Source: Streptacidiphilus melanogenes (lineage in GTDB: Bacteria; Actinomycetota; Actinomycetes; Streptomycetales; Streptomycetaceae). From it: 47,185 nucleotides of DNA. How positions within the stretch are numbered: position 1 is the stretch's first letter; each line of letters opens with the position of its first letter. Below are positions 1-47,185 of this stretch, piece by piece. The stretch covers positions 103,497 to 150,681 of the forward strand of contig NZ_BBPP01000009.1 of the NCBI RefSeq assembly GCF_000787835.1, read 5' to 3'. The position numbers were made by a program, and so were the translations under genes. The notes beneath the pieces are model-generated. The model made no database searches and was not told the DNA's origin. It saw nothing but the letters and a program-made list of their open reading frames with translations.

Positions 1-637
1 CCGAGGTGATCTTCACGACCACGCGGTCCGACAGCACCTTCGTGCCGCCGGTCACCGCGGAGCGGTCGCCACCGGACTCGCGGATCACGGGCGCGGACTC
101 GCCGGTGATCGCCGACTCGTCCACCGACGCGACACCTTCGACGACGTCGCCGTCACCGGGGATGACCTGGCCGGCCTCCACGATCACGTGGTCGCCGAGA
201 CGCAGCTGCGTAGCGGAGACCTCCTCCTCGCGCACCCCCGTCATGCCCGGCGTCCAGTCGCCGACGACGCGGCGCGCCATCGTGTCCGTGCGGGTCTTGC
301 GGAGGGTGTCGGCCTGGGCCTTGCCACGGCCCTCGGCAACGGCCTCGGCCAGGTTGGCGAAGACGACCGTCAGCCAGAGCCAGACGGTGATCACCCAGGC
401 GAACACCGACGGCTTCTCGATCGCCGAGAGCGTGGTCAGCAGCGAGCCGACCTCGACCACGAACATGACCGGGTTCTTGAACATGACGCGCGGGTCGAGC
501 TTCTTGACCGCGTCCGGGAAGGACTTCAGCAGCTGCTTCGGGGCCAGCAGGCCGCCGCCGATTCTGGGCTCGGCAGGGAGCTCGATCTGCGGGGTCTCCG
601 GCGCCTCGGCCGGAGAGTTGAGCGTGGGAGTGGACAT
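1..637 (-). CDS. kdpB: Potassium-transporting P-type ATPase subunit KdpB (partial, N-terminal 212 aa)
   Basis: KdpB is the catalytic, ATP-hydrolysing subunit of the high-affinity potassium pump KdpFABC in the cytoplasmic membrane. Only the first 212 residues are in the window, because the gene runs off the left edge. Visible are the charged N-terminus, a hydrophobic hairpin at about residues 55-95 ([34 protein letters not shown]) and the actuator domain with the P-type ATPase phosphatase motif SAITGES at residues 175-181. The ATG at 637 shares one base with the kdpA stop (TGATG), so the two are translationally coupled. The phosphorylation-site DKTGT lies beyond the edge. kdpC would be expected next but cannot be seen. 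Identity is secure from both sequence and operon position. Confidence 0.97.
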
Positions 638-2301
638 CAGTGCAGGCCCTCCGCGAGCGGCCCGAGTGCCAGGGCCGGGAAGTAGGTGAGCCCGACGACG
701 ATGAGGATCACGCCGGAGAGCATTCCGACGAAGAGCGGGCTGTGGGTCTTGAGGGTGCCGGTGGACTCCGGCGTGTGCTGCTGCTTGGCCAGCGAACCGG
801 CCAGCGCCAGCACGAACACCATCGGCAGGAACCGGCCGAACAGCATCGCCAGGCCCAGCGCCTCCTGCCAGTGGGTACTGGTCACGGTCAGGCCCGCGAA
901 GGCCGAACCGTTGTTGTTGGCCGCGGAGGTGAAGGCGTAGAGCACCTCGGAGAAGCCGTGAGGGCCGGTGTTGGCCATGCCGCCGCCGTGACCGGCGCTG
1001 AGCGACATCGCCAGACCGGTGCCGCAGAGCACGATCGCCGGGGTGGCGAGGATGTACAGGGAGGCGAACTTCATCTCCCGCGCACCGAGCTTCTTGCCCA
1101 GGTACTCGGGCGTGCGACCCACCATCAGACCCGCGACGAAGACCGTGACGATGGCCAGGATCAGGATGCCGTACAGGCCCGATCCGGTACCGCCCGGAGC
1201 GATCTCGCCGAACATCATGTTCAGGATCGCGGTGCCGCCGCCCAGCGGCGTGAACGAGTCGTGCATCGAGTTGACCGCACCGGTGGACGTCAGCGTCGTG
1301 GAGGCCGCGAACAACGACGAGGCGGGGATGCCGAACCGGACTTCCTTGCCCTCCATCGCGGCGCCGGCGATCTTCGCGGCGACACCGGAGTGCTGGTGCT
1401 CGAAGAAGGTGATCAGCGCGGCCGAGGCCATCCAGTACAGGCCCATGACCGAGACGATCGCGTAGCCTTGCTTCTGCGACTTCACCAGGGTGCCGAAGGT
1501 GCGGCACAGCGCGAACGAGATCACCAGCAGGAGGTAGATCTCCAGCAGGTTGGTGAAGGCGTTCGGATTCTCGAACGGGTGAGCGGAGTTGGCGTTGTAG
1601 AAGCCGCCGCCGTTGGTGCCCAGCTCCTTGATCGCCTCCTGCGAGGCCACCGGGCCGCCCGGGATCGACTGGGTCGAGCCGGAGAGCGTGTGCACGATCT
1701 GCGCGGCGTGCAGGTTCTCCACCGCACCGCCCGCGACCAGCACCAGCGCGAAGACGACCGAGATCGGCAGCAGCACCCGCAGCGTGATGCGGGTCAGGTC
1801 GACCCAGAAGTTGCCGAGGGTGTCGGCCTTGTGGCGGATGAAGCCGCGGATCAGCGCGGTGACCACCGCGATGCCGACGGCCGCGGACAGGAAGTTCTGC
1901 ACCGCCAGACCCGCCATCTGCACCAGGTGGCCCATCGTCGCCTCACCCGAGTACGACTGCCAGTTGGTGTTGGTGACGAACGAGGCCGCGGTGTTCCACG
2001 CCATCGCCGGCGAGACCGCCGGGAAGCCTAGCGAGAGCCACAGGTGGCCCTGCAGTCTCTGGAGGGCGTAGAGGACGAGCACCGATATGAAAGAGAAGGC
2101 GAGGACGGACCGCAGATATGCGGACCAGGTTTGCTCCGCGTCGCCGTCGACGCCGATCAGCTGGTAGATGCCCCGCTCGACACGCAGGTGCTTGCGCGTG
2201 GAGAGCACGTGGGCCATGTAGTCGCCCAGCGGGCGGTAGGACAGGGCCAGCATCAGGACCAGGGCAAGGGCCTGCAGGAAGCCCGCGAGGGTTGCGTTCA
2301 C
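637..2301 (-). CDS. kdpA: Potassium-transporting ATPase potassium-binding subunit KdpA
   Basis: KdpA is the channel-like subunit of KdpFABC and binds and selects K+. The product is 554 aa, the usual length for the family, and is strongly hydrophobic with about ten membrane segments. It retains the glycine-rich selectivity-filter loops, for example [21 protein letters not shown] around the second pore region and NNNGSAFAG near residue 465. The GTG start at 2301 overlaps the kdpF stop by one base (TAGTG), which fixes the start. It sits between kdpF and kdpB in the canonical order. Expression is probably induced by K+ limitation through KdpDE, but no intact kdpDE is in the window. Confidence 0.98.
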
Positions 2302-2390
2302 TAGAACTTCTCCGGACGGATCAGAGCCGCGACGAGGTATCCGACCAGGAGGACCGAGACGATCAGCCCGATGATGTTGTCAGCGCTCAC
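2301..2390 (-). CDS. kdpF: Potassium-transporting ATPase small subunit KdpF (29 aa)
   Basis: A 29-residue single-span membrane peptide that stabilises the Kdp complex. The sequence has a short polar head (VSADN), one transmembrane helix ([19 protein letters not shown]) and the family-typical charged tail RPEKF. The GTG start at 2390 lies inside the stop region of the preceding tiny ORF (GTGA overlap), and its TAG stop overlaps the kdpA GTG. All of the Kdp reading frames are therefore coupled. A much longer in-frame extension upstream exists but has no Kdp-like content, so the short form is chosen. Confidence 0.92.
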
Positions 2391-2470
2391 AGCCGCTCCA
2401 CCCCCTTGACGATCAGGGCGAGGACCGCGAACACGACGATCGTCACCCCCACAAAGAACAGGTCCTGCAC
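2387..2470 (-). CDS. Tiny membrane protein preceding kdpF (27 aa)
   Basis: A 27-residue ORF starting with GTG at 2470 and ending in a TGA that overlaps the kdpF GTG by four bases. The product is one hydrophobic helix (LFFVGVTIVVFAVLALIV) followed by KGVERL. I recall similar unnamed mini-proteins ahead of kdpF in other actinomycetes, but cannot check this here. The tight coupling suggests it is translated with the pump and may be an accessory single-span subunit. The only Shine-Dalgarno-like signal is a GGGG run about ten bases upstream. It could also be just a leader that couples translation of kdpF. Confidence 0.55.
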   Translation of the reverse strand: MQDLFFVGVTIVVFAVLALIVKGVERL

Positions 2471-2955
2471 GGGAATCGCACCCCAGAACGAGAGCTCCGA
2501 CCCGCCCCGGGAGAGACCGGGTGGGTGCCGCCGACGGCAGCAGAGAACAGGAAAACGCATGTGGGGAGCAGGTCAGAGCGTCCTTAACGCCTCGTATGCG
2601 CCCACCACGGGAACCTGAGCGCTGCCTTAGCGCAGCCGATACCGCCCCGAGACCTCCGACACCGGATCGAGACCGCCGCGCGGAACCGCCGATGCCGAGG
2701 AACACGGCCGTGACAATCCCGCCGGTGCCGCTCATCGCTCCCCTTCCGCCCATGCCGCCTGGCCTCCACTCTCTGCCCAGCGCGCGGGTCGAACCCGGGA
2801 CGGCACGCCGGGGTCAGGACGACGTCAAGGACAGGGCCCCGGGCGTACAGGGTGCGTCAAGGAGCGTCGTTCCGGGTCTGTCGAGGGCGTGGAATGGACA
2901 CGTGGCCCTCTGTTGGACGCCCGATGAGCAGAGCAGTCGGAAAGAAGGGTGTGCC
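2471..2955. promoter_or_regulatory. Divergent intergenic region between kdp operon and stress-protein gene
   Basis: This 485-base gap must hold the kdp promoter (minus strand) and the promoter of the stress-protein gene (plus strand). I see a short hairpin arm pair near 2618-2635 and a small inverted repeat CGGGT-CGA-ACCCG at 2785-2797. I do not see a convincing KdpE site, riboswitch or tRNA. Long open frames here are frame shadows of GC-rich DNA. Confidence 0.4.
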
Positions 2956-3408
2956 ATGGTCCAGACCTCGACGGCTCCGACCGCGACAGACAGGACCCCG
3001 CGAGTGATCGTCGGTGTTCGTGACCGCGCCGGGGACCCGGCGCTGCTGCACCGGGCGGCGGCCGAGGCGCGTCGGCGGCATGCCGTGCTGGTGCCGGTGC
3101 TCGCCTGGACTCCGGTCGGGGGCGAGGCCCTGCACCGCTCCCACCCGAGCCCCGAGCTGGAGCACGCGTGGGAGCGCAACGCCTGCGCCGAGCTCGACGA
3201 GCTGCTGACCGACACCTTCGGCCCCGAGGAGCCGGTGCGGGTCCAGCCCGTCGCAGTCTGCGCGGAGACCTTGCGGGACGCGGTCACCGCAGTCGCGGTG
3301 CGGGAAGGCGACGTGGTGTTCGCCGAGACGCCGCGCCCCTCGGTGTGGGCACGGCTCGGCCTGCGCCACCACGGATCGGAACGCCACGGCGTCGCCCGGG
3401 CCCGCTGA
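2956..3408 (+). CDS. Universal stress protein family, short variant
   Basis: A 150-aa cytoplasmic protein. Its N-terminal half has the UspA signature: a beta strand RVIVGVRDRAGDPALLHRAA followed by an alternating helix/strand pattern (HAVLVPVLAWTPVGG), then a second Rossmann-like unit ending GDVVFAETPRPSVWARLGLR. UspA proteins that bind ATP carry G-2x-G-9x-G(S/T) near the end. That motif is absent here, replaced by an Arg/His-rich tail, so ATP binding is doubtful. The ATG at 2956 follows an AAAGAAGGG ribosome site. Universal stress domains occur inside KdpD, and a KdpD scrap lies just downstream, so the gene may belong to a damaged kdp regulatory region. Function is inferred only. Confidence 0.7.
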   Translation: MVQTSTAPTATDRTPRVIVGVRDRAGDPALLHRAAAEARRRHAVLVPVLAWTPVGGEALHRSHPSPELEHAWERNACAELDELLTDTFGPEEPVRVQPVAVCAETLRDAVTAVAVREGDVVFAETPRPSVWARLGLRHHGSERHGVARAR

Positions 3409-3479
3409 TCAGTTCCGGCGGTCCGAGCGCTTGATCCCCCCAAAATTCTGATGGCCCGTCAAGGCAGCGTTGAGGAACC

Positions 3480-3712
3480 AGGATCGTCGACCACAGCCCG
3501 AGCCTCCGCAACGGCGAGGCGGGCCACCTTTTCGAGCCCGCCATCCCTCCTTCGATGGTGCCCGGCACTCCGCGAACTCCCGCGCCGGCGTCAGTCTGCA
3601 CCTCGCCCTCGCCCACGGCTTCGCCGCGTGCATGGACGCCACTCTCACCCCGGAGGACACCCCGGGCGGCGGCCTCACGATGGTGCTCGGCCTGCCGGCG
3701 TGGAAGGGCTGA
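3480..3712 (+). pseudogene. kdpD: Decayed fragment of sensor kinase KdpD (C-terminal ATPase region)
   Basis: Two frames together spell the last part of a KdpD-type histidine kinase. From 3480 the frame reads RIVDHSPSLRNGEAGHLFEP, matching the D-x-G-P-G box and the (L/M)FEPF segment that follow it in KdpD. A frame change then gives GVSLHLALAHGF, a worn GLGLALARGF box, followed by ATLTPEDTPGGGLTMVLGLPA, which matches the KdpD C-terminus closely, and a stop at 3712. Key glycines are mutated (GPG to SPS, GLG to SLH) and the rest of the gene is missing. It is on the strand opposite kdpFAB. I judge this to be a non-functional remnant. Confidence 0.75.
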
Positions 3713-3996
3713 CGACTGACGTGGCGGTCGGGATCGGTAGCCCCTCAGCGAGCCATCCGGCCGGTCTGCGCCAATGGGCCCATGGCGGCTGCGGCCGCCC
3801 GAACCCCGAACAGCTCCGCGAGCACCTGACAGCTGCCCGCAACGCAGGAGACGAGCCATTCCGGCGGGCCGGCCGCACTGGGTACGGAGGGCACCACCGG
3901 GTGGCTCGTCGCAGGGGCCGGCGCTGCGGCGTCAGCCGGGGCTCGGTACGGCGTGCGCCGGATGCCTCGCGCGGTCCGGTCTGACCTGGCAGCGCA

Positions 3997-4824
3997 TCAG
4001 CCGTGGTGGCGGCAGTGGCGGCCGGGTGCCTTGACCACCTTGGTGATGTGGGTGGTGTGCGGGGCGTGGACCTTGACGAGCGCGGTGGTCTGCTTGACCT
4101 TCACGTCCGCCTTCGCCTTGGCGCTGTTGAGGTTCGAGTTGTGCGCACTGCTGGTGTTCTGGTTGATCACGGTGACGTTGACCGGAGGGGTCTTGCCGTG
4201 TGACCCGTCGGAGTCCGGGTCGCCCTTGACTCTGGTGGGGTCGAGCACCGTGATCGGAGCCCACAGGTCGTTGCGGTTGCTGCTGGACAACGTGGCCGCG
4301 TTGGTGACGAGCGCGGGGGCGTTGTCGGCGACATCGACGAGCAGATAGATCGGCGGGTACTGCGTGTTGGGGGCGAGCGAGCCGGGACGCGTGCAGGTCA
4401 ACGTGGGCAGCGAACAGAACCATCCCGCGCCGTTGATCGCTGTGGCGGTCAGGCCCGCCGGCAGTGCGTCCGTCACCGTCAGGAAGGCGACCGGCGAGGT
4501 GAACCCGGGGCCGTAGTTGGAGACCGTGATCGTGTACAGCGCGTTGTGCTGTCCCCGGTGGAACTCACCGTCGTGCGACTTGGCGATGCTCAGCATCGGC
4601 TTGGGCACCGGAAGGCGCGGCTTGCCCTTGTCGGCGTTGATCTGCGCCGGGGCCGGCCGTGAGGCCGCGGGGGTGAGTGGGTGCAGGTGCACCGGGAGGG
4701 TGTGGGCTCCGGCCGGCTGAACGCGCCCCGAGGGCTTGAGGGCGACGGCGCCCGCGGAGGGGGCGGTCACGGCGACGACGACGGCGCTCGCCACCAACGC
4801 GGCGGCTATACCGGGACAGCGCAT
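3997..4824 (-). CDS. Secreted protein with DUF11-type repeat domain
   Basis: A 275-aa exported protein. Residues 1-26 form a signal peptide (short basic start, hydrophobic AALVASAVVVAVTAPSAGA). A proline-rich stretch follows, then at about 75-185 one DUF11 domain recognisable from KPMLSIAKSHDGEF, YTITVSNYGPG, VTDALPAGLTATAI and GAGWFCSLPTLTCTR. Such domains are Ig-like cell-surface modules. The last 90 residues are low-complexity (Asn, Ser, Lys) and end in a His-rich tail (HAPHTTHI, RHCRHHG). No LPXTG sorting signal is seen. The ATG at 4824 follows AGGAGAG. Likely a cell-wall-associated or secreted protein of unknown role. Confidence 0.85.
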   Translation of the reverse strand: MRCPGIAAALVASAVVVAVTAPSAGAVALKPSGRVQPAGAHTLPVHLHPLTPAASRPAPAQINADKGKPRLPVPKPMLSIAKSHDGEFHRGQHNALYTITVSNYGPGFTSPVAFLTVTDALPAGLTATAINGAGWFCSLPTLTCTRPGSLAPNTQYPPIYLLVDVADNAPALVTNAATLSSSNRNDLWAPITVLDPTRVKGDPDSDGSHGKTPPVNVTVINQNTSSAHNSNLNSAKAKADVKVKQTTALVKVHAPHTTHITKVVKAPGRHCRHHG

Positions 4825-5230
4825 GTGGATCTCTCCTGATTCTCAGGCGCGGCAGTAGCCATGCACTCTGCGTGACTGTCAACCACTCCGTGTAATCGCG
4901 AGCCTAGGAGGTCCCGCCTTGTGCCGCTCGCCAAATACTCCGGGCGGGGGCGGGCGGGAGTCACGTCCGACCATCGAGCGTGCCGCCGCAGCGGCACACG
5001 CCGCCCGCGACACCTGTCCTCTCACACGTGCAACCGCCCCTGACCCGATGATCCGCTCCCTGGGACGGCCGGGTTGCGCAGCCACCAGCGGCCCAGCCGC
5101 TCCCCGGGCACGGCAGGGCGCAGGCCTGAAGGGCCTCCTCGTCGACGGTAGGCGCACCTGGGATCGGGCCAGTTCGGGGATGCGGGCCCGCAGGAGAAGG
5201 GCTCCAGATCCTTCGACCAGGGGGACTGCC
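4825..5230. other. Intergenic region with a hairpin
   Basis: This holds the promoter and ribosome site of the minus-strand secreted-protein gene (near 4825-4900) and the 3' end of the minus-strand regulator gene. A perfect 7-bp stem GTGCCGC-CGCA-GCGGCAC at 4980-4997 could terminate the regulator transcript, but it lacks a T-tract. I see no other gene. Confidence 0.45.
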
Positions 5231-6616
5231 CTACAGGCGCTGGGACGAGCGGATGCGCCGACCGAGGGCGGCCGCCTGCCCAGTCCCCCGGTGCTCGTCG
5301 AGATAGCGGGCCAGTTGGGCGAGTTGGACGTTCACCGCAGCGGACTGCATGCCCTGCGCATGGTCCAGGGCGGTCTCGACCGCCCGGCAGGCTTCGCTGA
5401 TCTCACCCGACCGGAAGTGAGCTGTGGCAAGCAGGCAGAAGGCGAGAACCTGGTCGGTCAGCCGGTCCGGGCTGCGGGATGCGCTGGCCGTCTCGAACTC
5501 GCTTCGGGCTCGCTGCAGTTCGCCGAGCTCGAGGAGGCATCGCAGCGTGGTGTCGGCAAGTTCGGCTGCCCCGAAGTAGTCGAGCCAGGCGTCGTTGTCG
5601 GAACTGGCCTCGATCAACCCCTTGGCCGATCGCTCCAGGCTCAGCGCGGTGGCCCGGGCGTCCTGGCGGGCAGCCTGAAATCGGGCCTCGGCCGCGTGCA
5701 GGGCGGCCCTGGCCCGCCGACCGTGGCCGGCGGTGCCGAGCAGGGCCGCGCGCACCAGGTCGAAGGTATCCGGATGGTCGCCTGCCAGCGGCGCGTGTTC
5801 GGCCAGGGCAGCCAGGACGTGCGCGCCCAGCACACGGTCCTCGCCGTGGTGGGCCATGGACAGGGCCAGCAGCAGGTAGCGACGGGCCAGTCCGTGGAGA
5901 CCTGCGTCGTGGGTGTAGCGGCCGACGGACAGGTGGGCGAGGGCGGCGGAGCGGAAGACGCGGCGCCCGACGGCGCCCGGGTACCGGCCGGTCAGCAGCG
6001 GCGTCAGGCTGCTTTGCAGGAACTGGACCGCGGGCAGCCGGGCCGCGAAACCGCCGGTGCGACGGGCGATCAGATCGAAGGCCTGGAAGGTGGTGCTGAA
6101 GCGGGCGAGATCGATGGGCGTCACCTCAGCGCCGGGGCCGTGGCCGACCGGCGCCGGCGCAGTGTCGGCAACCAGCCAGTGCAGGGCCGGCCCGCTGAGC
6201 GCGGCTGCCGGGATCCCGTAGCGGGTGGAGCTGTGCTGGTCCAGGTCGCTGACCCACAGGGCACGGGCCACGGCGACGAGTTCGACCGGATCGTCCAGGA
6301 ACTCGGCCGTCCACGGGGAGCGTGCCGAGCCGGCGGGCCCGGCCATGCCGATATCAGCGGTCGTGACGATCCGGCCGAGCCTCAACGCGAGTGTTTCGGC
6401 GATGAGTTCGGGCGGCACGGCACGGCTCATCCGGCCGTCGCGCCACCGCTGCACGCTGGTGTGCGTGCACTTGGCGTCCCGGCCGTGTCGAGCCGCCGTG
6501 TCCCGCACCGCGCGCGCGAACTGCTTGTTGGACATGGCGGCCTGCTCGATGAGTGAGATGAGCTGCGAGTTCGGCCGCAGTGCGGGCGCCGGTGCGGCGT
6601 ACATGCCACTGCTCAT
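5231..6616 (-). CDS. Putative helix-turn-helix/TPR-type transcriptional regulator
   Basis: A 461-aa cytoplasmic protein. Residues about 15-60 (LISLIEQAAMSNKQFARAV ... HTSVQRWRDGRMSR) resemble the unusual N-terminal XRE-like helix-turn-helix of Streptomyces developmental regulators. The remaining 350 residues are alanine/leucine-rich paired helices of TPR type, for example RYLLLALSMAHH and ARSEFETASAS. Proteins of this build in streptomycetes include NsdA-like regulators of differentiation and antibiotic production, but I cannot assign a named orthologue. Start choice: the ATG at 6616 is preferred over an upstream in-frame ATG at 6652, while a third at 6603 is also possible. It is divergent from the 6894 gene across about 240 bases. 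Confidence 0.7.
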   Translation of the reverse strand: MSSGMYAAPAPALRPNSQLISLIEQAAMSNKQFARAVRDTAARHGRDAKCTHTSVQRWRDGRMSRAVPPELIAETLALRLGRIVTTADIGMAGPAGSARSPWTAEFLDDPVELVAVARALWVSDLDQHSSTRYGIPAAALSGPALHWLVADTAPAPVGHGPGAEVTPIDLARFSTTFQAFDLIARRTGGFAARLPAVQFLQSSLTPLLTGRYPGAVGRRVFRSAALAHLSVGRYTHDAGLHGLARRYLLLALSMAHHGEDRVLGAHVLAALAEHAPLAGDHPDTFDLVRAALLGTAGHGRRARAALHAAEARFQAARQDARATALSLERSAKGLIEASSDNDAWLDYFGAAELADTTLRCLLELGELQRARSEFETASASRSPDRLTDQVLAFCLLATAHFRSGEISEACRAVETALDHAQGMQSAAVNVQLAQLARYLDEHRGTGQAAALGRRIRSSQRL

Positions 6617-6856
6617 GCAGGGCACTTTAGGGGCCCGCGCGGGGCGTTCCATTTCGGTTGCGTTAATTCGTGCGCTCTGAGCCCTGTTATGACAAGTGGA
6701 CCCCCAGTGAGCCCTATTGCCGACAAGTGAAGATCTGATTTTCTACTTCCCTGCGCCCCCTTCACAGGAACCCCGCGTGGCGTGGCGCAATCACCCGGAG
6801 TAGTCCGTCCGCGCCTCTGCGCACGGTCTCCATTCGACCAACCGACAGGAGCACTC

Positions 6857-6901
6857 GTGACACAGTCCCGATCTCCGCTGACAGGCACCTGCCATGGCTA
6901 G
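6857..6901 (+). CDS. Possible 14-aa leader peptide overlapping the next gene
   Basis: A GTG at 6857 preceded by CAGGAG opens a 14-codon frame (VTQSRSPLTGTCHG) whose TAG lies inside ATGGCTAG, the start of the 320-aa gene. That downstream gene has no ribosome site of its own. Translation of the short frame, and coupling to the next gene, are therefore plausible. This is inferred from layout only. Confidence 0.35.
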   Translation: MTQSRSPLTGTCHG

Positions 6902-7856
6902 GGGACACGGCCGCGACTCCGAGTCACTTGAGACGCATCCCGCGCGCGACGACCTGGCGCTGCGCACCGCGTGCGAGGACGCCGCCATGGGCCGCTGGGA
7001 CGCACCACGCGACGTGATCGCGGCCGGCGGGCGCGACTGGGACCGCAGGGTCTTCCGGCTGCAGATTCTGGCTCGCCACGGGGTACGCCTGCGCTGGGCC
7101 GAAACCTGGGCGGCTGCCGAACCCGGCAACCCGGACGCCGTGGTGATGCTCGCGCACGTCCAGGCGCTGCGCGCCATCCTGGCAGGTGAGACCCAGGACC
7201 GTGAACTCCTGGACGCAGCCTGGCAGACCTGCCTGCGGGCCGCCGACGCACTGCCGCCGGACCCCTCGCCGTGGCTGGTCCTGATGGCGCTGACCCGTAC
7301 GCTGGCGCCGGACACCAAACTGATGCAGCAGTTATGGGGCGAAGCCAGCCGCCGCGACCCCTACAGCCGCGAAGGCCACCACGAACTTCTGGCTTACCTG
7401 ATGCCCCGTCACCAGGGCTCCGCTGCCATGATGTTCGACTGGGCGCACGAGCGGGCCCAACTGGCCCCCCGGGGCACGCCGATCGCGGTGCTGCTCCTCG
7501 TCGCACAGGCCGAGCACTACCGTCACCGCACGCAGCAGGATCCGCAGAACCTGCGGTTGGTCATCCACTCGTGGACGGACCGCCCCGACGTCGACCTCGT
7601 GCTCGACCACTGGTGGAGCTTCCGTTCACCACGGCGCCATGCCAACTTCATCGACGACGCGCACTATCTGGCGCACGCCCTCTCCTTCGCCGGCCGGCAC
7701 GCCGAAGCGGCGGAGGTCTTCGAGGAGATCGGCCCCTACATGAGCCAACTCCCCTGGGCCCTGTGCGGTGACGCGGAGCAACTGTTCCGCAGCCACCGGG
7801 AGCAGGCGATAAAGCCGGTCCGCGCAGACCGCGGCCGTTGGCGTCGATCGACCTGA
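6894..7856 (+). CDS. Conserved hypothetical helical-repeat protein
   Basis: A 320-aa soluble protein with no signal peptide or membrane segment. It is alpha-helical and rich in Trp, His and Ala, with TPR-like periodicity (WAETWAAAEPGNPDAVVMLAHVQALRAI, HYLAHALSFAGRHAEAAEVFEEIG). I do not recognise a catalytic motif. Streptomycetes carry many unnamed proteins of this type. The ATG at 6894 overlaps the stop of a short upstream frame that does have a ribosome site. The C-terminus is basic (KPVRADRGRWRRST). Divergent from the TPR-type regulator, with which it may share control. Confidence 0.75.
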   Translation: MARGHGRDSESLETHPARDDLALRTACEDAAMGRWDAPRDVIAAGGRDWDRRVFRLQILARHGVRLRWAETWAAAEPGNPDAVVMLAHVQALRAILAGETQDRELLDAAWQTCLRAADALPPDPSPWLVLMALTRTLAPDTKLMQQLWGEASRRDPYSREGHHELLAYLMPRHQGSAAMMFDWAHERAQLAPRGTPIAVLLLVAQAEHYRHRTQQDPQNLRLVIHSWTDRPDVDLVLDHWWSFRSPRRHANFIDDAHYLAHALSFAGRHAEAAEVFEEIGPYMSQLPWALCGDAEQLFRSHREQAIKPVRADRGRWRRST

Positions 7857-7873
7857 ACAACCAGACCGGCCTG

Positions 7874-7908
7874 ACGATCCGGCCGGACTGAACGATCCGG
7901 CCGGACTG
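7874..7908. repeat. 17-bp direct repeat with palindromic core
   Basis: Two identical 17-base copies (7874-7890 and 7892-7908), one base apart, each containing the palindrome TCCGGCCGGA. They lie between the hypothetical gene and the permease gene, so could be a protein-binding site or part of a transcript end. Confidence 0.6.
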
Positions 7909-7991
7909 GTCAACTGATCGAGCGTCGACCCCGTTGACGTGCCCTCACACTCCCCCGCCCGTCCGCAGTCCCCCCGAGAGGAAGAGGCACC

Positions 7992-9521
7992 GTGCCCCTG
8001 GAACCCGAGTACCTGTCCGACGAGGAGCGCCTCGCGCAGCTGGGTTACACCCAGGTCCTGGCCCGGCGCATGTCAGGCTTCTCGAACTTCGCCGTCTCCT
8101 TCACCATCATCTCCATTCTTTCCGGCTGCCTGACCCTCTACGGCTTCGGCCTCACCACCGGTGGTCCGGCCATGCTGACCTGGGGCTGGGTGCTGGTCGG
8201 CGCCATGACCCTGTTCGTGGGCCTGGCGATGGCCGAGGTCTGCTCCTCGTACCCGACCTCGGCGGGACTGTACTTCTGGGCGAAGGAGATGGCACCGCCG
8301 GCTTCGGCGGCTGCATGGGCCTGGTTCACCGGATGGTTCAACGTGCTGGGCCAGGTCGCGGTGACCGCCGGTGTCGACTTCGGTGCCGCCACCTTCCTGA
8401 ACGCCTACCTCGACCTCCAGTGGGGCTTCAGCACGACCGCCCAGCACACGATGGTGCTCTTCGCGTGCATCCTGCTGCTGCACGGTGCGCTGAACACCTT
8501 CGGCGTGCGGTTGGTGGCACTCCTCAACAGCGTCAGCGTCTGGTGGCACGTCGGCGGCGTGCTGGTCATCGTCGGGGCGCTGATCGTCGTTCCCTCCCAC
8601 CACCAGTCGGCCGGATTCGTCTTCGGGCACTTCGTCAACGGCACCGGCTTCCACTCCGGGCTCTACGTCGGCCTGCTGAGCCTGCTCGTCGCTCAGTACA
8701 CCTTCACCGGCTACGACGCATCGGCCCACATGACCGAGGAGACCAACGACGCCGCGGTGGCGGGCCCGCGCGGAATCGTCCGCTCGATCTGGCTCTCCTG
8801 GATCGCCGGATTCGTGCTGATCGTCGGCATCACCTTCGCCATCCAGAACTGGGACAGCACGCTCAACACCGCCACCGGGGTGCCGCCGGCCCAGATCTTC
8901 ATAGACTCGCTCGGGCTGACCGGTGGCAAACTGCTGCTGCTGGTCGTGATCGGCGCCCAGCTGTTCTGCGGCATGGCCTCGGTCACCGCCAACTCCCGGA
9001 TGATCTACGCCTTCTCGCGAGACGGAGCGCTGCCCTTCAGCCGGGTCTGGCACCAGATCAACCCCAACACGCGCACACCCACCAAGGCCGTCTGGCTGGC
9101 CGTGGGAGCCGCGCTGTCACTCGGCCTGCCCGACCTGATCAATGCCACCGCATACGCCGCGGTGACCTCGATCGCCACCATCGGCCTGTACATCGCCTAC
9201 GTGATCCCGACCTTTCTGCGGCTCCGTCAAGGGAACCGATTCCAGCGCGGCCCGTGGCATCTGGGCCGGTTCAGCCGCCCGGTCGGCATCGTCGCGGTGG
9301 CCTGGGTGCTGATGATCACCGTCTTGTTCATGCTGCCCCAGGTCAACCCGATCACCGCCCGGAACTTCAACTACGCCCCAGTCGCTGTGGCCATCGTGCT
9401 CGGCTTCGCCACGCTCTGGTGGTTCGTCTCGGCCCGCACCTGGTTCCTCAACCGGAACCACCCGCACAACAGCAAGCTGACCGCGCCCGACCAGGTCGCC
9501 GCGAAGTCGCTGTCCCGGTAG
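7992..9521 (+). CDS. APC-family amino acid permease
   Basis: A 509-aa integral membrane protein with about twelve transmembrane helices, of the amino acid/polyamine/organocation superfamily. The N-terminus (LAQLGYTQVLARRMSGFSNF) and the segments SYPTSAGLYFWAKEMAPP, YDASAHMTEET and FSRDGALPFSR are typical of the GABA permease/bidirectional amino acid transporter branch found in actinomycetes. The substrate is probably an amino acid or gamma-aminobutyrate, but specificity cannot be read from sequence. The gene starts at ATG 7992 after CGAGAGGAAGAGG. It is followed by a strong hairpin at 9733 and appears monocistronic. Confidence 0.92.
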   Translation: MPLEPEYLSDEERLAQLGYTQVLARRMSGFSNFAVSFTIISILSGCLTLYGFGLTTGGPAMLTWGWVLVGAMTLFVGLAMAEVCSSYPTSAGLYFWAKEMAPPASAAAWAWFTGWFNVLGQVAVTAGVDFGAATFLNAYLDLQWGFSTTAQHTMVLFACILLLHGALNTFGVRLVALLNSVSVWWHVGGVLVIVGALIVVPSHHQSAGFVFGHFVNGTGFHSGLYVGLLSLLVAQYTFTGYDASAHMTEETNDAAVAGPRGIVRSIWLSWIAGFVLIVGITFAIQNWDSTLNTATGVPPAQIFIDSLGLTGGKLLLLVVIGAQLFCGMASVTANSRMIYAFSRDGALPFSRVWHQINPNTRTPTKAVWLAVGAALSLGLPDLINATAYAAVTSIATIGLYIAYVIPTFLRLRQGNRFQRGPWHLGRFSRPVGIVAVAWVLMITVLFMLPQVNPITARNFNYAPVAVAIVLGFATLWWFVSARTWFLNRNHPHNSKLTAPDQVAAKSLSR

Positions 9522-9732
9522 TGGCTTGACCTGTAGGGATGATGACAGTCGAGGTGGATCGCCGAGCTGCACGGCCGGGGCGTCCCGGTCGTGCGGTTCG
9601 CGCCACCCCGGACCGATCGCCTCCCACCAGCCACGAGCTGGCACTCGATCAAGCTCCGCACGCCCACGACCAGTCCGACAAGCGCGTCGAGGGTTGGACC
9701 AAGGTCCCCCTCCACCCCCGAGCCGCCATGAA

Positions 9733-9773
9733 CTTCGGAGGGGACGAGCACGAAGCAGGCGTCCCCTCCGAAG
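9733..9773. terminator. Bidirectional hairpin terminator
   Basis: A perfect 14-bp stem (CTTCGGAGGGGACG / CGTCCCCTCCGAAG) with a 13-base loop sits between the convergent permease and I36-like genes. It lacks a T-run, as is common for actinomycete terminators. Confidence 0.75.
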
Positions 9774-9780
9774 GTGTGAC

Positions 9781-10179
9781 TCAGTCCAGCATCAGCGAGG
9801 ATGCTTGATCGTTGAACAAGGCTGGCACGTCCGTGCAGTGGTCGGGCGCGACAGTGAAGGCGACGCCGTGGAAGCTGGGCTGCGAGAAGAGCGTGACCGG
9901 GGTGCCGGTGTGGTTGCAGACCGAGCTCACGAGCTTGTCGAAGCGATAGTCGGAGAGCCAACCGATGGGCTCGTCGGCGAGCAGGACCGCACCGTTCGTG
10001 GGCCGGTTGAGCCCGTAGTTCTCGTACAGGCAGACGAACCCGTCACGGCAGAGTCCGGCTCCCTGCCCGCTGGGAAAGACGTGCACGCTCGAGGGTGCGG
10101 CAGAAGCCGACTGCACGGGCGCCAGGGCGAGGGCGGCAAGCATGGCAGCGCCCAGGACGAGGCGAAGGCGACACTTCAA
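9781..10179 (-). CDS. Secreted peptidase-inhibitor I36-like protein
   Basis: A 132-aa exported protein. Residues 1-28 are a signal peptide (MKCRLRLVLGAAMLAALALAP ... SASA-AP). The mature part contains four cysteines. The segment GFVCLYENYG is the typical start of the actinomycete I36/streptin-like beta-gamma crystallin fold, and the tail repeats the pattern (SSVCNHTG, VTLFSQPSFHG). Members are small extracellular protease inhibitors or crystallin-like proteins. The start is TTG at 10179, five bases after GGAGAG, with no better start available. Convergent with the permease gene across the 9733 hairpin. Confidence 0.82.
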   Translation of the reverse strand: MKCRLRLVLGAAMLAALALAPVQSASAAPSSVHVFPSGQGAGLCRDGFVCLYENYGLNRPTNGAVLLADEPIGWLSDYRFDKLVSSVCNHTGTPVTLFSQPSFHGVAFTVAPDHCTDVPALFNDQASSLMLD

Positions 10180-10335
10180 GGATCTCTCCTCGGATCAGTT
10201 GGGGGAGGTTCCCCCGGCTGCCTCGCATGATGAGCAGACGATTCGGGCACGCCTGGTAGGCACAAGCATTTGTACGAACAATCACTGGATCGAGACACTC
10301 GCGTACCGTCCGCCAGCCGCGGACATCGCGAGGCC

Positions 10336-10398
10336 CTAGGGCCGTTCGCGTCGTCGTCCTCGTCCTCGCTCTTGGCCCTCACGTTCTGGGGCGCTCAT
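10336..10398 (-). CDS. Possible 20-aa arginine-rich peptide
   Basis: Within the 373-base gap 10180-10552 the only coding candidate is a 20-residue frame (MSAPEREGQERGRGRRRERP) at ATG 10398. A GTG immediately upstream is in frame, and both follow a strong GGGAGGAACC ribosome site. Seven of twenty residues are arginine. It could be a nucleic-acid-binding micro-peptide or chance. The rest of the gap holds divergent promoter DNA for the I36-like and ligase-like genes. Confidence 0.3.
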   Translation of the reverse strand: MSAPEREGQERGRGRRRERP

Positions 10399-10552
10399 CA
10401 CGGTTCCTCCCTCGTCCCCTGATCGTCGTGCCTGCTCGCCGTGGGTCGGGTGTTCTTCCTCGGCCTTCGCCGGTCTCTGTGGAGAGGCCGGTGCCGGGCA
10501 AGGACGGTTCGTCGTCTTCGCGCCGCCACTGGTGCGGGATGACACTGGCGGT

Positions 10553-11230
10553 ATGGACGTTCCAGCCGAGCAGGGCGGTGTCGGCACATCGCCGGTGCCG
10601 TTGACGCCGATGTGGCCCGTCATCGGGTCCTTGCCCGGGGTGGACCGGGAAGCGGAGTTCGCCTTCGAGCCGCTGTGGAACGGCGCCCGGGTGCTTGTCC
10701 ACCTGCCCGGCGACGGCACCCTGCTGCTCCGCGGCGGCACCTGCGGTGTCGATGTCACCGGCCTGTACCCGGAGCTGGAACACCTTCCCGAGCTGCTGCC
10801 CGACGGTCTGGAAGCGGTCCTGGACGGCGAAGTCGTCGCCCCCGACCCCGACACAGCGCGGCCGACGTCGGTCGCGCGCATCCAGGAGCGGATGAGCCTG
10901 CGCCACCCGGGCGCCATCGCCCACGCGCTGGCCGAACTTCCTATCCAGCTGGTTCTCTACGACGTCCTCTACCTCGGCAACGAGCCCACCCTGCTCCAGC
11001 CGTACACCGCACGCCGGGCACTGCTGGACGACCTCGACATCACCGGCCCCCACGTACTGGTGCCGCCGTACTGGCCGGCCATGGCCCGCGAGGCGTACGA
11101 CCACAACCTCCAAGAGGGTTTCGACGGGGTCGTCGCCAAACGACTCACCAGCGTGTACAAGCCAGGCCGGCGCAGCACCGAGTGGATCCGCGTCAAGCAC
11201 CTCGCCCCCACCTGGAGCCCCGGCACCTGA
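10553..11230 (+). CDS. ATP-dependent DNA ligase-like nucleotidyltransferase domain lacking the catalytic lysine
   Basis: A 225-aa homologue of the adenylation domain of LigD-type ATP ligases used in non-homologous end joining. Motif III (VLDGEVVAPD) and motifs IV/V (EGFDGVVAKR, KPGRRSTEWIRVK) are intact. Motif I, normally E-x-K-W-D-G-x-R, reads EPLWNGARV: the AMP-accepting lysine is leucine and the aspartate is asparagine. The C-terminal OB-fold is also missing, and the protein stops eight residues after motif V. Ligation is therefore unlikely. It may be a non-catalytic DNA- or nucleotide-binding protein or a decaying gene. The start at 10553 follows a GACACT element by six bases, suggesting leaderless transcription. 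An in-frame GTG at 10532 is an alternative. Confidence 0.8.
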   Translation: MDVPAEQGGVGTSPVPLTPMWPVIGSLPGVDREAEFAFEPLWNGARVLVHLPGDGTLLLRGGTCGVDVTGLYPELEHLPELLPDGLEAVLDGEVVAPDPDTARPTSVARIQERMSLRHPGAIAHALAELPIQLVLYDVLYLGNEPTLLQPYTARRALLDDLDITGPHVLVPPYWPAMAREAYDHNLQEGFDGVVAKRLTSVYKPGRRSTEWIRVKHLAPTWSPGT

Positions 11231-11303
11231 CCGGACAGCTGCCGGACGCGCACGGCCGTGAGCATCCGTCGCCGTGGCGGACAGCCGTGTGAGACTTGCC
11301 GGT

Positions 11304-11675
11304 ATGGAATCGAACCCGGTCCTCCCCCGAGGCTTCCATGCCGTGACGCCCCGCATGTTCGTCGACGACGTGGAGGCCGCTGTCGGGTTCCTGCGCGCGG
11401 TGTTCGACGCCACGGGCGAGGTCCAGCCGAACCGTCCGGCGCAGGTGCGCATCGGAGACTCCGTGGTCATGGTGTCGGGCGCGGACCAGCGCGAGGCCTT
11501 CCCCGCCTTCCTGTACGTCTACGTCGACGATGTCGACACCAGATACCGCCGTGCGCTCGCGACCGGCGCGGAGAGCCTGGAGGAGCCCAGCGACACCCCG
11601 TACGGCGATCGCCGCGCGATGGTCCGCGACCCGTTCGGCAACGTGTTCCAGATCGCCACGCACCAACGCTCCTGA
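11304..11675 (+). CDS. VOC (glyoxalase/bleomycin-resistance) family protein, PhnB-like
   Basis: A 123-aa cytoplasmic protein of the vicinal-oxygen-chelate fold, with the paired beta-alpha-beta-beta-beta units of glyoxalase I and PhnB-like proteins: TPRMFVDDVEAAVGFLRAVFDA, then VRIGDSVVMVSGA, YVDDVDTRYRRALATGAES and the terminal DPFGNVFQIATH. The glutamate usually ending the last strand (W-x-I-A-x-H-x-E) is shifted. Substrate unknown. The ATG at 11304 has a GAGACT box seven bases upstream and no ribosome site, consistent with a leaderless transcript. Confidence 0.87.
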   Translation: MESNPVLPRGFHAVTPRMFVDDVEAAVGFLRAVFDATGEVQPNRPAQVRIGDSVVMVSGADQREAFPAFLYVYVDDVDTRYRRALATGAESLEEPSDTPYGDRRAMVRDPFGNVFQIATHQRS

Positions 11676-11902
11676 ACGGTGCCCGCGGGGCGTGCCCAGC
11701 AGGCGTTCCGGGCGCTGGCGCGCGCCGTACGCGGGAAGCACATAGGGTCGTCCCACACGAACATTCAGGCCCGACGCCGTGAGACGGCCCGCCGGCCCAC
11801 CCGAGCCGTGACCTCCGGCCTCCGCGGCCGCAGAGCAGCGCCGCTGGAAGGACTGACGACCGGGCCGCCCGGCGCGTTCGCCATCCCGGCAAGGAGGTCA
11901 CC

Positions 11903-12502
11903 GTGGCTGCTCTGACCCCCGGTTTCCGTGCCCGCAGACGGGCGCCCGGCGACCGCCTTCCCCCGGGCCAGTTCACGACCGAGGGCTTCCCGGTCCTGTC
12001 CGCCGGCCCGACCCCCGTCGTAGGAACCGACCGCTGGGAGCTCACGCTGACCACGGAGACGGGGGACCGGCGCTCCTGGACGTGGTCCCGGCTGATGGCT
12101 CTGCCGCAGGACGACCTCACCACGGACCTGCACTGCGTCACCCGCTGGTCCAAGTTCGACACCCGGTGGGGCGGGGTGAGCCTGGACGTGCTGCTCGAGG
12201 GCGTGGACACCCACGCGACGTACGCGTGGATCGAGTCCTACGGGGGCTACACCACCAACCTGCCCCTGGCAGACCTGAGAGACGGCAAGGCGTGGATCGC
12301 GCACACCTACGACGGGCGTCCCCTCCCCGCCGAACACGGAGGCCCGGCACGGCTGCTGGTCCCGCACCTGTACCTCTGGAAGTCCGCGAAGTGGATCAGC
12401 GGCATCCAGTTGCGCCTCACCGACCAGCAGGGGTTCTGGGAGTCCCTGGGCTACCACGACTACGGCGACCCATGGCGCGAGCAGCGCACCTGGGGCGACT
12501 GA
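11903..12502 (+). CDS. Sulfite oxidase-like molybdopterin-dependent oxidoreductase
   Basis: A 199-aa protein consisting essentially of the oxidoreductase molybdopterin-binding domain of the sulfite oxidase/MsrP(YedY) family. The molybdenum-ligating cysteine is C78 in DLHCVTRWSKFDTRW, followed by the typical GVSLDVLLEG, YTTNLPLADL and VPHLYLWKSAKWISGI segments. No twin-arginine signal is evident, so it is probably cytoplasmic. The GTG at 11903 has an AAGGAGG ribosome site. It is 13 bases from a ferredoxin-reductase-like gene and 3 genes form one operon, so that flavoprotein is the likely electron partner. The substrate is unknown. Molybdopterin dependence links it to the molybdenum genes at 18-24 kb. 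Confidence 0.9.
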   Translation: MAALTPGFRARRRAPGDRLPPGQFTTEGFPVLSAGPTPVVGTDRWELTLTTETGDRRSWTWSRLMALPQDDLTTDLHCVTRWSKFDTRWGGVSLDVLLEGVDTHATYAWIESYGGYTTNLPLADLRDGKAWIAHTYDGRPLPAEHGGPARLLVPHLYLWKSAKWISGIQLRLTDQQGFWESLGYHDYGDPWREQRTWGD

Positions 12503-12515
12503 CCGGGAGGCGCGG

Positions 12516-13229
12516 ATGAGCGGCTGGACGGTGGCGCGGCTGGTGGCGCGGACCAAGGAGTCGGACACGGCCCGCACGCTGCACCTGCAGGTCCCGGGGT
12601 GGCCGGGTCATCTGGCCGGCCAGCACATCGACGTCCGGCTCACCGCCGACGACGGCTACCAGGCCGTCCGCAGCTACTCCCTGTCGGCGCCGGCCGACGG
12701 CGACCAGGTCGCCATCTCCGTGCAGCCGGCCCCGTACGGCGAGGTGTCCCCCTACCTGGTCGAGGAGTTTCCGGAAGGCGCCGACATCGAGGTCCGCGGG
12801 CCGCTCGGCGGCTGGTTCGTGTGGCGCCCGGACCGCACGGAGCCGGTCCTGCTCGTGGCCGGCGGGTCGGGCGTCGCCCCGCTGGTCGCGATGCTGCGGG
12901 CTCGCCTCGCCCTGCCCGACGGACCGGCGTTCCGCCTGGTCTACTCCTTGCGCCGTCCGCAGGAGCGCTGGTTCGGCGACAGCCTGGACGCGCTCGACGG
13001 CCGCTCGGACGTCGCAGTGGACTACGCGTACACCCGCGAAGCCGCGCCCGGGGCCACCCGCCCGGTCGGCCGGGTCCGCCAGGAGGACCTGCTGATCGAC
13101 GGCTTCACTCCGGCGCAGCGGCCGCTCTGCTTCGTCTGCGGCCCCACGGCGTTCGTGGAGCACTGCGCCGACATCCTCGTCGCACTCGGGCACCGGCCGG
13201 ACCGGGTGCGCACCGAACGCTTCGGCTGA
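12516..13229 (+). CDS. FAD/NAD(P)-binding ferredoxin-reductase-like oxidoreductase
   Basis: A 237-aa soluble flavoprotein of the ferredoxin-NADP reductase superfamily. The FAD-binding barrel covers about residues 1-100 with the R-x-Y-S motif in AVRSYSLSAP. The NAD(P) domain begins with LLVAGGSGVAPLVAMLRA and ends with FVCGPTAFVEHCADIL and the C-terminal TERFG. No 2Fe-2S domain is attached. It starts at ATG 12516 after GGGAGG, 13 bases behind the sulfite-oxidase-like gene, and is followed 26 bases later by the DUF6510 gene. It very likely delivers electrons from NAD(P)H to the molybdoenzyme encoded upstream, possibly through a further carrier. Confidence 0.9.
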   Translation: MSGWTVARLVARTKESDTARTLHLQVPGWPGHLAGQHIDVRLTADDGYQAVRSYSLSAPADGDQVAISVQPAPYGEVSPYLVEEFPEGADIEVRGPLGGWFVWRPDRTEPVLLVAGGSGVAPLVAMLRARLALPDGPAFRLVYSLRRPQERWFGDSLDALDGRSDVAVDYAYTREAAPGATRPVGRVRQEDLLIDGFTPAQRPLCFVCGPTAFVEHCADILVALGHRPDRVRTERFG

Positions 13230-13255
13230 CAGCCGGCCCGATCCAGGAGGAAGTC

Positions 13256-13516
13256 ATGCCCGTGCAGGACGGGAACGCACTCGCCGGTCCCCTGTCGGAG
13301 GTCTTCGCCGTGGAGGTGACCAGCGCGTGGCGCCTGTGTCCCGGGTGCGGGACCGACAGCACGGTCGGCGCCCTGCGCGTCTACACCATGGGAACGGCCG
13401 CGGTCGCCCGCTGCCCCCACTGCGGGGAGATCGCCTTCCGCCTGGCGCGGCACGCCGAAACGCTCTGGCTCGACTTCGGAGGCGGCGGCGCCCTGCGCAT
13501 CCCGGTCACCGGCTGA
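13256..13516 (+). CDS. DUF6510 family zinc-ribbon protein
   Basis: An 86-aa protein with two C-x2-C knuckles (C28PGC31 and C53PHC56) that should bind one zinc ion, set in a beta-rich fold (VEVTSAWRLCPGCG, ARCPHCGEIAFRLARH, TLWLDFGG). It matches the small actinomycete DUF6510 proteins. The ATG at 13256 has an AGGAGG site. Its place as the third gene of the molybdoenzyme/flavoprotein operon implies a role in assembly, folding or electron transfer of that pair, but no function is established that I know of. A rubredoxin-type iron site is possible with the same cysteine spacing. Confidence 0.83.
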   Translation: MPVQDGNALAGPLSEVFAVEVTSAWRLCPGCGTDSTVGALRVYTMGTAAVARCPHCGEIAFRLARHAETLWLDFGGGGALRIPVTG

Positions 13517-13676
13517 CGGTCCTCCGCCTCGGCCCCGATCTGACGGGCAGACAACAGAGGTGCCAGTTCCCCAGATGCGCGGTCGGGTGACCCGGCGGAC
13601 GATGAACGAAGGAGCGTATCCGGACGTGCGGGCCACCGTGAGATGTGGCTGATTCCCAAGGCCGGGAGGTGCTTCT

Positions 13677-14348
13677 GTGAGTCAATCCCATGTCGTGAGG
13701 ACGGGAGCGCAAGCCTCGTCCACGCAGCCACCCGCGGGCACCGGGGGGCGCGACCTGTTCTGGGCCTTCGCCCCCTGGATCATCTTCGACGTGGTCGCCG
13801 GGCCCAGCACCTGGAAGCTGGCCGCCTTCGCGGCCCTGGTCGCCTCCGTCGTGCTGGCCGTCCCTGACGTACGGAAAGGGCGCGGCGCACCCAGACTTCT
13901 GGACCTGGTGGGGATCGTCTTCTTCGCTGTCATCAGCCTCCTGGCGCTCGGGCTGGACCGGGGACAGCTGCTCTGGCTGGAGACCTACGCCCAGGTCATC
14001 TCCAACGGCGTGCTGGCGGTCACCGCGCTGGGGTCACTGCTGTTCGTCCCGTTCACCGAGGCCTACGCACGCGAGTCGGCGCCGCCCGCGGTCTGGAACA
14101 CACCGGCGTTCAAGCAGATCAACCGGGTGCTCACTGCGGTGTGGGGGCTGGTCTTCGCCGTGACGGCGGTCCTCGGCCTGATCGCGCTGCACGTGACGTC
14201 CGGCGCGGACTGGCTGAACTGGGTCATCCCGGCCATCCTGCTCGTCGTGGCCGTGCGCTTCAGCCGCTGGTACCCGGCCTACGTCCGTGCCCGGAACCAC
14301 CCTGCGGACACGGCCCCACCGGCAGCCGACGGCCACGCCCCGCACTGA
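13677..14348 (+). CDS. Multi-pass membrane protein of unknown function
   Basis: A 223-aa protein with about six predicted membrane segments (for example FWAFAPWIIFDVVAG, LAAFAALVASVVLAV, IVFFAVISLLALGL, VLTAVWGLVFAVTAVLGLIAL, WVIPAILLVVAVRF) and polar ends. The segment between helices (EAYARESAPPAVWNTPAFKQIN) is conserved-looking and resembles an unnamed family found beside actinomycete redox genes. The GTG at 13677 is preceded by GGGAGGT. It lies 160 bases beyond the three-gene redox operon on the same strand but has its own upstream gap, so co-transcription is uncertain. Confidence 0.75.
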   Translation: MSQSHVVRTGAQASSTQPPAGTGGRDLFWAFAPWIIFDVVAGPSTWKLAAFAALVASVVLAVPDVRKGRGAPRLLDLVGIVFFAVISLLALGLDRGQLLWLETYAQVISNGVLAVTALGSLLFVPFTEAYARESAPPAVWNTPAFKQINRVLTAVWGLVFAVTAVLGLIALHVTSGADWLNWVIPAILLVVAVRFSRWYPAYVRARNHPADTAPPAADGHAPH

Positions 14349-14399
14349 CTCCGCCCGCGGACGCCGAACGCGAAGCCTTGGGCGGGCAGCGCGGCGGCG

Positions 14400-14621
14400 T
14401 CATTCGCCCGCGGCGTCCTCGGCCTCCCAGCGCAGCAGGTCCCCCGGCTGGCAGTCGAGCACGTCGCAGAGCGCGGCAAGGGTCGCGAACCGCACCGCCT
14501 TGGCTCGGCCGTTCTTGAGGACGGCCAGGTTGGCGGGCGTGATCCCCACGCGCTCGGCGAGCTCGCCCACGGACATCTTCCGCCTGGCCAGCATCACGTC
14601 GATGTCGACGGCGATCGGCAT
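14400..14621 (-). CDS. Cro/CI-type (XRE, YozG-like) helix-turn-helix regulator
   Basis: A 73-aa DNA-binding protein made almost wholly of one Cro/CI helix-turn-helix (LARRKMSVGELAERVGITPANLAVLKNG), ending with the family hallmark LCDVLDCQPGDLLRWE. Such mini-repressors are typically encoded with a DUF2975 membrane protein. Here the ATG at 14621 shares one base with the DUF2975 stop (TGATG). It probably represses its own operon through the inverted repeat at 15144-15160. Confidence 0.93.
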   Translation of the reverse strand: MPIAVDIDVMLARRKMSVGELAERVGITPANLAVLKNGRAKAVRFATLAALCDVLDCQPGDLLRWEAEDAAGE

Positions 14622-15121
14622 CAGATCACCTCGTCCAACTCGGCCTGCATCCGCGCCGCTTCGACATCACGCGCGACGGCCTGGGCGAGCAGCATCCTCA
14701 GCACGAGCACGATGAGCGCGACCCCCAGGATGGCGACGCCGACGCCGCCCATGATGAGGGTGACGCCCGGGTCGTCCCGCTGACCGGGCGCATTCAGGGC
14801 CGTGACCGCGAACCACAGGAGGGCGGCCGCGACGATCGCCCCGATCACGCCGTCCACGTACCGGAAAGCGGCGAGGGAGAAGACGGTGCCGCGGCGCACC
14901 ATGGCCACGAGCCGCCACACACAGCCCAGCGCGACCTGGGCCGACACCATCCCCAGGATCGTGATCACGCGGAACCCGGTCAGCGGGACCGATGCGTCCT
15001 CCGGGTCGCTCCCGCTGGCCAACACCCACACCATCAACGCCTGCACGAAAACGGTGCCGGCGAGCACCAGCACGATCACGGCACGCAACGCACACACAGC
15101 CAGCTTGCCCATCGCCCTCAT
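14621..15121 (-). CDS. DUF2975 domain membrane protein
   Basis: A 166-aa membrane protein with four transmembrane helices (VCALRAVIVLVLAGTVFVQALMVWV, VITILGMVSAQVALGCVWRLVAMV, VDGVIGAIVAAALLWFAVTAL, TLIMGGVGVAILGVALIVLVLRML) and a charged C-terminus, matching the DUF2975 family. Function is unknown. Consistent pairing with a YozG-like repressor suggests a membrane signal that modulates the repressor. It is the first gene of a two-gene operon. An internal ATG at 15112 is an alternative start. Confidence 0.88.
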   Translation of the reverse strand: MRAMGKLAVCALRAVIVLVLAGTVFVQALMVWVLASGSDPEDASVPLTGFRVITILGMVSAQVALGCVWRLVAMVRRGTVFSLAAFRYVDGVIGAIVAAALLWFAVTALNAPGQRDDPGVTLIMGGVGVAILGVALIVLVLRMLLAQAVARDVEAARMQAELDEVI

Positions 15122-15143
15122 CCCATCGATTGACGGCAGGAAT

Positions 15144-15160
15144 CTATCGATTGTCGATAG
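15144..15160. promoter_or_regulatory. Operator-like inverted repeat ahead of the DUF2975/HTH operon
   Basis: A perfect palindrome CTATCGA-TTG-TCGATAG lies 22 bases upstream of the DUF2975 start. A further ATCGATTG copy sits at 15125-15132. This is the likely binding site of the YozG-like regulator. Confidence 0.7.
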
Positions 15161-15260
15161 CTACGGCAAGGATGTCGGCGCTTCGGCAACCTCCGCGTGC
15201 GGACGGGCCGCCCCGGCGGCGCAGAAATCCCCTACGACAACCCCGGCGCCGGGCTTGTTC

Positions 15261-15276
15261 TTGAATGGTCGCTCAT
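15261..15276. promoter_or_regulatory. Operator-like site at the tetR promoter
   Basis: TTGAATGGTCGCTCAT just upstream of the TetR start matches, in its outer arms and the TCGCTCA core, the site at 15926-15941. It is the probable autoregulatory operator. Confidence 0.65.
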
Positions 15277-15289
15277 GTATTTTTCTGCC

Positions 15290-15874
15290 ATGCCCCGACC
15301 TCGAGAGTTCGAGCCCGATGCCGTGCTGAACCAGGCCATGCTGCGGTTCTGGTGGCAGGGGTACCGGGCCACGTCCATCGAGGATCTCGTGAAGGCGACC
15401 GGAGTGAAGCCCGGCAGTCTCTACAGCGCGTTCCCCGGCGGCAAGCGGACGCTGTTCCTGAAGTCGCTGGAGCGGTATTCCAAACTGGTCGTTCCCCAGA
15501 AGCTCGGCGAACTCGCGGCGCCCGGCGCCTCACTGGCCGCACTGCGCGGCTACTTCGACGGGCTGGTGCACGACCTGCTCAGCCCGGAGGGCCGACAGGG
15601 GTGCCTGCTGGTGAACACCGCGATCGAGAACGCAGCCGAGGACGACGAGGCTGCCGCCGTCGTGCGCGGTCACCTGGCCCGCCTCGAGGAGTGCATGTCC
15701 ACGGCCCTGCGCAACGCCCGCGACGACGGAGAGGTACGCCCCTCCGTCGACCCGGCCGGCAACGCCAAGCTGCTGGTGGCGACCTGCCAGGGGCTGATGG
15801 TCGTGGGGAAGGCCAACCCCGACGAGACGCTCCTGCGCGCCATCGTCGACAACGCCTTCGCCGCCCTCGTCTGA
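15290..15874 (+). CDS. TetR/AcrR family transcriptional regulator
   Basis: A 194-aa repressor. The N-terminal 45 residues are the TetR helix-turn-helix (LNQAMLRFWWQGYRATSIEDLVKATGVKPGSLYSAFPGGKRTLF), and the remainder is the ligand-binding C-terminal domain of the AcrR/YcdC-like type with GCLLVNTAIENA. It starts at ATG 15290; an in-frame ATG at 15275 is also possible. Similar operator sequences lie at its own promoter and in front of the quinone-oxidoreductase gene that follows, so it most likely represses both and is released by an electrophile or quinone-like ligand. Confidence 0.93.
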   Translation: MPRPREFEPDAVLNQAMLRFWWQGYRATSIEDLVKATGVKPGSLYSAFPGGKRTLFLKSLERYSKLVVPQKLGELAAPGASLAALRGYFDGLVHDLLSPEGRQGCLLVNTAIENAAEDDEAAAVVRGHLARLEECMSTALRNARDDGEVRPSVDPAGNAKLLVATCQGLMVVGKANPDETLLRAIVDNAFAALV

Positions 15875-15886
15875 GTTTTCGTCCAG

Positions 15887-15914
15887 GGCCACCGCACCCG
15901 GTGGCCTCTTTTTC
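15887..15914 (+). terminator. Intrinsic terminator of the tetR transcript
   Basis: A perfect 8-bp stem GGCCACCG-CACC-CGGTGGCC is followed by TCTTTTT, a textbook rho-independent terminator 12 bases past the tetR stop. The downstream oxidoreductase must use its own promoter. Confidence 0.88.
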
Positions 15915-15925
15915 GGCGCACATAG

Positions 15926-15941
15926 TTGAACAATCGCTCAA
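15926..15941. promoter_or_regulatory. TetR-type operator ahead of the quinone oxidoreductase
   Basis: TTGAACAATCGCTCAA is a near-perfect palindrome (arms TTGA/TCAA) with the layout of TetR-family operators, 16 bases before the ATG at 15958. It resembles the site at the tetR promoter. Confidence 0.72.
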
Positions 15942-15957
15942 GAATGGAGCCTGCTCA

Positions 15958-16938
15958 ATGAAGGCCATCGTCATCTCCGCCTACGGCGCTCCCGAGGTGC
16001 TGCGCATCACCGATCTGCCCGACCCCGTGCCCACGCATGGCGAGGTGCTGATCCGGGTCAAGGCCTTCGGCCTCAACCACGCCGAGGCCTACATGCGCTC
16101 CGGCGCCTGGGGCGACGTCGCATCCGTGCCGGGGATCGAGTGCGCCGGAGTCATCGAGGCCGACCCTTCCGGTCAACTCGCCCCCGGGGCTCGGGTCGTG
16201 GCGATTCTCGGCGGCATGGGGCGCACCCGGAACGGCAGCTACGCCGAGCTGGTCACGGTACCGGCCACCAACGTGGCCGTCGTGAACTCACCCCTGGGAT
16301 GGGCCGAGTTGGCCGCCGTGCCGGAGGTCTACGCCACGGCGTGGTTGGGACTGTTCGGCAACCTCGGCCTGCGCCCCGGCGAGCGGGTCCTGGTGCGGGG
16401 AGCGACCTCGTCCCTCGGCCAGGCCGCGCTCAACCTCGCGGTCGACCACGGCGCGAGAGTGCTCGCCAGCACCCGCAATCCGGCGCACGCGCCACTGCTG
16501 AAGGCGCTCGGTGCCGAAGACGTCCTCATCGACGGCGGTCAGCTGGCCGCCCAGGTCAACGGCGGTGGCAGCGCAGTTGACGCAGTGTTCGATCTCGTCG
16601 GCAACAACGTGCTGCGCGACTCCCTCGCCGTGGTCCGCCCCCGCGGCCGGGTCTGCCAGCTCGGCTTCCTCGGTGGCTTCGAGCCGGTCCGTGACTTCGA
16701 CCCGATCGCCGATCTGCCCACCGGCGTACAGCTCAGCTTCTTCGGCAGCGCCTTCGTCGTGGGCAGCCCGGAGTTCCCCCTCAGCGACGTCCCGCTGGAT
16801 GCGATTCTCGACAAGGTCGCGTCGGGAGCCTTGCCGGCAGGGCCGGCACGGACCTTCCGCTTCGACGAGATCGTCGAAGCCCACCGCGCCATGGAGGCAG
16901 GCACGGCGCTGGGCAAGATGGTCGTCAGAGTCGACTGA
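15958..16938 (+). CDS. Quinone oxidoreductase-like medium-chain dehydrogenase
   Basis: A 326-aa NADPH-dependent enzyme of the medium-chain dehydrogenase superfamily, quinone-oxidoreductase branch. The N-terminal GroES-like domain (MKAIVISAYGAPEVLRITDLP, VKAFGLNHAEAYMRSG, PGIECAGVIE) lacks the zinc-binding cysteines. The cofactor domain contains VLVRGATSSLGQAALNLAVDHGA, a variant of the usual GAaGGvG nucleotide loop. The C-terminus (FDEIVEAHRAMEAGTALGKMVVRVD) is family-typical. It probably reduces quinones or alpha,beta-unsaturated carbonyls. Control by the adjacent TetR protein is indicated by matching operators. Confidence 0.93.
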   Translation: MKAIVISAYGAPEVLRITDLPDPVPTHGEVLIRVKAFGLNHAEAYMRSGAWGDVASVPGIECAGVIEADPSGQLAPGARVVAILGGMGRTRNGSYAELVTVPATNVAVVNSPLGWAELAAVPEVYATAWLGLFGNLGLRPGERVLVRGATSSLGQAALNLAVDHGARVLASTRNPAHAPLLKALGAEDVLIDGGQLAAQVNGGGSAVDAVFDLVGNNVLRDSLAVVRPRGRVCQLGFLGGFEPVRDFDPIADLPTGVQLSFFGSAFVVGSPEFPLSDVPLDAILDKVASGALPAGPARTFRFDEIVEAHRAMEAGTALGKMVVRVD

Positions 16939-17009
16939 CAGCGGGAGCGGGATCCGGCCGGACCGGCGCGGTGTCGGTTAGGGTGGACGCAGCACGTTGC
17001 GCGCTGAGC

Positions 17010-17066
17010 GGCGGTGGGGCCCGCCGTATCCGAACCGCGGCCCTGGCCGCCAACGGTCCCTACTTG
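17010..17066 (+). promoter_or_regulatory. Candidate fluoride (crcB-type) riboswitch
   Basis: The leader of the crcB operon can be folded as in the Thermotoga fluoride aptamer. GGCG (17010-17013) pairs with CGCC (17022-17025). GGGGCC (17016-17021) pairs with GGTCCC (17055-17060). GCGGC/GCCGC (17037-17050) forms the inner hairpin, preceded by GAACC. The trailing CCTACTTG matches the aptamer 3' end. The conserved GAUG and UGAUG positions are altered (GGTG, CAACG), so this is either a divergent member or a decayed one. Confidence 0.62.
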
Positions 17067-17120
17067 TGACAGCTGCATCCTGCCGTGTCGGGGTGCCCGC
17101 GAGTAGGAGAGGTGCCCCCC

Positions 17121-17600
17121 GTGGACGGACCCGTACCCGAGACCGCGGCCGAAGGTGTCGATCCCGACCTGGATCCCCTCGCGCTCCGTCACTCCTCCTT
17201 CTCCGGGCAGCTGCCCGTGGTGGCCGTCGTAGCGGTGGGCGGGGCGGTCGGCGCCTGCGCCCGCTACGGACTGGGCCTGGCCTGGCCGGTCGCGCCGGAC
17301 GCCTTCCCCTGGTCGACCCTGGTGATCAATACCTCGGGATGCGCGGTGATCGGCGTGTTCATGGTGCTGATCACCGAGGCCTGGACGGCGCACCGCCTGG
17401 TGCGTCCGTTCTTCGGCACCGGGGTGCTGGGCGGCTTCACCACGTTCTCCACCTACGCGGTCGACGTCCAGCGCCTGGTCGACGGCGGCCACACGGCGAC
17501 CGGCCTGGGGTACCTGGTCGGAACGCCGGTGTCAGCGATGCTGTCGGTGTGGGCCGCCGCCGCGGCGACCCGGTGGGCGATCGGGCGGAGGACGCGATGA
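17121..17600 (+). CDS. crcB: Fluoride efflux channel CrcB (first copy)
   Basis: A 159-aa Fluc/CrcB channel that exports fluoride across the cytoplasmic membrane. The four-helix core shows the family signatures [29 protein letters not shown] and the fluoride-binding [17 protein letters not shown]. There is a polar N-terminal extension of about 25 residues. The GTG at 17121 is chosen because GGAGAGGTG lies just upstream. It is the first gene of a crcB-DUF190-crcB operon with 4-nt overlaps. The two different CrcB subunits probably form a dual-topology heterodimer. Confidence 0.95.
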
Positions 17601-17959
17601 CGAGGCTGACGGGATCGGCGCTGCGGCTGACGGTGTTCATCGGCGAGGGGGACGTGTGGCACCACAAGCCGCTGTACAGCGAGATCGTCCACCGCGCGCA
17701 CGCCGCCGGGCTGGCCGGCGCGAGTGTCTTCCACGGCGTCGAGGGCTTCGGTGCCTCGTCCCGGGTGCACACCTCCCGGCTGCTCTCGCTCAGCGAGGAC
17801 CTGCCGGTGGCGATCATCATCGTGGACTCGGCCGAGCGCGTCCGGGCGTTCCTGCCCCAGCTGGACGAGCTGGTGAGCGAGGGCCTGGTGATCCTCGACG
17901 ACGTCGAGGTGATCCGCTACGTCGGCAGGGGCAGGTACGCCGAGGGAGCGACCGGATGA
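17597..17959 (+). CDS. DUF190 domain protein
   Basis: A 120-aa cytoplasmic protein of family DUF190, related to PII-like ferredoxin-fold proteins: [44 protein letters not shown], then [28 protein letters not shown] and VEVIRYVGR. It overlaps both neighbouring crcB genes by four bases (ATGA on each side), so is made together with the channel. DUF190 proteins often accompany crcB. A regulatory role on the channel is inferred by analogy with PII-type trimers. Confidence 0.93.
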
Positions 17960-18330
17960 ACTGGCTGATCGTGATCGCGGGAGCCCTGGTCGGGGCCCCG
18001 GCACGGTATCTGACGGATCGTGCCGTCCAGTCCCGGCACGACAGCGTCTTCCCGTGGGGCACCCTCGCCGTGAACGTCTGCGGCAGCCTCGTGCTGGGCC
18101 TGACTGCGGGAGCCGTTCACGCGGGGGCCGCGTCGACGCAGGTGCAGTTGCTGCTTGGCACCGGGTTCTGCGGGGCCCTGACCACGTACTCGACCTTCTC
18201 CTACGAGACGCTCCGCCTGGCCGAGACGGGCGCACGGTTCTTCGCCGTCGCCAACGTGGCCGGCAGCCTGGCGGCCGGCCTCGGGGCAGCCTTCCTGGGC
18301 AACGCTCTGGCCCGGGCGATGTGGCACTAG
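17956..18330 (+). CDS. crcB: Fluoride efflux channel CrcB (second copy)
   Basis: A 124-aa CrcB/Fluc subunit without the N-terminal extension of the first copy. Signatures are [33 protein letters not shown] and [17 protein letters not shown], the last providing the phenylalanine/threonine fluoride track. The ATG at 17956 overlaps the DUF190 stop by four bases. Together with the upstream copy it most likely forms a heterodimeric fluoride channel. Its 3' end faces the molbindin gene 17 bases away. Confidence 0.96.
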
Positions 18331-18347
18331 CAGCAGGCTTCCGGGGG

Positions 18348-18767
18348 TCAGGCGGTGGCCAGCGCGACCTCGGTCGACTTGATCAGGGCGACCACCGAGG
18401 AGCCGGCGGCGAGGCCGAGTTCGGTGACGGCGTCCTTGGTGATGGCGGCGGTGAGTTCGCCGCCCTGGACGGAGACCTTGACGGTGGCCATGGCGTTGCC
18501 GGTGGCGACGTCGGTGACCGTGCCGGGGATCTGGTTGCGGATGCTCAGCCCGGACACGGAGCCGGTCGCCAGCGAGACCTCGGTGGACTTGACGACGGCG
18601 CGGACGGCGCTGCCCTCGTGCAGGCCCAGGTCCTTGACGGCGTCCACGGTGATCGCAGCCGTGATCTCCTGACCTCCGTCCAGTCGCGCCTTGACGGTCG
18701 CCATGGCCTCACCGGTGGTGACGGAGGTGACGGTGCCGGGGATCTGGTTGCGAATGCTCAACGTCAT
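18348..18767 (-). CDS. Molbindin: dual TOBE/Mop domain molybdate-binding protein
   Basis: A 139-aa protein built from two tandem Mop (TOBE) domains of about 68 residues, each beginning LSIRNQIPGTVT and ending with a LIKSTEV or VVKSTEV strand. Such ModG-like proteins assemble into small cages that store molybdate or tungstate in the cytoplasm. The ATG at 18767 is preceded by GCGAGG. The AT-rich TATTTAAAT a few bases upstream may be the -10 region. It is divergent from modA, with which it probably shares molybdate control, and convergent with the fluoride operon. Confidence 0.93.
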   Translation of the reverse strand: MTLSIRNQIPGTVTSVTTGEAMATVKARLDGGQEITAAITVDAVKDLGLHEGSAVRAVVKSTEVSLATGSVSGLSIRNQIPGTVTDVATGNAMATVKVSVQGGELTAAITKDAVTELGLAAGSSVVALIKSTEVALATA

Positions 18768-18944
18768 TACGGACGACCTCGCATTTAAATAGGGTCAGCT
18801 GCTTTTTCTGGATTCATCTCCCACTCTACCGACATTCTTTTCAGCAGGAGTCGGGAACAGCATTCGCGATGGAATGACGGAGTGTCCTCCTGCATTTCGG
18901 CACTGATTCCGGCGATCGCCTGGCAGGTGCAAGGCCTCCCCCAT

Positions 18945-18966
18945 GGCCCTCGCAGCTGCGAGGGCC
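18945..18966. repeat. 22-bp perfect palindrome
   Basis: A loop-less, perfectly self-complementary 22-mer centred on CAGCTG with GGCC at both ends. Lack of a loop favours a dimeric protein-binding site over an RNA hairpin. It lies 106 bases upstream of modA. Confidence 0.8.
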
Positions 18967-18988
18967 ACAGGTCATACGGCTGGGCTAG

Positions 18989-19018
18989 TGCCAGGCATGT
19001 CGGCCGTGGTGCCTGGCA
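18989..19018. promoter_or_regulatory. Paired TGCC-N-GGCA boxes upstream of modA
   Basis: TGCCAGGCA (18989-18997) and TGCCTGGCA (19010-19018) are each palindromic, and their centres are 21 bases (two helical turns) apart. A related GCCTGGCA lies at 18918-18925. The spacing is what a cooperative dimeric regulator would need. Confidence 0.65.
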
Positions 19019-19071
19019 TATCGCGTTCTACGGTGGTCGGACGCCCACGTGCCGACTGCCAGGGAGACCAT

Positions 19072-19902
19072 GTGAACCGCTCCACCCGCGCCTGCGTCGC
19101 TGCCGCTGCCGTCCTGGCGCTCGGCGCCTGTTCCTCCGGGGGCTCGAAGGAAACGACCGCGGCTTCGACCAGCTCGGCTTCGCCGTCCGTCAGCGGCACG
19201 GTGACGGTTTTCGCGGCAGCCTCGCTGCAGAACACCTTCACCCAGCTGGGCAAGATGTTCGAGGCCGCGCATCCCGGCACCCATGTCGTGTTCAATTTCG
19301 GCGGCAGCGACACCCTTGCGGCCAGCATCGTCAACGGGGCGCCGGCGGACGTGTTCGCCTCCGCCAGCCCCGCGACCATGAAGACCGTGACGGACAAGGG
19401 CGACGCGGCGGGCACTCCGGTCGTGTTCGCCAGCAACGAGCTGGAGATCGCCGTCGAGCCGGGCAACCCCGAGCACGTCACCACCCTGCAGAACCTGTCC
19501 AGCCCGTCGCTGAAGGTCGTGCTCTGCGCCAGGACCGTGCCCTGCGGCGCGGCGGCCCAGAAGGCTCTGGCCGCAGGCCATGTGACGGTCACCCCGGTCA
19601 GCTACGAGCAGGATGTCACCGCGGTCCTGACCAAGGTGGAGCTCAAGGAGGCCGACGCCGGGCTCGTCTACCAGACGGACGTCAAGGGCGCCGGGAACAA
19701 GGTCACCGGCGTCAACTTCCCCGAGGCCGCCTCGGCGATCAACGACTACCCCATCGCCACGCTCACCCACGCTCCCAACGCCGCCGGGGCCCAGCAGTTC
19801 GTCGCCCTCGTCGAGTCCCCCGAAGGCCAGAAGGTCCTCAGCGACGCCGGATTCAGGAAGCCCACGGCCGCGTCCTCCTCGCCGAGTCCTTCCGCGTCGT
19901 AG
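19072..19902 (+). CDS. modA: Molybdate ABC transporter substrate-binding lipoprotein ModA
   Basis: A 276-aa lipoprotein. The signal peptide ends in lipobox LGAC with lipidated C20. The mature periplasmic-binding fold carries the ModA signatures VTVFAAASLQNTFTQLGKMFEA, VVFNFGGSDTLAASIVNGAPADVFASAS, and DAGLVYQTDVKGAG near the C-terminus. It should capture molybdate or tungstate outside the membrane. The GTG at 19072 follows GGGAG. No modB or modC gene is adjacent, and a strong terminator follows, so the permease and ATPase must be elsewhere or the gene is an orphan. Context with a molbindin and molybdoenzymes supports the molybdate assignment. Confidence 0.93.
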   Translation: MNRSTRACVAAAAVLALGACSSGGSKETTAASTSSASPSVSGTVTVFAAASLQNTFTQLGKMFEAAHPGTHVVFNFGGSDTLAASIVNGAPADVFASASPATMKTVTDKGDAAGTPVVFASNELEIAVEPGNPEHVTTLQNLSSPSLKVVLCARTVPCGAAAQKALAAGHVTVTPVSYEQDVTAVLTKVELKEADAGLVYQTDVKGAGNKVTGVNFPEAASAINDYPIATLTHAPNAAGAQQFVALVESPEGQKVLSDAGFRKPTAASSSPSPSAS

Positions 19903-19912
19903 CCGTCCGTCG

Positions 19913-19948
19913 CGGAGCCCGGGAGCCGGAAGCTGCTCCCGGGCTCCG
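19913..19948 (+). terminator. Strong hairpin terminator after modA
   Basis: A perfect 14-bp stem (CGGAGCCCGGGAGC with its complement) around an 8-base loop starts 10 bases beyond the modA stop. No T-run follows. It separates modA from the nitrate reductase gene. Confidence 0.85.
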
Positions 19949-20044
19949 TCGTGCATGGGGACAGGAGTGGCCCTCACGGCCACGCTCCCTCACGACCGGT
20001 GCGCGTGGGTGTGCGGGCCGTGTAACGCAGGGCGCGCCCGAGGC

Positions 20045-20060
20045 GTGACGGCCCGGAAAC
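20045..20060 (+). promoter_or_regulatory. GlnR-type half-box upstream of nitrate reductase
   Basis: GTGAC-GGCCCG-GAAAC matches the actinomycete GlnR a/b site (GTnAC-n6-GAAAC) exactly. A further GTAAC lies at 20022-20026, 23 bases upstream (22 would be ideal). GlnR controls nitrate assimilation in streptomycetes and mycobacteria, which fits the gene 97 bases downstream. Confidence 0.68.
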
Positions 20061-20156
20061 CCGCTCTTCCTACGGTGATCGTCGTGGGTGCCTCCCACCG
20101 TCCGTCATGTTCCCGCGAGACGGGGTGACCGGCGTGATCGTGGGAGGGGAAGCCCG

Positions 20157-23100
20157 GTGGCGTTGCCGAAGTCGCAGGCCCAGGCTGTTCGGACGGTGTG
20201 CTCCTACTGCGGGGTCGGCTGCGGGATCGTGCTCGACACCGTGCGCGACCCGGCGACCGGCCTGCGGCGCGCCGTGAAGGCGTCCGGCGACAAGGCCCAC
20301 CCGACGAACGCGGGACGGCTGTGCACCAAGGGCGCCACCAGCGTGGACATGATGGCCGCCTCCGGTCGCGCCCACACCGCGCTCGTGCGCACCGAGCGCG
20401 GCGCCGAGGCCGTGGAGACCGACGTCGACGCCGCCGTCACCGCCGTGGCCCGACGACTGCGCGCGATCATGGACGAACACGGGCCGGACGCGCTGGCGTT
20501 CTACGTCTCCGGGCAGATGTCCCTGGAGGCCCAGTACCTCGCCAACAAGCTGGCCAAGGGATTCGTGCGCACCAACCAGATCGAGTCCAACTCCCGCCTG
20601 TGCATGGCCAGTGCGGGCTCGGGCTACAAGCTCTCCCTCGGCGCCGACGGGCCGCCCGGCTCCTACCGGGACTTCGACCGGGCGGACACGTTCCTCGTCA
20701 TCGGCGCCAACATGGCCGACTGCCACCCGATCCTGTTCCTGCGCATGATGGACCGGGTCAAAGCCGCCGGCGCCAAGCTCATCGTCGTCGACCCGCGCCG
20801 CAACGCAACCGCCGACAAGGCCGACCTCTTCCTCCAGATCAAGCCGGGCACCGACCTCGCCCTGCTCAACGGCCTGCTGCAGCTGCTGGTCGCGAACGGC
20901 CACACGGACGACGAGTTCATCGCCGAGTTCACCGACGGCTGGGACGGCATGCCCGCCTTCCTCGCCGACTACGCACCCACAAGAGTCGCGGAGATCACCG
21001 GCCTCGCCGAGGCCGACATCCGGCAGGCCGCGCAGTGGATCGGCGAGGCGGGCGAGTGGATGAGCTGCTGGACCATGGGCCTCAACCAGTCCACCCACGG
21101 CACCTGGAACACCAACGCCCTGGTCAACCTCCACCTGGCCACCGGCGCCGTCTGCCGCCCCGGCTCCGGGCCGTTCTCCCTGACCGGCCAGCCCAACGCC
21201 ATGGGCGGACGCGAGATGGGCTACATGGGACCGGGGCTGCCCGGCCAGCGGTCCGTGCTCGTCGACGACGACCGCGCCTTCGTCGAGAACCTGTGGAAAC
21301 TCCCTGCCGGAACGCTGCGCACCGAGGCGGGGCGCGGCACGGTGGAGATGTTCGAGCAGATGGCCGCCGGCGACATCAAGGCCTGCTGGATCATCTGCAC
21401 CAACCCCGTCGCCTCCGTCGCCAACCGCAAGACCGTCATCGCCGCATTGGAAACCGCCGAACTGGTCATCACCCAGGACGTGTTCGCCGACACCGAGACC
21501 AACGCCTACGCCGACGTCGTGCTGCCCGCCACCCTCTGGGCCGAGTCCGACGGCGTCATGGTCAACTCCGAACGCAACCTCACCCTCGTCCAGGGCATCG
21601 TCGACCCGCCCGGCCAGGCCCTGCCCGACTGGCAGCTGATCGCCCGCGTCGCCTGCGAGATGGGCTTCGCCGACGCCTTCGGCTACACCTCCTCCGAGGA
21701 GGTCTTCGAGGAACTGAGGCAGGCCTGGAATCCGACGACCGGCTGGGACCTGCGCGGCGTCAGCTACGAGCGCCTGCGCGGCACGCCCGTCCAGTGGCCC
21801 GCGCCGACGGCGGAGGGCCCGGACCGCAACCCGGTCCGGTACCTCAACGACGGCGTCAGCCAGACGCTGCTCGTGCGCGAGGACGGCAGCAGGCCCCGGC
21901 TGGCCTTCCCCACCGCGAGCGGCCGCGGGCAGTTCTTCGCCCGCCCGCATCTGCCCGCGGCGGAACTGCCGGACGACGACTACCCGTTCGTGCTCAACAC
22001 CGGACGCCTCCAGCACCAGTGGCACACCATGACCAAGACGGGGAAGATCAGCAAGCTCGCCAGGCTCAACCGGGGCCCCTTCGTCGAGATCCACCCCGAG
22101 GACGCCGCCCGTCTCGGCGTCGCCGACGGCGACCACCTGGAGATCGCCTCCCGCCGCGGCCGCGCCGTGCTTCCCGCCGTGGTCACCGACCGGGTCCGGC
22201 CCGGCGACTGCTTCGCACCGTTCCACTGGAACGACCTGTTCGGCGAGTACCTGAGTGTCAACGCAGTCACCAACGACGCCGTGGACCCCGTCTCCTTCCA
22301 GCCCGAGTTCAAGGTCTGCGCCGTCTCGCTCAAGCCGGTCCCCGCACCGTCCACGCCCACCGCGCCGTCGACCGCGCAGGCGACCGCACAGTCGGCCACG
22401 CCGACGCACCGGGCGGACCCGCTACCCGCCCCTCGCGGAAGCGAACAGGTCGCCGCACTGGCCGGCCTGCTGGGCGTCGCGGACCTCGCCCCACCGGCCT
22501 TCGCCCCCGCCGAGCGGCACTACCTGGCCGGATTCCTCACGGCACTGGAGTCCGCTCCCCCGCCGGGCACCCGGCTTCCCGTGCTGCCCGCCGACGCCCC
22601 GATCGCGCCCGAACGGGCAATGTGGGTCAACGGCCTGCTGGCCGGGACGTTCTCCCGAACAGCAGTCGACGCCCAGCCGTCCCCCGCCGCCCCGCCTGCG
22701 CCGACTGACGCAGTACTGCGTCCCCAGCCCGAGGTTCAGCCCGAGGTCGTCGTCCTGTGGGCCTCACAGACCGGAAACGCGGAGGAAGCCGCCGCGGCGA
22801 CGGCCGCCCGCCTGGCCGAAGCGGGCTGGACGCCGCGGCTGCTCAGCATGGACGACACCAACCCGCACGCCCTCTCACCCGACGTGCCGGTGCTTCTGGT
22901 CACCAGTACCTTCGGCGACGGAGAAGCGCCGGACAACGGATCCGCCTTCTGGGACTCCCTCACGACGAGCGGCCTGCCGGGAGCCGAACGGCTGCGATTC
23001 TCCGTCCTGGCTCTCGGCGACTCCACCTACGACGACTTCTGCGGCCACGGTCGGCGGCTGGACGAACGCCTGGGCGAGCTCGGGGCCACCCGGATCGCGC

Positions 23101-24409
23101 AGCGCGCCGACTGCGAACCCGACGACGACGAGTCGGCGCGTCACTGGATCGACCGGGTCCTCACCGCCTTGAGCCGACCCGCGGCCACCTCGTCCGGCAC
23201 CACCCCGACGGTGTCCCCGCAGCCCGGTCCGGCCGAGCCGGCTGCACCCGGGAGCTCGCCGGCGCCGACCGCCGGATCGGGCTACTCCAAGGACTCCCCG
23301 TTCGGTGCGCTGCTGGTCGGCAACCGGCTCCTCAGCCTGCCCGGATCCGCCAAGGAGGTACGGCAGTTCGCGTTCGCCACCCGCGGCGGGGCCTCGGCGA
23401 CCTCGCCTACGAGGCCGGCGACGCCCTCGGCGTGCGTCCCGCCAACAGCCCCGATCTCGTCGCCGAATGGCTGGCCGTCACCGGGCTGGACCCGGAGGAG
23501 GCCGTGACCGTCCCCGACGCGGGAGAGCTACCCCTCGCCGAGGCGCTGCGCACCCGGCTCGAGATCGCCAAGATCACCCCGGACCTGCTGCGTTTCGTCG
23601 CCGAACGCGCAGGCGACCGCGAACTGCGACAACTGCTGCGTCCTGACAACAAGGACGCCCTCGCCAGGTGGAGTTGGGGCCTCCAGGCGGTGGACCTGGT
23701 GGGCGCGTTCCCCGTCCGGGCCCGGGCGACGGAATGGGCCGGGGTCCTGAGGCGCCTCCAGCCCCGGCTGTACTCGATCTCCTCCAGCCCCTTGGCGCAC
23801 CCCGACGAGGTACGCCTGACCGTCTCCGTCGTCCGCTACGCGAACGACCTCGGGCGCAGCCGAAAAGGCGTCTGCTCCGCCTTCCTGGCCGACAACGCCG
23901 ACGACGGACCGATCCCCGTCTTCGTCCAGCGCTCACCCCACTTCCGACCGCCCGCCGATCCCGCCACCCCCATGATCATGCTCGGTCCGGGCACGGGAGT
24001 CGCGCCGTTCGTGGGCTTCCTGGAGGACCGTCAGGCCCGCGGCCACACCGGACCGAACTGGCTCTTCTTCGGCGAGCAGCGCGAGGCGACCGACTTCTAC
24101 TACCGCGAGGAGATCGCCGCCTTCCAGGCCTCCGGCCACCTCGACCGCCTCGACCTCGCCTTCTCCCGGGACCAGCGCAACAAGATCTACGTCCAGGACC
24201 GGATGCGGGAACACGGCCCGCGCCTGTGGGACTGGCTGCGAAGCGGCGCCCACTTCTACGTCTGCGGCGACGCCGGCCGGATGGCCAAGGACGTCGACGC
24301 GGCCCTGCGCGAGATCCTCACCACCCACGGCGGCCTCGCCGAGGACGAGGCCGCCGCGTATCTCAAGCAACTCGTCGCCGAAAAGCGCTACGTCCGGGAC
24401 GTGTACTGA
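20157..24409 (+). CDS. Nitrate reductase / flavodoxin / sulfite-reductase-type flavoprotein fusion, interrupted by a frameshift
   Basis: An assimilatory nitrate reductase fused to its own NADPH electron-donor module, about 1,417 aa if one base is restored. Residues 15-56 carry the 4Fe-4S cysteines (CSYCGVGC, GRLCTKG). The NarB/NasA molybdopterin domains follow, including the molybdenum-ligand cysteine in SRLCMASAGSGYK, to about residue 725. Then come a short helical module, a flavodoxin domain (VVVLWASQTGNAEEAA), a Pro/Thr-rich linker, and FAD and NADP domains (RLYSISSSP, GPGTGVAPFVGFLEDR, FYVCGDAGRMAKDVDAAL). The frame breaks at the GGGG run 23388-23391, after residue 1078. The first frame ends at 23507, and the second carries the rest. 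One missing G would explain it. GTG 20157 is chosen for its GGGAGGGGAAG site. Similar fusions are known in actinomycetes. Confidence 0.9.
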
Positions 24410-24535
24410 GGAACCACGCCGATCGGCGCGCGGGTCTGTTCGGTGAGGGCTCGCTGGCGATGCCACGCGGACGTAGTCTGGCAGCACGGGTGTGTCTCTC
24501 TCCCCCGCGACCGGCGGTACGTGGTCTGGATGTTC

Positions 24536-25195
24536 ATGAGCCGAAGCCAGAACCTGCTGGAGCCGTTGCGTTACGTGTCGGCCCCCTACCAGGCTGCTGC
24601 CGCCCGCACGCTCTCACTGCCGGACACCGCGATCGAACGCGGCACCGAGACACTGCCCGAGCCGGCCGACCTCGGCCTGGCGCCGTCGGCCACGGCCCGC
24701 CGGCTGCGGGCGGCGGTGGCGGCCCTGCGCGAGGCTCCTCGCATGGCGTCCGCGCTGCATCACATGCTTGAGGACGCGATGACGCTCATGTCCGCCGAGT
24801 TCGCGAACGTCCAGATCGTGGACCCGCGTGACGGCTCCCTGGTCCTGGTCGCACAGAGCGGCTTCGGCCCCGCGTTCCTGGAGCACTTCGCCGTCGTCCG
24901 CGACCACGGCTCGGTGTGCGGTCAGGCCGCTGGGCAAGGCACCCAGACCGTCGTGGCGGACGTCCGGGCCGAGCAGTTGTTGGAGCCGCACTGGGAGGTC
25001 TTCCGTCTCGCCGGTGTCCGCGCGGTCCAGTCCACGCCCCTGGTCGACGGCGCCGGCCAGCTGATCGGCGTCGTCTCGACGCACTCGCCCTGGCCGGGAG
25101 ACCCGTCCGAAGAGGACCTGCCGGTCATGCAGCTCTACGGCCGGTTCGCCGGCGACACCGTCGCCCGCCTCCTCGACGGTGCCTCCGCGCCCTAG
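24536..25195 (+). CDS. GAF domain sensor protein
   Basis: A 219-aa cytoplasmic protein with one GAF domain at about residues 75-215: MASALHHMLEDAMTLMSAEFANVQIVDPRDGSLVLVAQSGFGPAFLEHFAVVRDHGSVCGQAAGQG, then STPLVDGAGQLIGVVSTHSPWP. GAF domains bind small ligands, haem or redox cofactors. No output domain is attached, so it must act on a partner. It lies 126 bases beyond the nitrate reductase fusion and 89 bases before an AAA-LuxR gene on the same strand. The cysteine in GSVCGQA is a feature shared by many GAF sensors. ATG 24530 is an equally good start. Confidence 0.85.
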   Translation: MSRSQNLLEPLRYVSAPYQAAAARTLSLPDTAIERGTETLPEPADLGLAPSATARRLRAAVAALREAPRMASALHHMLEDAMTLMSAEFANVQIVDPRDGSLVLVAQSGFGPAFLEHFAVVRDHGSVCGQAAGQGTQTVVADVRAEQLLEPHWEVFRLAGVRAVQSTPLVDGAGQLIGVVSTHSPWPGDPSEEDLPVMQLYGRFAGDTVARLLDGASAP

Positions 25196-25284
25196 CCGGG
25201 GCCGCTTTGCCGGAGCCCGGAACAGGTGCCGATTGCCCCGGCTCACCTGCGGGATTAGCGTGGCGGGAGAAGGGCGGTGATCGG

Positions 25285-28164
25285 GTGACGGGGGTCCTGG
25301 AGCAGGCCACCGCCGCAGCCGCCGGCGGGGGCTTCACGTTCGTCGGCCGCAAGCGGGAACTCGACCTGCTGCTCGCGGCGATCCGGCATCCGCCGTCCGT
25401 GGTGATGATCCAGGGCGAGGCGGGCATCGGGAAGTCCCGACTGGTCCACGAGGCACTCGCCCTGCTCGACGGCGAGGGGCTGCGGGTGCTCAGCGGATCC
25501 TGCCATCCCCTGCGCGAACCGTTCCCCTACGGCCCGGTCGTGGGCGCGCTGCGCACGGTGGAGGCATGGCTCCCCGAGCTCGACCGCATCCCGCCGACGG
25601 TCGGCGCGCTGGCTCCGCTGCTTCCGGACCTCGCGGCCCGGCTGCCGCAGCCGCCCCCGCTCCCGGACGACCCGCCCGGCCGCCGCCACCAAGTCGTCCA
25701 GGCGGTGCGCTCACTGCTGACGCTCATCGGACCCACGGTGCTGATCCTGGAGGACATGCACTGGGCCGACGACGCGACCCGCGACCTGCTCCTGCAGCTG
25801 GCCCGGGACCTCCCGGAGCAACTGGGCCTGCTGCTGACCTACCGGGCGGAGGACCTTCCTCCCGGCACCGCGGTCCTGGGCGCCGCCTACCGCCAGCCGC
25901 CCGGCACCAGCGGGACCACGATCCGCCTCGGCCCGCTGACCCGGAGCGACATCGACAGGCTCGCGGTCGCCGCTCTCGGCGCGTTCACCCCGCAGGACCT
26001 CGGCGCCACCTTGTACGAGCGCAGCGAGGGCCTGCCCCTGGTCGCCGAGGAGGACCTGCTGACCCTCTGCGAGTCCGGGCGCCATCTCGACCACGGCGAC
26101 CTGGCCGCCGAGCTACGCGGGGCGGAGGTGCCGCGCGGTCTCAGCGAGGCCGTCACCGAACGCCTGGACACCCTCTCCCCGTCCGGTGCCGCCATCGTCG
26201 ACGCCGCGGCGGTCCTGGCCGTCGCGGCCGAAGAGGCGCTCCTGGCGGCCGTGGCCGGGCTGGACCGCGAGCAGAGCCACGAGGGACTCACCGACGCGCT
26301 GAGGGCCTCCGTCCTGCACGAGACGGACTCCGGGGCGTACGTGTTCCGCCACACGCTCGCCCAGCAGGTCGCCTACACCCACATCTCCGGGCCGCGACGC
26401 GCGCGCCTGCACCGCCGGGCCGTCGAGGTCCTCTCGGCCACGACGCCCGCTCCGCTGGTGCAGATCGCCCACCACACCCGCGCCGCAGGAGACCGCGAAG
26501 CCTGGCTGGGGCGCGCGGAGGAGGCAGCCGACCACGCGACCGCCATGGGCGACACCGGCACCGCCTCCACCCTGCTCCGGCAGATCCTGCAGAGCCCGGG
26601 GCTCCCCGCAGAGCCGCGATCACGAGCCGCCCTGGCGCTGGCGAGGGCCGCCGCCTTCGGAGTGGACTTCGAATCCAGCGCGGCCGTCCTCCGCCGCATC
26701 CTGGCCGATCCCCAGCTGACCGGACCCACACTCGGAGAGATCCGGCTCGGCCTCGGGCTGCTCATCGTCAACCACGACGGCGACGCGACCGGCTTCAGCG
26801 AACTCGAGCGGGCCGCCGACGAACTGTCCGCCCGCCCGGAGCGGGCCGCACGGGCGATGGCGGCGCTGGCCATCAGGGAGAGGGGCCCCGGCTCCGAGCG
26901 GGCCGAGGAGTGGCTGGAACGCGCCGAGCAGCTCGTCAGCGACAGCCCGAACGAGGCGGTCCGCGCAGCTGTGCGGGCCACCCGGCTGAGCCTGATGGCC
27001 CGCGAGGGCGACCCCGCGGTCTGGCCCCTGTTGGACGCGCTGCCGCGCCGGTCCGAGGACCTGGAGGTGCTGCGCCAGACCGTCCGGGCCCTGCACAACG
27101 TGGCCGAGAGCACCATCGATCTCGGGTACGACGCCCGCGCGACCGACCTCCTGCAGGAGAGCCGCGCGCTGGCCGGGCAGGTGGGCAATCCGGGCATCGA
27201 ACGCTGCTGCATGGTCGACCTGCTGTGGCTGGACGGCGCCGCAGGACGTTGGAGCGGCCTGGAGGAGCAGTTCGCCGCGCTCACGGCGGCCTACCCGGAG
27301 TTTCCCCCGAAGGCCGAGAGCGCGATGTGCCTCGCCCGGATCGCCCTGGCCGAGGGCCGCAGCGGGCTCGCCAAGGAGCTGGCCGACTCCGCGGCCGAGC
27401 ACGCCCTGCGGCACTTCGAGGTGAACATCTCGCTGCGCGCCGCGGCCGTGCAGGCCGAGGTCCTGCTCCGGCAGGGTGACGCGGAGGGCGCCCGCGTGGT
27501 CGTCGAACCGGCCGTCGCCGTCCTGCGCGAGGCCGGGGCGTGGGCGCGGCCGAACTCGCTGATCACCCACGCGGTTCTCACCCTGCTCGCCTGCGGCGAC
27601 CGGATCTCGGCCGAGCGGTTGGCCGACGAGTTCGAGACGAACCTGGCGGGCCGGGACTCGCCTGCGGCCCAGGCCGAGCTCCACTACGCCCGCGGCGCGC
27701 TGCTCCAGGACTCCGCTCCACTGCAGGCGGCCGAGCGCTTCCAGGCCGGTCGGCTGCTGCTGACGGAGATGGGCCGCCCGTACGAGGCGGCTCAGGCCAC
27801 CGAGGCCTACGGCTGCGCTGTGGCCCGGACCGACCCGCAGGCGGCCGAAGCCCCGCTGCGCGAGGCCCTGGACGTCTACACCCGTCTCGGCGCCGGCGCC
27901 GCCGTCGCGCGGTGTGAGCGCAGGATGCAGGAACTCGGTCTGGGGCAGCCGACGCGTGGCGGAGGACGCGGCTACGGGAACGAGCTGTCACCGCGCGAGC
28001 AGCAGGTCGCCGAGCTCCTCGCGCGCGGCGCCACCAACCACGACATCGCCCAGACCCTCTTCCTGTCGCCGCGCACCGTGGAGAAGCACGTCGCCAGCGT
28101 GCTCAAGAAGCTGGGCACGACCCGGAGGAACGTCCCCACGGTCTTCCAGGTCGACACCGGGTGA
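25285..28164 (+). CDS. Large AAA-ATPase LuxR-family transcriptional regulator
   Basis: A 959-aa regulator of the LAL/STAND type. The N-terminal ATPase domain begins FVGRKRELDLLLAAI and has Walker A GEAGIGKS at residues 44-51 and Walker B VLILEDMHWADD near residue 152. About 600 residues of TPR-like helices follow. The C-terminal 60 residues form a LuxR/FixJ helix-turn-helix (LSPREQQVAELLARGATNHDIAQTLFLSPRTVEKHVASVLKKL). These proteins are ATP-gated activators, often of secondary metabolism. The GTG at 25285 follows GGGAGAAGGG at about 12 bases. It sits close behind the GAF gene, so that protein could supply its signal. Confidence 0.93.
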   Translation: MTGVLEQATAAAAGGGFTFVGRKRELDLLLAAIRHPPSVVMIQGEAGIGKSRLVHEALALLDGEGLRVLSGSCHPLREPFPYGPVVGALRTVEAWLPELDRIPPTVGALAPLLPDLAARLPQPPPLPDDPPGRRHQVVQAVRSLLTLIGPTVLILEDMHWADDATRDLLLQLARDLPEQLGLLLTYRAEDLPPGTAVLGAAYRQPPGTSGTTIRLGPLTRSDIDRLAVAALGAFTPQDLGATLYERSEGLPLVAEEDLLTLCESGRHLDHGDLAAELRGAEVPRGLSEAVTERLDTLSPSGAAIVDAAAVLAVAAEEALLAAVAGLDREQSHEGLTDALRASVLHETDSGAYVFRHTLAQQVAYTHISGPRRARLHRRAVEVLSATTPAPLVQIAHHTRAAGDREAWLGRAEEAADHATAMGDTGTASTLLRQILQSPGLPAEPRSRAALALARAAAFGVDFESSAAVLRRILADPQLTGPTLGEIRLGLGLLIVNHDGDATGFSELERAADELSARPERAARAMAALAIRERGPGSERAEEWLERAEQLVSDSPNEAVRAAVRATRLSLMAREGDPAVWPLLDALPRRSEDLEVLRQTVRALHNVAESTIDLGYDARATDLLQESRALAGQVGNPGIERCCMVDLLWLDGAAGRWSGLEEQFAALTAAYPEFPPKAESAMCLARIALAEGRSGLAKELADSAAEHALRHFEVNISLRAAAVQAEVLLRQGDAEGARVVVEPAVAVLREAGAWARPNSLITHAVLTLLACGDRISAERLADEFETNLAGRDSPAAQAELHYARGALLQDSAPLQAAERFQAGRLLLTEMGRPYEAAQATEAYGCAVARTDPQAAEAPLREALDVYTRLGAGAAVARCERRMQELGLGQPTRGGGRGYGNELSPREQQVAELLARGATNHDIAQTLFLSPRTVEKHVASVLKKLGTTRRNVPTVFQVDTG

Positions 28165-28301
28165 CAGCCCCACCCAGCGGGAATCGACCGGTTTGGGTAT
28201 ACGCCCATCACCCACTCCCCATAGCCGCACCCCATGGACGGACTGCACGGTCGAAGTGCGAGCCCGCGCGCACCTCTCGCGGGACCACCGAGGAGCTGAG
28301 C

Positions 28302-28817
28302 ATGGCCCCCGTCCACCATCCCGACACCGCCATCACCGCCATCACCGCCGACACCGCGGTCACCGCGGTCACCGCGGTCACCGTTGCCGACCGGTACCCG
28401 GTGCCCCGCCCGGCCGCCACCGCGGCGCTGTGCAGCAGCGCGGCGGTCCGCGCGGCCGTTCCCGCCCTGCGGCACTTCGCCCGCAACGCCGCCCGCCGCT
28501 GGGCGGTGCCCGCGGACACCGTCGACGCAGTGTCCCTGGTGGTCACCGAACTCGTCACCAACGTGGTCCTCCACAGTGACAGCCCCCACCTCACGGTGTT
28601 GATCACCCACGACGGTGCCGAGGTCCGTGTCGAAGTGAAGGACGCCGGGACGTGGCGGACCCGCACCTCGCCGCGTCTGGTTCCCGAGGACGACGACGCG
28701 CCGTGCGGCCGGGGGCTGGACCTCGTCGCGCAGTACTCCACCTGGTGGCTCGCCTCCACCGGGCCGGTCGGCACCCGGGTCGTCGCCAGCATCCCTGTTG
28801 CGCCGCCCCCAGCCTGA
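28302..28817 (+). CDS. RsbW-like ATP-binding anti-sigma/serine kinase protein
   Basis: A 171-aa protein with a GHKL (HATPase_c_2) fold of the RsbW/SpoIIAB type common in streptomycetes. The N-box is SLVVTELVTNVVLHSD, the G1 box is VEVKDAGTWR, and the G2 box is GRGLDLVAQYS. Such proteins bind a sigma factor or phosphorylate an anti-sigma antagonist. The N-terminal 35 residues are unusual: a run of Thr-Ala-x tripeptides encoded by a 9-bp tandem repeat. The ATG at 28302 has GAGGAGCTGAGC upstream. It is convergent with an ECF sigma gene 35 bases away, but ECF41-type factors use a fused regulatory domain, so no pairing is claimed. Confidence 0.9.
   Translation: MAPVHHPDTAITAITADTAVTAVTAVTVADRYPVPRPAATAALCSSAAVRAAVPALRHFARNAARRWAVPADTVDAVSLVVTELVTNVVLHSDSPHLTVLITHDGAEVRVEVKDAGTWRTRTSPRLVPEDDDAPCGRGLDLVAQYSTWWLASTGPVGTRVVASIPVAPPPA
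28326..28379 (+). repeat. 9-bp tandem repeat inside the RsbW-like gene
   Basis: Six contiguous nonamers of form ACCGCSRWC (two ACCGCCATC, one ACCGCCGAC, three identical ACCGCGGTC), encoding (Thr-Ala-x)6. The identical copies suggest recent slippage expansion. Confidence 0.85.
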
Positions 28818-28852
28818 ACACGCGAGCCCTGGGCCCGTCCCTCGCGTCGGAT

Positions 28853-29716
28853 TCAGGCGAGGTGCCGCAGCTTGGCCGGGTCCACGATCAGGTCGAGTGC
28901 GGCGATCCGGCCGCCGACCACGGTGAAGCCGAGGACGGACAGGGGCTCCTCCCGGGTGCCGAAGAGCAGGCCGGGGGCTCCGTTCACCAGGACCGGGTGA
29001 GCGCGGGCGATGAAGTGTGGTGCCGTGCGCAGGACATGACGGGCCACCGCGTCGGCGCCGACGCGGGTCGGGAACCCGGCAGGTCCGGCCCTGCCGAGGT
29101 CGCCGCGCAGGACGACGTCGGGGGCGAGGACGTCCAGCAGCGCCTCGAAGTCGCCCGCTCGGGCCGCGGCCAGAAAGGCGTCCACGACCCGGCGCTGGCG
29201 GGACGGATCGGCGTCGGGTCTGGGGGCGGCCTGCACCCGGTGACGGGCGCGGCTCGCCAGCTGACGGGCGGATTCGGGGCTGCGGTCCAGGATCCGGCCG
29301 ATCTCGTCGAACGGCAGGGCGAAGACGTCGTGGAGCACGAAGGCCAGACGCTCGGACGGCCCCAGGCTCTCGAGGACGACCAGCAGGGCCAGTCCGACGG
29401 TGTCGGCGAGGACGGCCTGCTCCTCGGGCCCCGGCTCGGCCGTCTCGACGACCGGTTCCGGCAGCCAGGTACCGGTCTCGTGTTCGCGGCGGCGCCGGCG
29501 CGCCCGCAGCATGTCCAGGCTGATGCGCCCGACGACGGTCGTCAGCCAGTAGCCGAGGTTGTCGATGGTGCCGGCGTCGCTGCGGTCGAGGCGCAGCCAG
29601 CACTCCTGGACGGCGTCCTCGGCCTCGGCGACGGAGCCCAGCACGGTGTAGGCGACCGCCCGCAGGTGCGGCCGGGCGAGCTCGAACTGCTCCGCCAGCC
29701 GTTCCCGGTCCGTCAT
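28853..29716 (-). CDS. ECF sigma factor with fused SnoaL-like domain (ECF41/SigJ type)
   Basis: A 287-aa extracytoplasmic-function sigma factor. Region 2 covers residues 5-80 (RPHLRAVAYTVLGSVAEAEDAVQECWLRL, DNLGYWLTTVVGRISLDML). A linker with WLPEP follows, then region 4 at about 110-165 (LGPSERLAFVLHDVFALPFDEIGRIL). From 175 on there is a SnoaL-like C-terminal domain ending in VDPAKLRHLA, related to the NPDKL motif. In ECF41 proteins this extension replaces a separate anti-sigma factor. The DGGGK motif is not clearly present. The ATG at 29716 follows GGAGG. A promoter matching the ECF41 motif lies upstream, so it probably activates itself and the divergent ABC exporter. Confidence 0.93.
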   Translation of the reverse strand: MTDRERLAEQFELARPHLRAVAYTVLGSVAEAEDAVQECWLRLDRSDAGTIDNLGYWLTTVVGRISLDMLRARRRRREHETGTWLPEPVVETAEPGPEEQAVLADTVGLALLVVLESLGPSERLAFVLHDVFALPFDEIGRILDRSPESARQLASRARHRVQAAPRPDADPSRQRRVVDAFLAAARAGDFEALLDVLAPDVVLRGDLGRAGPAGFPTRVGADAVARHVLRTAPHFIARAHPVLVNGAPGLLFGTREEPLSVLGFTVVGGRIAALDLIVDPAKLRHLA

Positions 29717-29767
29717 CGCGGCCTCCTGATGCGGTGGGTTCCCGTCCCTGCCGGTCTTCCTGTAGTA

Positions 29768-29794
29768 GACGTCCCGGACCCCCCGTTCGTGACA
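29768..29794 (-). promoter_or_regulatory. ECF41-type promoter driving the sigma gene
   Basis: On the minus strand TGTCACG (29794-29788), exactly 16 bases, then CGTC (29771-29768). This matches the ECF41 promoter as I recall it (TGTCACA-n16-CGTC) with one mismatch. The sigma start is 51 bases further on. Confidence 0.7.
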
Positions 29795-29796
29795 GC

Positions 29797-29823
29797 CGTC
29801 ACGTTCGGCAGGCGCCGGACGTC
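29797..29823 (+). promoter_or_regulatory. ECF41-type promoter driving the ABC exporter genes
   Basis: On the plus strand CGTCACG (29797-29803), exactly 16 bases, then CGTC (29820-29823). It is the mirror of the sigma promoter: the two -35 elements together form CGTGAC-n4-GTCACG (29788-29803). The exporter ATG is 33 bases downstream. Confidence 0.65.
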
Positions 29824-29856
29824 TTCCTGGTCGGGGCAGAGCCAAGGAGGTCCACC

Positions 29857-30861
29857 ATGCCAGTACGCCACATCGCCGCAGGTCCCGCGCCCGCACGACA
29901 GGGGTCCGCACCGCCCGGCGCCGAGGGACCGGCCTTGGAGGTCCGGCAGCTGACCAAGGTCTACCCGAACGGTGTCCGCGCCGTGGCCGGCGTCGACTTC
30001 ACCGTGGACGGCGGCGAGGTCTTCGGACTGCTCGGGCCCAACGGCGCGGGGAAGTCCACCACCATCGGCATGCTCACCACCGCGGTCACCCCGACCTCCG
30101 GCACCGCGTACGTGGCCGGCCACGACGTCGTCACCGAGCCGCTCGCCGCACGGGCTGCCAGCAGCGTCGTCTTCCAGGACTCCGTCCTCGACCGCGCGAT
30201 GACCGGCCGCCGCAACATCCGCCTGCACGCACAGCTGTGGGGCGTGCCGTCGACCTCGGCCGCCCGCCGGACCGCCGAGCTGGCCGACGCCTTCGGCCTG
30301 GACGCTCTCCTGGACCGGCCGGTGGACACCTACAGCGGCGGCGAGCGACGTCGCCTGGAGATCGCCCGCGCCCTGGTGTCCGAGCCACGGGTGCTGTTCC
30401 TGGACGAGCCCACGGTCGGCCTCGACACCCGGATCCGGTACGAGCTGCTCGACCTCATCGGCCGTCTGCGGTCCCGTTCTGCGATGACCACAGTGCTGAC
30501 CACCCACTACCTCGACGAGGCGGAGCGGCTGTGCGACCGGATCGCGGTCGTGCACCAGGGCCGGATCGTCGCACTCGACAGCCCGGCGGCGCTGCTCGCC
30601 CGGCTCGGCCCCGAGGTGCTGGAACTGCGCGGCAGCCGCGACCACCAGGGCGCGCTGGCGCTGCTGCGAGCTCGCGGCCTGGCCGACGGAGCAGCGTTCT
30701 CGGTCGGCACGACGCTGACCGTCCCCCTGGCCGGATCTGCACGCGAGGCCGCCGACACCCTCGCGGCGCTCGGCGACGGCGCCTCGTCCTTCACCACCCG
30801 CCGACCCACCCTCGACGACGTCTACCTGCAGCTCACCGGCAGCAGCCTGACCGGTGACTGA
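29857..30861 (+). CDS. DrrA-like ABC transporter ATP-binding protein
   Basis: A 334-aa ABC ATPase of the daunorubicin-resistance (DrrA) group. Walker A is LLGPNGAGKSTT, the Q-loop region is SSVVFQDSVLDRAMTGRRN, the signature is YSGGERRRLEIARAL, Walker B is VLFLDEPTVGLD, and the switch histidine lies in VLTTHYLDEAE. The C-terminal DrrA-type domain (VLELRGSRDHQGALALLRARG ... RRPTLDDVYLQLTG) is present. A 25-residue Ala/Pro-rich N-terminal extension precedes the domain. The ATG at 29857 has AAGGAGG. It is followed 15 bases later by the permease gene. Probable drug or lipid export. Confidence 0.95.
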   Translation: MPVRHIAAGPAPARQGSAPPGAEGPALEVRQLTKVYPNGVRAVAGVDFTVDGGEVFGLLGPNGAGKSTTIGMLTTAVTPTSGTAYVAGHDVVTEPLAARAASSVVFQDSVLDRAMTGRRNIRLHAQLWGVPSTSAARRTAELADAFGLDALLDRPVDTYSGGERRRLEIARALVSEPRVLFLDEPTVGLDTRIRYELLDLIGRLRSRSAMTTVLTTHYLDEAERLCDRIAVVHQGRIVALDSPAALLARLGPEVLELRGSRDHQGALALLRARGLADGAAFSVGTTLTVPLAGSAREAADTLAALGDGASSFTTRRPTLDDVYLQLTGSSLTGD

Positions 30862-30876
30862 GCCACGGAGCCCACC

Positions 30877-31731
30877 ATGACCACGCTCACCCTCCCCCTG
30901 GTCCGCCCGGCCCCGACCGTCGGTCCCCGGCCCCTCGCCGCCTGGGCGGCGCTGACCCGCCGCCGGATCGCGCTCAGCGCCCACACCCCGCGCGAAGTCC
31001 TCGCGCCCCTGGTGACACCGATCCTGTTCGCCCTGGTGATCGCCCCGGCACTGGCACGGCTCATCCCGACGAGCGGCCCCGGCGGCGTCGACTACAGCTC
31101 CTACGTCATCATCGGGACGATCGGTCTGCTCATTCCGCTCAGCTGCACCTTCGCCGGCATCGGGGTGATCGTGGACCGCACGGCCGGTGCCCGTCGCGAG
31201 CTGATCGCCGCCCCCGTCCCCCGCTCCCTGATCGTGCTGGGCAACCTGGCGGTGGCCCTGCTGACCAGCCTGCTCCAGGTCGCGGCGCTCCTGCTGGCCG
31301 GGTGGGCGCGCGGCGCCCGGCTCGACGTCACCGCCGCCGGCTTCGGCTGGTTCGCCGCCGCCGTCCTGGCCTTCACGGTCTTCATGTACGGCGTGTCCGA
31401 GATCCTGGCCAACCGCATCCCCACACAGGAGGAGTACGTCGGCCTGACCCCGGTGGTCGCGATCCTCCCCTGGTTCCTCGCCGGATCCCTCTTCCCCGTC
31501 ACCGCCATGCCCGCCGGACTGGCCGCCGTCGCCCGCGCCCTGCCCACCACCCATGCCCTCGCCCTGCTGCGCTACGGGCTCCTGGACCCGAACGGCCACG
31601 GCCTGCACGACATCTGGGGAGTCGGCGACACCGCCACCGCGGCCGGACTGAGCCTCCTCGTGCTCACCGCCTGGGCCACGGTGCTGACCGCCCTGTCCCT
31701 GCGTACCTTCCGCCGCAGCGCCGTCACCTGA
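30877..31731 (+). CDS. ABC-2 type permease (DrrB-like)
   Basis: A 284-aa integral membrane protein with six transmembrane helices and the ABC-2 layout: a polar N-terminal arm (WAALTRRRIALSAHTPREVLAPL), then helices such as LVTPILFALVIAPALARLI, YSSYVIIGTIGLLIPLSCTFAGIGVI, LIVLGNLAVALLTSLLQVAALLLAGW and WFAAAVLAFTVFMYGVSEILANRI. It partners the DrrA-like ATPase encoded 15 bases upstream. Expression of the pair is likely under the divergent ECF sigma promoter. Substrate unknown. Confidence 0.93.
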   Translation: MTTLTLPLVRPAPTVGPRPLAAWAALTRRRIALSAHTPREVLAPLVTPILFALVIAPALARLIPTSGPGGVDYSSYVIIGTIGLLIPLSCTFAGIGVIVDRTAGARRELIAAPVPRSLIVLGNLAVALLTSLLQVAALLLAGWARGARLDVTAAGFGWFAAAVLAFTVFMYGVSEILANRIPTQEEYVGLTPVVAILPWFLAGSLFPVTAMPAGLAAVARALPTTHALALLRYGLLDPNGHGLHDIWGVGDTATAAGLSLLVLTAWATVLTALSLRTFRRSAVT

Positions 31732-31849
31732 CGCCGAGCCGGCCTGGGTTCCTGGTCCTCCCTGCTGTTCGGGTGTCCGAGCGGTCAAGGTTCGCGGACG
31801 TCCCGGCGGGGCGGGCCGAAGCCGTACGCCCCCGGGGTGACAATGCGGC

Positions 31850-33487
31850 ATGGCTGAGAAGACCGAGGCATCGAACGGCTCGTCCGTGATGACCGGTGCC
31901 GCAAGGCTTGTCCTGCTGACGCTCGCCTCGGGACAGTTCCTGATGGCGCTCGACAGCTCGGTGATGAACGTGTCCATCGCGACCGTCGCGAAGGACGTGG
32001 GCACCTCCGTGACCGGAATCCAGGGTGCGATCACGGCTTACACCCTGGTGATGGCCGTGCTCATGATCCCCGGCGGCAAGGTCGGCGCCATCATCGGCCG
32101 CAAGCGGGCCTTCATGATCGGGTGCGTGGTCTACGCCCTCGGCTCCTTCACCACCGCCATCGCGCCGAACCTGCCGGTGCTCCTGCTGGGCTGGTCGTTC
32201 CTGGAGGGCGTCGGCGCGGCGCTGATCCTGCCCGCGATCGTCGCGCTGGTCGCCGGGAACTTCGGGGAGCGGCAGCGGCCGGCCGCCTACGGGCTGGTCG
32301 CGGCCGCCGGGGCGATCGCGATCGGGCTCGGGCCGCTCATCGGCGGCATTGCGACCACGTACTTCTCGTGGCGGTGGGTGTTCGCCGGAGAGGTCGTGAT
32401 GGTCGTCGGCATCCTTGCGCTCGCACGTCGGGTGGCCGACGCCCCACCTGATCGACGTCCGCGGATCGACGTCGTGGGCGCGGTGCTGTCGGCTCTGGGG
32501 CTGGGCGGCTTCGTCTACGGTGTGCTGCGGTCGGACGAGTGGGGCTGGTTCAGCCCCAAGCCGGGCAAGCCGTCCTGGTTCGGCTTCTCGCCGGTCGTCT
32601 GGCTGATGCTGGCGGGCCTCTTCGTGATCTGGCTGTTCTTCCGCTGGGAGCACCGCCTGGCCAGGCAGGGCAAGGAACCCCTGGTCGACCCCGACCTGCT
32701 GCGCAACCGGCAACTCTCGGGCGGCCTGACGATGTTCTTCTTCCAGTACCTCATCCAGATGGGTGTGTTCTTCGTCGTCCCGCTGTTCCTGTCCGTCGCG
32801 CTCGGCCTCTCCGCCCTCGAGACGGGGGTCCGCATCCTGCCCCTGTCGCTGACCCTGCTGGCGGCGGCGGTCGGCATCCCGCGCCTGCTCCCGGAGGTGT
32901 CCCCGCGGGCCGTCGTCCGGATCGGTCTGCTGGCGATGGTCGCCGGTGCCGTGACGCTGATGGCGGCCCTGGACACCAGCTCCGGAGCGGAGGTCACCAC
33001 GGTGCCGCTCCTGCTCGTCGGTCTCGGCATGGGGGCGCTGGCTTCCCAGCTCGGGTCGGTGACGGTCTCCGCGGTGCCGGACGAGCTGAGCGCCGATGTC
33101 GGCGGTGTGCAGAACACCGTCACCAACCTCGGCGCCTCCATCGGCACCGCCCTCGCCGGATCCGTCATGATCGCCGTGCTCACCTCGTCCTTCCTCAGCA
33201 ACGTGGAGCAGAGCCCGGCGATCCCGGCCGAGGCCAAGAGCCAGGCCACCGTCCAGCTCTCCGCCGGCGTCCCGTTCGTCTCGGACGCCCAGCTCCAGGC
33301 CGCGCTCGACAAGTCCGGCGCGAGCTCGGAGGCCTCCCAGGCCGCGCTCGACGCCAACGCCGACGCCCGGATCGACGGTCTCAAGGTGGCCCTGGCGATC
33401 CTGGCCCTCACCGGGCTCGTCGGGCTGTTCTTCGTGCAACGCATCCCCACGACGCAGCCCGGATCCGCGCACCGTCCCGACGACTGA
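31850..33487 (+). CDS. MFS drug exporter, DHA2 (EmrB/QacA) family
   Basis: A 545-aa major-facilitator protein with about fourteen transmembrane helices. The N-terminal motif C region reads GQFLMALDSSVMNVSIATVAKDVGTSVTGIQGAITAYTLVMAVLMIPGGKVGAIIGRKRAF, including the G-x3-D/G-R-K/R-R motif A variant. A long loop in the final third precedes the last helix. DHA2 members export drugs, dyes or lipids by proton antiport. The ATG at 31850 lacks a ribosome site and follows GACAAT by five bases, so it may be leaderless. A MarR gene is convergent, 9 bases away, and may control it. Confidence 0.95.
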   Translation: MAEKTEASNGSSVMTGAARLVLLTLASGQFLMALDSSVMNVSIATVAKDVGTSVTGIQGAITAYTLVMAVLMIPGGKVGAIIGRKRAFMIGCVVYALGSFTTAIAPNLPVLLLGWSFLEGVGAALILPAIVALVAGNFGERQRPAAYGLVAAAGAIAIGLGPLIGGIATTYFSWRWVFAGEVVMVVGILALARRVADAPPDRRPRIDVVGAVLSALGLGGFVYGVLRSDEWGWFSPKPGKPSWFGFSPVVWLMLAGLFVIWLFFRWEHRLARQGKEPLVDPDLLRNRQLSGGLTMFFFQYLIQMGVFFVVPLFLSVALGLSALETGVRILPLSLTLLAAAVGIPRLLPEVSPRAVVRIGLLAMVAGAVTLMAALDTSSGAEVTTVPLLLVGLGMGALASQLGSVTVSAVPDELSADVGGVQNTVTNLGASIGTALAGSVMIAVLTSSFLSNVEQSPAIPAEAKSQATVQLSAGVPFVSDAQLQAALDKSGASSEASQAALDANADARIDGLKVALAILALTGLVGLFFVQRIPTTQPGSAHRPDD

Positions 33488-33496
33488 CGTCCCGCG

Positions 33497-33982
33497 CTAC
33501 GCGTCGCCGCCGACGGCGTCGCTGATCGCGTTCAGCGCGCGGACCAGGGTGGTGTAGTCGCCTGACGCGACCGGTTTGACGAGGTACTCCTGGACGACTT
33601 CGGCGTGGACCGCGGCCGCCTGGACGAAGACCTCGCACCCCCGGGCGGTGGCCGTCACCACGGTCACTCGGCGATCCGTGGGTGACGGCCGACGACGGAC
33701 CAGGCCTACCTCCTCCATGCGGTCGATCAGCCGGGTGACACCACCGCTGGTCAGGACGAGTTCGGCGCCGAGGGCACGTTGGGACAGTCCCTCGCCGGGC
33801 TTGCGGCACAGCTCGATCAGGACTTCGAACATGGTGTGGTGGATCCCGCAGCGGGCCCGAAGGGCCGCATCGATCCGCTGCTCCACGCCGCCGGCCGCCT
33901 TGACCAGCAGGCCCATCTCGCGCACCAGATCGCTCTCGGCCGCCCGTGCCGCCTCGCGGTCCGCGCCTCGCTGGGAGTCCAT
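33497..33982 (-). CDS. MarR family transcriptional regulator
   Basis: A 161-aa winged-helix repressor. The central winged helix reads LSQRALGAELVLTSGGVTRLIDRMEEVGLVRRRPSPTDRRVTVVTATARG, including the conserved D-R-R wing tip, and is flanked by dimerisation helices. The start is set at ATG 33982 because GGAGG lies nine bases upstream. The ATG at 33991 directly abuts that site. It is convergent with the MFS exporter and divergent from a decarboxylase. A candidate operator lies between it and the decarboxylase. Ligand probably a phenolic or other aromatic compound, by family analogy. Confidence 0.93.
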   Translation of the reverse strand: MDSQRGADREAARAAESDLVREMGLLVKAAGGVEQRIDAALRARCGIHHTMFEVLIELCRKPGEGLSQRALGAELVLTSGGVTRLIDRMEEVGLVRRRPSPTDRRVTVVTATARGCEVFVQAAAVHAEVVQEYLVKPVASGDYTTLVRALNAISDAVGGDA

Positions 33983-34015
33983 CTGCGCCATCCTCCGTCC
34001 AATTCCTGACCACTC

Positions 34016-34038
34016 ACTTGCTTACTGCTCAGGTAAAT
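34016..34038. promoter_or_regulatory. Candidate MarR operator between marR and decarboxylase genes
   Basis: An imperfect 23-bp inverted repeat, ACTTGCTTA ... AGGTAAAT, lies 34 bases from the MarR start and 49 from the decarboxylase start. It contains the inner pair TTAC-n7-GTAA on the minus strand. Placement suits control of both divergent genes. Confidence 0.5.
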
Positions 34039-34086
34039 CCTACGGTGAGCCGCATCTCACCCGCCACACGGTAAGGAGCGGCAGTG

Positions 34087-35442
34087 ATGGATCTCGACCG
34101 CTGGCTGCACGAAGCGACCCTGACGGTACGTCAGTGGTCCGACGGCTTCGGCCCCTACCAGCCGCATTCCGCGCTCGACGTCGCCGACGAGGACTTCGCG
34201 CCCGCGTTCGCCGAGTTCGCCGAACGCCTGCGGGACAACTATCCGTTCTTCCACCCGCGCTACGCGGGCCAGATGCTCAAGCCACCGCACCCCGCCGCCG
34301 TGGTCGGCTACCTCACCGCGATGCTGATCAACCCCAACAACCACGCCCTGGACGGCGGCCCCGCCACCGCGGCCATGGAACGCGAGGCCGTCGCCCAACT
34401 GGCCGCCATGTTCGGCTTCGACACCCACCTCGGGCACCTCACCACCAGCGGCACCATCGCCAACCTGGAGGCCCTCTTCGTCGCCCGCGAGAGCCATCCC
34501 GGCCTCGGCGTCGCCTACAGTGCCGAAGCCCACTACACCCACGGCCGGATGTGCGGCGTCCTCGGCGTCGAGGGACACCCCGTACCCGCCGACGGATCGG
34601 GACGCATCGACCTGCAGGCCCTGGAGGCTGTGCTGGCGACCGGCCGGGTCGGCACGGTCGTGCTCACCACCGGCACCACCGGCCTGGGCGCGGTGGACCC
34701 GGTGCACGAGGCGCTCCCGCTGTGCCGGCGCTACGGAGCCCGGATCCACCTGGACGCCGCCTACGGCGGCTTCTTCACCCTGCTGGCCGGCGCCGACGGG
34801 CCGGAGGGACTCCCGCCGCAGCCCTGGCGGGCCGTCGCCCAGTGCGACTCGGTGGTGGTCGACCCGCACAAGCACGGGCTCCAGCCCTACGGCTGCGGCG
34901 CCGTGCTCTTCCGCGACCCCGACGTCGGCCGCTTCTACCTGCACGACTCCCCCTACACCTACTTCACCTCCACCGACCTGCATCTGGGCGAGATCAGCCT
35001 GGAGTGCTCCCGCGCCGGAGCGTCGGCCGCCGCGCTGTGGCTCACCTTCCGCCTGCTGCCACCCACCCTGCAGGGACTGGGCCGCGTCCTGGCCGCCGGG
35101 CGCCGCGCGGCCCTCACCTGGGCCGAACTCATCGACGGGTCCGATGCGCTGACCCTCTACCAGCAGCCCGAACTCGACATCGTCGGCTACTTCCCCGCCG
35201 TCGAACCCGCCGCCCTGTCCGCCATCGACGAGGCCTCGGCGCGCGTCCTCGCCCAGGGGATGACCGCCCCCGACCCGGTCTTCCTCAGCACCCTGCGTGC
35301 CTCCGCCGACGCCTTCGCACATCGCCACCCCGCCGTCCGCCGCGACACCGACGGCGCCCGCATCCTGCGCAGCGTCCTGATGAAGCCCGAGAGCGAACAG
35401 CACGTCCACCAGCTCCACACCCAGGTGGAGAAGCTCCTGTGA
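34087..35442 (+). CDS. Pyridoxal-phosphate-dependent group II amino acid decarboxylase
   Basis: A 451-aa fold-type I PLP enzyme. The catalytic lysine is K262 in VDPHKHGLQPYG. Upstream are LTTSGTIANLEALFVAR (phosphate cup), the stacking histidine in AEAHYTHGR, and the PLP aspartate in IHLDAAYGGF. Architecture and length fit group II decarboxylases (aromatic amino acid/tyrosine/glutamate type) or related aminotransferase-like members. The substrate cannot be assigned. GTG 34084 is directly followed by ATG 34087, and either can start after AAGGAGCGG. It is divergent from marR. Confidence 0.93.
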   Translation: MDLDRWLHEATLTVRQWSDGFGPYQPHSALDVADEDFAPAFAEFAERLRDNYPFFHPRYAGQMLKPPHPAAVVGYLTAMLINPNNHALDGGPATAAMEREAVAQLAAMFGFDTHLGHLTTSGTIANLEALFVARESHPGLGVAYSAEAHYTHGRMCGVLGVEGHPVPADGSGRIDLQALEAVLATGRVGTVVLTTGTTGLGAVDPVHEALPLCRRYGARIHLDAAYGGFFTLLAGADGPEGLPPQPWRAVAQCDSVVVDPHKHGLQPYGCGAVLFRDPDVGRFYLHDSPYTYFTSTDLHLGEISLECSRAGASAAALWLTFRLLPPTLQGLGRVLAAGRRAALTWAELIDGSDALTLYQQPELDIVGYFPAVEPAALSAIDEASARVLAQGMTAPDPVFLSTLRASADAFAHRHPAVRRDTDGARILRSVLMKPESEQHVHQLHTQVEKLL

Positions 35443-35564
35443 CAGCGACCGCTCCCCGGCCCTGGTCGGCGCCCGCCGGGCCGCCCACAGAAACCGTTTG
35501 GCGGACCGTCGCGACCACTGCTACGTTTCCGGAGGCCGTGCGAGAGAACGAGGAGGTGGTACCC

Positions 35565-35618
35565 GTGAACGCAGTATCGACATGGGTGCTCCCCTCCGGG
35601 GTCACGGTCGGGCGATAG
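35565..35618 (+). CDS. Possible 17-aa peptide upstream of the hydrolase gene
   Basis: A GTG at 35565 with a near-perfect GAGGAGG ribosome site seven bases away opens a frame of 17 codons (VNAVSTWVLPSGVTVGR) ended by TAG. It begins 122 bases past the decarboxylase and ends 45 bases before the hydrolase ATG. It could be an upstream regulatory peptide or a gene remnant. A 12-bp palindrome GGAGTGCACTCC follows at 35638-35649. Confidence 0.35.
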   Translation: MNAVSTWVLPSGVTVGR

Positions 35619-35663
35619 GTCGTCCGGGAGCGCCGTAGGAGTGCACTCCCGAAAGGCACGACC

Positions 35664-36404
35664 ATGCATTTCACTTCTGAGCAGCGGCTCGACGAGGGTC
35701 TCGTCGAGCGCGCATTCACCCTCGGCGAGATCCCCGGCATCCTGTGGACGCCGGAGTCCGCCTCCGCGACCGCACCGGTGCCGTTGATCCTGCTCGGCCA
35801 CCCGCCGCTCGGCCTGAGCAGGATGTACCCCCGGCTGGTGGGGCGGGCCCGGCAAGCCGCGGCGGACGGCTTCGCCGCAGCCACCATCGAGCTTCCCGGG
35901 AGCGGTGACCGGCCCCGTTGGCCCGCCGTCGAGCAGGCCCGCGCCGACCTGCGCCGGGCCATGGAGGCCGGCGAGCCGGTCGGTGACGAGATCATCGACG
36001 CCCTTGTCCTGCCGCTCGTCGACAGGGCCGTCCCGGAATGGCAGGAAGCCCTGGACGCCCTCCTGTCGCTGCCCGAGATCGGCGGCCCTGTCGGCTACTC
36101 AGGGGGAGTGATCTCCATCGGCGTCCGCCTCGCGGCGGTCGAGCCGCGCATCGTGGCCGCCGGCCTGTTCGCCGGCAGTCTCGTGCCGCGCGCCGTCTTC
36201 GAGGAGGCCCGCCGAGTCACCATTCCGCTGCACGTCCTGCTGCAGTGGGACGACGAGGGCAACGACCGGCAGGCCGCCCTGGACCTGTTCGACGCCTTCG
36301 GTTCCAGGGAGAAGTCCCTGCACGCCAACATGGGCGGACACACCGGCGTCCCACAGTTCGCGGGGGACGCTGCGGCCCAGTTCTTCGCCCGCCACCTGAA
36401 GTGA
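35664..36404 (+). CDS. Alpha/beta-hydrolase family protein
   Basis: A 246-aa protein with an alpha/beta-hydrolase pattern: strand and oxyanion segment PVPLILLGHPPLGLSRMYPRLV, DGFAAATIELPGSGDRP, the nucleophile-elbow region GGPVGYSGGVISIGVRL, and a late histidine in MGGHTGVPQF. The elbow reads G-Y-S-G-G, so the serine nucleophile is probably present. The acid may be the Asp of LLQWDDEGND. Substrate unknown. Resembles dienelactone-hydrolase-like proteins of streptomycetes. The ATG at 35664 follows CGAAAGG. Upstream is a short peptide ORF and palindrome. Confidence 0.82.
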   Translation: MHFTSEQRLDEGLVERAFTLGEIPGILWTPESASATAPVPLILLGHPPLGLSRMYPRLVGRARQAAADGFAAATIELPGSGDRPRWPAVEQARADLRRAMEAGEPVGDEIIDALVLPLVDRAVPEWQEALDALLSLPEIGGPVGYSGGVISIGVRLAAVEPRIVAAGLFAGSLVPRAVFEEARRVTIPLHVLLQWDDEGNDRQAALDLFDAFGSREKSLHANMGGHTGVPQFAGDAAAQFFARHLK

Positions 36405-36567
36405 GACCGCGCCATCGGGCCACCGGCGGACGGTGAGCCGCGCTGGCCGGGACGACGCCTGTCGAGCGAAGGCCTCAGCGCTCGTCCGGCGTCTGCAGCG
36501 TGGGCTCTGCCGACTCGGCGGGGCCCACGCTGCACGAGGCACCGCCGCCCGGTCGACGAACCGACAC

Positions 36568-37227
36568 CTACCGCCGCGCGGCCCGCAGCCGGCGTCCGGT
36601 CACGAACTTGGCGGGGATCAGCAGCAGCCACACCCCGACCGCCGCATGAGGCGAGACGAAGGCGACGGGAACGGACACGCCGAAGACGATCGCGGTGGCG
36701 GAGAGGTCCCGGATCACGCTGCGCCCGAGCTCGTCGGTGATGTGCCGCGCCTGCAGGTGTTCACGTCGCCAGACGGTCGTGGCGATGGAGATGTGGAGCG
36801 CGACGGCAATCGTGATCGCGGCCGCGTAGAGGGCGACGGCGAGGGACTGCTCGCGGTACTCGGCCAGCAGTGCCGTGGGGAAGGGCAGCAGCGCGATCGC
36901 TCCGAGCGCCGCCAGAGTGAGTCGCAGGACGGTCGTGTCGACGCGGCGCATCCGCAGGAACAGTTTCCGCTGGTCGCGCCAGAAGGCCCCGATGATGTAG
37001 AAGCTCCACACGTAGGCTCCCAGCTGCGCCCAGAGGTGGCTGATCGCATGCCGGAACCCTGCGGGGTCCAGTCCGTCGGGGACCTGCACGTCCAGGACGA
37101 GCAGGGTCATCGCGATCGCGTAGATTCCGTCCGACAGCGCGATCAGGCGTTCCGGACTGCCCTCGGCATCCCGTTCGGATCCGTGCCCGGACCCCTCCTC
37201 GGCCGCACCCGACGCCTGCGCGGACAT
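36568..37227 (-). CDS. TMEM175 family potassium channel (DUF1211)
   Basis: A 219-aa membrane protein with six transmembrane helices. The first contains RLIALSDGIYAIAMTLLVLDVQVPD, the TMEM175 signature (R-x3-F/L-S-D) that lines the pore. Other helices include VWSFYIIGAFWRDQRKLF and VLRLTLAALGAIALLPFPTAL. Bacterial TMEM175 proteins are tetrameric potassium-selective leak channels. The ATG at 37227 follows GGCAGGGAG. It makes a potassium-efflux counterpart to Kdp and the KimA-like importer in this window, though the genes are far apart. Confidence 0.9.
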   Translation of the reverse strand: MSAQASGAAEEGSGHGSERDAEGSPERLIALSDGIYAIAMTLLVLDVQVPDGLDPAGFRHAISHLWAQLGAYVWSFYIIGAFWRDQRKLFLRMRRVDTTVLRLTLAALGAIALLPFPTALLAEYREQSLAVALYAAAITIAVALHISIATTVWRREHLQARHITDELGRSVIRDLSATAIVFGVSVPVAFVSPHAAVGVWLLLIPAKFVTGRRLRAARR

Positions 37228-37357
37228 ACCGCTCCCTGCCTTCGCACACCTCGGGGAACGGCTCCTTTGACGGGCAGCCGATCTGCCGGTTCGTGATCCC
37301 AGCAGCCTTCCAGAGCGTCCTGCGCTCCCCCGCTCGCAACACGCCGGAGTCGGACGC

Positions 37358-37651
37358 TCATCGGGGTTCGAAGGTCCTGATCAGGGACTCGTCATGGACG
37401 TACCAGCGGACGTGGCCGCCGACCTCGATCTGGCATCGCCACCGCACCGGCTTGCCTTCGCCGTTCCAGGTCCAGGCCCAGACGACGGCCTCCTCCCAGG
37501 TTCCGTCGGCCATCGCGACAAGCGCGTCCCGGCGGCGCGTGGAGCAGGGGTCAGCGCCGGTCGGTGCCGCGGCACACCTCAGCCGCACCGGCCACCCGTC
37601 CGGCACATCCTGGTTGAGCGACGGATTCGGAGCCGGATGAGTATCGAACAT
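37358..37651 (-). CDS. Small hypothetical protein
   Basis: A 97-aa protein rich in Trp and Arg (VAMADGTWEEAVVWAWTWNGEGKPVRWRCQIEVGGHVRWYVHDESLIRTFEP), probably a beta-sheet fold. No named family is recognised. An in-frame upstream ATG at 37849 would overlap the divergent gene's start, so ATG 37651 is chosen. A consensus TATACT lies seven bases upstream and no ribosome site is present, which indicates a leaderless transcript. An inverted repeat TCGAA-n6-TTCGA (37644-37659) covers the start codon. Confidence 0.7.
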   Translation of the reverse strand: MFDTHPAPNPSLNQDVPDGWPVRLRCAAAPTGADPCSTRRRDALVAMADGTWEEAVVWAWTWNGEGKPVRWRCQIEVGGHVRWYVHDESLIRTFEPR

Positions 37652-37658
37652 GTATTCG

Positions 37659-37664
37659 AGTATA
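37659..37664 (-). promoter_or_regulatory. Leaderless -10 element TATACT
   Basis: A minus-strand TATACT with a 7-base gap to ATG 37651. It overlaps the inverted repeat at 37644-37659, so a repressor could block both polymerase and the start codon. Confidence 0.65.
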
Positions 37665-37832
37665 CGTCGGGTCGATGCCACCGGCGATGTCGGATTCGCT
37701 GTGACTGAGCGCTCCAGTTGGCGGATGGGTGCCTGAGTTGGCGGGTTAAGCGGCGCAATTGCCGGGCAAGGACTGGCAACCCCGTCCACCTGCGATTTTG
37801 CCCATCCGATCTCCTGGGCGAAGCTGACCGGC

Positions 37833-38351
37833 ATGCACCACTCGCTCACTCACTGGGACAGTCCCTTCATCAACTTCAAGGACTTCGACTTCCCTGATGG
37901 TCGCGGCCACGGATACCGATGGGTGCACATCAAGCGATTCCATCTGCCAGCCGACTCGCCAACCGACCGGGACCTACTGGCGGCCCTGATCGCCCACCCG
38001 GAGTTCCGAGACACCTACGACGGAGCCGGCGTCTGGCTTGAACCACGCCACGGCCAGTGGTGGTCGGACCGGATCACTCCCCGTACCTACACGGCCGTCG
38101 ACGAGTCGACTGCGACCAGCATGGTCCACACCTGGGCCACCGATGGCGTCGCGCTTCCCCCGGATCTCGACATGAGGTTGCGCGAGTCGGTCTACGCACC
38201 GATCCGCCAAGCGACGAGCTTGTACGCGCTCGGGGCTCTCCCCGAAGACGCGCGCCATGACCACGGCCCCATCCACATCGAGTTTCACGAACTCATCCTT
38301 ATCGACCGCCGAACAGGCACCCTCGCGCTCTTGGTTGCCGCCGACGACTGA
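37833..38351 (+). CDS. Hypothetical protein
   Basis: A 172-aa soluble protein, acidic and His/Trp-rich (DFDFPDGRGHGYRWVHIKRFHLP, YDGAGVWLEPRHGQWWSD, DHGPIHIEFHELILIDRRTGTLALLVAADD). No motif I can name. Its codon use is noticeably less GC-biased than the neighbours, suggesting recent acquisition. The ATG at 37833 has no ribosome site. Divergent from the 97-aa gene across 181 bases. Confidence 0.7.
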   Translation: MHHSLTHWDSPFINFKDFDFPDGRGHGYRWVHIKRFHLPADSPTDRDLLAALIAHPEFRDTYDGAGVWLEPRHGQWWSDRITPRTYTAVDESTATSMVHTWATDGVALPPDLDMRLRESVYAPIRQATSLYALGALPEDARHDHGPIHIEFHELILIDRRTGTLALLVAADD

Positions 38352-38441
38352 CACAGCTGTTTCGACGACCTGGGCCGGGGCCGCCGAGCGTGTCGCATAC
38401 ACAGCCTCAGTTCGCGACGGCGGCAGAGTCCGCGCCCGCGC

Positions 38442-38738
38442 CTAGCGCTGCCTGTATGCGTGCTCCTTGCGCCCCATGAGATCGTCCACACATCCGTTCA
38501 CGGCGTCGTGCCAGGGCTGGACGTCCGTGATCATCACGGGGTTGTCGTTCGCGTATTCCCAGAGGAAGCGATCACAGTCGCTCGCCGCTGTGCCCTGGTC
38601 GGTGAGGGGCGTCTTGATGTTCAGGAACTTCGCCCGGTCCGGCCCCTGAGCCTCCCCGTAGCCCCAGTGGTAAGCCTGGCTCGCCGACGGGCCGGGATCG
38701 TTGGTCCGGGTGACAGCCACCGCGACGCCGAGCGCCAC
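38442..38738 (-). CDS. Small exported-like hypothetical protein, N-terminus probably truncated
   Basis: A frame of 98 aa at GTG 38738. It opens in the middle of a hydrophobic stretch (MALGVAVAVTRTNDPG), preceded in frame by VL and a stop, as though the basic start of a signal anchor were lost. The rest is polar with two cysteines (SDCDRFLWEY, AVNGCVDDLMGRKEHAYRQR), which resembles small secreted proteins of streptomycetes. There is no ribosome site. It may be a remnant. Confidence 0.55.
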   Translation of the reverse strand: MALGVAVAVTRTNDPGPSASQAYHWGYGEAQGPDRAKFLNIKTPLTDQGTAASDCDRFLWEYANDNPVMITDVQPWHDAVNGCVDDLMGRKEHAYRQR

Positions 38739-38887
38739 CAGGACTCACCAGCTTGTGGTGCGCGTCCAGGAGGGCATGGACAGCATCGGGCTGTGCCGCG
38801 ATATCGCAGATAGCCTGTCAGCGAGCGGGCAGCACACCGTGAGCGTGCTGCGCGCCTCCGATGCCGGTACTGCCACGAGGGGGAGTT

Positions 38888-39409
38888 ATGGGGTTCACGG
38901 CGGCTGCCGCTCGGGCGGCGGCTGTGGTCGTCGCTACCTGGCTGGGGCTGTTCGTGCTGATGGCACTGCTGGGATCGCTTCTGCCGAGCTCTGGGTCCCA
39001 CCGCACCCTCTGGCCCACGGTCGTCACGCTGTGGCTGCTTTCGCTGCTCCTCGGGCCGCTGGTCGCCTGCGTCGCGTTGCGCCGGTGGATCGCCGGCAGC
39101 CGGGCCGGGAGTCCGGATGAACCGCTTCCTCCCGGACCGTACGCACGAGCCGAGCAGGACACGCCGCAGTCCGACGGGCATACGTGGCGGACGGACGCGC
39201 CGCCCCCTCCGCGGTCCGACGAGCAGAGGCACTTCCAGCCCCCGCGCGCCGCGGAGGGCCCGGACGCCGAGGCCCGGCGACAGGCCCATGCGGAAGCCGA
39301 CCGGAAGCATGCAGAAGCCAAGCGCACAGCCGAACGGGCGCGTCAGGAGGAAGCCCGACGACGGGCGGCGCGCAACCGCCGACTGCGCGAACGGGGGCGG
39401 CGGTACTGA
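38888..39409 (+). CDS. Membrane protein with charged coiled-coil tail
   Basis: A 173-aa protein with two N-terminal transmembrane helices (AAARAAAVVVATWLGLFVLMALLGSLL and LWPTVVTLWLLSLLLGPLVACVALRRWIAG). About 50 proline-rich residues follow, then a highly charged Arg/Ala/Glu coiled coil (ARRQAHAEADRKHAEAKRTAERARQEEARRRAARNRRLRERGRRY). The ATG at 38888 has GAGGGGGAG upstream. No known family is recognised. Confidence 0.7.
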   Translation: MGFTAAAARAAAVVVATWLGLFVLMALLGSLLPSSGSHRTLWPTVVTLWLLSLLLGPLVACVALRRWIAGSRAGSPDEPLPPGPYARAEQDTPQSDGHTWRTDAPPPPRSDEQRHFQPPRAAEGPDAEARRQAHAEADRKHAEAKRTAERARQEEARRRAARNRRLRERGRRY

Positions 39410-39425
39410 AGGACACAGGCCGGTT

Positions 39426-39453
39426 GGGAAGGGAACCGGCCGGGAAGGGAACC
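39426..39453. repeat. 12-bp direct repeat upstream of the KimA-like gene
   Basis: GGGAAGGGAACC occurs twice with a 16-bp period (39426-39437, 39442-39453). It lies in the leader region of the potassium-transporter gene. A riboswitch was considered and not supported. Confidence 0.55.
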
Positions 39454-39549
39454 CGCTCGGCCCGGAGCGAAGCCTCGCTGCCCGCGGCAGCATCGCCTCG
39501 GACGCGGCCCAGGGTGGGTCTCGACCCCGGAGTGTCGCCTGCCAGGGCA

Positions 39550-39555
39550 TAGCCT
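39550..39555 (+). promoter_or_regulatory. Leaderless -10 element TAGCCT
   Basis: TAGCCT followed by six bases and ATG 39562, with no ribosome site. This is the arrangement of a leaderless actinomycete transcript. If correct, there is no 5' leader able to hold a riboswitch. Confidence 0.5.
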
Positions 39556-39561
39556 GACCGC

Positions 39562-41523
39562 ATGCTGTCGATCGTCGGGTTGATGAAGCGGCTGCTGGTG
39601 GGCGTGCCCGTGCCGAACGAGAAGCTCGGTGAGGCGACGCTGCCGAAGAAGATCGCACTGCCGGTCTTCGCCTCGGACGCGCTGTCCTCGGTGGCCTACG
39701 CCACCGAGGAGATCCTGCTGGTCCTGTCGGCCGGCGGGGTCGCGTTCTTCCACTTCACCTGGTATGTCGCGGCCGCGGTGGGGCTGCTGATGCTGGTCGT
39801 CGTGGCCTCCTACCGGCAGAACGTGCACGCCTACCCGTCCGGCGGCGGTGACTACGAGGTCGCCACGGAGAACCTGGGCCCGAAGGTCGGCCTCACGGTG
39901 GCCAGCGCCCTGCTGGTCGACTACACCCTCACCGTGGCGGTCTCGGTCTCCTCGGGAGTGGCGAACCTCGCCTCGGCCTTCCCCGTCCTGAACCACGAAG
40001 CAGTGCTGATCGCGGTGCTGGTGATCGCGACGATCATGCTGCTGAACCTCCGGGGCGTGCGCGAGTCCGGGGTCGCCTTCGCGATCCCCACCTACTGCTT
40101 CGTCGCCGCCGTCGGCCTGATGATCCTCGCGGGCGTGCTGAAGATCGCGACCGGGCACCAGCTCGTCGCCGAGAGCGCGGGCTACCAGGTCAGGCCGACC
40201 GGGACGTTCACCGGCCTGGCCCTGGTCTTCCTGCTGCTGCGGGCCTTCGCCTCGGGCTGCACCGCCCTCACCGGGGTGGAGGCCATCAGCAACGGCGTGC
40301 CCTCGTTCAAGCCGCCCAAGAGCAAGAACGCGGCCACCACCCTGGCCCTGCTGGGAACGATCGCGGTGTCGATGTTCGCCGGCGTCACCGCGCTGGCCCT
40401 GGCGAGCCACGTGCACGCCGCGGACCCGGCGAACCTGGTCGGGCTCCCCCCGGGGCAGACCCCGCGCACCGTCATCGCCCAGGTGGGCCGTTCGGTGTTC
40501 GGCGCCGGCTCACCCCTGTTCTTCATCCTCCAACTGGTCACCGCGCTGATCCTGGTCCTCGCGGCGAACACGGCGTTCAACGGCTTCCCGGTGCTCGGCT
40601 CGATCCTCGCCCGGGACGGCTACATGCCCCGGCAACTGCGCACGCGCGGCGACCGCCTCGCCTACTCCAACGGCATCGTGCTGCTCGCCGGTTTCGCCAT
40701 CCTCCTCGTGATCGCCTTCGACGCCTCCCCGACGCGGCTCATCCAGCTCTACATCGTGGGCGTGTTCGTCTCCTTCGTGTGCAGCCAGACCGGCATGATC
40801 CGGCACTGGAACCGGCTCCTGCCGGTCACCACCGACCCCGCAGCCCGCCGGCACATGCTGCGGTCCCGGGTGATCAACGCGATCGGCGCCGCCTTCACCG
40901 GCGTCGTGCTGGTGATCGTGCTCGCCACCAAGTTCGCCAAGGGCGCCTGGATCGTCGTGCTCGCCATGCCCGCCATCTGGCTGCTGATGCGGGCCATCCA
41001 ACGCCACTACGCCGCCGTCGCCACCGAGTTGGCCCCACCACCGGTCCTGCGGGTCACGCCGCCCTCGCGCAACTACGCGGTCGTCCTGGTCTCCAAGCTC
41101 CACCTGCCCACACTCCGGGCGCTCGGCTACGCCATGGCCACCCGCCCCAACCGCCTGGAAGCGGTCACCGTGGACCTCGACCCGGCGGAGACCCAGGCGC
41201 TCATGGCCCAGTGGGAGGAACGGGACATCCCCGTCCCGCTGACGGTGATCGACTCCCCCTACCGCGAAGTCACCCAGCCGATCGTCGAGCACGTCAAACG
41301 CCTGCGCTCCGAGAACCCCAACGACATCGTGACCGTCTACATCCCCGAGTACGTGCTGGGGCACTGGTGGGAACAGCTCCTGCACAACCAGTCCGCCCTG
41401 CGGCTCAAGGGCCGACTCTTGTTCGAACGCCGCGTCGTCGTCGCCAGCGTCCCCTACCAGCTGCGATCCGCCACCCACGGCGGCACCGAGCCTCCCCCGC
41501 CCGGCGGCCTGAAGCGGCGCTGA
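39562..41523 (+). CDS. KimA-like potassium/proton symporter (APC superfamily)
   Basis: A 653-aa membrane protein with about twelve transmembrane helices and a roughly 180-residue cytoplasmic C-terminal domain. The N-terminus (LPKKIALPVFASDALSSVAYATEEILLVLS) and ASYRQNVHAYPSGGGDYEVATENLG match the KimA (formerly YdaO) family of high-affinity K+ importers, which are inhibited by c-di-AMP in Firmicutes. The C-terminal part (NYAVVLVSKLHLPTLRALGYAMATRPNRLEAVTVDLDP) is the universal-stress-like domain that binds the nucleotide. Many family members are annotated merely as amino acid permeases. It is probably leaderless (TAGCCT ahead). Confidence 0.88.
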   Translation: MLSIVGLMKRLLVGVPVPNEKLGEATLPKKIALPVFASDALSSVAYATEEILLVLSAGGVAFFHFTWYVAAAVGLLMLVVVASYRQNVHAYPSGGGDYEVATENLGPKVGLTVASALLVDYTLTVAVSVSSGVANLASAFPVLNHEAVLIAVLVIATIMLLNLRGVRESGVAFAIPTYCFVAAVGLMILAGVLKIATGHQLVAESAGYQVRPTGTFTGLALVFLLLRAFASGCTALTGVEAISNGVPSFKPPKSKNAATTLALLGTIAVSMFAGVTALALASHVHAADPANLVGLPPGQTPRTVIAQVGRSVFGAGSPLFFILQLVTALILVLAANTAFNGFPVLGSILARDGYMPRQLRTRGDRLAYSNGIVLLAGFAILLVIAFDASPTRLIQLYIVGVFVSFVCSQTGMIRHWNRLLPVTTDPAARRHMLRSRVINAIGAAFTGVVLVIVLATKFAKGAWIVVLAMPAIWLLMRAIQRHYAAVATELAPPPVLRVTPPSRNYAVVLVSKLHLPTLRALGYAMATRPNRLEAVTVDLDPAETQALMAQWEERDIPVPLTVIDSPYREVTQPIVEHVKRLRSENPNDIVTVYIPEYVLGHWWEQLLHNQSALRLKGRLLFERRVVVASVPYQLRSATHGGTEPPPPGGLKRR

Positions 41524-41606
41524 CGACGAGACGGAGCGGCACCCGGCTCCACGGTGAACCGGGTACGCTCAGCTCATCGGCGGGAGGTCGACGGGGTGGG
41601 GGCGAC

Positions 41607-42440
41607 GTGCCGGAGTCGGATCCGTTGGACGGCGACATGACCGCCCCGCGCTGGACGCCGTCCACGGTCGACCCGACCGTGGCCACGCCCGCGCGCATCT
41701 ACTCGTACCTGCTCGGCGGCAAGGATCACTTCCCGGCCGACCGCGCGGCGGCGGAGAAGGCCCTGGAGTCGCTGCCGGTCCGGGACTTCGCCCGCGTCAA
41801 CCGCGCCTTCCTGACCCGCGCCGTACGGCACCTGGCCGAGACCGGCCTGGACCAGTTCCTGGACGTCGGCATCGGCCTGCCCGCCCCCGGCAGCACCGCC
41901 GAGACCGCGCTGTCGGTGCGCCCCGACGCGCGGATCGTCGGCGTCGACAACGATCCGATCGTCCTGGCACACGCCCGCGCTGACGGCGGGGAGCCCGCGC
42001 CGTCCGGCACGACGGTCGTCGCCGGGGACGTCCGCCGTCCGGCGGAGATCCTTGCGCATCCCGAGGTACGCGCCCGCCTGGACTTCGACCGGCCGGTCGC
42101 GGTGCTGCTGGTCGCGGTCATGCACTTCGTCACCGACGAGGACGACCCCTACGGCGCGGTGCGCACCCTGATGGACGCCGTCGCCCCGGGCAGTGTGCTG
42201 GTGCTGTCGCAGGTGACCGCCGACCTGGACCCGGAAGGGATACACGCGACGGCGAAGGCCTACGCCCGATCGTCGGTCAGGACCGCCGTGCGCAGCCGCA
42301 AGGAGATCTCCGCGTTCTTCGACGGCCTGGAGCCGGTCGACCCCGGCCTGGTGATGCTGTCTCAGTGGCGGCCGGACGAGCGCGTCCTCGCCGGGGACGA
42401 CCGGATCGGGATGTTCGGCGGCGTGGCCCTCAAGCCCTGA
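41607..42440 (+). CDS. DUF574 family SAM-dependent methyltransferase
   Basis: A 277-aa member of the actinomycete DUF574 methyltransferase family. The hallmark is PARIYSYLLGGKDHFPADRAAAEKAL. It is followed by the SAM-binding QFLDVGIGLPAPGSTAE (family norm DIGTGLPT), ARIVGVDNDPIVLAHARA, and LLVAVMHFVTDEDDPYGAVRTLMDAVAPGSVLVLSQ. Streptomycetes carry many paralogues of unknown substrate. GTG 41607 is preceded by GGTGGGGG, while ATG 41637 (267 aa) is also possible. It ends 10 bases from the convergent amidohydrolase stop. Confidence 0.92.
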   Translation: MPESDPLDGDMTAPRWTPSTVDPTVATPARIYSYLLGGKDHFPADRAAAEKALESLPVRDFARVNRAFLTRAVRHLAETGLDQFLDVGIGLPAPGSTAETALSVRPDARIVGVDNDPIVLAHARADGGEPAPSGTTVVAGDVRRPAEILAHPEVRARLDFDRPVAVLLVAVMHFVTDEDDPYGAVRTLMDAVAPGSVLVLSQVTADLDPEGIHATAKAYARSSVRTAVRSRKEISAFFDGLEPVDPGLVMLSQWRPDERVLAGDDRIGMFGGVALKP

Positions 42441-42450
42441 GGCAGGGTGG

Positions 42451-44073
42451 TCAGTGGTTCGTCCCGGGGTGATGGACGGCCCGGCCGCCGAGAAGCGTGT
42501 GGGTGGGGTTCAGGTCGCGCAGTTCGTCGGCGGGGCTTCGGCCGGGGTCGCGGTCCCAGATCGTGAGGTCGGCGAGGCGGCCGGGGGTGAGCGTGCCCCG
42601 CAGGTGCTCCTCCCCCAGCAGCCGGGCCGCGTTGACGGTGTGCAGGGCGACGGCCTCGTCGTAACTGACAGCGTGCTCCGGGCCCTGGACGCCGATGACG
42701 GTCTGACGGGTCGTCATGCCCCACACCGAGCGCATGGCCCCGAACCGGCCGACGGGGAAGTCCGAGCCGGCGGTGATCAGCGCGCCCTGGTCGAGCCAGC
42801 CCCGGGCGGGGAAGAGCGCGGCCACGCGCTCTGGGCCCCAGAACTCGCGCTCGACCTCGGCGGTGTCGTGCAGCAGCGGTTGCTGGATCGTCACCGGAAT
42901 GCCCAACGCGGCGGCGCGGGCACGCTGTTCGACGCCGGCCAGGCCGCCGTGCTCCATGACCAGGGTCCTGGCGGGCAGGCCCGGGTTGCGCTCCAGGACG
43001 CGTTCGTAGACATCCAGCAGGACGCGGACGGCACGGTCGCCGTAGGCGTGCGTGCCGACCCGCCAGCCGCGGCGGACCACGGCCTCGACGGCTTCGACGA
43101 GGGCGTCGGGTTCCCAGACGAGCGTCCCGGAGAAGGCGTGGTCGCAGGCGTAGGGCTCCTCGGTGGCTCCGGCCTCGAGGCCGCCGTCGAGGCCGAACTT
43201 CACTCCCCACACCTGAAGCCACGGATCGGCGCGGTAGCGCCAGTCCTCCATGGCGTCGAGAAGGTCCTCCACCTGCGCCGCGCTGCCCAGGCCGAGGGCC
43301 GAGACCAGCGCGCGGACGCGGGTGCGCAGGACGCCGCTCTCGTGGGCGGCGAGCAGGAGGGAGTAGTCGTCCAGGGAGACCGCGCAGTCGCGGACGGTGC
43401 CGATGCCGGTGGCGGCGTACTGGCCGCTCGCGACGCGGAGCCCGTCGATACGCCGGGCCCGGTCCGCCGCCGGGACGAACCGTTCCACCAGGCCGAGGGC
43501 GTTGTCGATCAGTCGGCCGTTCAGGCGGCCGTCGGCGTCGCGGCCGATCACGCCACCGGGCGGCACCGGCGTGTCCTCGGTGACGCCCGCCAGCCGCAGC
43601 GCGTAGGTGTTGACGACGTCGTTGTGGCCGCCGCGCTTGACCAGGACGGGGTGCCGGCCGGTCGCCCGGTCGAGCTCCGCCGCGGTGGGCATGCGGCGCT
43701 CGGCGAGGTTGAGCTCCTGCCAGTTGGTGGTGGTGCGGATCCACTCCCCTTCGGGGGTGCGCGCGGCGCGCTCCCGGATCAGGTCCAGGAACTCGGGAAT
43801 CGTGCGGGCCAGGTGGACGGGCACGTCGTGCGCGCTGTGCCCGGCGAAGATCAGGTGCGTGTGGGTGTCGTCGAAGGCGGGCAGGACCGTCGCCCCGGGC
43901 AGGTCCTGGACGACGGTCCTCGCGGTCACCAGGTGGTCGAGGCCGTTCGGGTCCCGGGAAAGCGCGGCGATGCGGTCGCCCCGCACGGCCAGGGCTCGCT
44001 GCGGAGCCTGTCCCGGCACCAGGGTGTGCACGGCCTCGGCCCGGATCAGCAGATCGGCACCGTACTCGGTCAT
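42451..44073 (-). CDS. YtcJ-type amidohydrolase
   Basis: A 540-aa metal-dependent hydrolase of the amidohydrolase superfamily, amidohydrolase_3/YtcJ branch. Metal ligands lie in VLPAFDDTHTHLIFAGHS (H-x-H), VGTHAYGDRAV and the catalytic ITAGSDFPVG. The C-terminus ADLTIWDRDP ... LGGRAVHHPG is the sandwich domain. Members hydrolyse N-acyl or cyclic amides, but the substrate is unknown. The ATG at 44073 follows GGAGGAAGA. A divergent double-domain Lrp-type regulator, 135 bases away, is the probable controller, which points to an amino-acid-like substrate. Confidence 0.92.
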   Translation of the reverse strand: MTEYGADLLIRAEAVHTLVPGQAPQRALAVRGDRIAALSRDPNGLDHLVTARTVVQDLPGATVLPAFDDTHTHLIFAGHSAHDVPVHLARTIPEFLDLIRERAARTPEGEWIRTTTNWQELNLAERRMPTAAELDRATGRHPVLVKRGGHNDVVNTYALRLAGVTEDTPVPPGGVIGRDADGRLNGRLIDNALGLVERFVPAADRARRIDGLRVASGQYAATGIGTVRDCAVSLDDYSLLLAAHESGVLRTRVRALVSALGLGSAAQVEDLLDAMEDWRYRADPWLQVWGVKFGLDGGLEAGATEEPYACDHAFSGTLVWEPDALVEAVEAVVRRGWRVGTHAYGDRAVRVLLDVYERVLERNPGLPARTLVMEHGGLAGVEQRARAAALGIPVTIQQPLLHDTAEVEREFWGPERVAALFPARGWLDQGALITAGSDFPVGRFGAMRSVWGMTTRQTVIGVQGPEHAVSYDEAVALHTVNAARLLGEEHLRGTLTPGRLADLTIWDRDPGRSPADELRDLNPTHTLLGGRAVHHPGTNH

Positions 44074-44195
44074 GTTCTTCCTCCGCCTCGGTTCACTTCG
44101 CAGGTCCTGCGCTGACGAGACCGTTCTAGGGGCGTCGCCGCCGATTCCCGCACTGCGGATGCCTTCGAGCGAGGAAACACGACACCAAGGCCGCC

Positions 44196-44201
44196 TATAG
44201 T
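44196..44201 (+). promoter_or_regulatory. Leaderless -10 element TATAGT for the Lrp-type gene
   Basis: TATAGT with a 7-base gap to ATG 44209 and no ribosome site. Transcription would begin at or next to the start codon. Confidence 0.65.
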
Positions 44202-44208
44202 GCAGATC

Positions 44209-45171
44209 ATGCGCCAGTCACTGGACGAGACGGACCGCCGGATCGCCGCCGTCCTGCTGGCCTCCCCCAGGGCCGGCTGGCGCGAGATCAGCAGCTGTCT
44301 CGGCCTGTCCGAACGAACCGTCGTCCGCCGCGCGGCACCGCTGTACGCCGACGGCACCCTGCGCGCCACCGTGGTCCGCAACCCGATGCACTTCCCCGGG
44401 CTGATCCCGCTCGCCCTGCGCATCCGCTGCCGCCCCAACAAGATCCGAACCGTCGCCGCGGCCCTGGCCCGCCGCCCGGACACCGTCTGGGTCGACATTC
44501 TCGGCGGCGGCGACGAGATCTCGGCGGTCTTCTTCCTCGACGGCCCGGACGCCCGCAACGCCCTCCTGCTGCGCGACCTGCCCGCCACCGAGGCCGTGAA
44601 CGCGTGGACCGCCCACACCCTGCTGCGCGTCTTCCCGACCGCGTTCCGCTGGACCGCCGGCCTGCTCACGCCCGAGGAGACAGCCCGGCTGACGTCCCGA
44701 CCACCGATCGCCACGGCGACCGGCGTCACGTCCCATCCCGCCGACGCGGCTCTGATCACCGCGCTGACCGAGGACGGCCGCGCCACCTACACCGACCTCG
44801 CCCGCCGCGCGGACACCACCGCGCTCACCGCCCGCCGACGTCTGGAAGCGCTGGTGCGCGGGCAGGTTCTGCGCCTCGCCACCGAGGTCGACCTGGCCCT
44901 GCTCGGCGCGCAGGCCGAGGCACTGCTGTGGCTCTCGGTACAGCCCGGCGCGCTGGACCGGACGGCGCAGGCGCTCAGCGTCCACCCCCAGGTCCGGTTC
45001 ACCGCCGCCACCACGGGCCCGGCCAACCTCCTGATCGCCGTCGCCGCGACCGATCTTGACGCCCTCTATGCCTTTCTGGTCACCACCGTCGGTCCCGTCG
45101 ACGGCATCACGACGGTGGAGACCACTCCCCTGCTGGCGACGGTCAAACGCACCGGCCTCACCCGCCTGTGA
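44209..45171 (+). CDS. Double-domain Lrp/AsnC family regulator
   Basis: A 320-aa regulator that contains two fused Lrp/AsnC units. The first has helix-turn-helix LDETDRRIAAVLLASPRAGWREISSCLGLSERTVVRRAAPLYADGTLR and a ligand-binding RAM-like domain. The second starts near residue 173 with HPADAALITALTEDGRATYTDLARRADTTALTARRRLEALVRGQVL and its own RAM domain ending VETTPLLATVKRTGL. Such fused forms are common in actinomycetes and sense amino acids or related metabolites. A GTG at 44200 is in frame, but ATG 44209 fits the TATAGT promoter. Divergent from the amidohydrolase. Confidence 0.92.
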   Translation: MRQSLDETDRRIAAVLLASPRAGWREISSCLGLSERTVVRRAAPLYADGTLRATVVRNPMHFPGLIPLALRIRCRPNKIRTVAAALARRPDTVWVDILGGGDEISAVFFLDGPDARNALLLRDLPATEAVNAWTAHTLLRVFPTAFRWTAGLLTPEETARLTSRPPIATATGVTSHPADAALITALTEDGRATYTDLARRADTTALTARRRLEALVRGQVLRLATEVDLALLGAQAEALLWLSVQPGALDRTAQALSVHPQVRFTAATTGPANLLIAVAATDLDALYAFLVTTVGPVDGITTVETTPLLATVKRTGLTRL

Positions 45172-45189
45172 CCGCTGGGGCGAGGCGGT

Positions 45190-45432
45190 TCACGAAGGGG
45201 CGCGCCGCTCCCAGGAGTCCGGGCCGCCACCGCGCCACTCCACGACGCCCGGACTGTGAACCAGCGCCGTGTCCAGGCCCGCACGGTCCATGAACTCCGC
45301 CACGTCGGCCGTGGCGTACGCGTGCCCGACAGCCTGCCCGAGAACGTCGACCCGCCGAAAGGGTCTCCCGTCCGTCTCCACCTCGACGGGCTGAACCACC
45401 ACATGCGGCCGGTGTGCACTCTCAGCATCCAT
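45190..45432 (-). CDS. Small conserved hypothetical protein
   Basis: An 80-aa acidic protein (VVVQPVEVETDGRPFRRVDVLGQAVGHAYATADVAEFMDRAGLDTALVHSPGVVEWRGGGPDSWERRAP). It resembles a small streptomycete family that ends in the pattern VEWRGGGPxxW. Function is unknown. The ATG at 45432 is preceded on its strand by GCGCGGT only. Its stop lies 18 bases from the convergent Lrp-type gene, and it is divergent from the DMT transporter. Confidence 0.68.
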   Translation of the reverse strand: MDAESAHRPHVVVQPVEVETDGRPFRRVDVLGQAVGHAYATADVAEFMDRAGLDTALVHSPGVVEWRGGGPDSWERRAPS

Positions 45433-45555
45433 ACCGCGCGCCTGCCCCGTTTCCCGCGGGTCACGCCTCGCCCGCGCCATGCGGGCTACGGCCGTCCGGA
45501 GCAGCTTTCCGGTCGTGCCGGTCGACCGGACCCGTCGAAGGGAAGCAATCCCGTC

Positions 45556-46413
45556 GTGCTCGTCCTCGCCGTCGTCTTCGCCGTCCTCGGAGCGGCCAGC
45601 AACGCGGCCGGTACCGCCTTCCAGCGCAAGGCGGCCGCCACCGTCACCCGCGGCGGCGGCCTCAGGCTGCTGCTGGCCCTGGCGCACCGGCCGGCCTGGG
45701 TCGCCGGCATCGCCGGAGTCATCGGGGCTGCCCTGTTTCAGGCCCTGGCCCTGACGTTCGGCCCACTGGCCCTGGTCCAGCCGATCTTCATCCTGGAACT
45801 GCCCTTCGCCCTCCTGATCGCGGCGCCGCTGCTGCACCGACGGCTACCGGCCGCCGGCTGGTACGGCGTGGCGACGGTCGTGCTCGGCCTCGCCCTGCTG
45901 CTGGGGAGCGCCGCGCCTTCCGGCAGCACCAGCCAGGCGCCCATGGACCGTTGGATCCCCGCTCTGGCCGTCTGCCTCGGCCTCATCGCAGCAGCCGTCC
46001 TGGCGGCGGCGCGCTCCGACTCCGCGCTCTTCCGTGCCACGAGCCTGGGCACCGCCGCCGCCGTCGGCAACGCGCTCACCGCAGCCCTGCTGAAGTCGGC
46101 GACCGGGACCTTCTCCGACCACGGCCTGTCGGCCTTCCTCACCACGTGGCAGACCTACGGATTCGCCCTCACCGGCATCGGCGCCGTCCTGCTGCTGGAG
46201 AACGCCCTGCAGGCCGGCTCCCTCGCCGCCTCGCAGCCGGCCCTGACCATCGGCGACGCCACCGTCAGCCTGCTGCTCGGCATCACCTTGTTGGGTGAGA
46301 CCATCCGCACGGGCTGGTGGGTGATCCCCGAAGTCGCAGGCATCGCCATGATCATCGCTGGCGTCCTCACCCTCACGCGCGCCGTTCCGCACATCCGCGC
46401 CTCGACCGACTGA
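45556..46413 (+). CDS. DMT family (EamA-like) transporter
   Basis: A 285-aa integral membrane protein with about nine or ten short transmembrane helices in two homologous halves, the drug/metabolite-transporter architecture. Typical segments are VVFAVLGAASNAAGTAFQRKAA, ALFQALALTFGPLALVQPIFILELPFALLIAAPLL, and in the second half SLAASQPALTIGDATVSLLLGITLLGETIRTGWWVIPEVAGIAMIIAGVLTL. This sub-group is found in many streptomycetes with unknown substrate. GTG 45556 has GGAAGC as a weak ribosome site. Confidence 0.87.
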   Translation: MLVLAVVFAVLGAASNAAGTAFQRKAAATVTRGGGLRLLLALAHRPAWVAGIAGVIGAALFQALALTFGPLALVQPIFILELPFALLIAAPLLHRRLPAAGWYGVATVVLGLALLLGSAAPSGSTSQAPMDRWIPALAVCLGLIAAAVLAAARSDSALFRATSLGTAAAVGNALTAALLKSATGTFSDHGLSAFLTTWQTYGFALTGIGAVLLLENALQAGSLAASQPALTIGDATVSLLLGITLLGETIRTGWWVIPEVAGIAMIIAGVLTLTRAVPHIRASTD

Positions 46414-46463
46414 CGCACGCTCACGACGACGGGGCCCGCGGCTCCGGTGCCCCGCGTGCACAG

Positions 46464-46603
46464 GGCCTGTCGTGCGGATCAGGCCGGATCAGGCCGCGGC
46501 GTCAGGGTGCGCGGATCGCAAGGCGGAGGCGGGGGTACCCCCGGCCGAAGGCTGGGGATCGTGCCCTGCCGTCGCGCGCCCGGCGCGGTCCACACGACAG
46601 GCC
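46464..46603. mobile_element. 140-bp MITE-like element
   Basis: A 140-base stretch bounded by 17-bp imperfect terminal inverted repeats: GGCCTGTCGTGCGGATC (46464-46480) and GGTCCACACGACAGGCC (46587-46603), 15 of 17 positions complementary. Inside are two tandem GGATCAGGCC units and the palindrome GGGGGTACCCCC (46531-46542) followed by a CCGAAGGCTGGGG segment that I recall as frequent between streptomycete genes. It has no coding capacity. Its right end coincides with the stop codon of the coiled-coil gene. No clear target-site duplication is visible. Confidence 0.65.
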
Positions 46604-47185
46604 TAGTCCTGCCGCAGGCCGTCGACTGTGACCTGCTGCTCCTCCAGCCTGGCGCGGAGCTGCTCGGCCCGTCTCCCGGCCGCCGCCAGCTCGTCCTGGG
46701 TCCGCGCGGCGTCGTCCTCGGCCGACCGGAGTGCGCCGCGCGCCTGGTCCAGGGCCTGCTCCGCCTGCCGGAGCCGCTCCTGGCTCGCGCGGCGCTGCTC
46801 GGTGGCGTGCTCGGCCTGTGTGCGGGCGTGGTCGAGGGCGGTGGCGGCGGCGCGCTCCTCCGCCTCCAGTCGGTGCAGTACCTGCTCGGCCTCGGCGAGC
46901 CGCCGCTCCTGCCCGCCCGCCCGGACCGGTTCTTGCCCGAGGGGCGGGGACGGGCGGCCCCGGGCACGTGCGGGCGCGCCCGCGGGCAGGTCCGCGAGCG
47001 TACTGCCGGAGGCGAGGCCGTGGGTGAGTCGGCCTGCGGCGAACTGCTCGGCCACGTTGTCGTCGGCGAGGACGGCGCGCAGTGTCTGGTCGAGTTCGTC
47101 CGCGGCCTGTCCCCCGACCGGCTGCCCGGCCTCCGCCGCCTCCCGACGCGCCTGCGCGGCGACGGCTTGGACGAGCGCAGTGCGC
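46603..47185 (-). CDS. Coiled-coil protein (5' end outside the window)
   Basis: The C-terminal 193 residues of an alanine/glutamine/arginine-rich protein that begins beyond the right edge. The first 65 visible residues (TALVQAVAAQARREAAEAGQ, LADDNVAEQFAAGRLTHGLASGSTLADLP) look globular. A Pro-rich link and a long coiled coil follow (EQVLHRLEAEERAAATALDHARTQAEHATEQRRASQERLRQAEQALDQ ... LRARLEEQQVTVDGLRQD). The stop TAG is formed at the edge of the MITE-like element, so the natural C-terminus may have been longer. Function unknown. Confidence 0.8.
   Translation of the reverse strand, partial: RTALVQAVAAQARREAAEAGQPVGGQAADELDQTLRAVLADDNVAEQFAAGRLTHGLASGSTLADLPAGAPARARGRPSPPLGQEPVRAGGQERRLAEAEQVLHRLEAEERAAATALDHARTQAEHATEQRRASQERLRQAEQALDQARGALRSAEDDAARTQDELAAAGRRAEQLRARLEEQQVTVDGLRQD

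Follow-up and report, generated by a model that had tools for sequence, protein, structure and literature searches.

Paired ECF41-type promoters between a SigJ-like sigma gene and a divergent ABC-2 exporter: a probable sense-and-export module in Actinomycetota

Why does an ECF41-type sigma gene stand back to back with the genes of an ABC exporter? According to passages in two published accounts, ECF41 sigma factors are held back by a SnoaL-like extension, and their release is thought to be conformational and likely brought about by a small molecule (PMC8999054, PMC3426412). The signal is called unknown in one of these (Wecke 2012, PMC3426412) and "likely small molecules" in the other (PMC8999054). 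Wecke 2012 counts 373 ECF41 loci; in 55 of them the sigma gene is divergent from a gene for a decarboxylase, oxidoreductase or epimerase, and frequently both genes carry the promoter (PMC3426412). In the DNA analyzed here, 47,185 nucleotides of Streptacidiphilus melanogenes (the window; 43 genes in our gene call), the sigma gene has no carboxymuconolactone decarboxylase, oxidoreductase or epimerase neighbor; it is flanked instead by a HATPase_c_2 gene and the ABC exporter (Table 1). Such enzyme linkage is not obligatory, being absent from 34% of the ECF41 genes in the same survey (Wecke 2012, PMC3426412).

The sigma protein has three domains above the Pfam cut-offs, Sigma70_r2, Sigma70_r4_2 and SnoaL_2, the last with 29.2 bits against a cut-off of 27 over residues 178-247. 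Its sigma core thus consists of regions 2 and 4 only, with no region 3. The NCBIfam SigJ model (PRK09636) is passed with 286.9 bits against a cut-off of 271, and the SigX4 model (TIGR02957) is missed with 258.3 against 323.25; we take both models to belong to ECF41 sigma factors. Moreover, residues 9-278 match the solved structure of Mycobacterium tuberculosis SigJ (PDB 5xe7, E 4.5e-52), a protein with the same sigma2-sigma4-SnoaL_2 order for which we know of no exporter linkage. The SnoaL_2 hit and the structural match up to residue 278 agree with the C-terminal extension of ECF41 factors, which is SnoaL/NTF2-like and about 100 residues long. The best named relatives are mostly from Actinomycetota. 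Membership in ECF56, the SigG-type group with a SnoaL_2 fusion, was considered and rejected: the score with PRK08241, which we take to be the SigG-type model, is 91 bits against a cut-off of 240, as compared with 287 against 271 for SigJ. The mark of ECF56, a co-transcribed RsfG-like anti-sigma gene, is also absent, with no co-directional gene after the sigma gene in the window gene call.

Table 1. Features of the sigma/exporter locus and its flanks, in window coordinates
Feature	Position	Strand	Length	Remarks
HATPase_c_2 protein gene	28302-28817			Convergent with sigma gene; 35 bases between gene ends; 59.9 bits
ECF41/SigJ-type sigma gene	28853-29716	minus	287 aa	Sigma2, WLPEP linker, sigma4, fused C-terminal SnoaL_2
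Shine-Dalgarno of sigma gene	29727-29722	minus		AGGAGG, read directly from the sequence
Predicted ECF41 promoter of sigma gene	29768-29794	minus		-35 TGTCACG (29794-29788), n16, -10 CGTC (29771-29768)
Inverted repeat of -35 elements	29788-29803	none		CGTGAC-n4-GTCACG
Predicted ECF41 promoter of exporter genes	29797-29823	plus		-35 CGTCACG (29797-29803), n16, -10 CGTC (29820-29823)
Shine-Dalgarno of ATPase gene	29844-29850	plus		AAGGAGG, read directly
DrrA-like ABC-2 exporter ATPase	29857-30861	plus	334 aa	ABC_tran, 110.6 bits
DrrB-like ABC-2 exporter permease	30877-31731	plus	284 aa	ABC2_membrane, 69.5 bits
EmrB-like MFS exporter gene	31850-33487	plus		Directly after ABC pair
MarR gene	33497-33991			Convergent with MFS gene

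The genes on the other side encode an ABC ATPase and an ABC2_membrane permease by Pfam, the composition of an ABC-2 type exporter. The gap between the two genes is 15 bases, which makes a single operon probable. The earlier note had called the exporter DrrAB-type. Indeed, the best NCBIfam models are drrA for the ATPase (TIGR01188, 288 bits) and drrB for the permease (TIGR01247, 65.3 bits), but both scores fall under the NCBI cut-offs for DrrA and DrrB proper (312.45 and 223.05). Like the DrrAB daunorubicin exporter, then, the window pair is an ABC-2 type ATPase with a single permease in one predicted operon; unlike it, the pair stays below the curated cut-offs and is linked to an ECF41-type sigma gene.

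A second exporter system, of the MFS type, directly adjoins the ABC pair (31850-33991). The MFS and MarR genes were rejected as parts of the same module, since by eye neither lies beside the permease gene in the gene calls of two related loci, L032 and L033, described below. A nearby biosynthetic cluster was likewise discarded as a source of substrate: Pfam searches with 20 further window proteins gave a molybdopterin oxidoreductase, a permease, an amidohydrolase and similar proteins, with no obvious cluster. At 20196-24409, a molybdopterin oxidoreductase joined to a flavodoxin domain looks like an unusual reductase fusion, and its gene overlaps that of a FAD/NAD reductase. The idea that the exporter came from a plasmid was dropped after a tblastn search of 72,556 plasmid records with the permease returned three weak haloarchaeal matches (25-29% identity). 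No sigma-70 promoter or terminator was found in a scan of 28750-31900.

The start codons of the sigma and ATPase genes are 140 bases apart. The earlier note had placed a half-promoter with an exact 16-base spacer on each strand of this region, and direct reading bears this out (29794 to 29768 on the minus strand, 29797 to 29823 on the plus strand), with 2 bases between the two 7-mers. Compared with the published consensus TGTCACA-n16-CGTC (Wecke 2012, PMC3426412), the sigma-side site matches at 10 of 11 positions and the exporter-side site at 9 of 11, so that both are off consensus. From -10 element to ATG there are 51 bases for the sigma gene and 33 for the exporter; the untranslated leaders mapped in two organisms measure 22 and 23 bases (Wecke 2012, PMC3426412). 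In dinucleotide shuffles of the 140-base region, opposite-strand sites with both observed scores were never reached (0/2000), and sites of at least 9/11 on both strands arose in 3/2000. When the whole window was shuffled, at least two site matches occurred in 3 of 100 cases (mean 0.24).

Lone sites carry little meaning, because the single-site pattern BGTCACR-n16-CGTC occurs at 100 places in the window genome and its reversed control at 36; prediction of a genome-wide regulon from single sites was abandoned as too noisy on these same counts. At G000:C107:257479-257535 a short tandem repeat holds three overlapping ECF41-like sites, each shifted by 15 bases and in register, which are probably there by chance. 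The strict mirror arrangement, with a gap of 0-30, was found in 4 of the 388 family genomes, once in each, the window being one of the four places; its reversed-pattern control gave none among the matches listed for these genomes. By tblastn, three of the four adjoin a sigma gene (the window, L131/L140 and L132/L141). At the fourth (L129/L139, G087), back-to-back ECF41 promoters lie beside a degenerate ECF41-like frame of 240 aa, in which sigma region 2 is sub-threshold (23.0 bits against a cut-off of 24). A looser form of the pattern occurs at 18 places in 18 of 396 phylum genomes (control, one genome). Mirror promoters predict ECF41-type sigma genes in this set, because a sigma match, broken in one case, adjoins 11 of the 18 places; the other seven have none beside them.

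Is the pairing with the exporter conserved? Relatives were collected by two routes. The first went through the sigma protein and combined 62 loci from named records with the best loci of the genus and of the family. It yielded 121 loci, 119 of them with upstream sequence, and a divergent ATPase gene lies within 200 bases in three: the window, L032 (a Frankiaceae metagenome-assembled genome [MAG]) and L033 (a Jatrophihabitans MAG). When the family loci were ranked by sigma, the window was the only one of the best 30 with the exporter beside the sigma gene. For the second route the permease was searched in 396 genomes of the phylum; it is present at E <= 1e-40 in seven, the window's own included. 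One of these contigs starts inside the ATPase gene (G610). Of the six genomes whose contig reaches the gene start, five have the sigma gene divergent and adjacent; beside the window's own, these are L133 (G428), L134 (G508), L136 (G429) and L138 (G631), the last with a broken sigma gene. At L137 (G444), where the permease is 45% identical, a divergent MarR gene (51.6 bits) stands in place of the sigma gene and the ECF41 sites are absent, the best candidate scoring 7.5/11. This has the appearance of a regulator swap on a related pump, MarR for sigma.

The sigma/exporter set thus comprises the window, the two MAG loci and the four drafts, all seven from draft or metagenome assemblies. Both promoter sites are found in 7/7, each with 9-10 of 11 matches and a 16-base spacer; spacings of 15-17 or 15-18 were permitted in the locus scoring, part of which carried a 0.5 penalty for spacings other than 16, and 16 was obtained each time. 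GTCAC and CGTC are invariant in 14/14 sites, and the promoter spacers average 33% identity (72 between-lineage comparisons). Choosing each site as the best score favors such invariance, and the shuffles include that choice. With spacing fixed at 16, shuffles reached both observed scores in 0/2000 cases for six loci and 1/2000 for the seventh, and at least 9 matches at both sites in 0-11/2000, depending on the locus. Conservation of the half-promoters in orthologous intergenic regions, which the earlier note had proposed as a check, therefore holds at every locus of the set. L134, L136 and L138 are close (one genus label), so the seven loci amount to about five independent lineages. They span five families and reach another class of the phylum, and we regard the pairing as maintained because linkage and both promoters recur together in these seven loci and five families.

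The loci are not equally intact. L138 retains both ECF41 promoters and the ATPase of the exporter, but its permease match is split in two and its sigma match is confined to residues 1-69 and 239-286; another sigma factor may serve these promoters, or the locus may be decaying. The ATPase frame of L134 contains a stop. In the window's genus, none of the 13 other genomes has the permease at E <= 1e-20, so the module is accessory there. As for the sigma proteins, the WLPEP motif of the ECF41 sigma2-sigma4 linker (Wecke 2012, PMC3426412) is exact in the window, L032 and L033, and takes a variant form in L133, L134 and L136; in the alignment of 141 relatives, 31 have it unchanged. At the distal NPDKL motif, which is said to contact the linker in ECF41 (passages of PMC7730460), the window has a partial match, DPAKL, and L032 and L033 have NPAKL and NPEKL.

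Protein families, two predicted promoters and the recurrence of these promoters with the gene pair are what we observe. Because the same pair and both promoters are found in distant relatives, the sigma factor probably switches on itself and the divergent pump together. We consider it likely that the locus is a one-component module for sensing and export, with an ECF41 sigma factor at its center that is gated by SnoaL and activates itself and the exporter, and with the pump closing the loop. The sigma factor would be kept inactive by its own SnoaL-like C-terminal domain and released when a small molecule meets that domain. Once freed, it would bring RNA polymerase to two separate ECF41 promoters pointing apart. 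The promoter on its own gene would provide positive autoregulation and hence a sharp on-switch; the other would drive the DrrAB-like exporter operon, and the pump, once made, would bring the inducer level down and so close the loop. Promoter recognition by the window sigma factor and its control by the SnoaL domain are carried over from published ECF41 work, in which recognition was tested in two organisms (Wecke 2012, PMC3426412). That the pump exports the inducer is a step we only infer. Since the exporter pairing is maintained, the pump's substrates become candidate inducers, which narrows the search, and at a guess they are the likely ones. The paired promoters offer a ready two-way reporter.

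The sigma proteins suggest something of its history. In a quick tree of 141 sequences, one branch of 113 rows has a crown of 104 other sigmas (support 96); the six intact exporter-linked proteins fall outside this crown, at the base of the branch. The exporter-linkage label changes three times on this tree, against a shuffled mean of 5.9 (0/500 as low); one early linkage followed by losses would fit, as would a few gains. In a tree of 16 ATPase rows, most forks of which are weak, the window pairs with L032 (83/90), in agreement with the sigma tree. The sigma-linked ATPase rows are not one clade in it; their label changes three times, against a shuffled mean of 5.0 (16/500 as low). More tentatively, the exporter-linked sigmas may be an early-branching SigJ/ECF41-like lineage dedicated to exporters across the phylum, sensing through SnoaL, transcribing its own gene and the pump, and relying on the pump to remove the inducer, a drug-sensing efflux circuit that would use neither a repressor nor a two-component system; we hold this to be possible rather than probable.

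Three further loci (L031, L093 and L095) group with the exporter-linked sigmas, and no exporter match was found in them. At L031, from a Mycobacterium MAG, the sigma gene groups with the window's and stands in line between SDR and FMN-reductase genes, and its promoter falls within the final part of the gene before it. Its SnoaL domain is 71% identical to that of the window (73% for L032), and the locus thus appears to join the same type of sensor to different targets. The similarity of the SnoaL domains and the redox-type neighbors give a hint of the signal for this subgroup, which could be a redox-active or aromatic compound.

How much of this arrangement is new? The earlier note had held that a mirror-image promoter coupling an ECF41 factor to an ABC drug exporter would be a new module. 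For oxidoreductase-type neighbors the mirror layout is already on record: in Table 4 of Wecke 2012 the ECF41 motif precedes 36 sigma and 41 partner genes (PMC3426412). We found it beside such genes as well. Back-to-back ECF41 promoters adjoin a carboxymuconolactone decarboxylase gene at L131 and, weakly, at L177 (26.9 bits against 23), epimerase-type genes at L173, L186 and L188, and a SnoaL gene at L132. At L184 and L189 they precede tiny frames of 85 and 66 aa that look membrane-protein-like by eye and for which no Pfam match was found. The <ECF< >COE> loci of Wecke 2012 (PMC3426412) share with the window a SigJ-like core with a C-terminal extension and a TGTCACA-n16-CGTC-type promoter on both divergent genes; their target is a single oxidoreductase-type enzyme, whereas that of the window would be a two-gene ABC-2 exporter. 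ECF257 also has an ECF sigma gene beside ABC transporter genes, but it is described as a separate ECF group with an as yet uncharacterized mechanism (in passages of PMC8999054). As far as our searches go, the novel element is a conserved exporter as ECF41 cargo: no report of the sigma/exporter pairing was found among the open-licence papers that the searches listed or in passages of PMC3426412, PMC8999054, PMC7730460 and PMC11256431. This cargo widens the range of ECF41 targets past the redox-type enzymes described in Wecke 2012 (PMC3426412).

The same comparison raises an alternative, namely that this is an ordinary divergent ECF41 locus whose neighbor happens to be an ABC pump, with co-expression but neither a shared signal nor feedback. 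It would accord with the back-to-back promoters beside decarboxylase, epimerase-type and SnoaL genes, in line with Table 4 of Wecke 2012 (PMC3426412), and with L031, where a SnoaL domain so close to the window's keeps company with SDR and FMN-reductase genes. However, a chance neighbor would not be expected to recur with both promoters at seven loci in five families, as a maintained pairing does, and we think this explanation somewhat unlikely.

It is also conceivable that the promoters are real ECF41-type promoters but that other ECF41-like paralogs mainly drive the exporter, as part of a shared regulon and not of a private module. Searching the window genome (107 contigs, 8.77 Mb) with the sigma protein gave 19 matches at E <= 0.001, several of them 39-53% identical over most of their length; a segment of sigma4, RQL[AV].RAR, is common to 85/141 sigma rows; and L138 keeps both promoters despite its broken sigma gene. 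On the other hand, a shared regulon would not need linkage, and sigma and exporter are linked as far away as another class of the phylum. Moreover, ECF41 factors are essentially single-target in the two organisms covered in Wecke 2012 (PMC3426412). We judge this improbable.

Control of the sigma factor by the convergent HATPase_c_2 neighbor, in place of the SnoaL domain, is very improbable. The domain score and the short distance between the gene ends (Table 1) speak for it, and anti-sigma factors of the RsbW kind presumably share the HATPase_c_2 fold. Such factors, however, are known to act on SigB-type sigmas and are not known to act on ECF sigmas, and by eye the gene lists of L032 and L033 have no such neighbor beside the sigma gene.

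The earlier note had described the two -35 elements as one inverted repeat; that this repeat acts as a functional unit is not supported by comparison of the loci. In the back-to-back loci the gap from -35 to -35 is 2 (window), 12, 22, 8, 9 and 10 bases, and at L133 the geometry is reversed: the promoters face each other and their -10 elements are 4 bases apart. Given these variable gaps and the one face-to-face locus, each promoter is a unit by itself and the window's tidy repeat is incidental; the repeat is probably not a unit. That the repeat is the operator of a dimeric repressor or activator, good inverted repeat though it is, is hardly credible when the half-site gaps vary in this way with the 16-base link to CGTC fixed, and when the flanking genes are those of a sigma factor and an ATPase, with no repressor and the nearest window MarR gene starting about 4 kb away. 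In the window, where 2 bases separate the -35 elements, there would probably not be room for two polymerases at once.

Many ECF41 loci carry face-to-face promoters with an almost constant gap. The pattern GTCAC-n17-CGTC-n0..20-GACG-n17-GTGAC has 74 places in 67 of 388 family genomes, and its control had none among the matches listed for these genomes. The gap is 8 in 52 of the 74 places and 9 in 8, with other gaps in 14. Thirty of the places were inspected further (L143-L172): a sigma match is present at 29/30, with the predicted sigma start at most 60 bases away in 26/30. Five divergent proteins tested in Pfam proved to be one carboxymuconolactone decarboxylase, two flavodoxin-fold reductases, one NAD(P)-binding protein and one FMN oxidoreductase. 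The paired sites make up a single large palindrome, with an ECF41-type sigma gene on one side and a divergent gene, mostly of redox type, on the other; it looks like a bidirectional promoter whose geometry is constrained. Neither palindrom- nor inverted nor bidirectional occurs in the main text of Wecke 2012 (PMC3426412). The gap of 8 is also seen at two Chloroflexota/Thermomicrobiota loci (L036 and L065).
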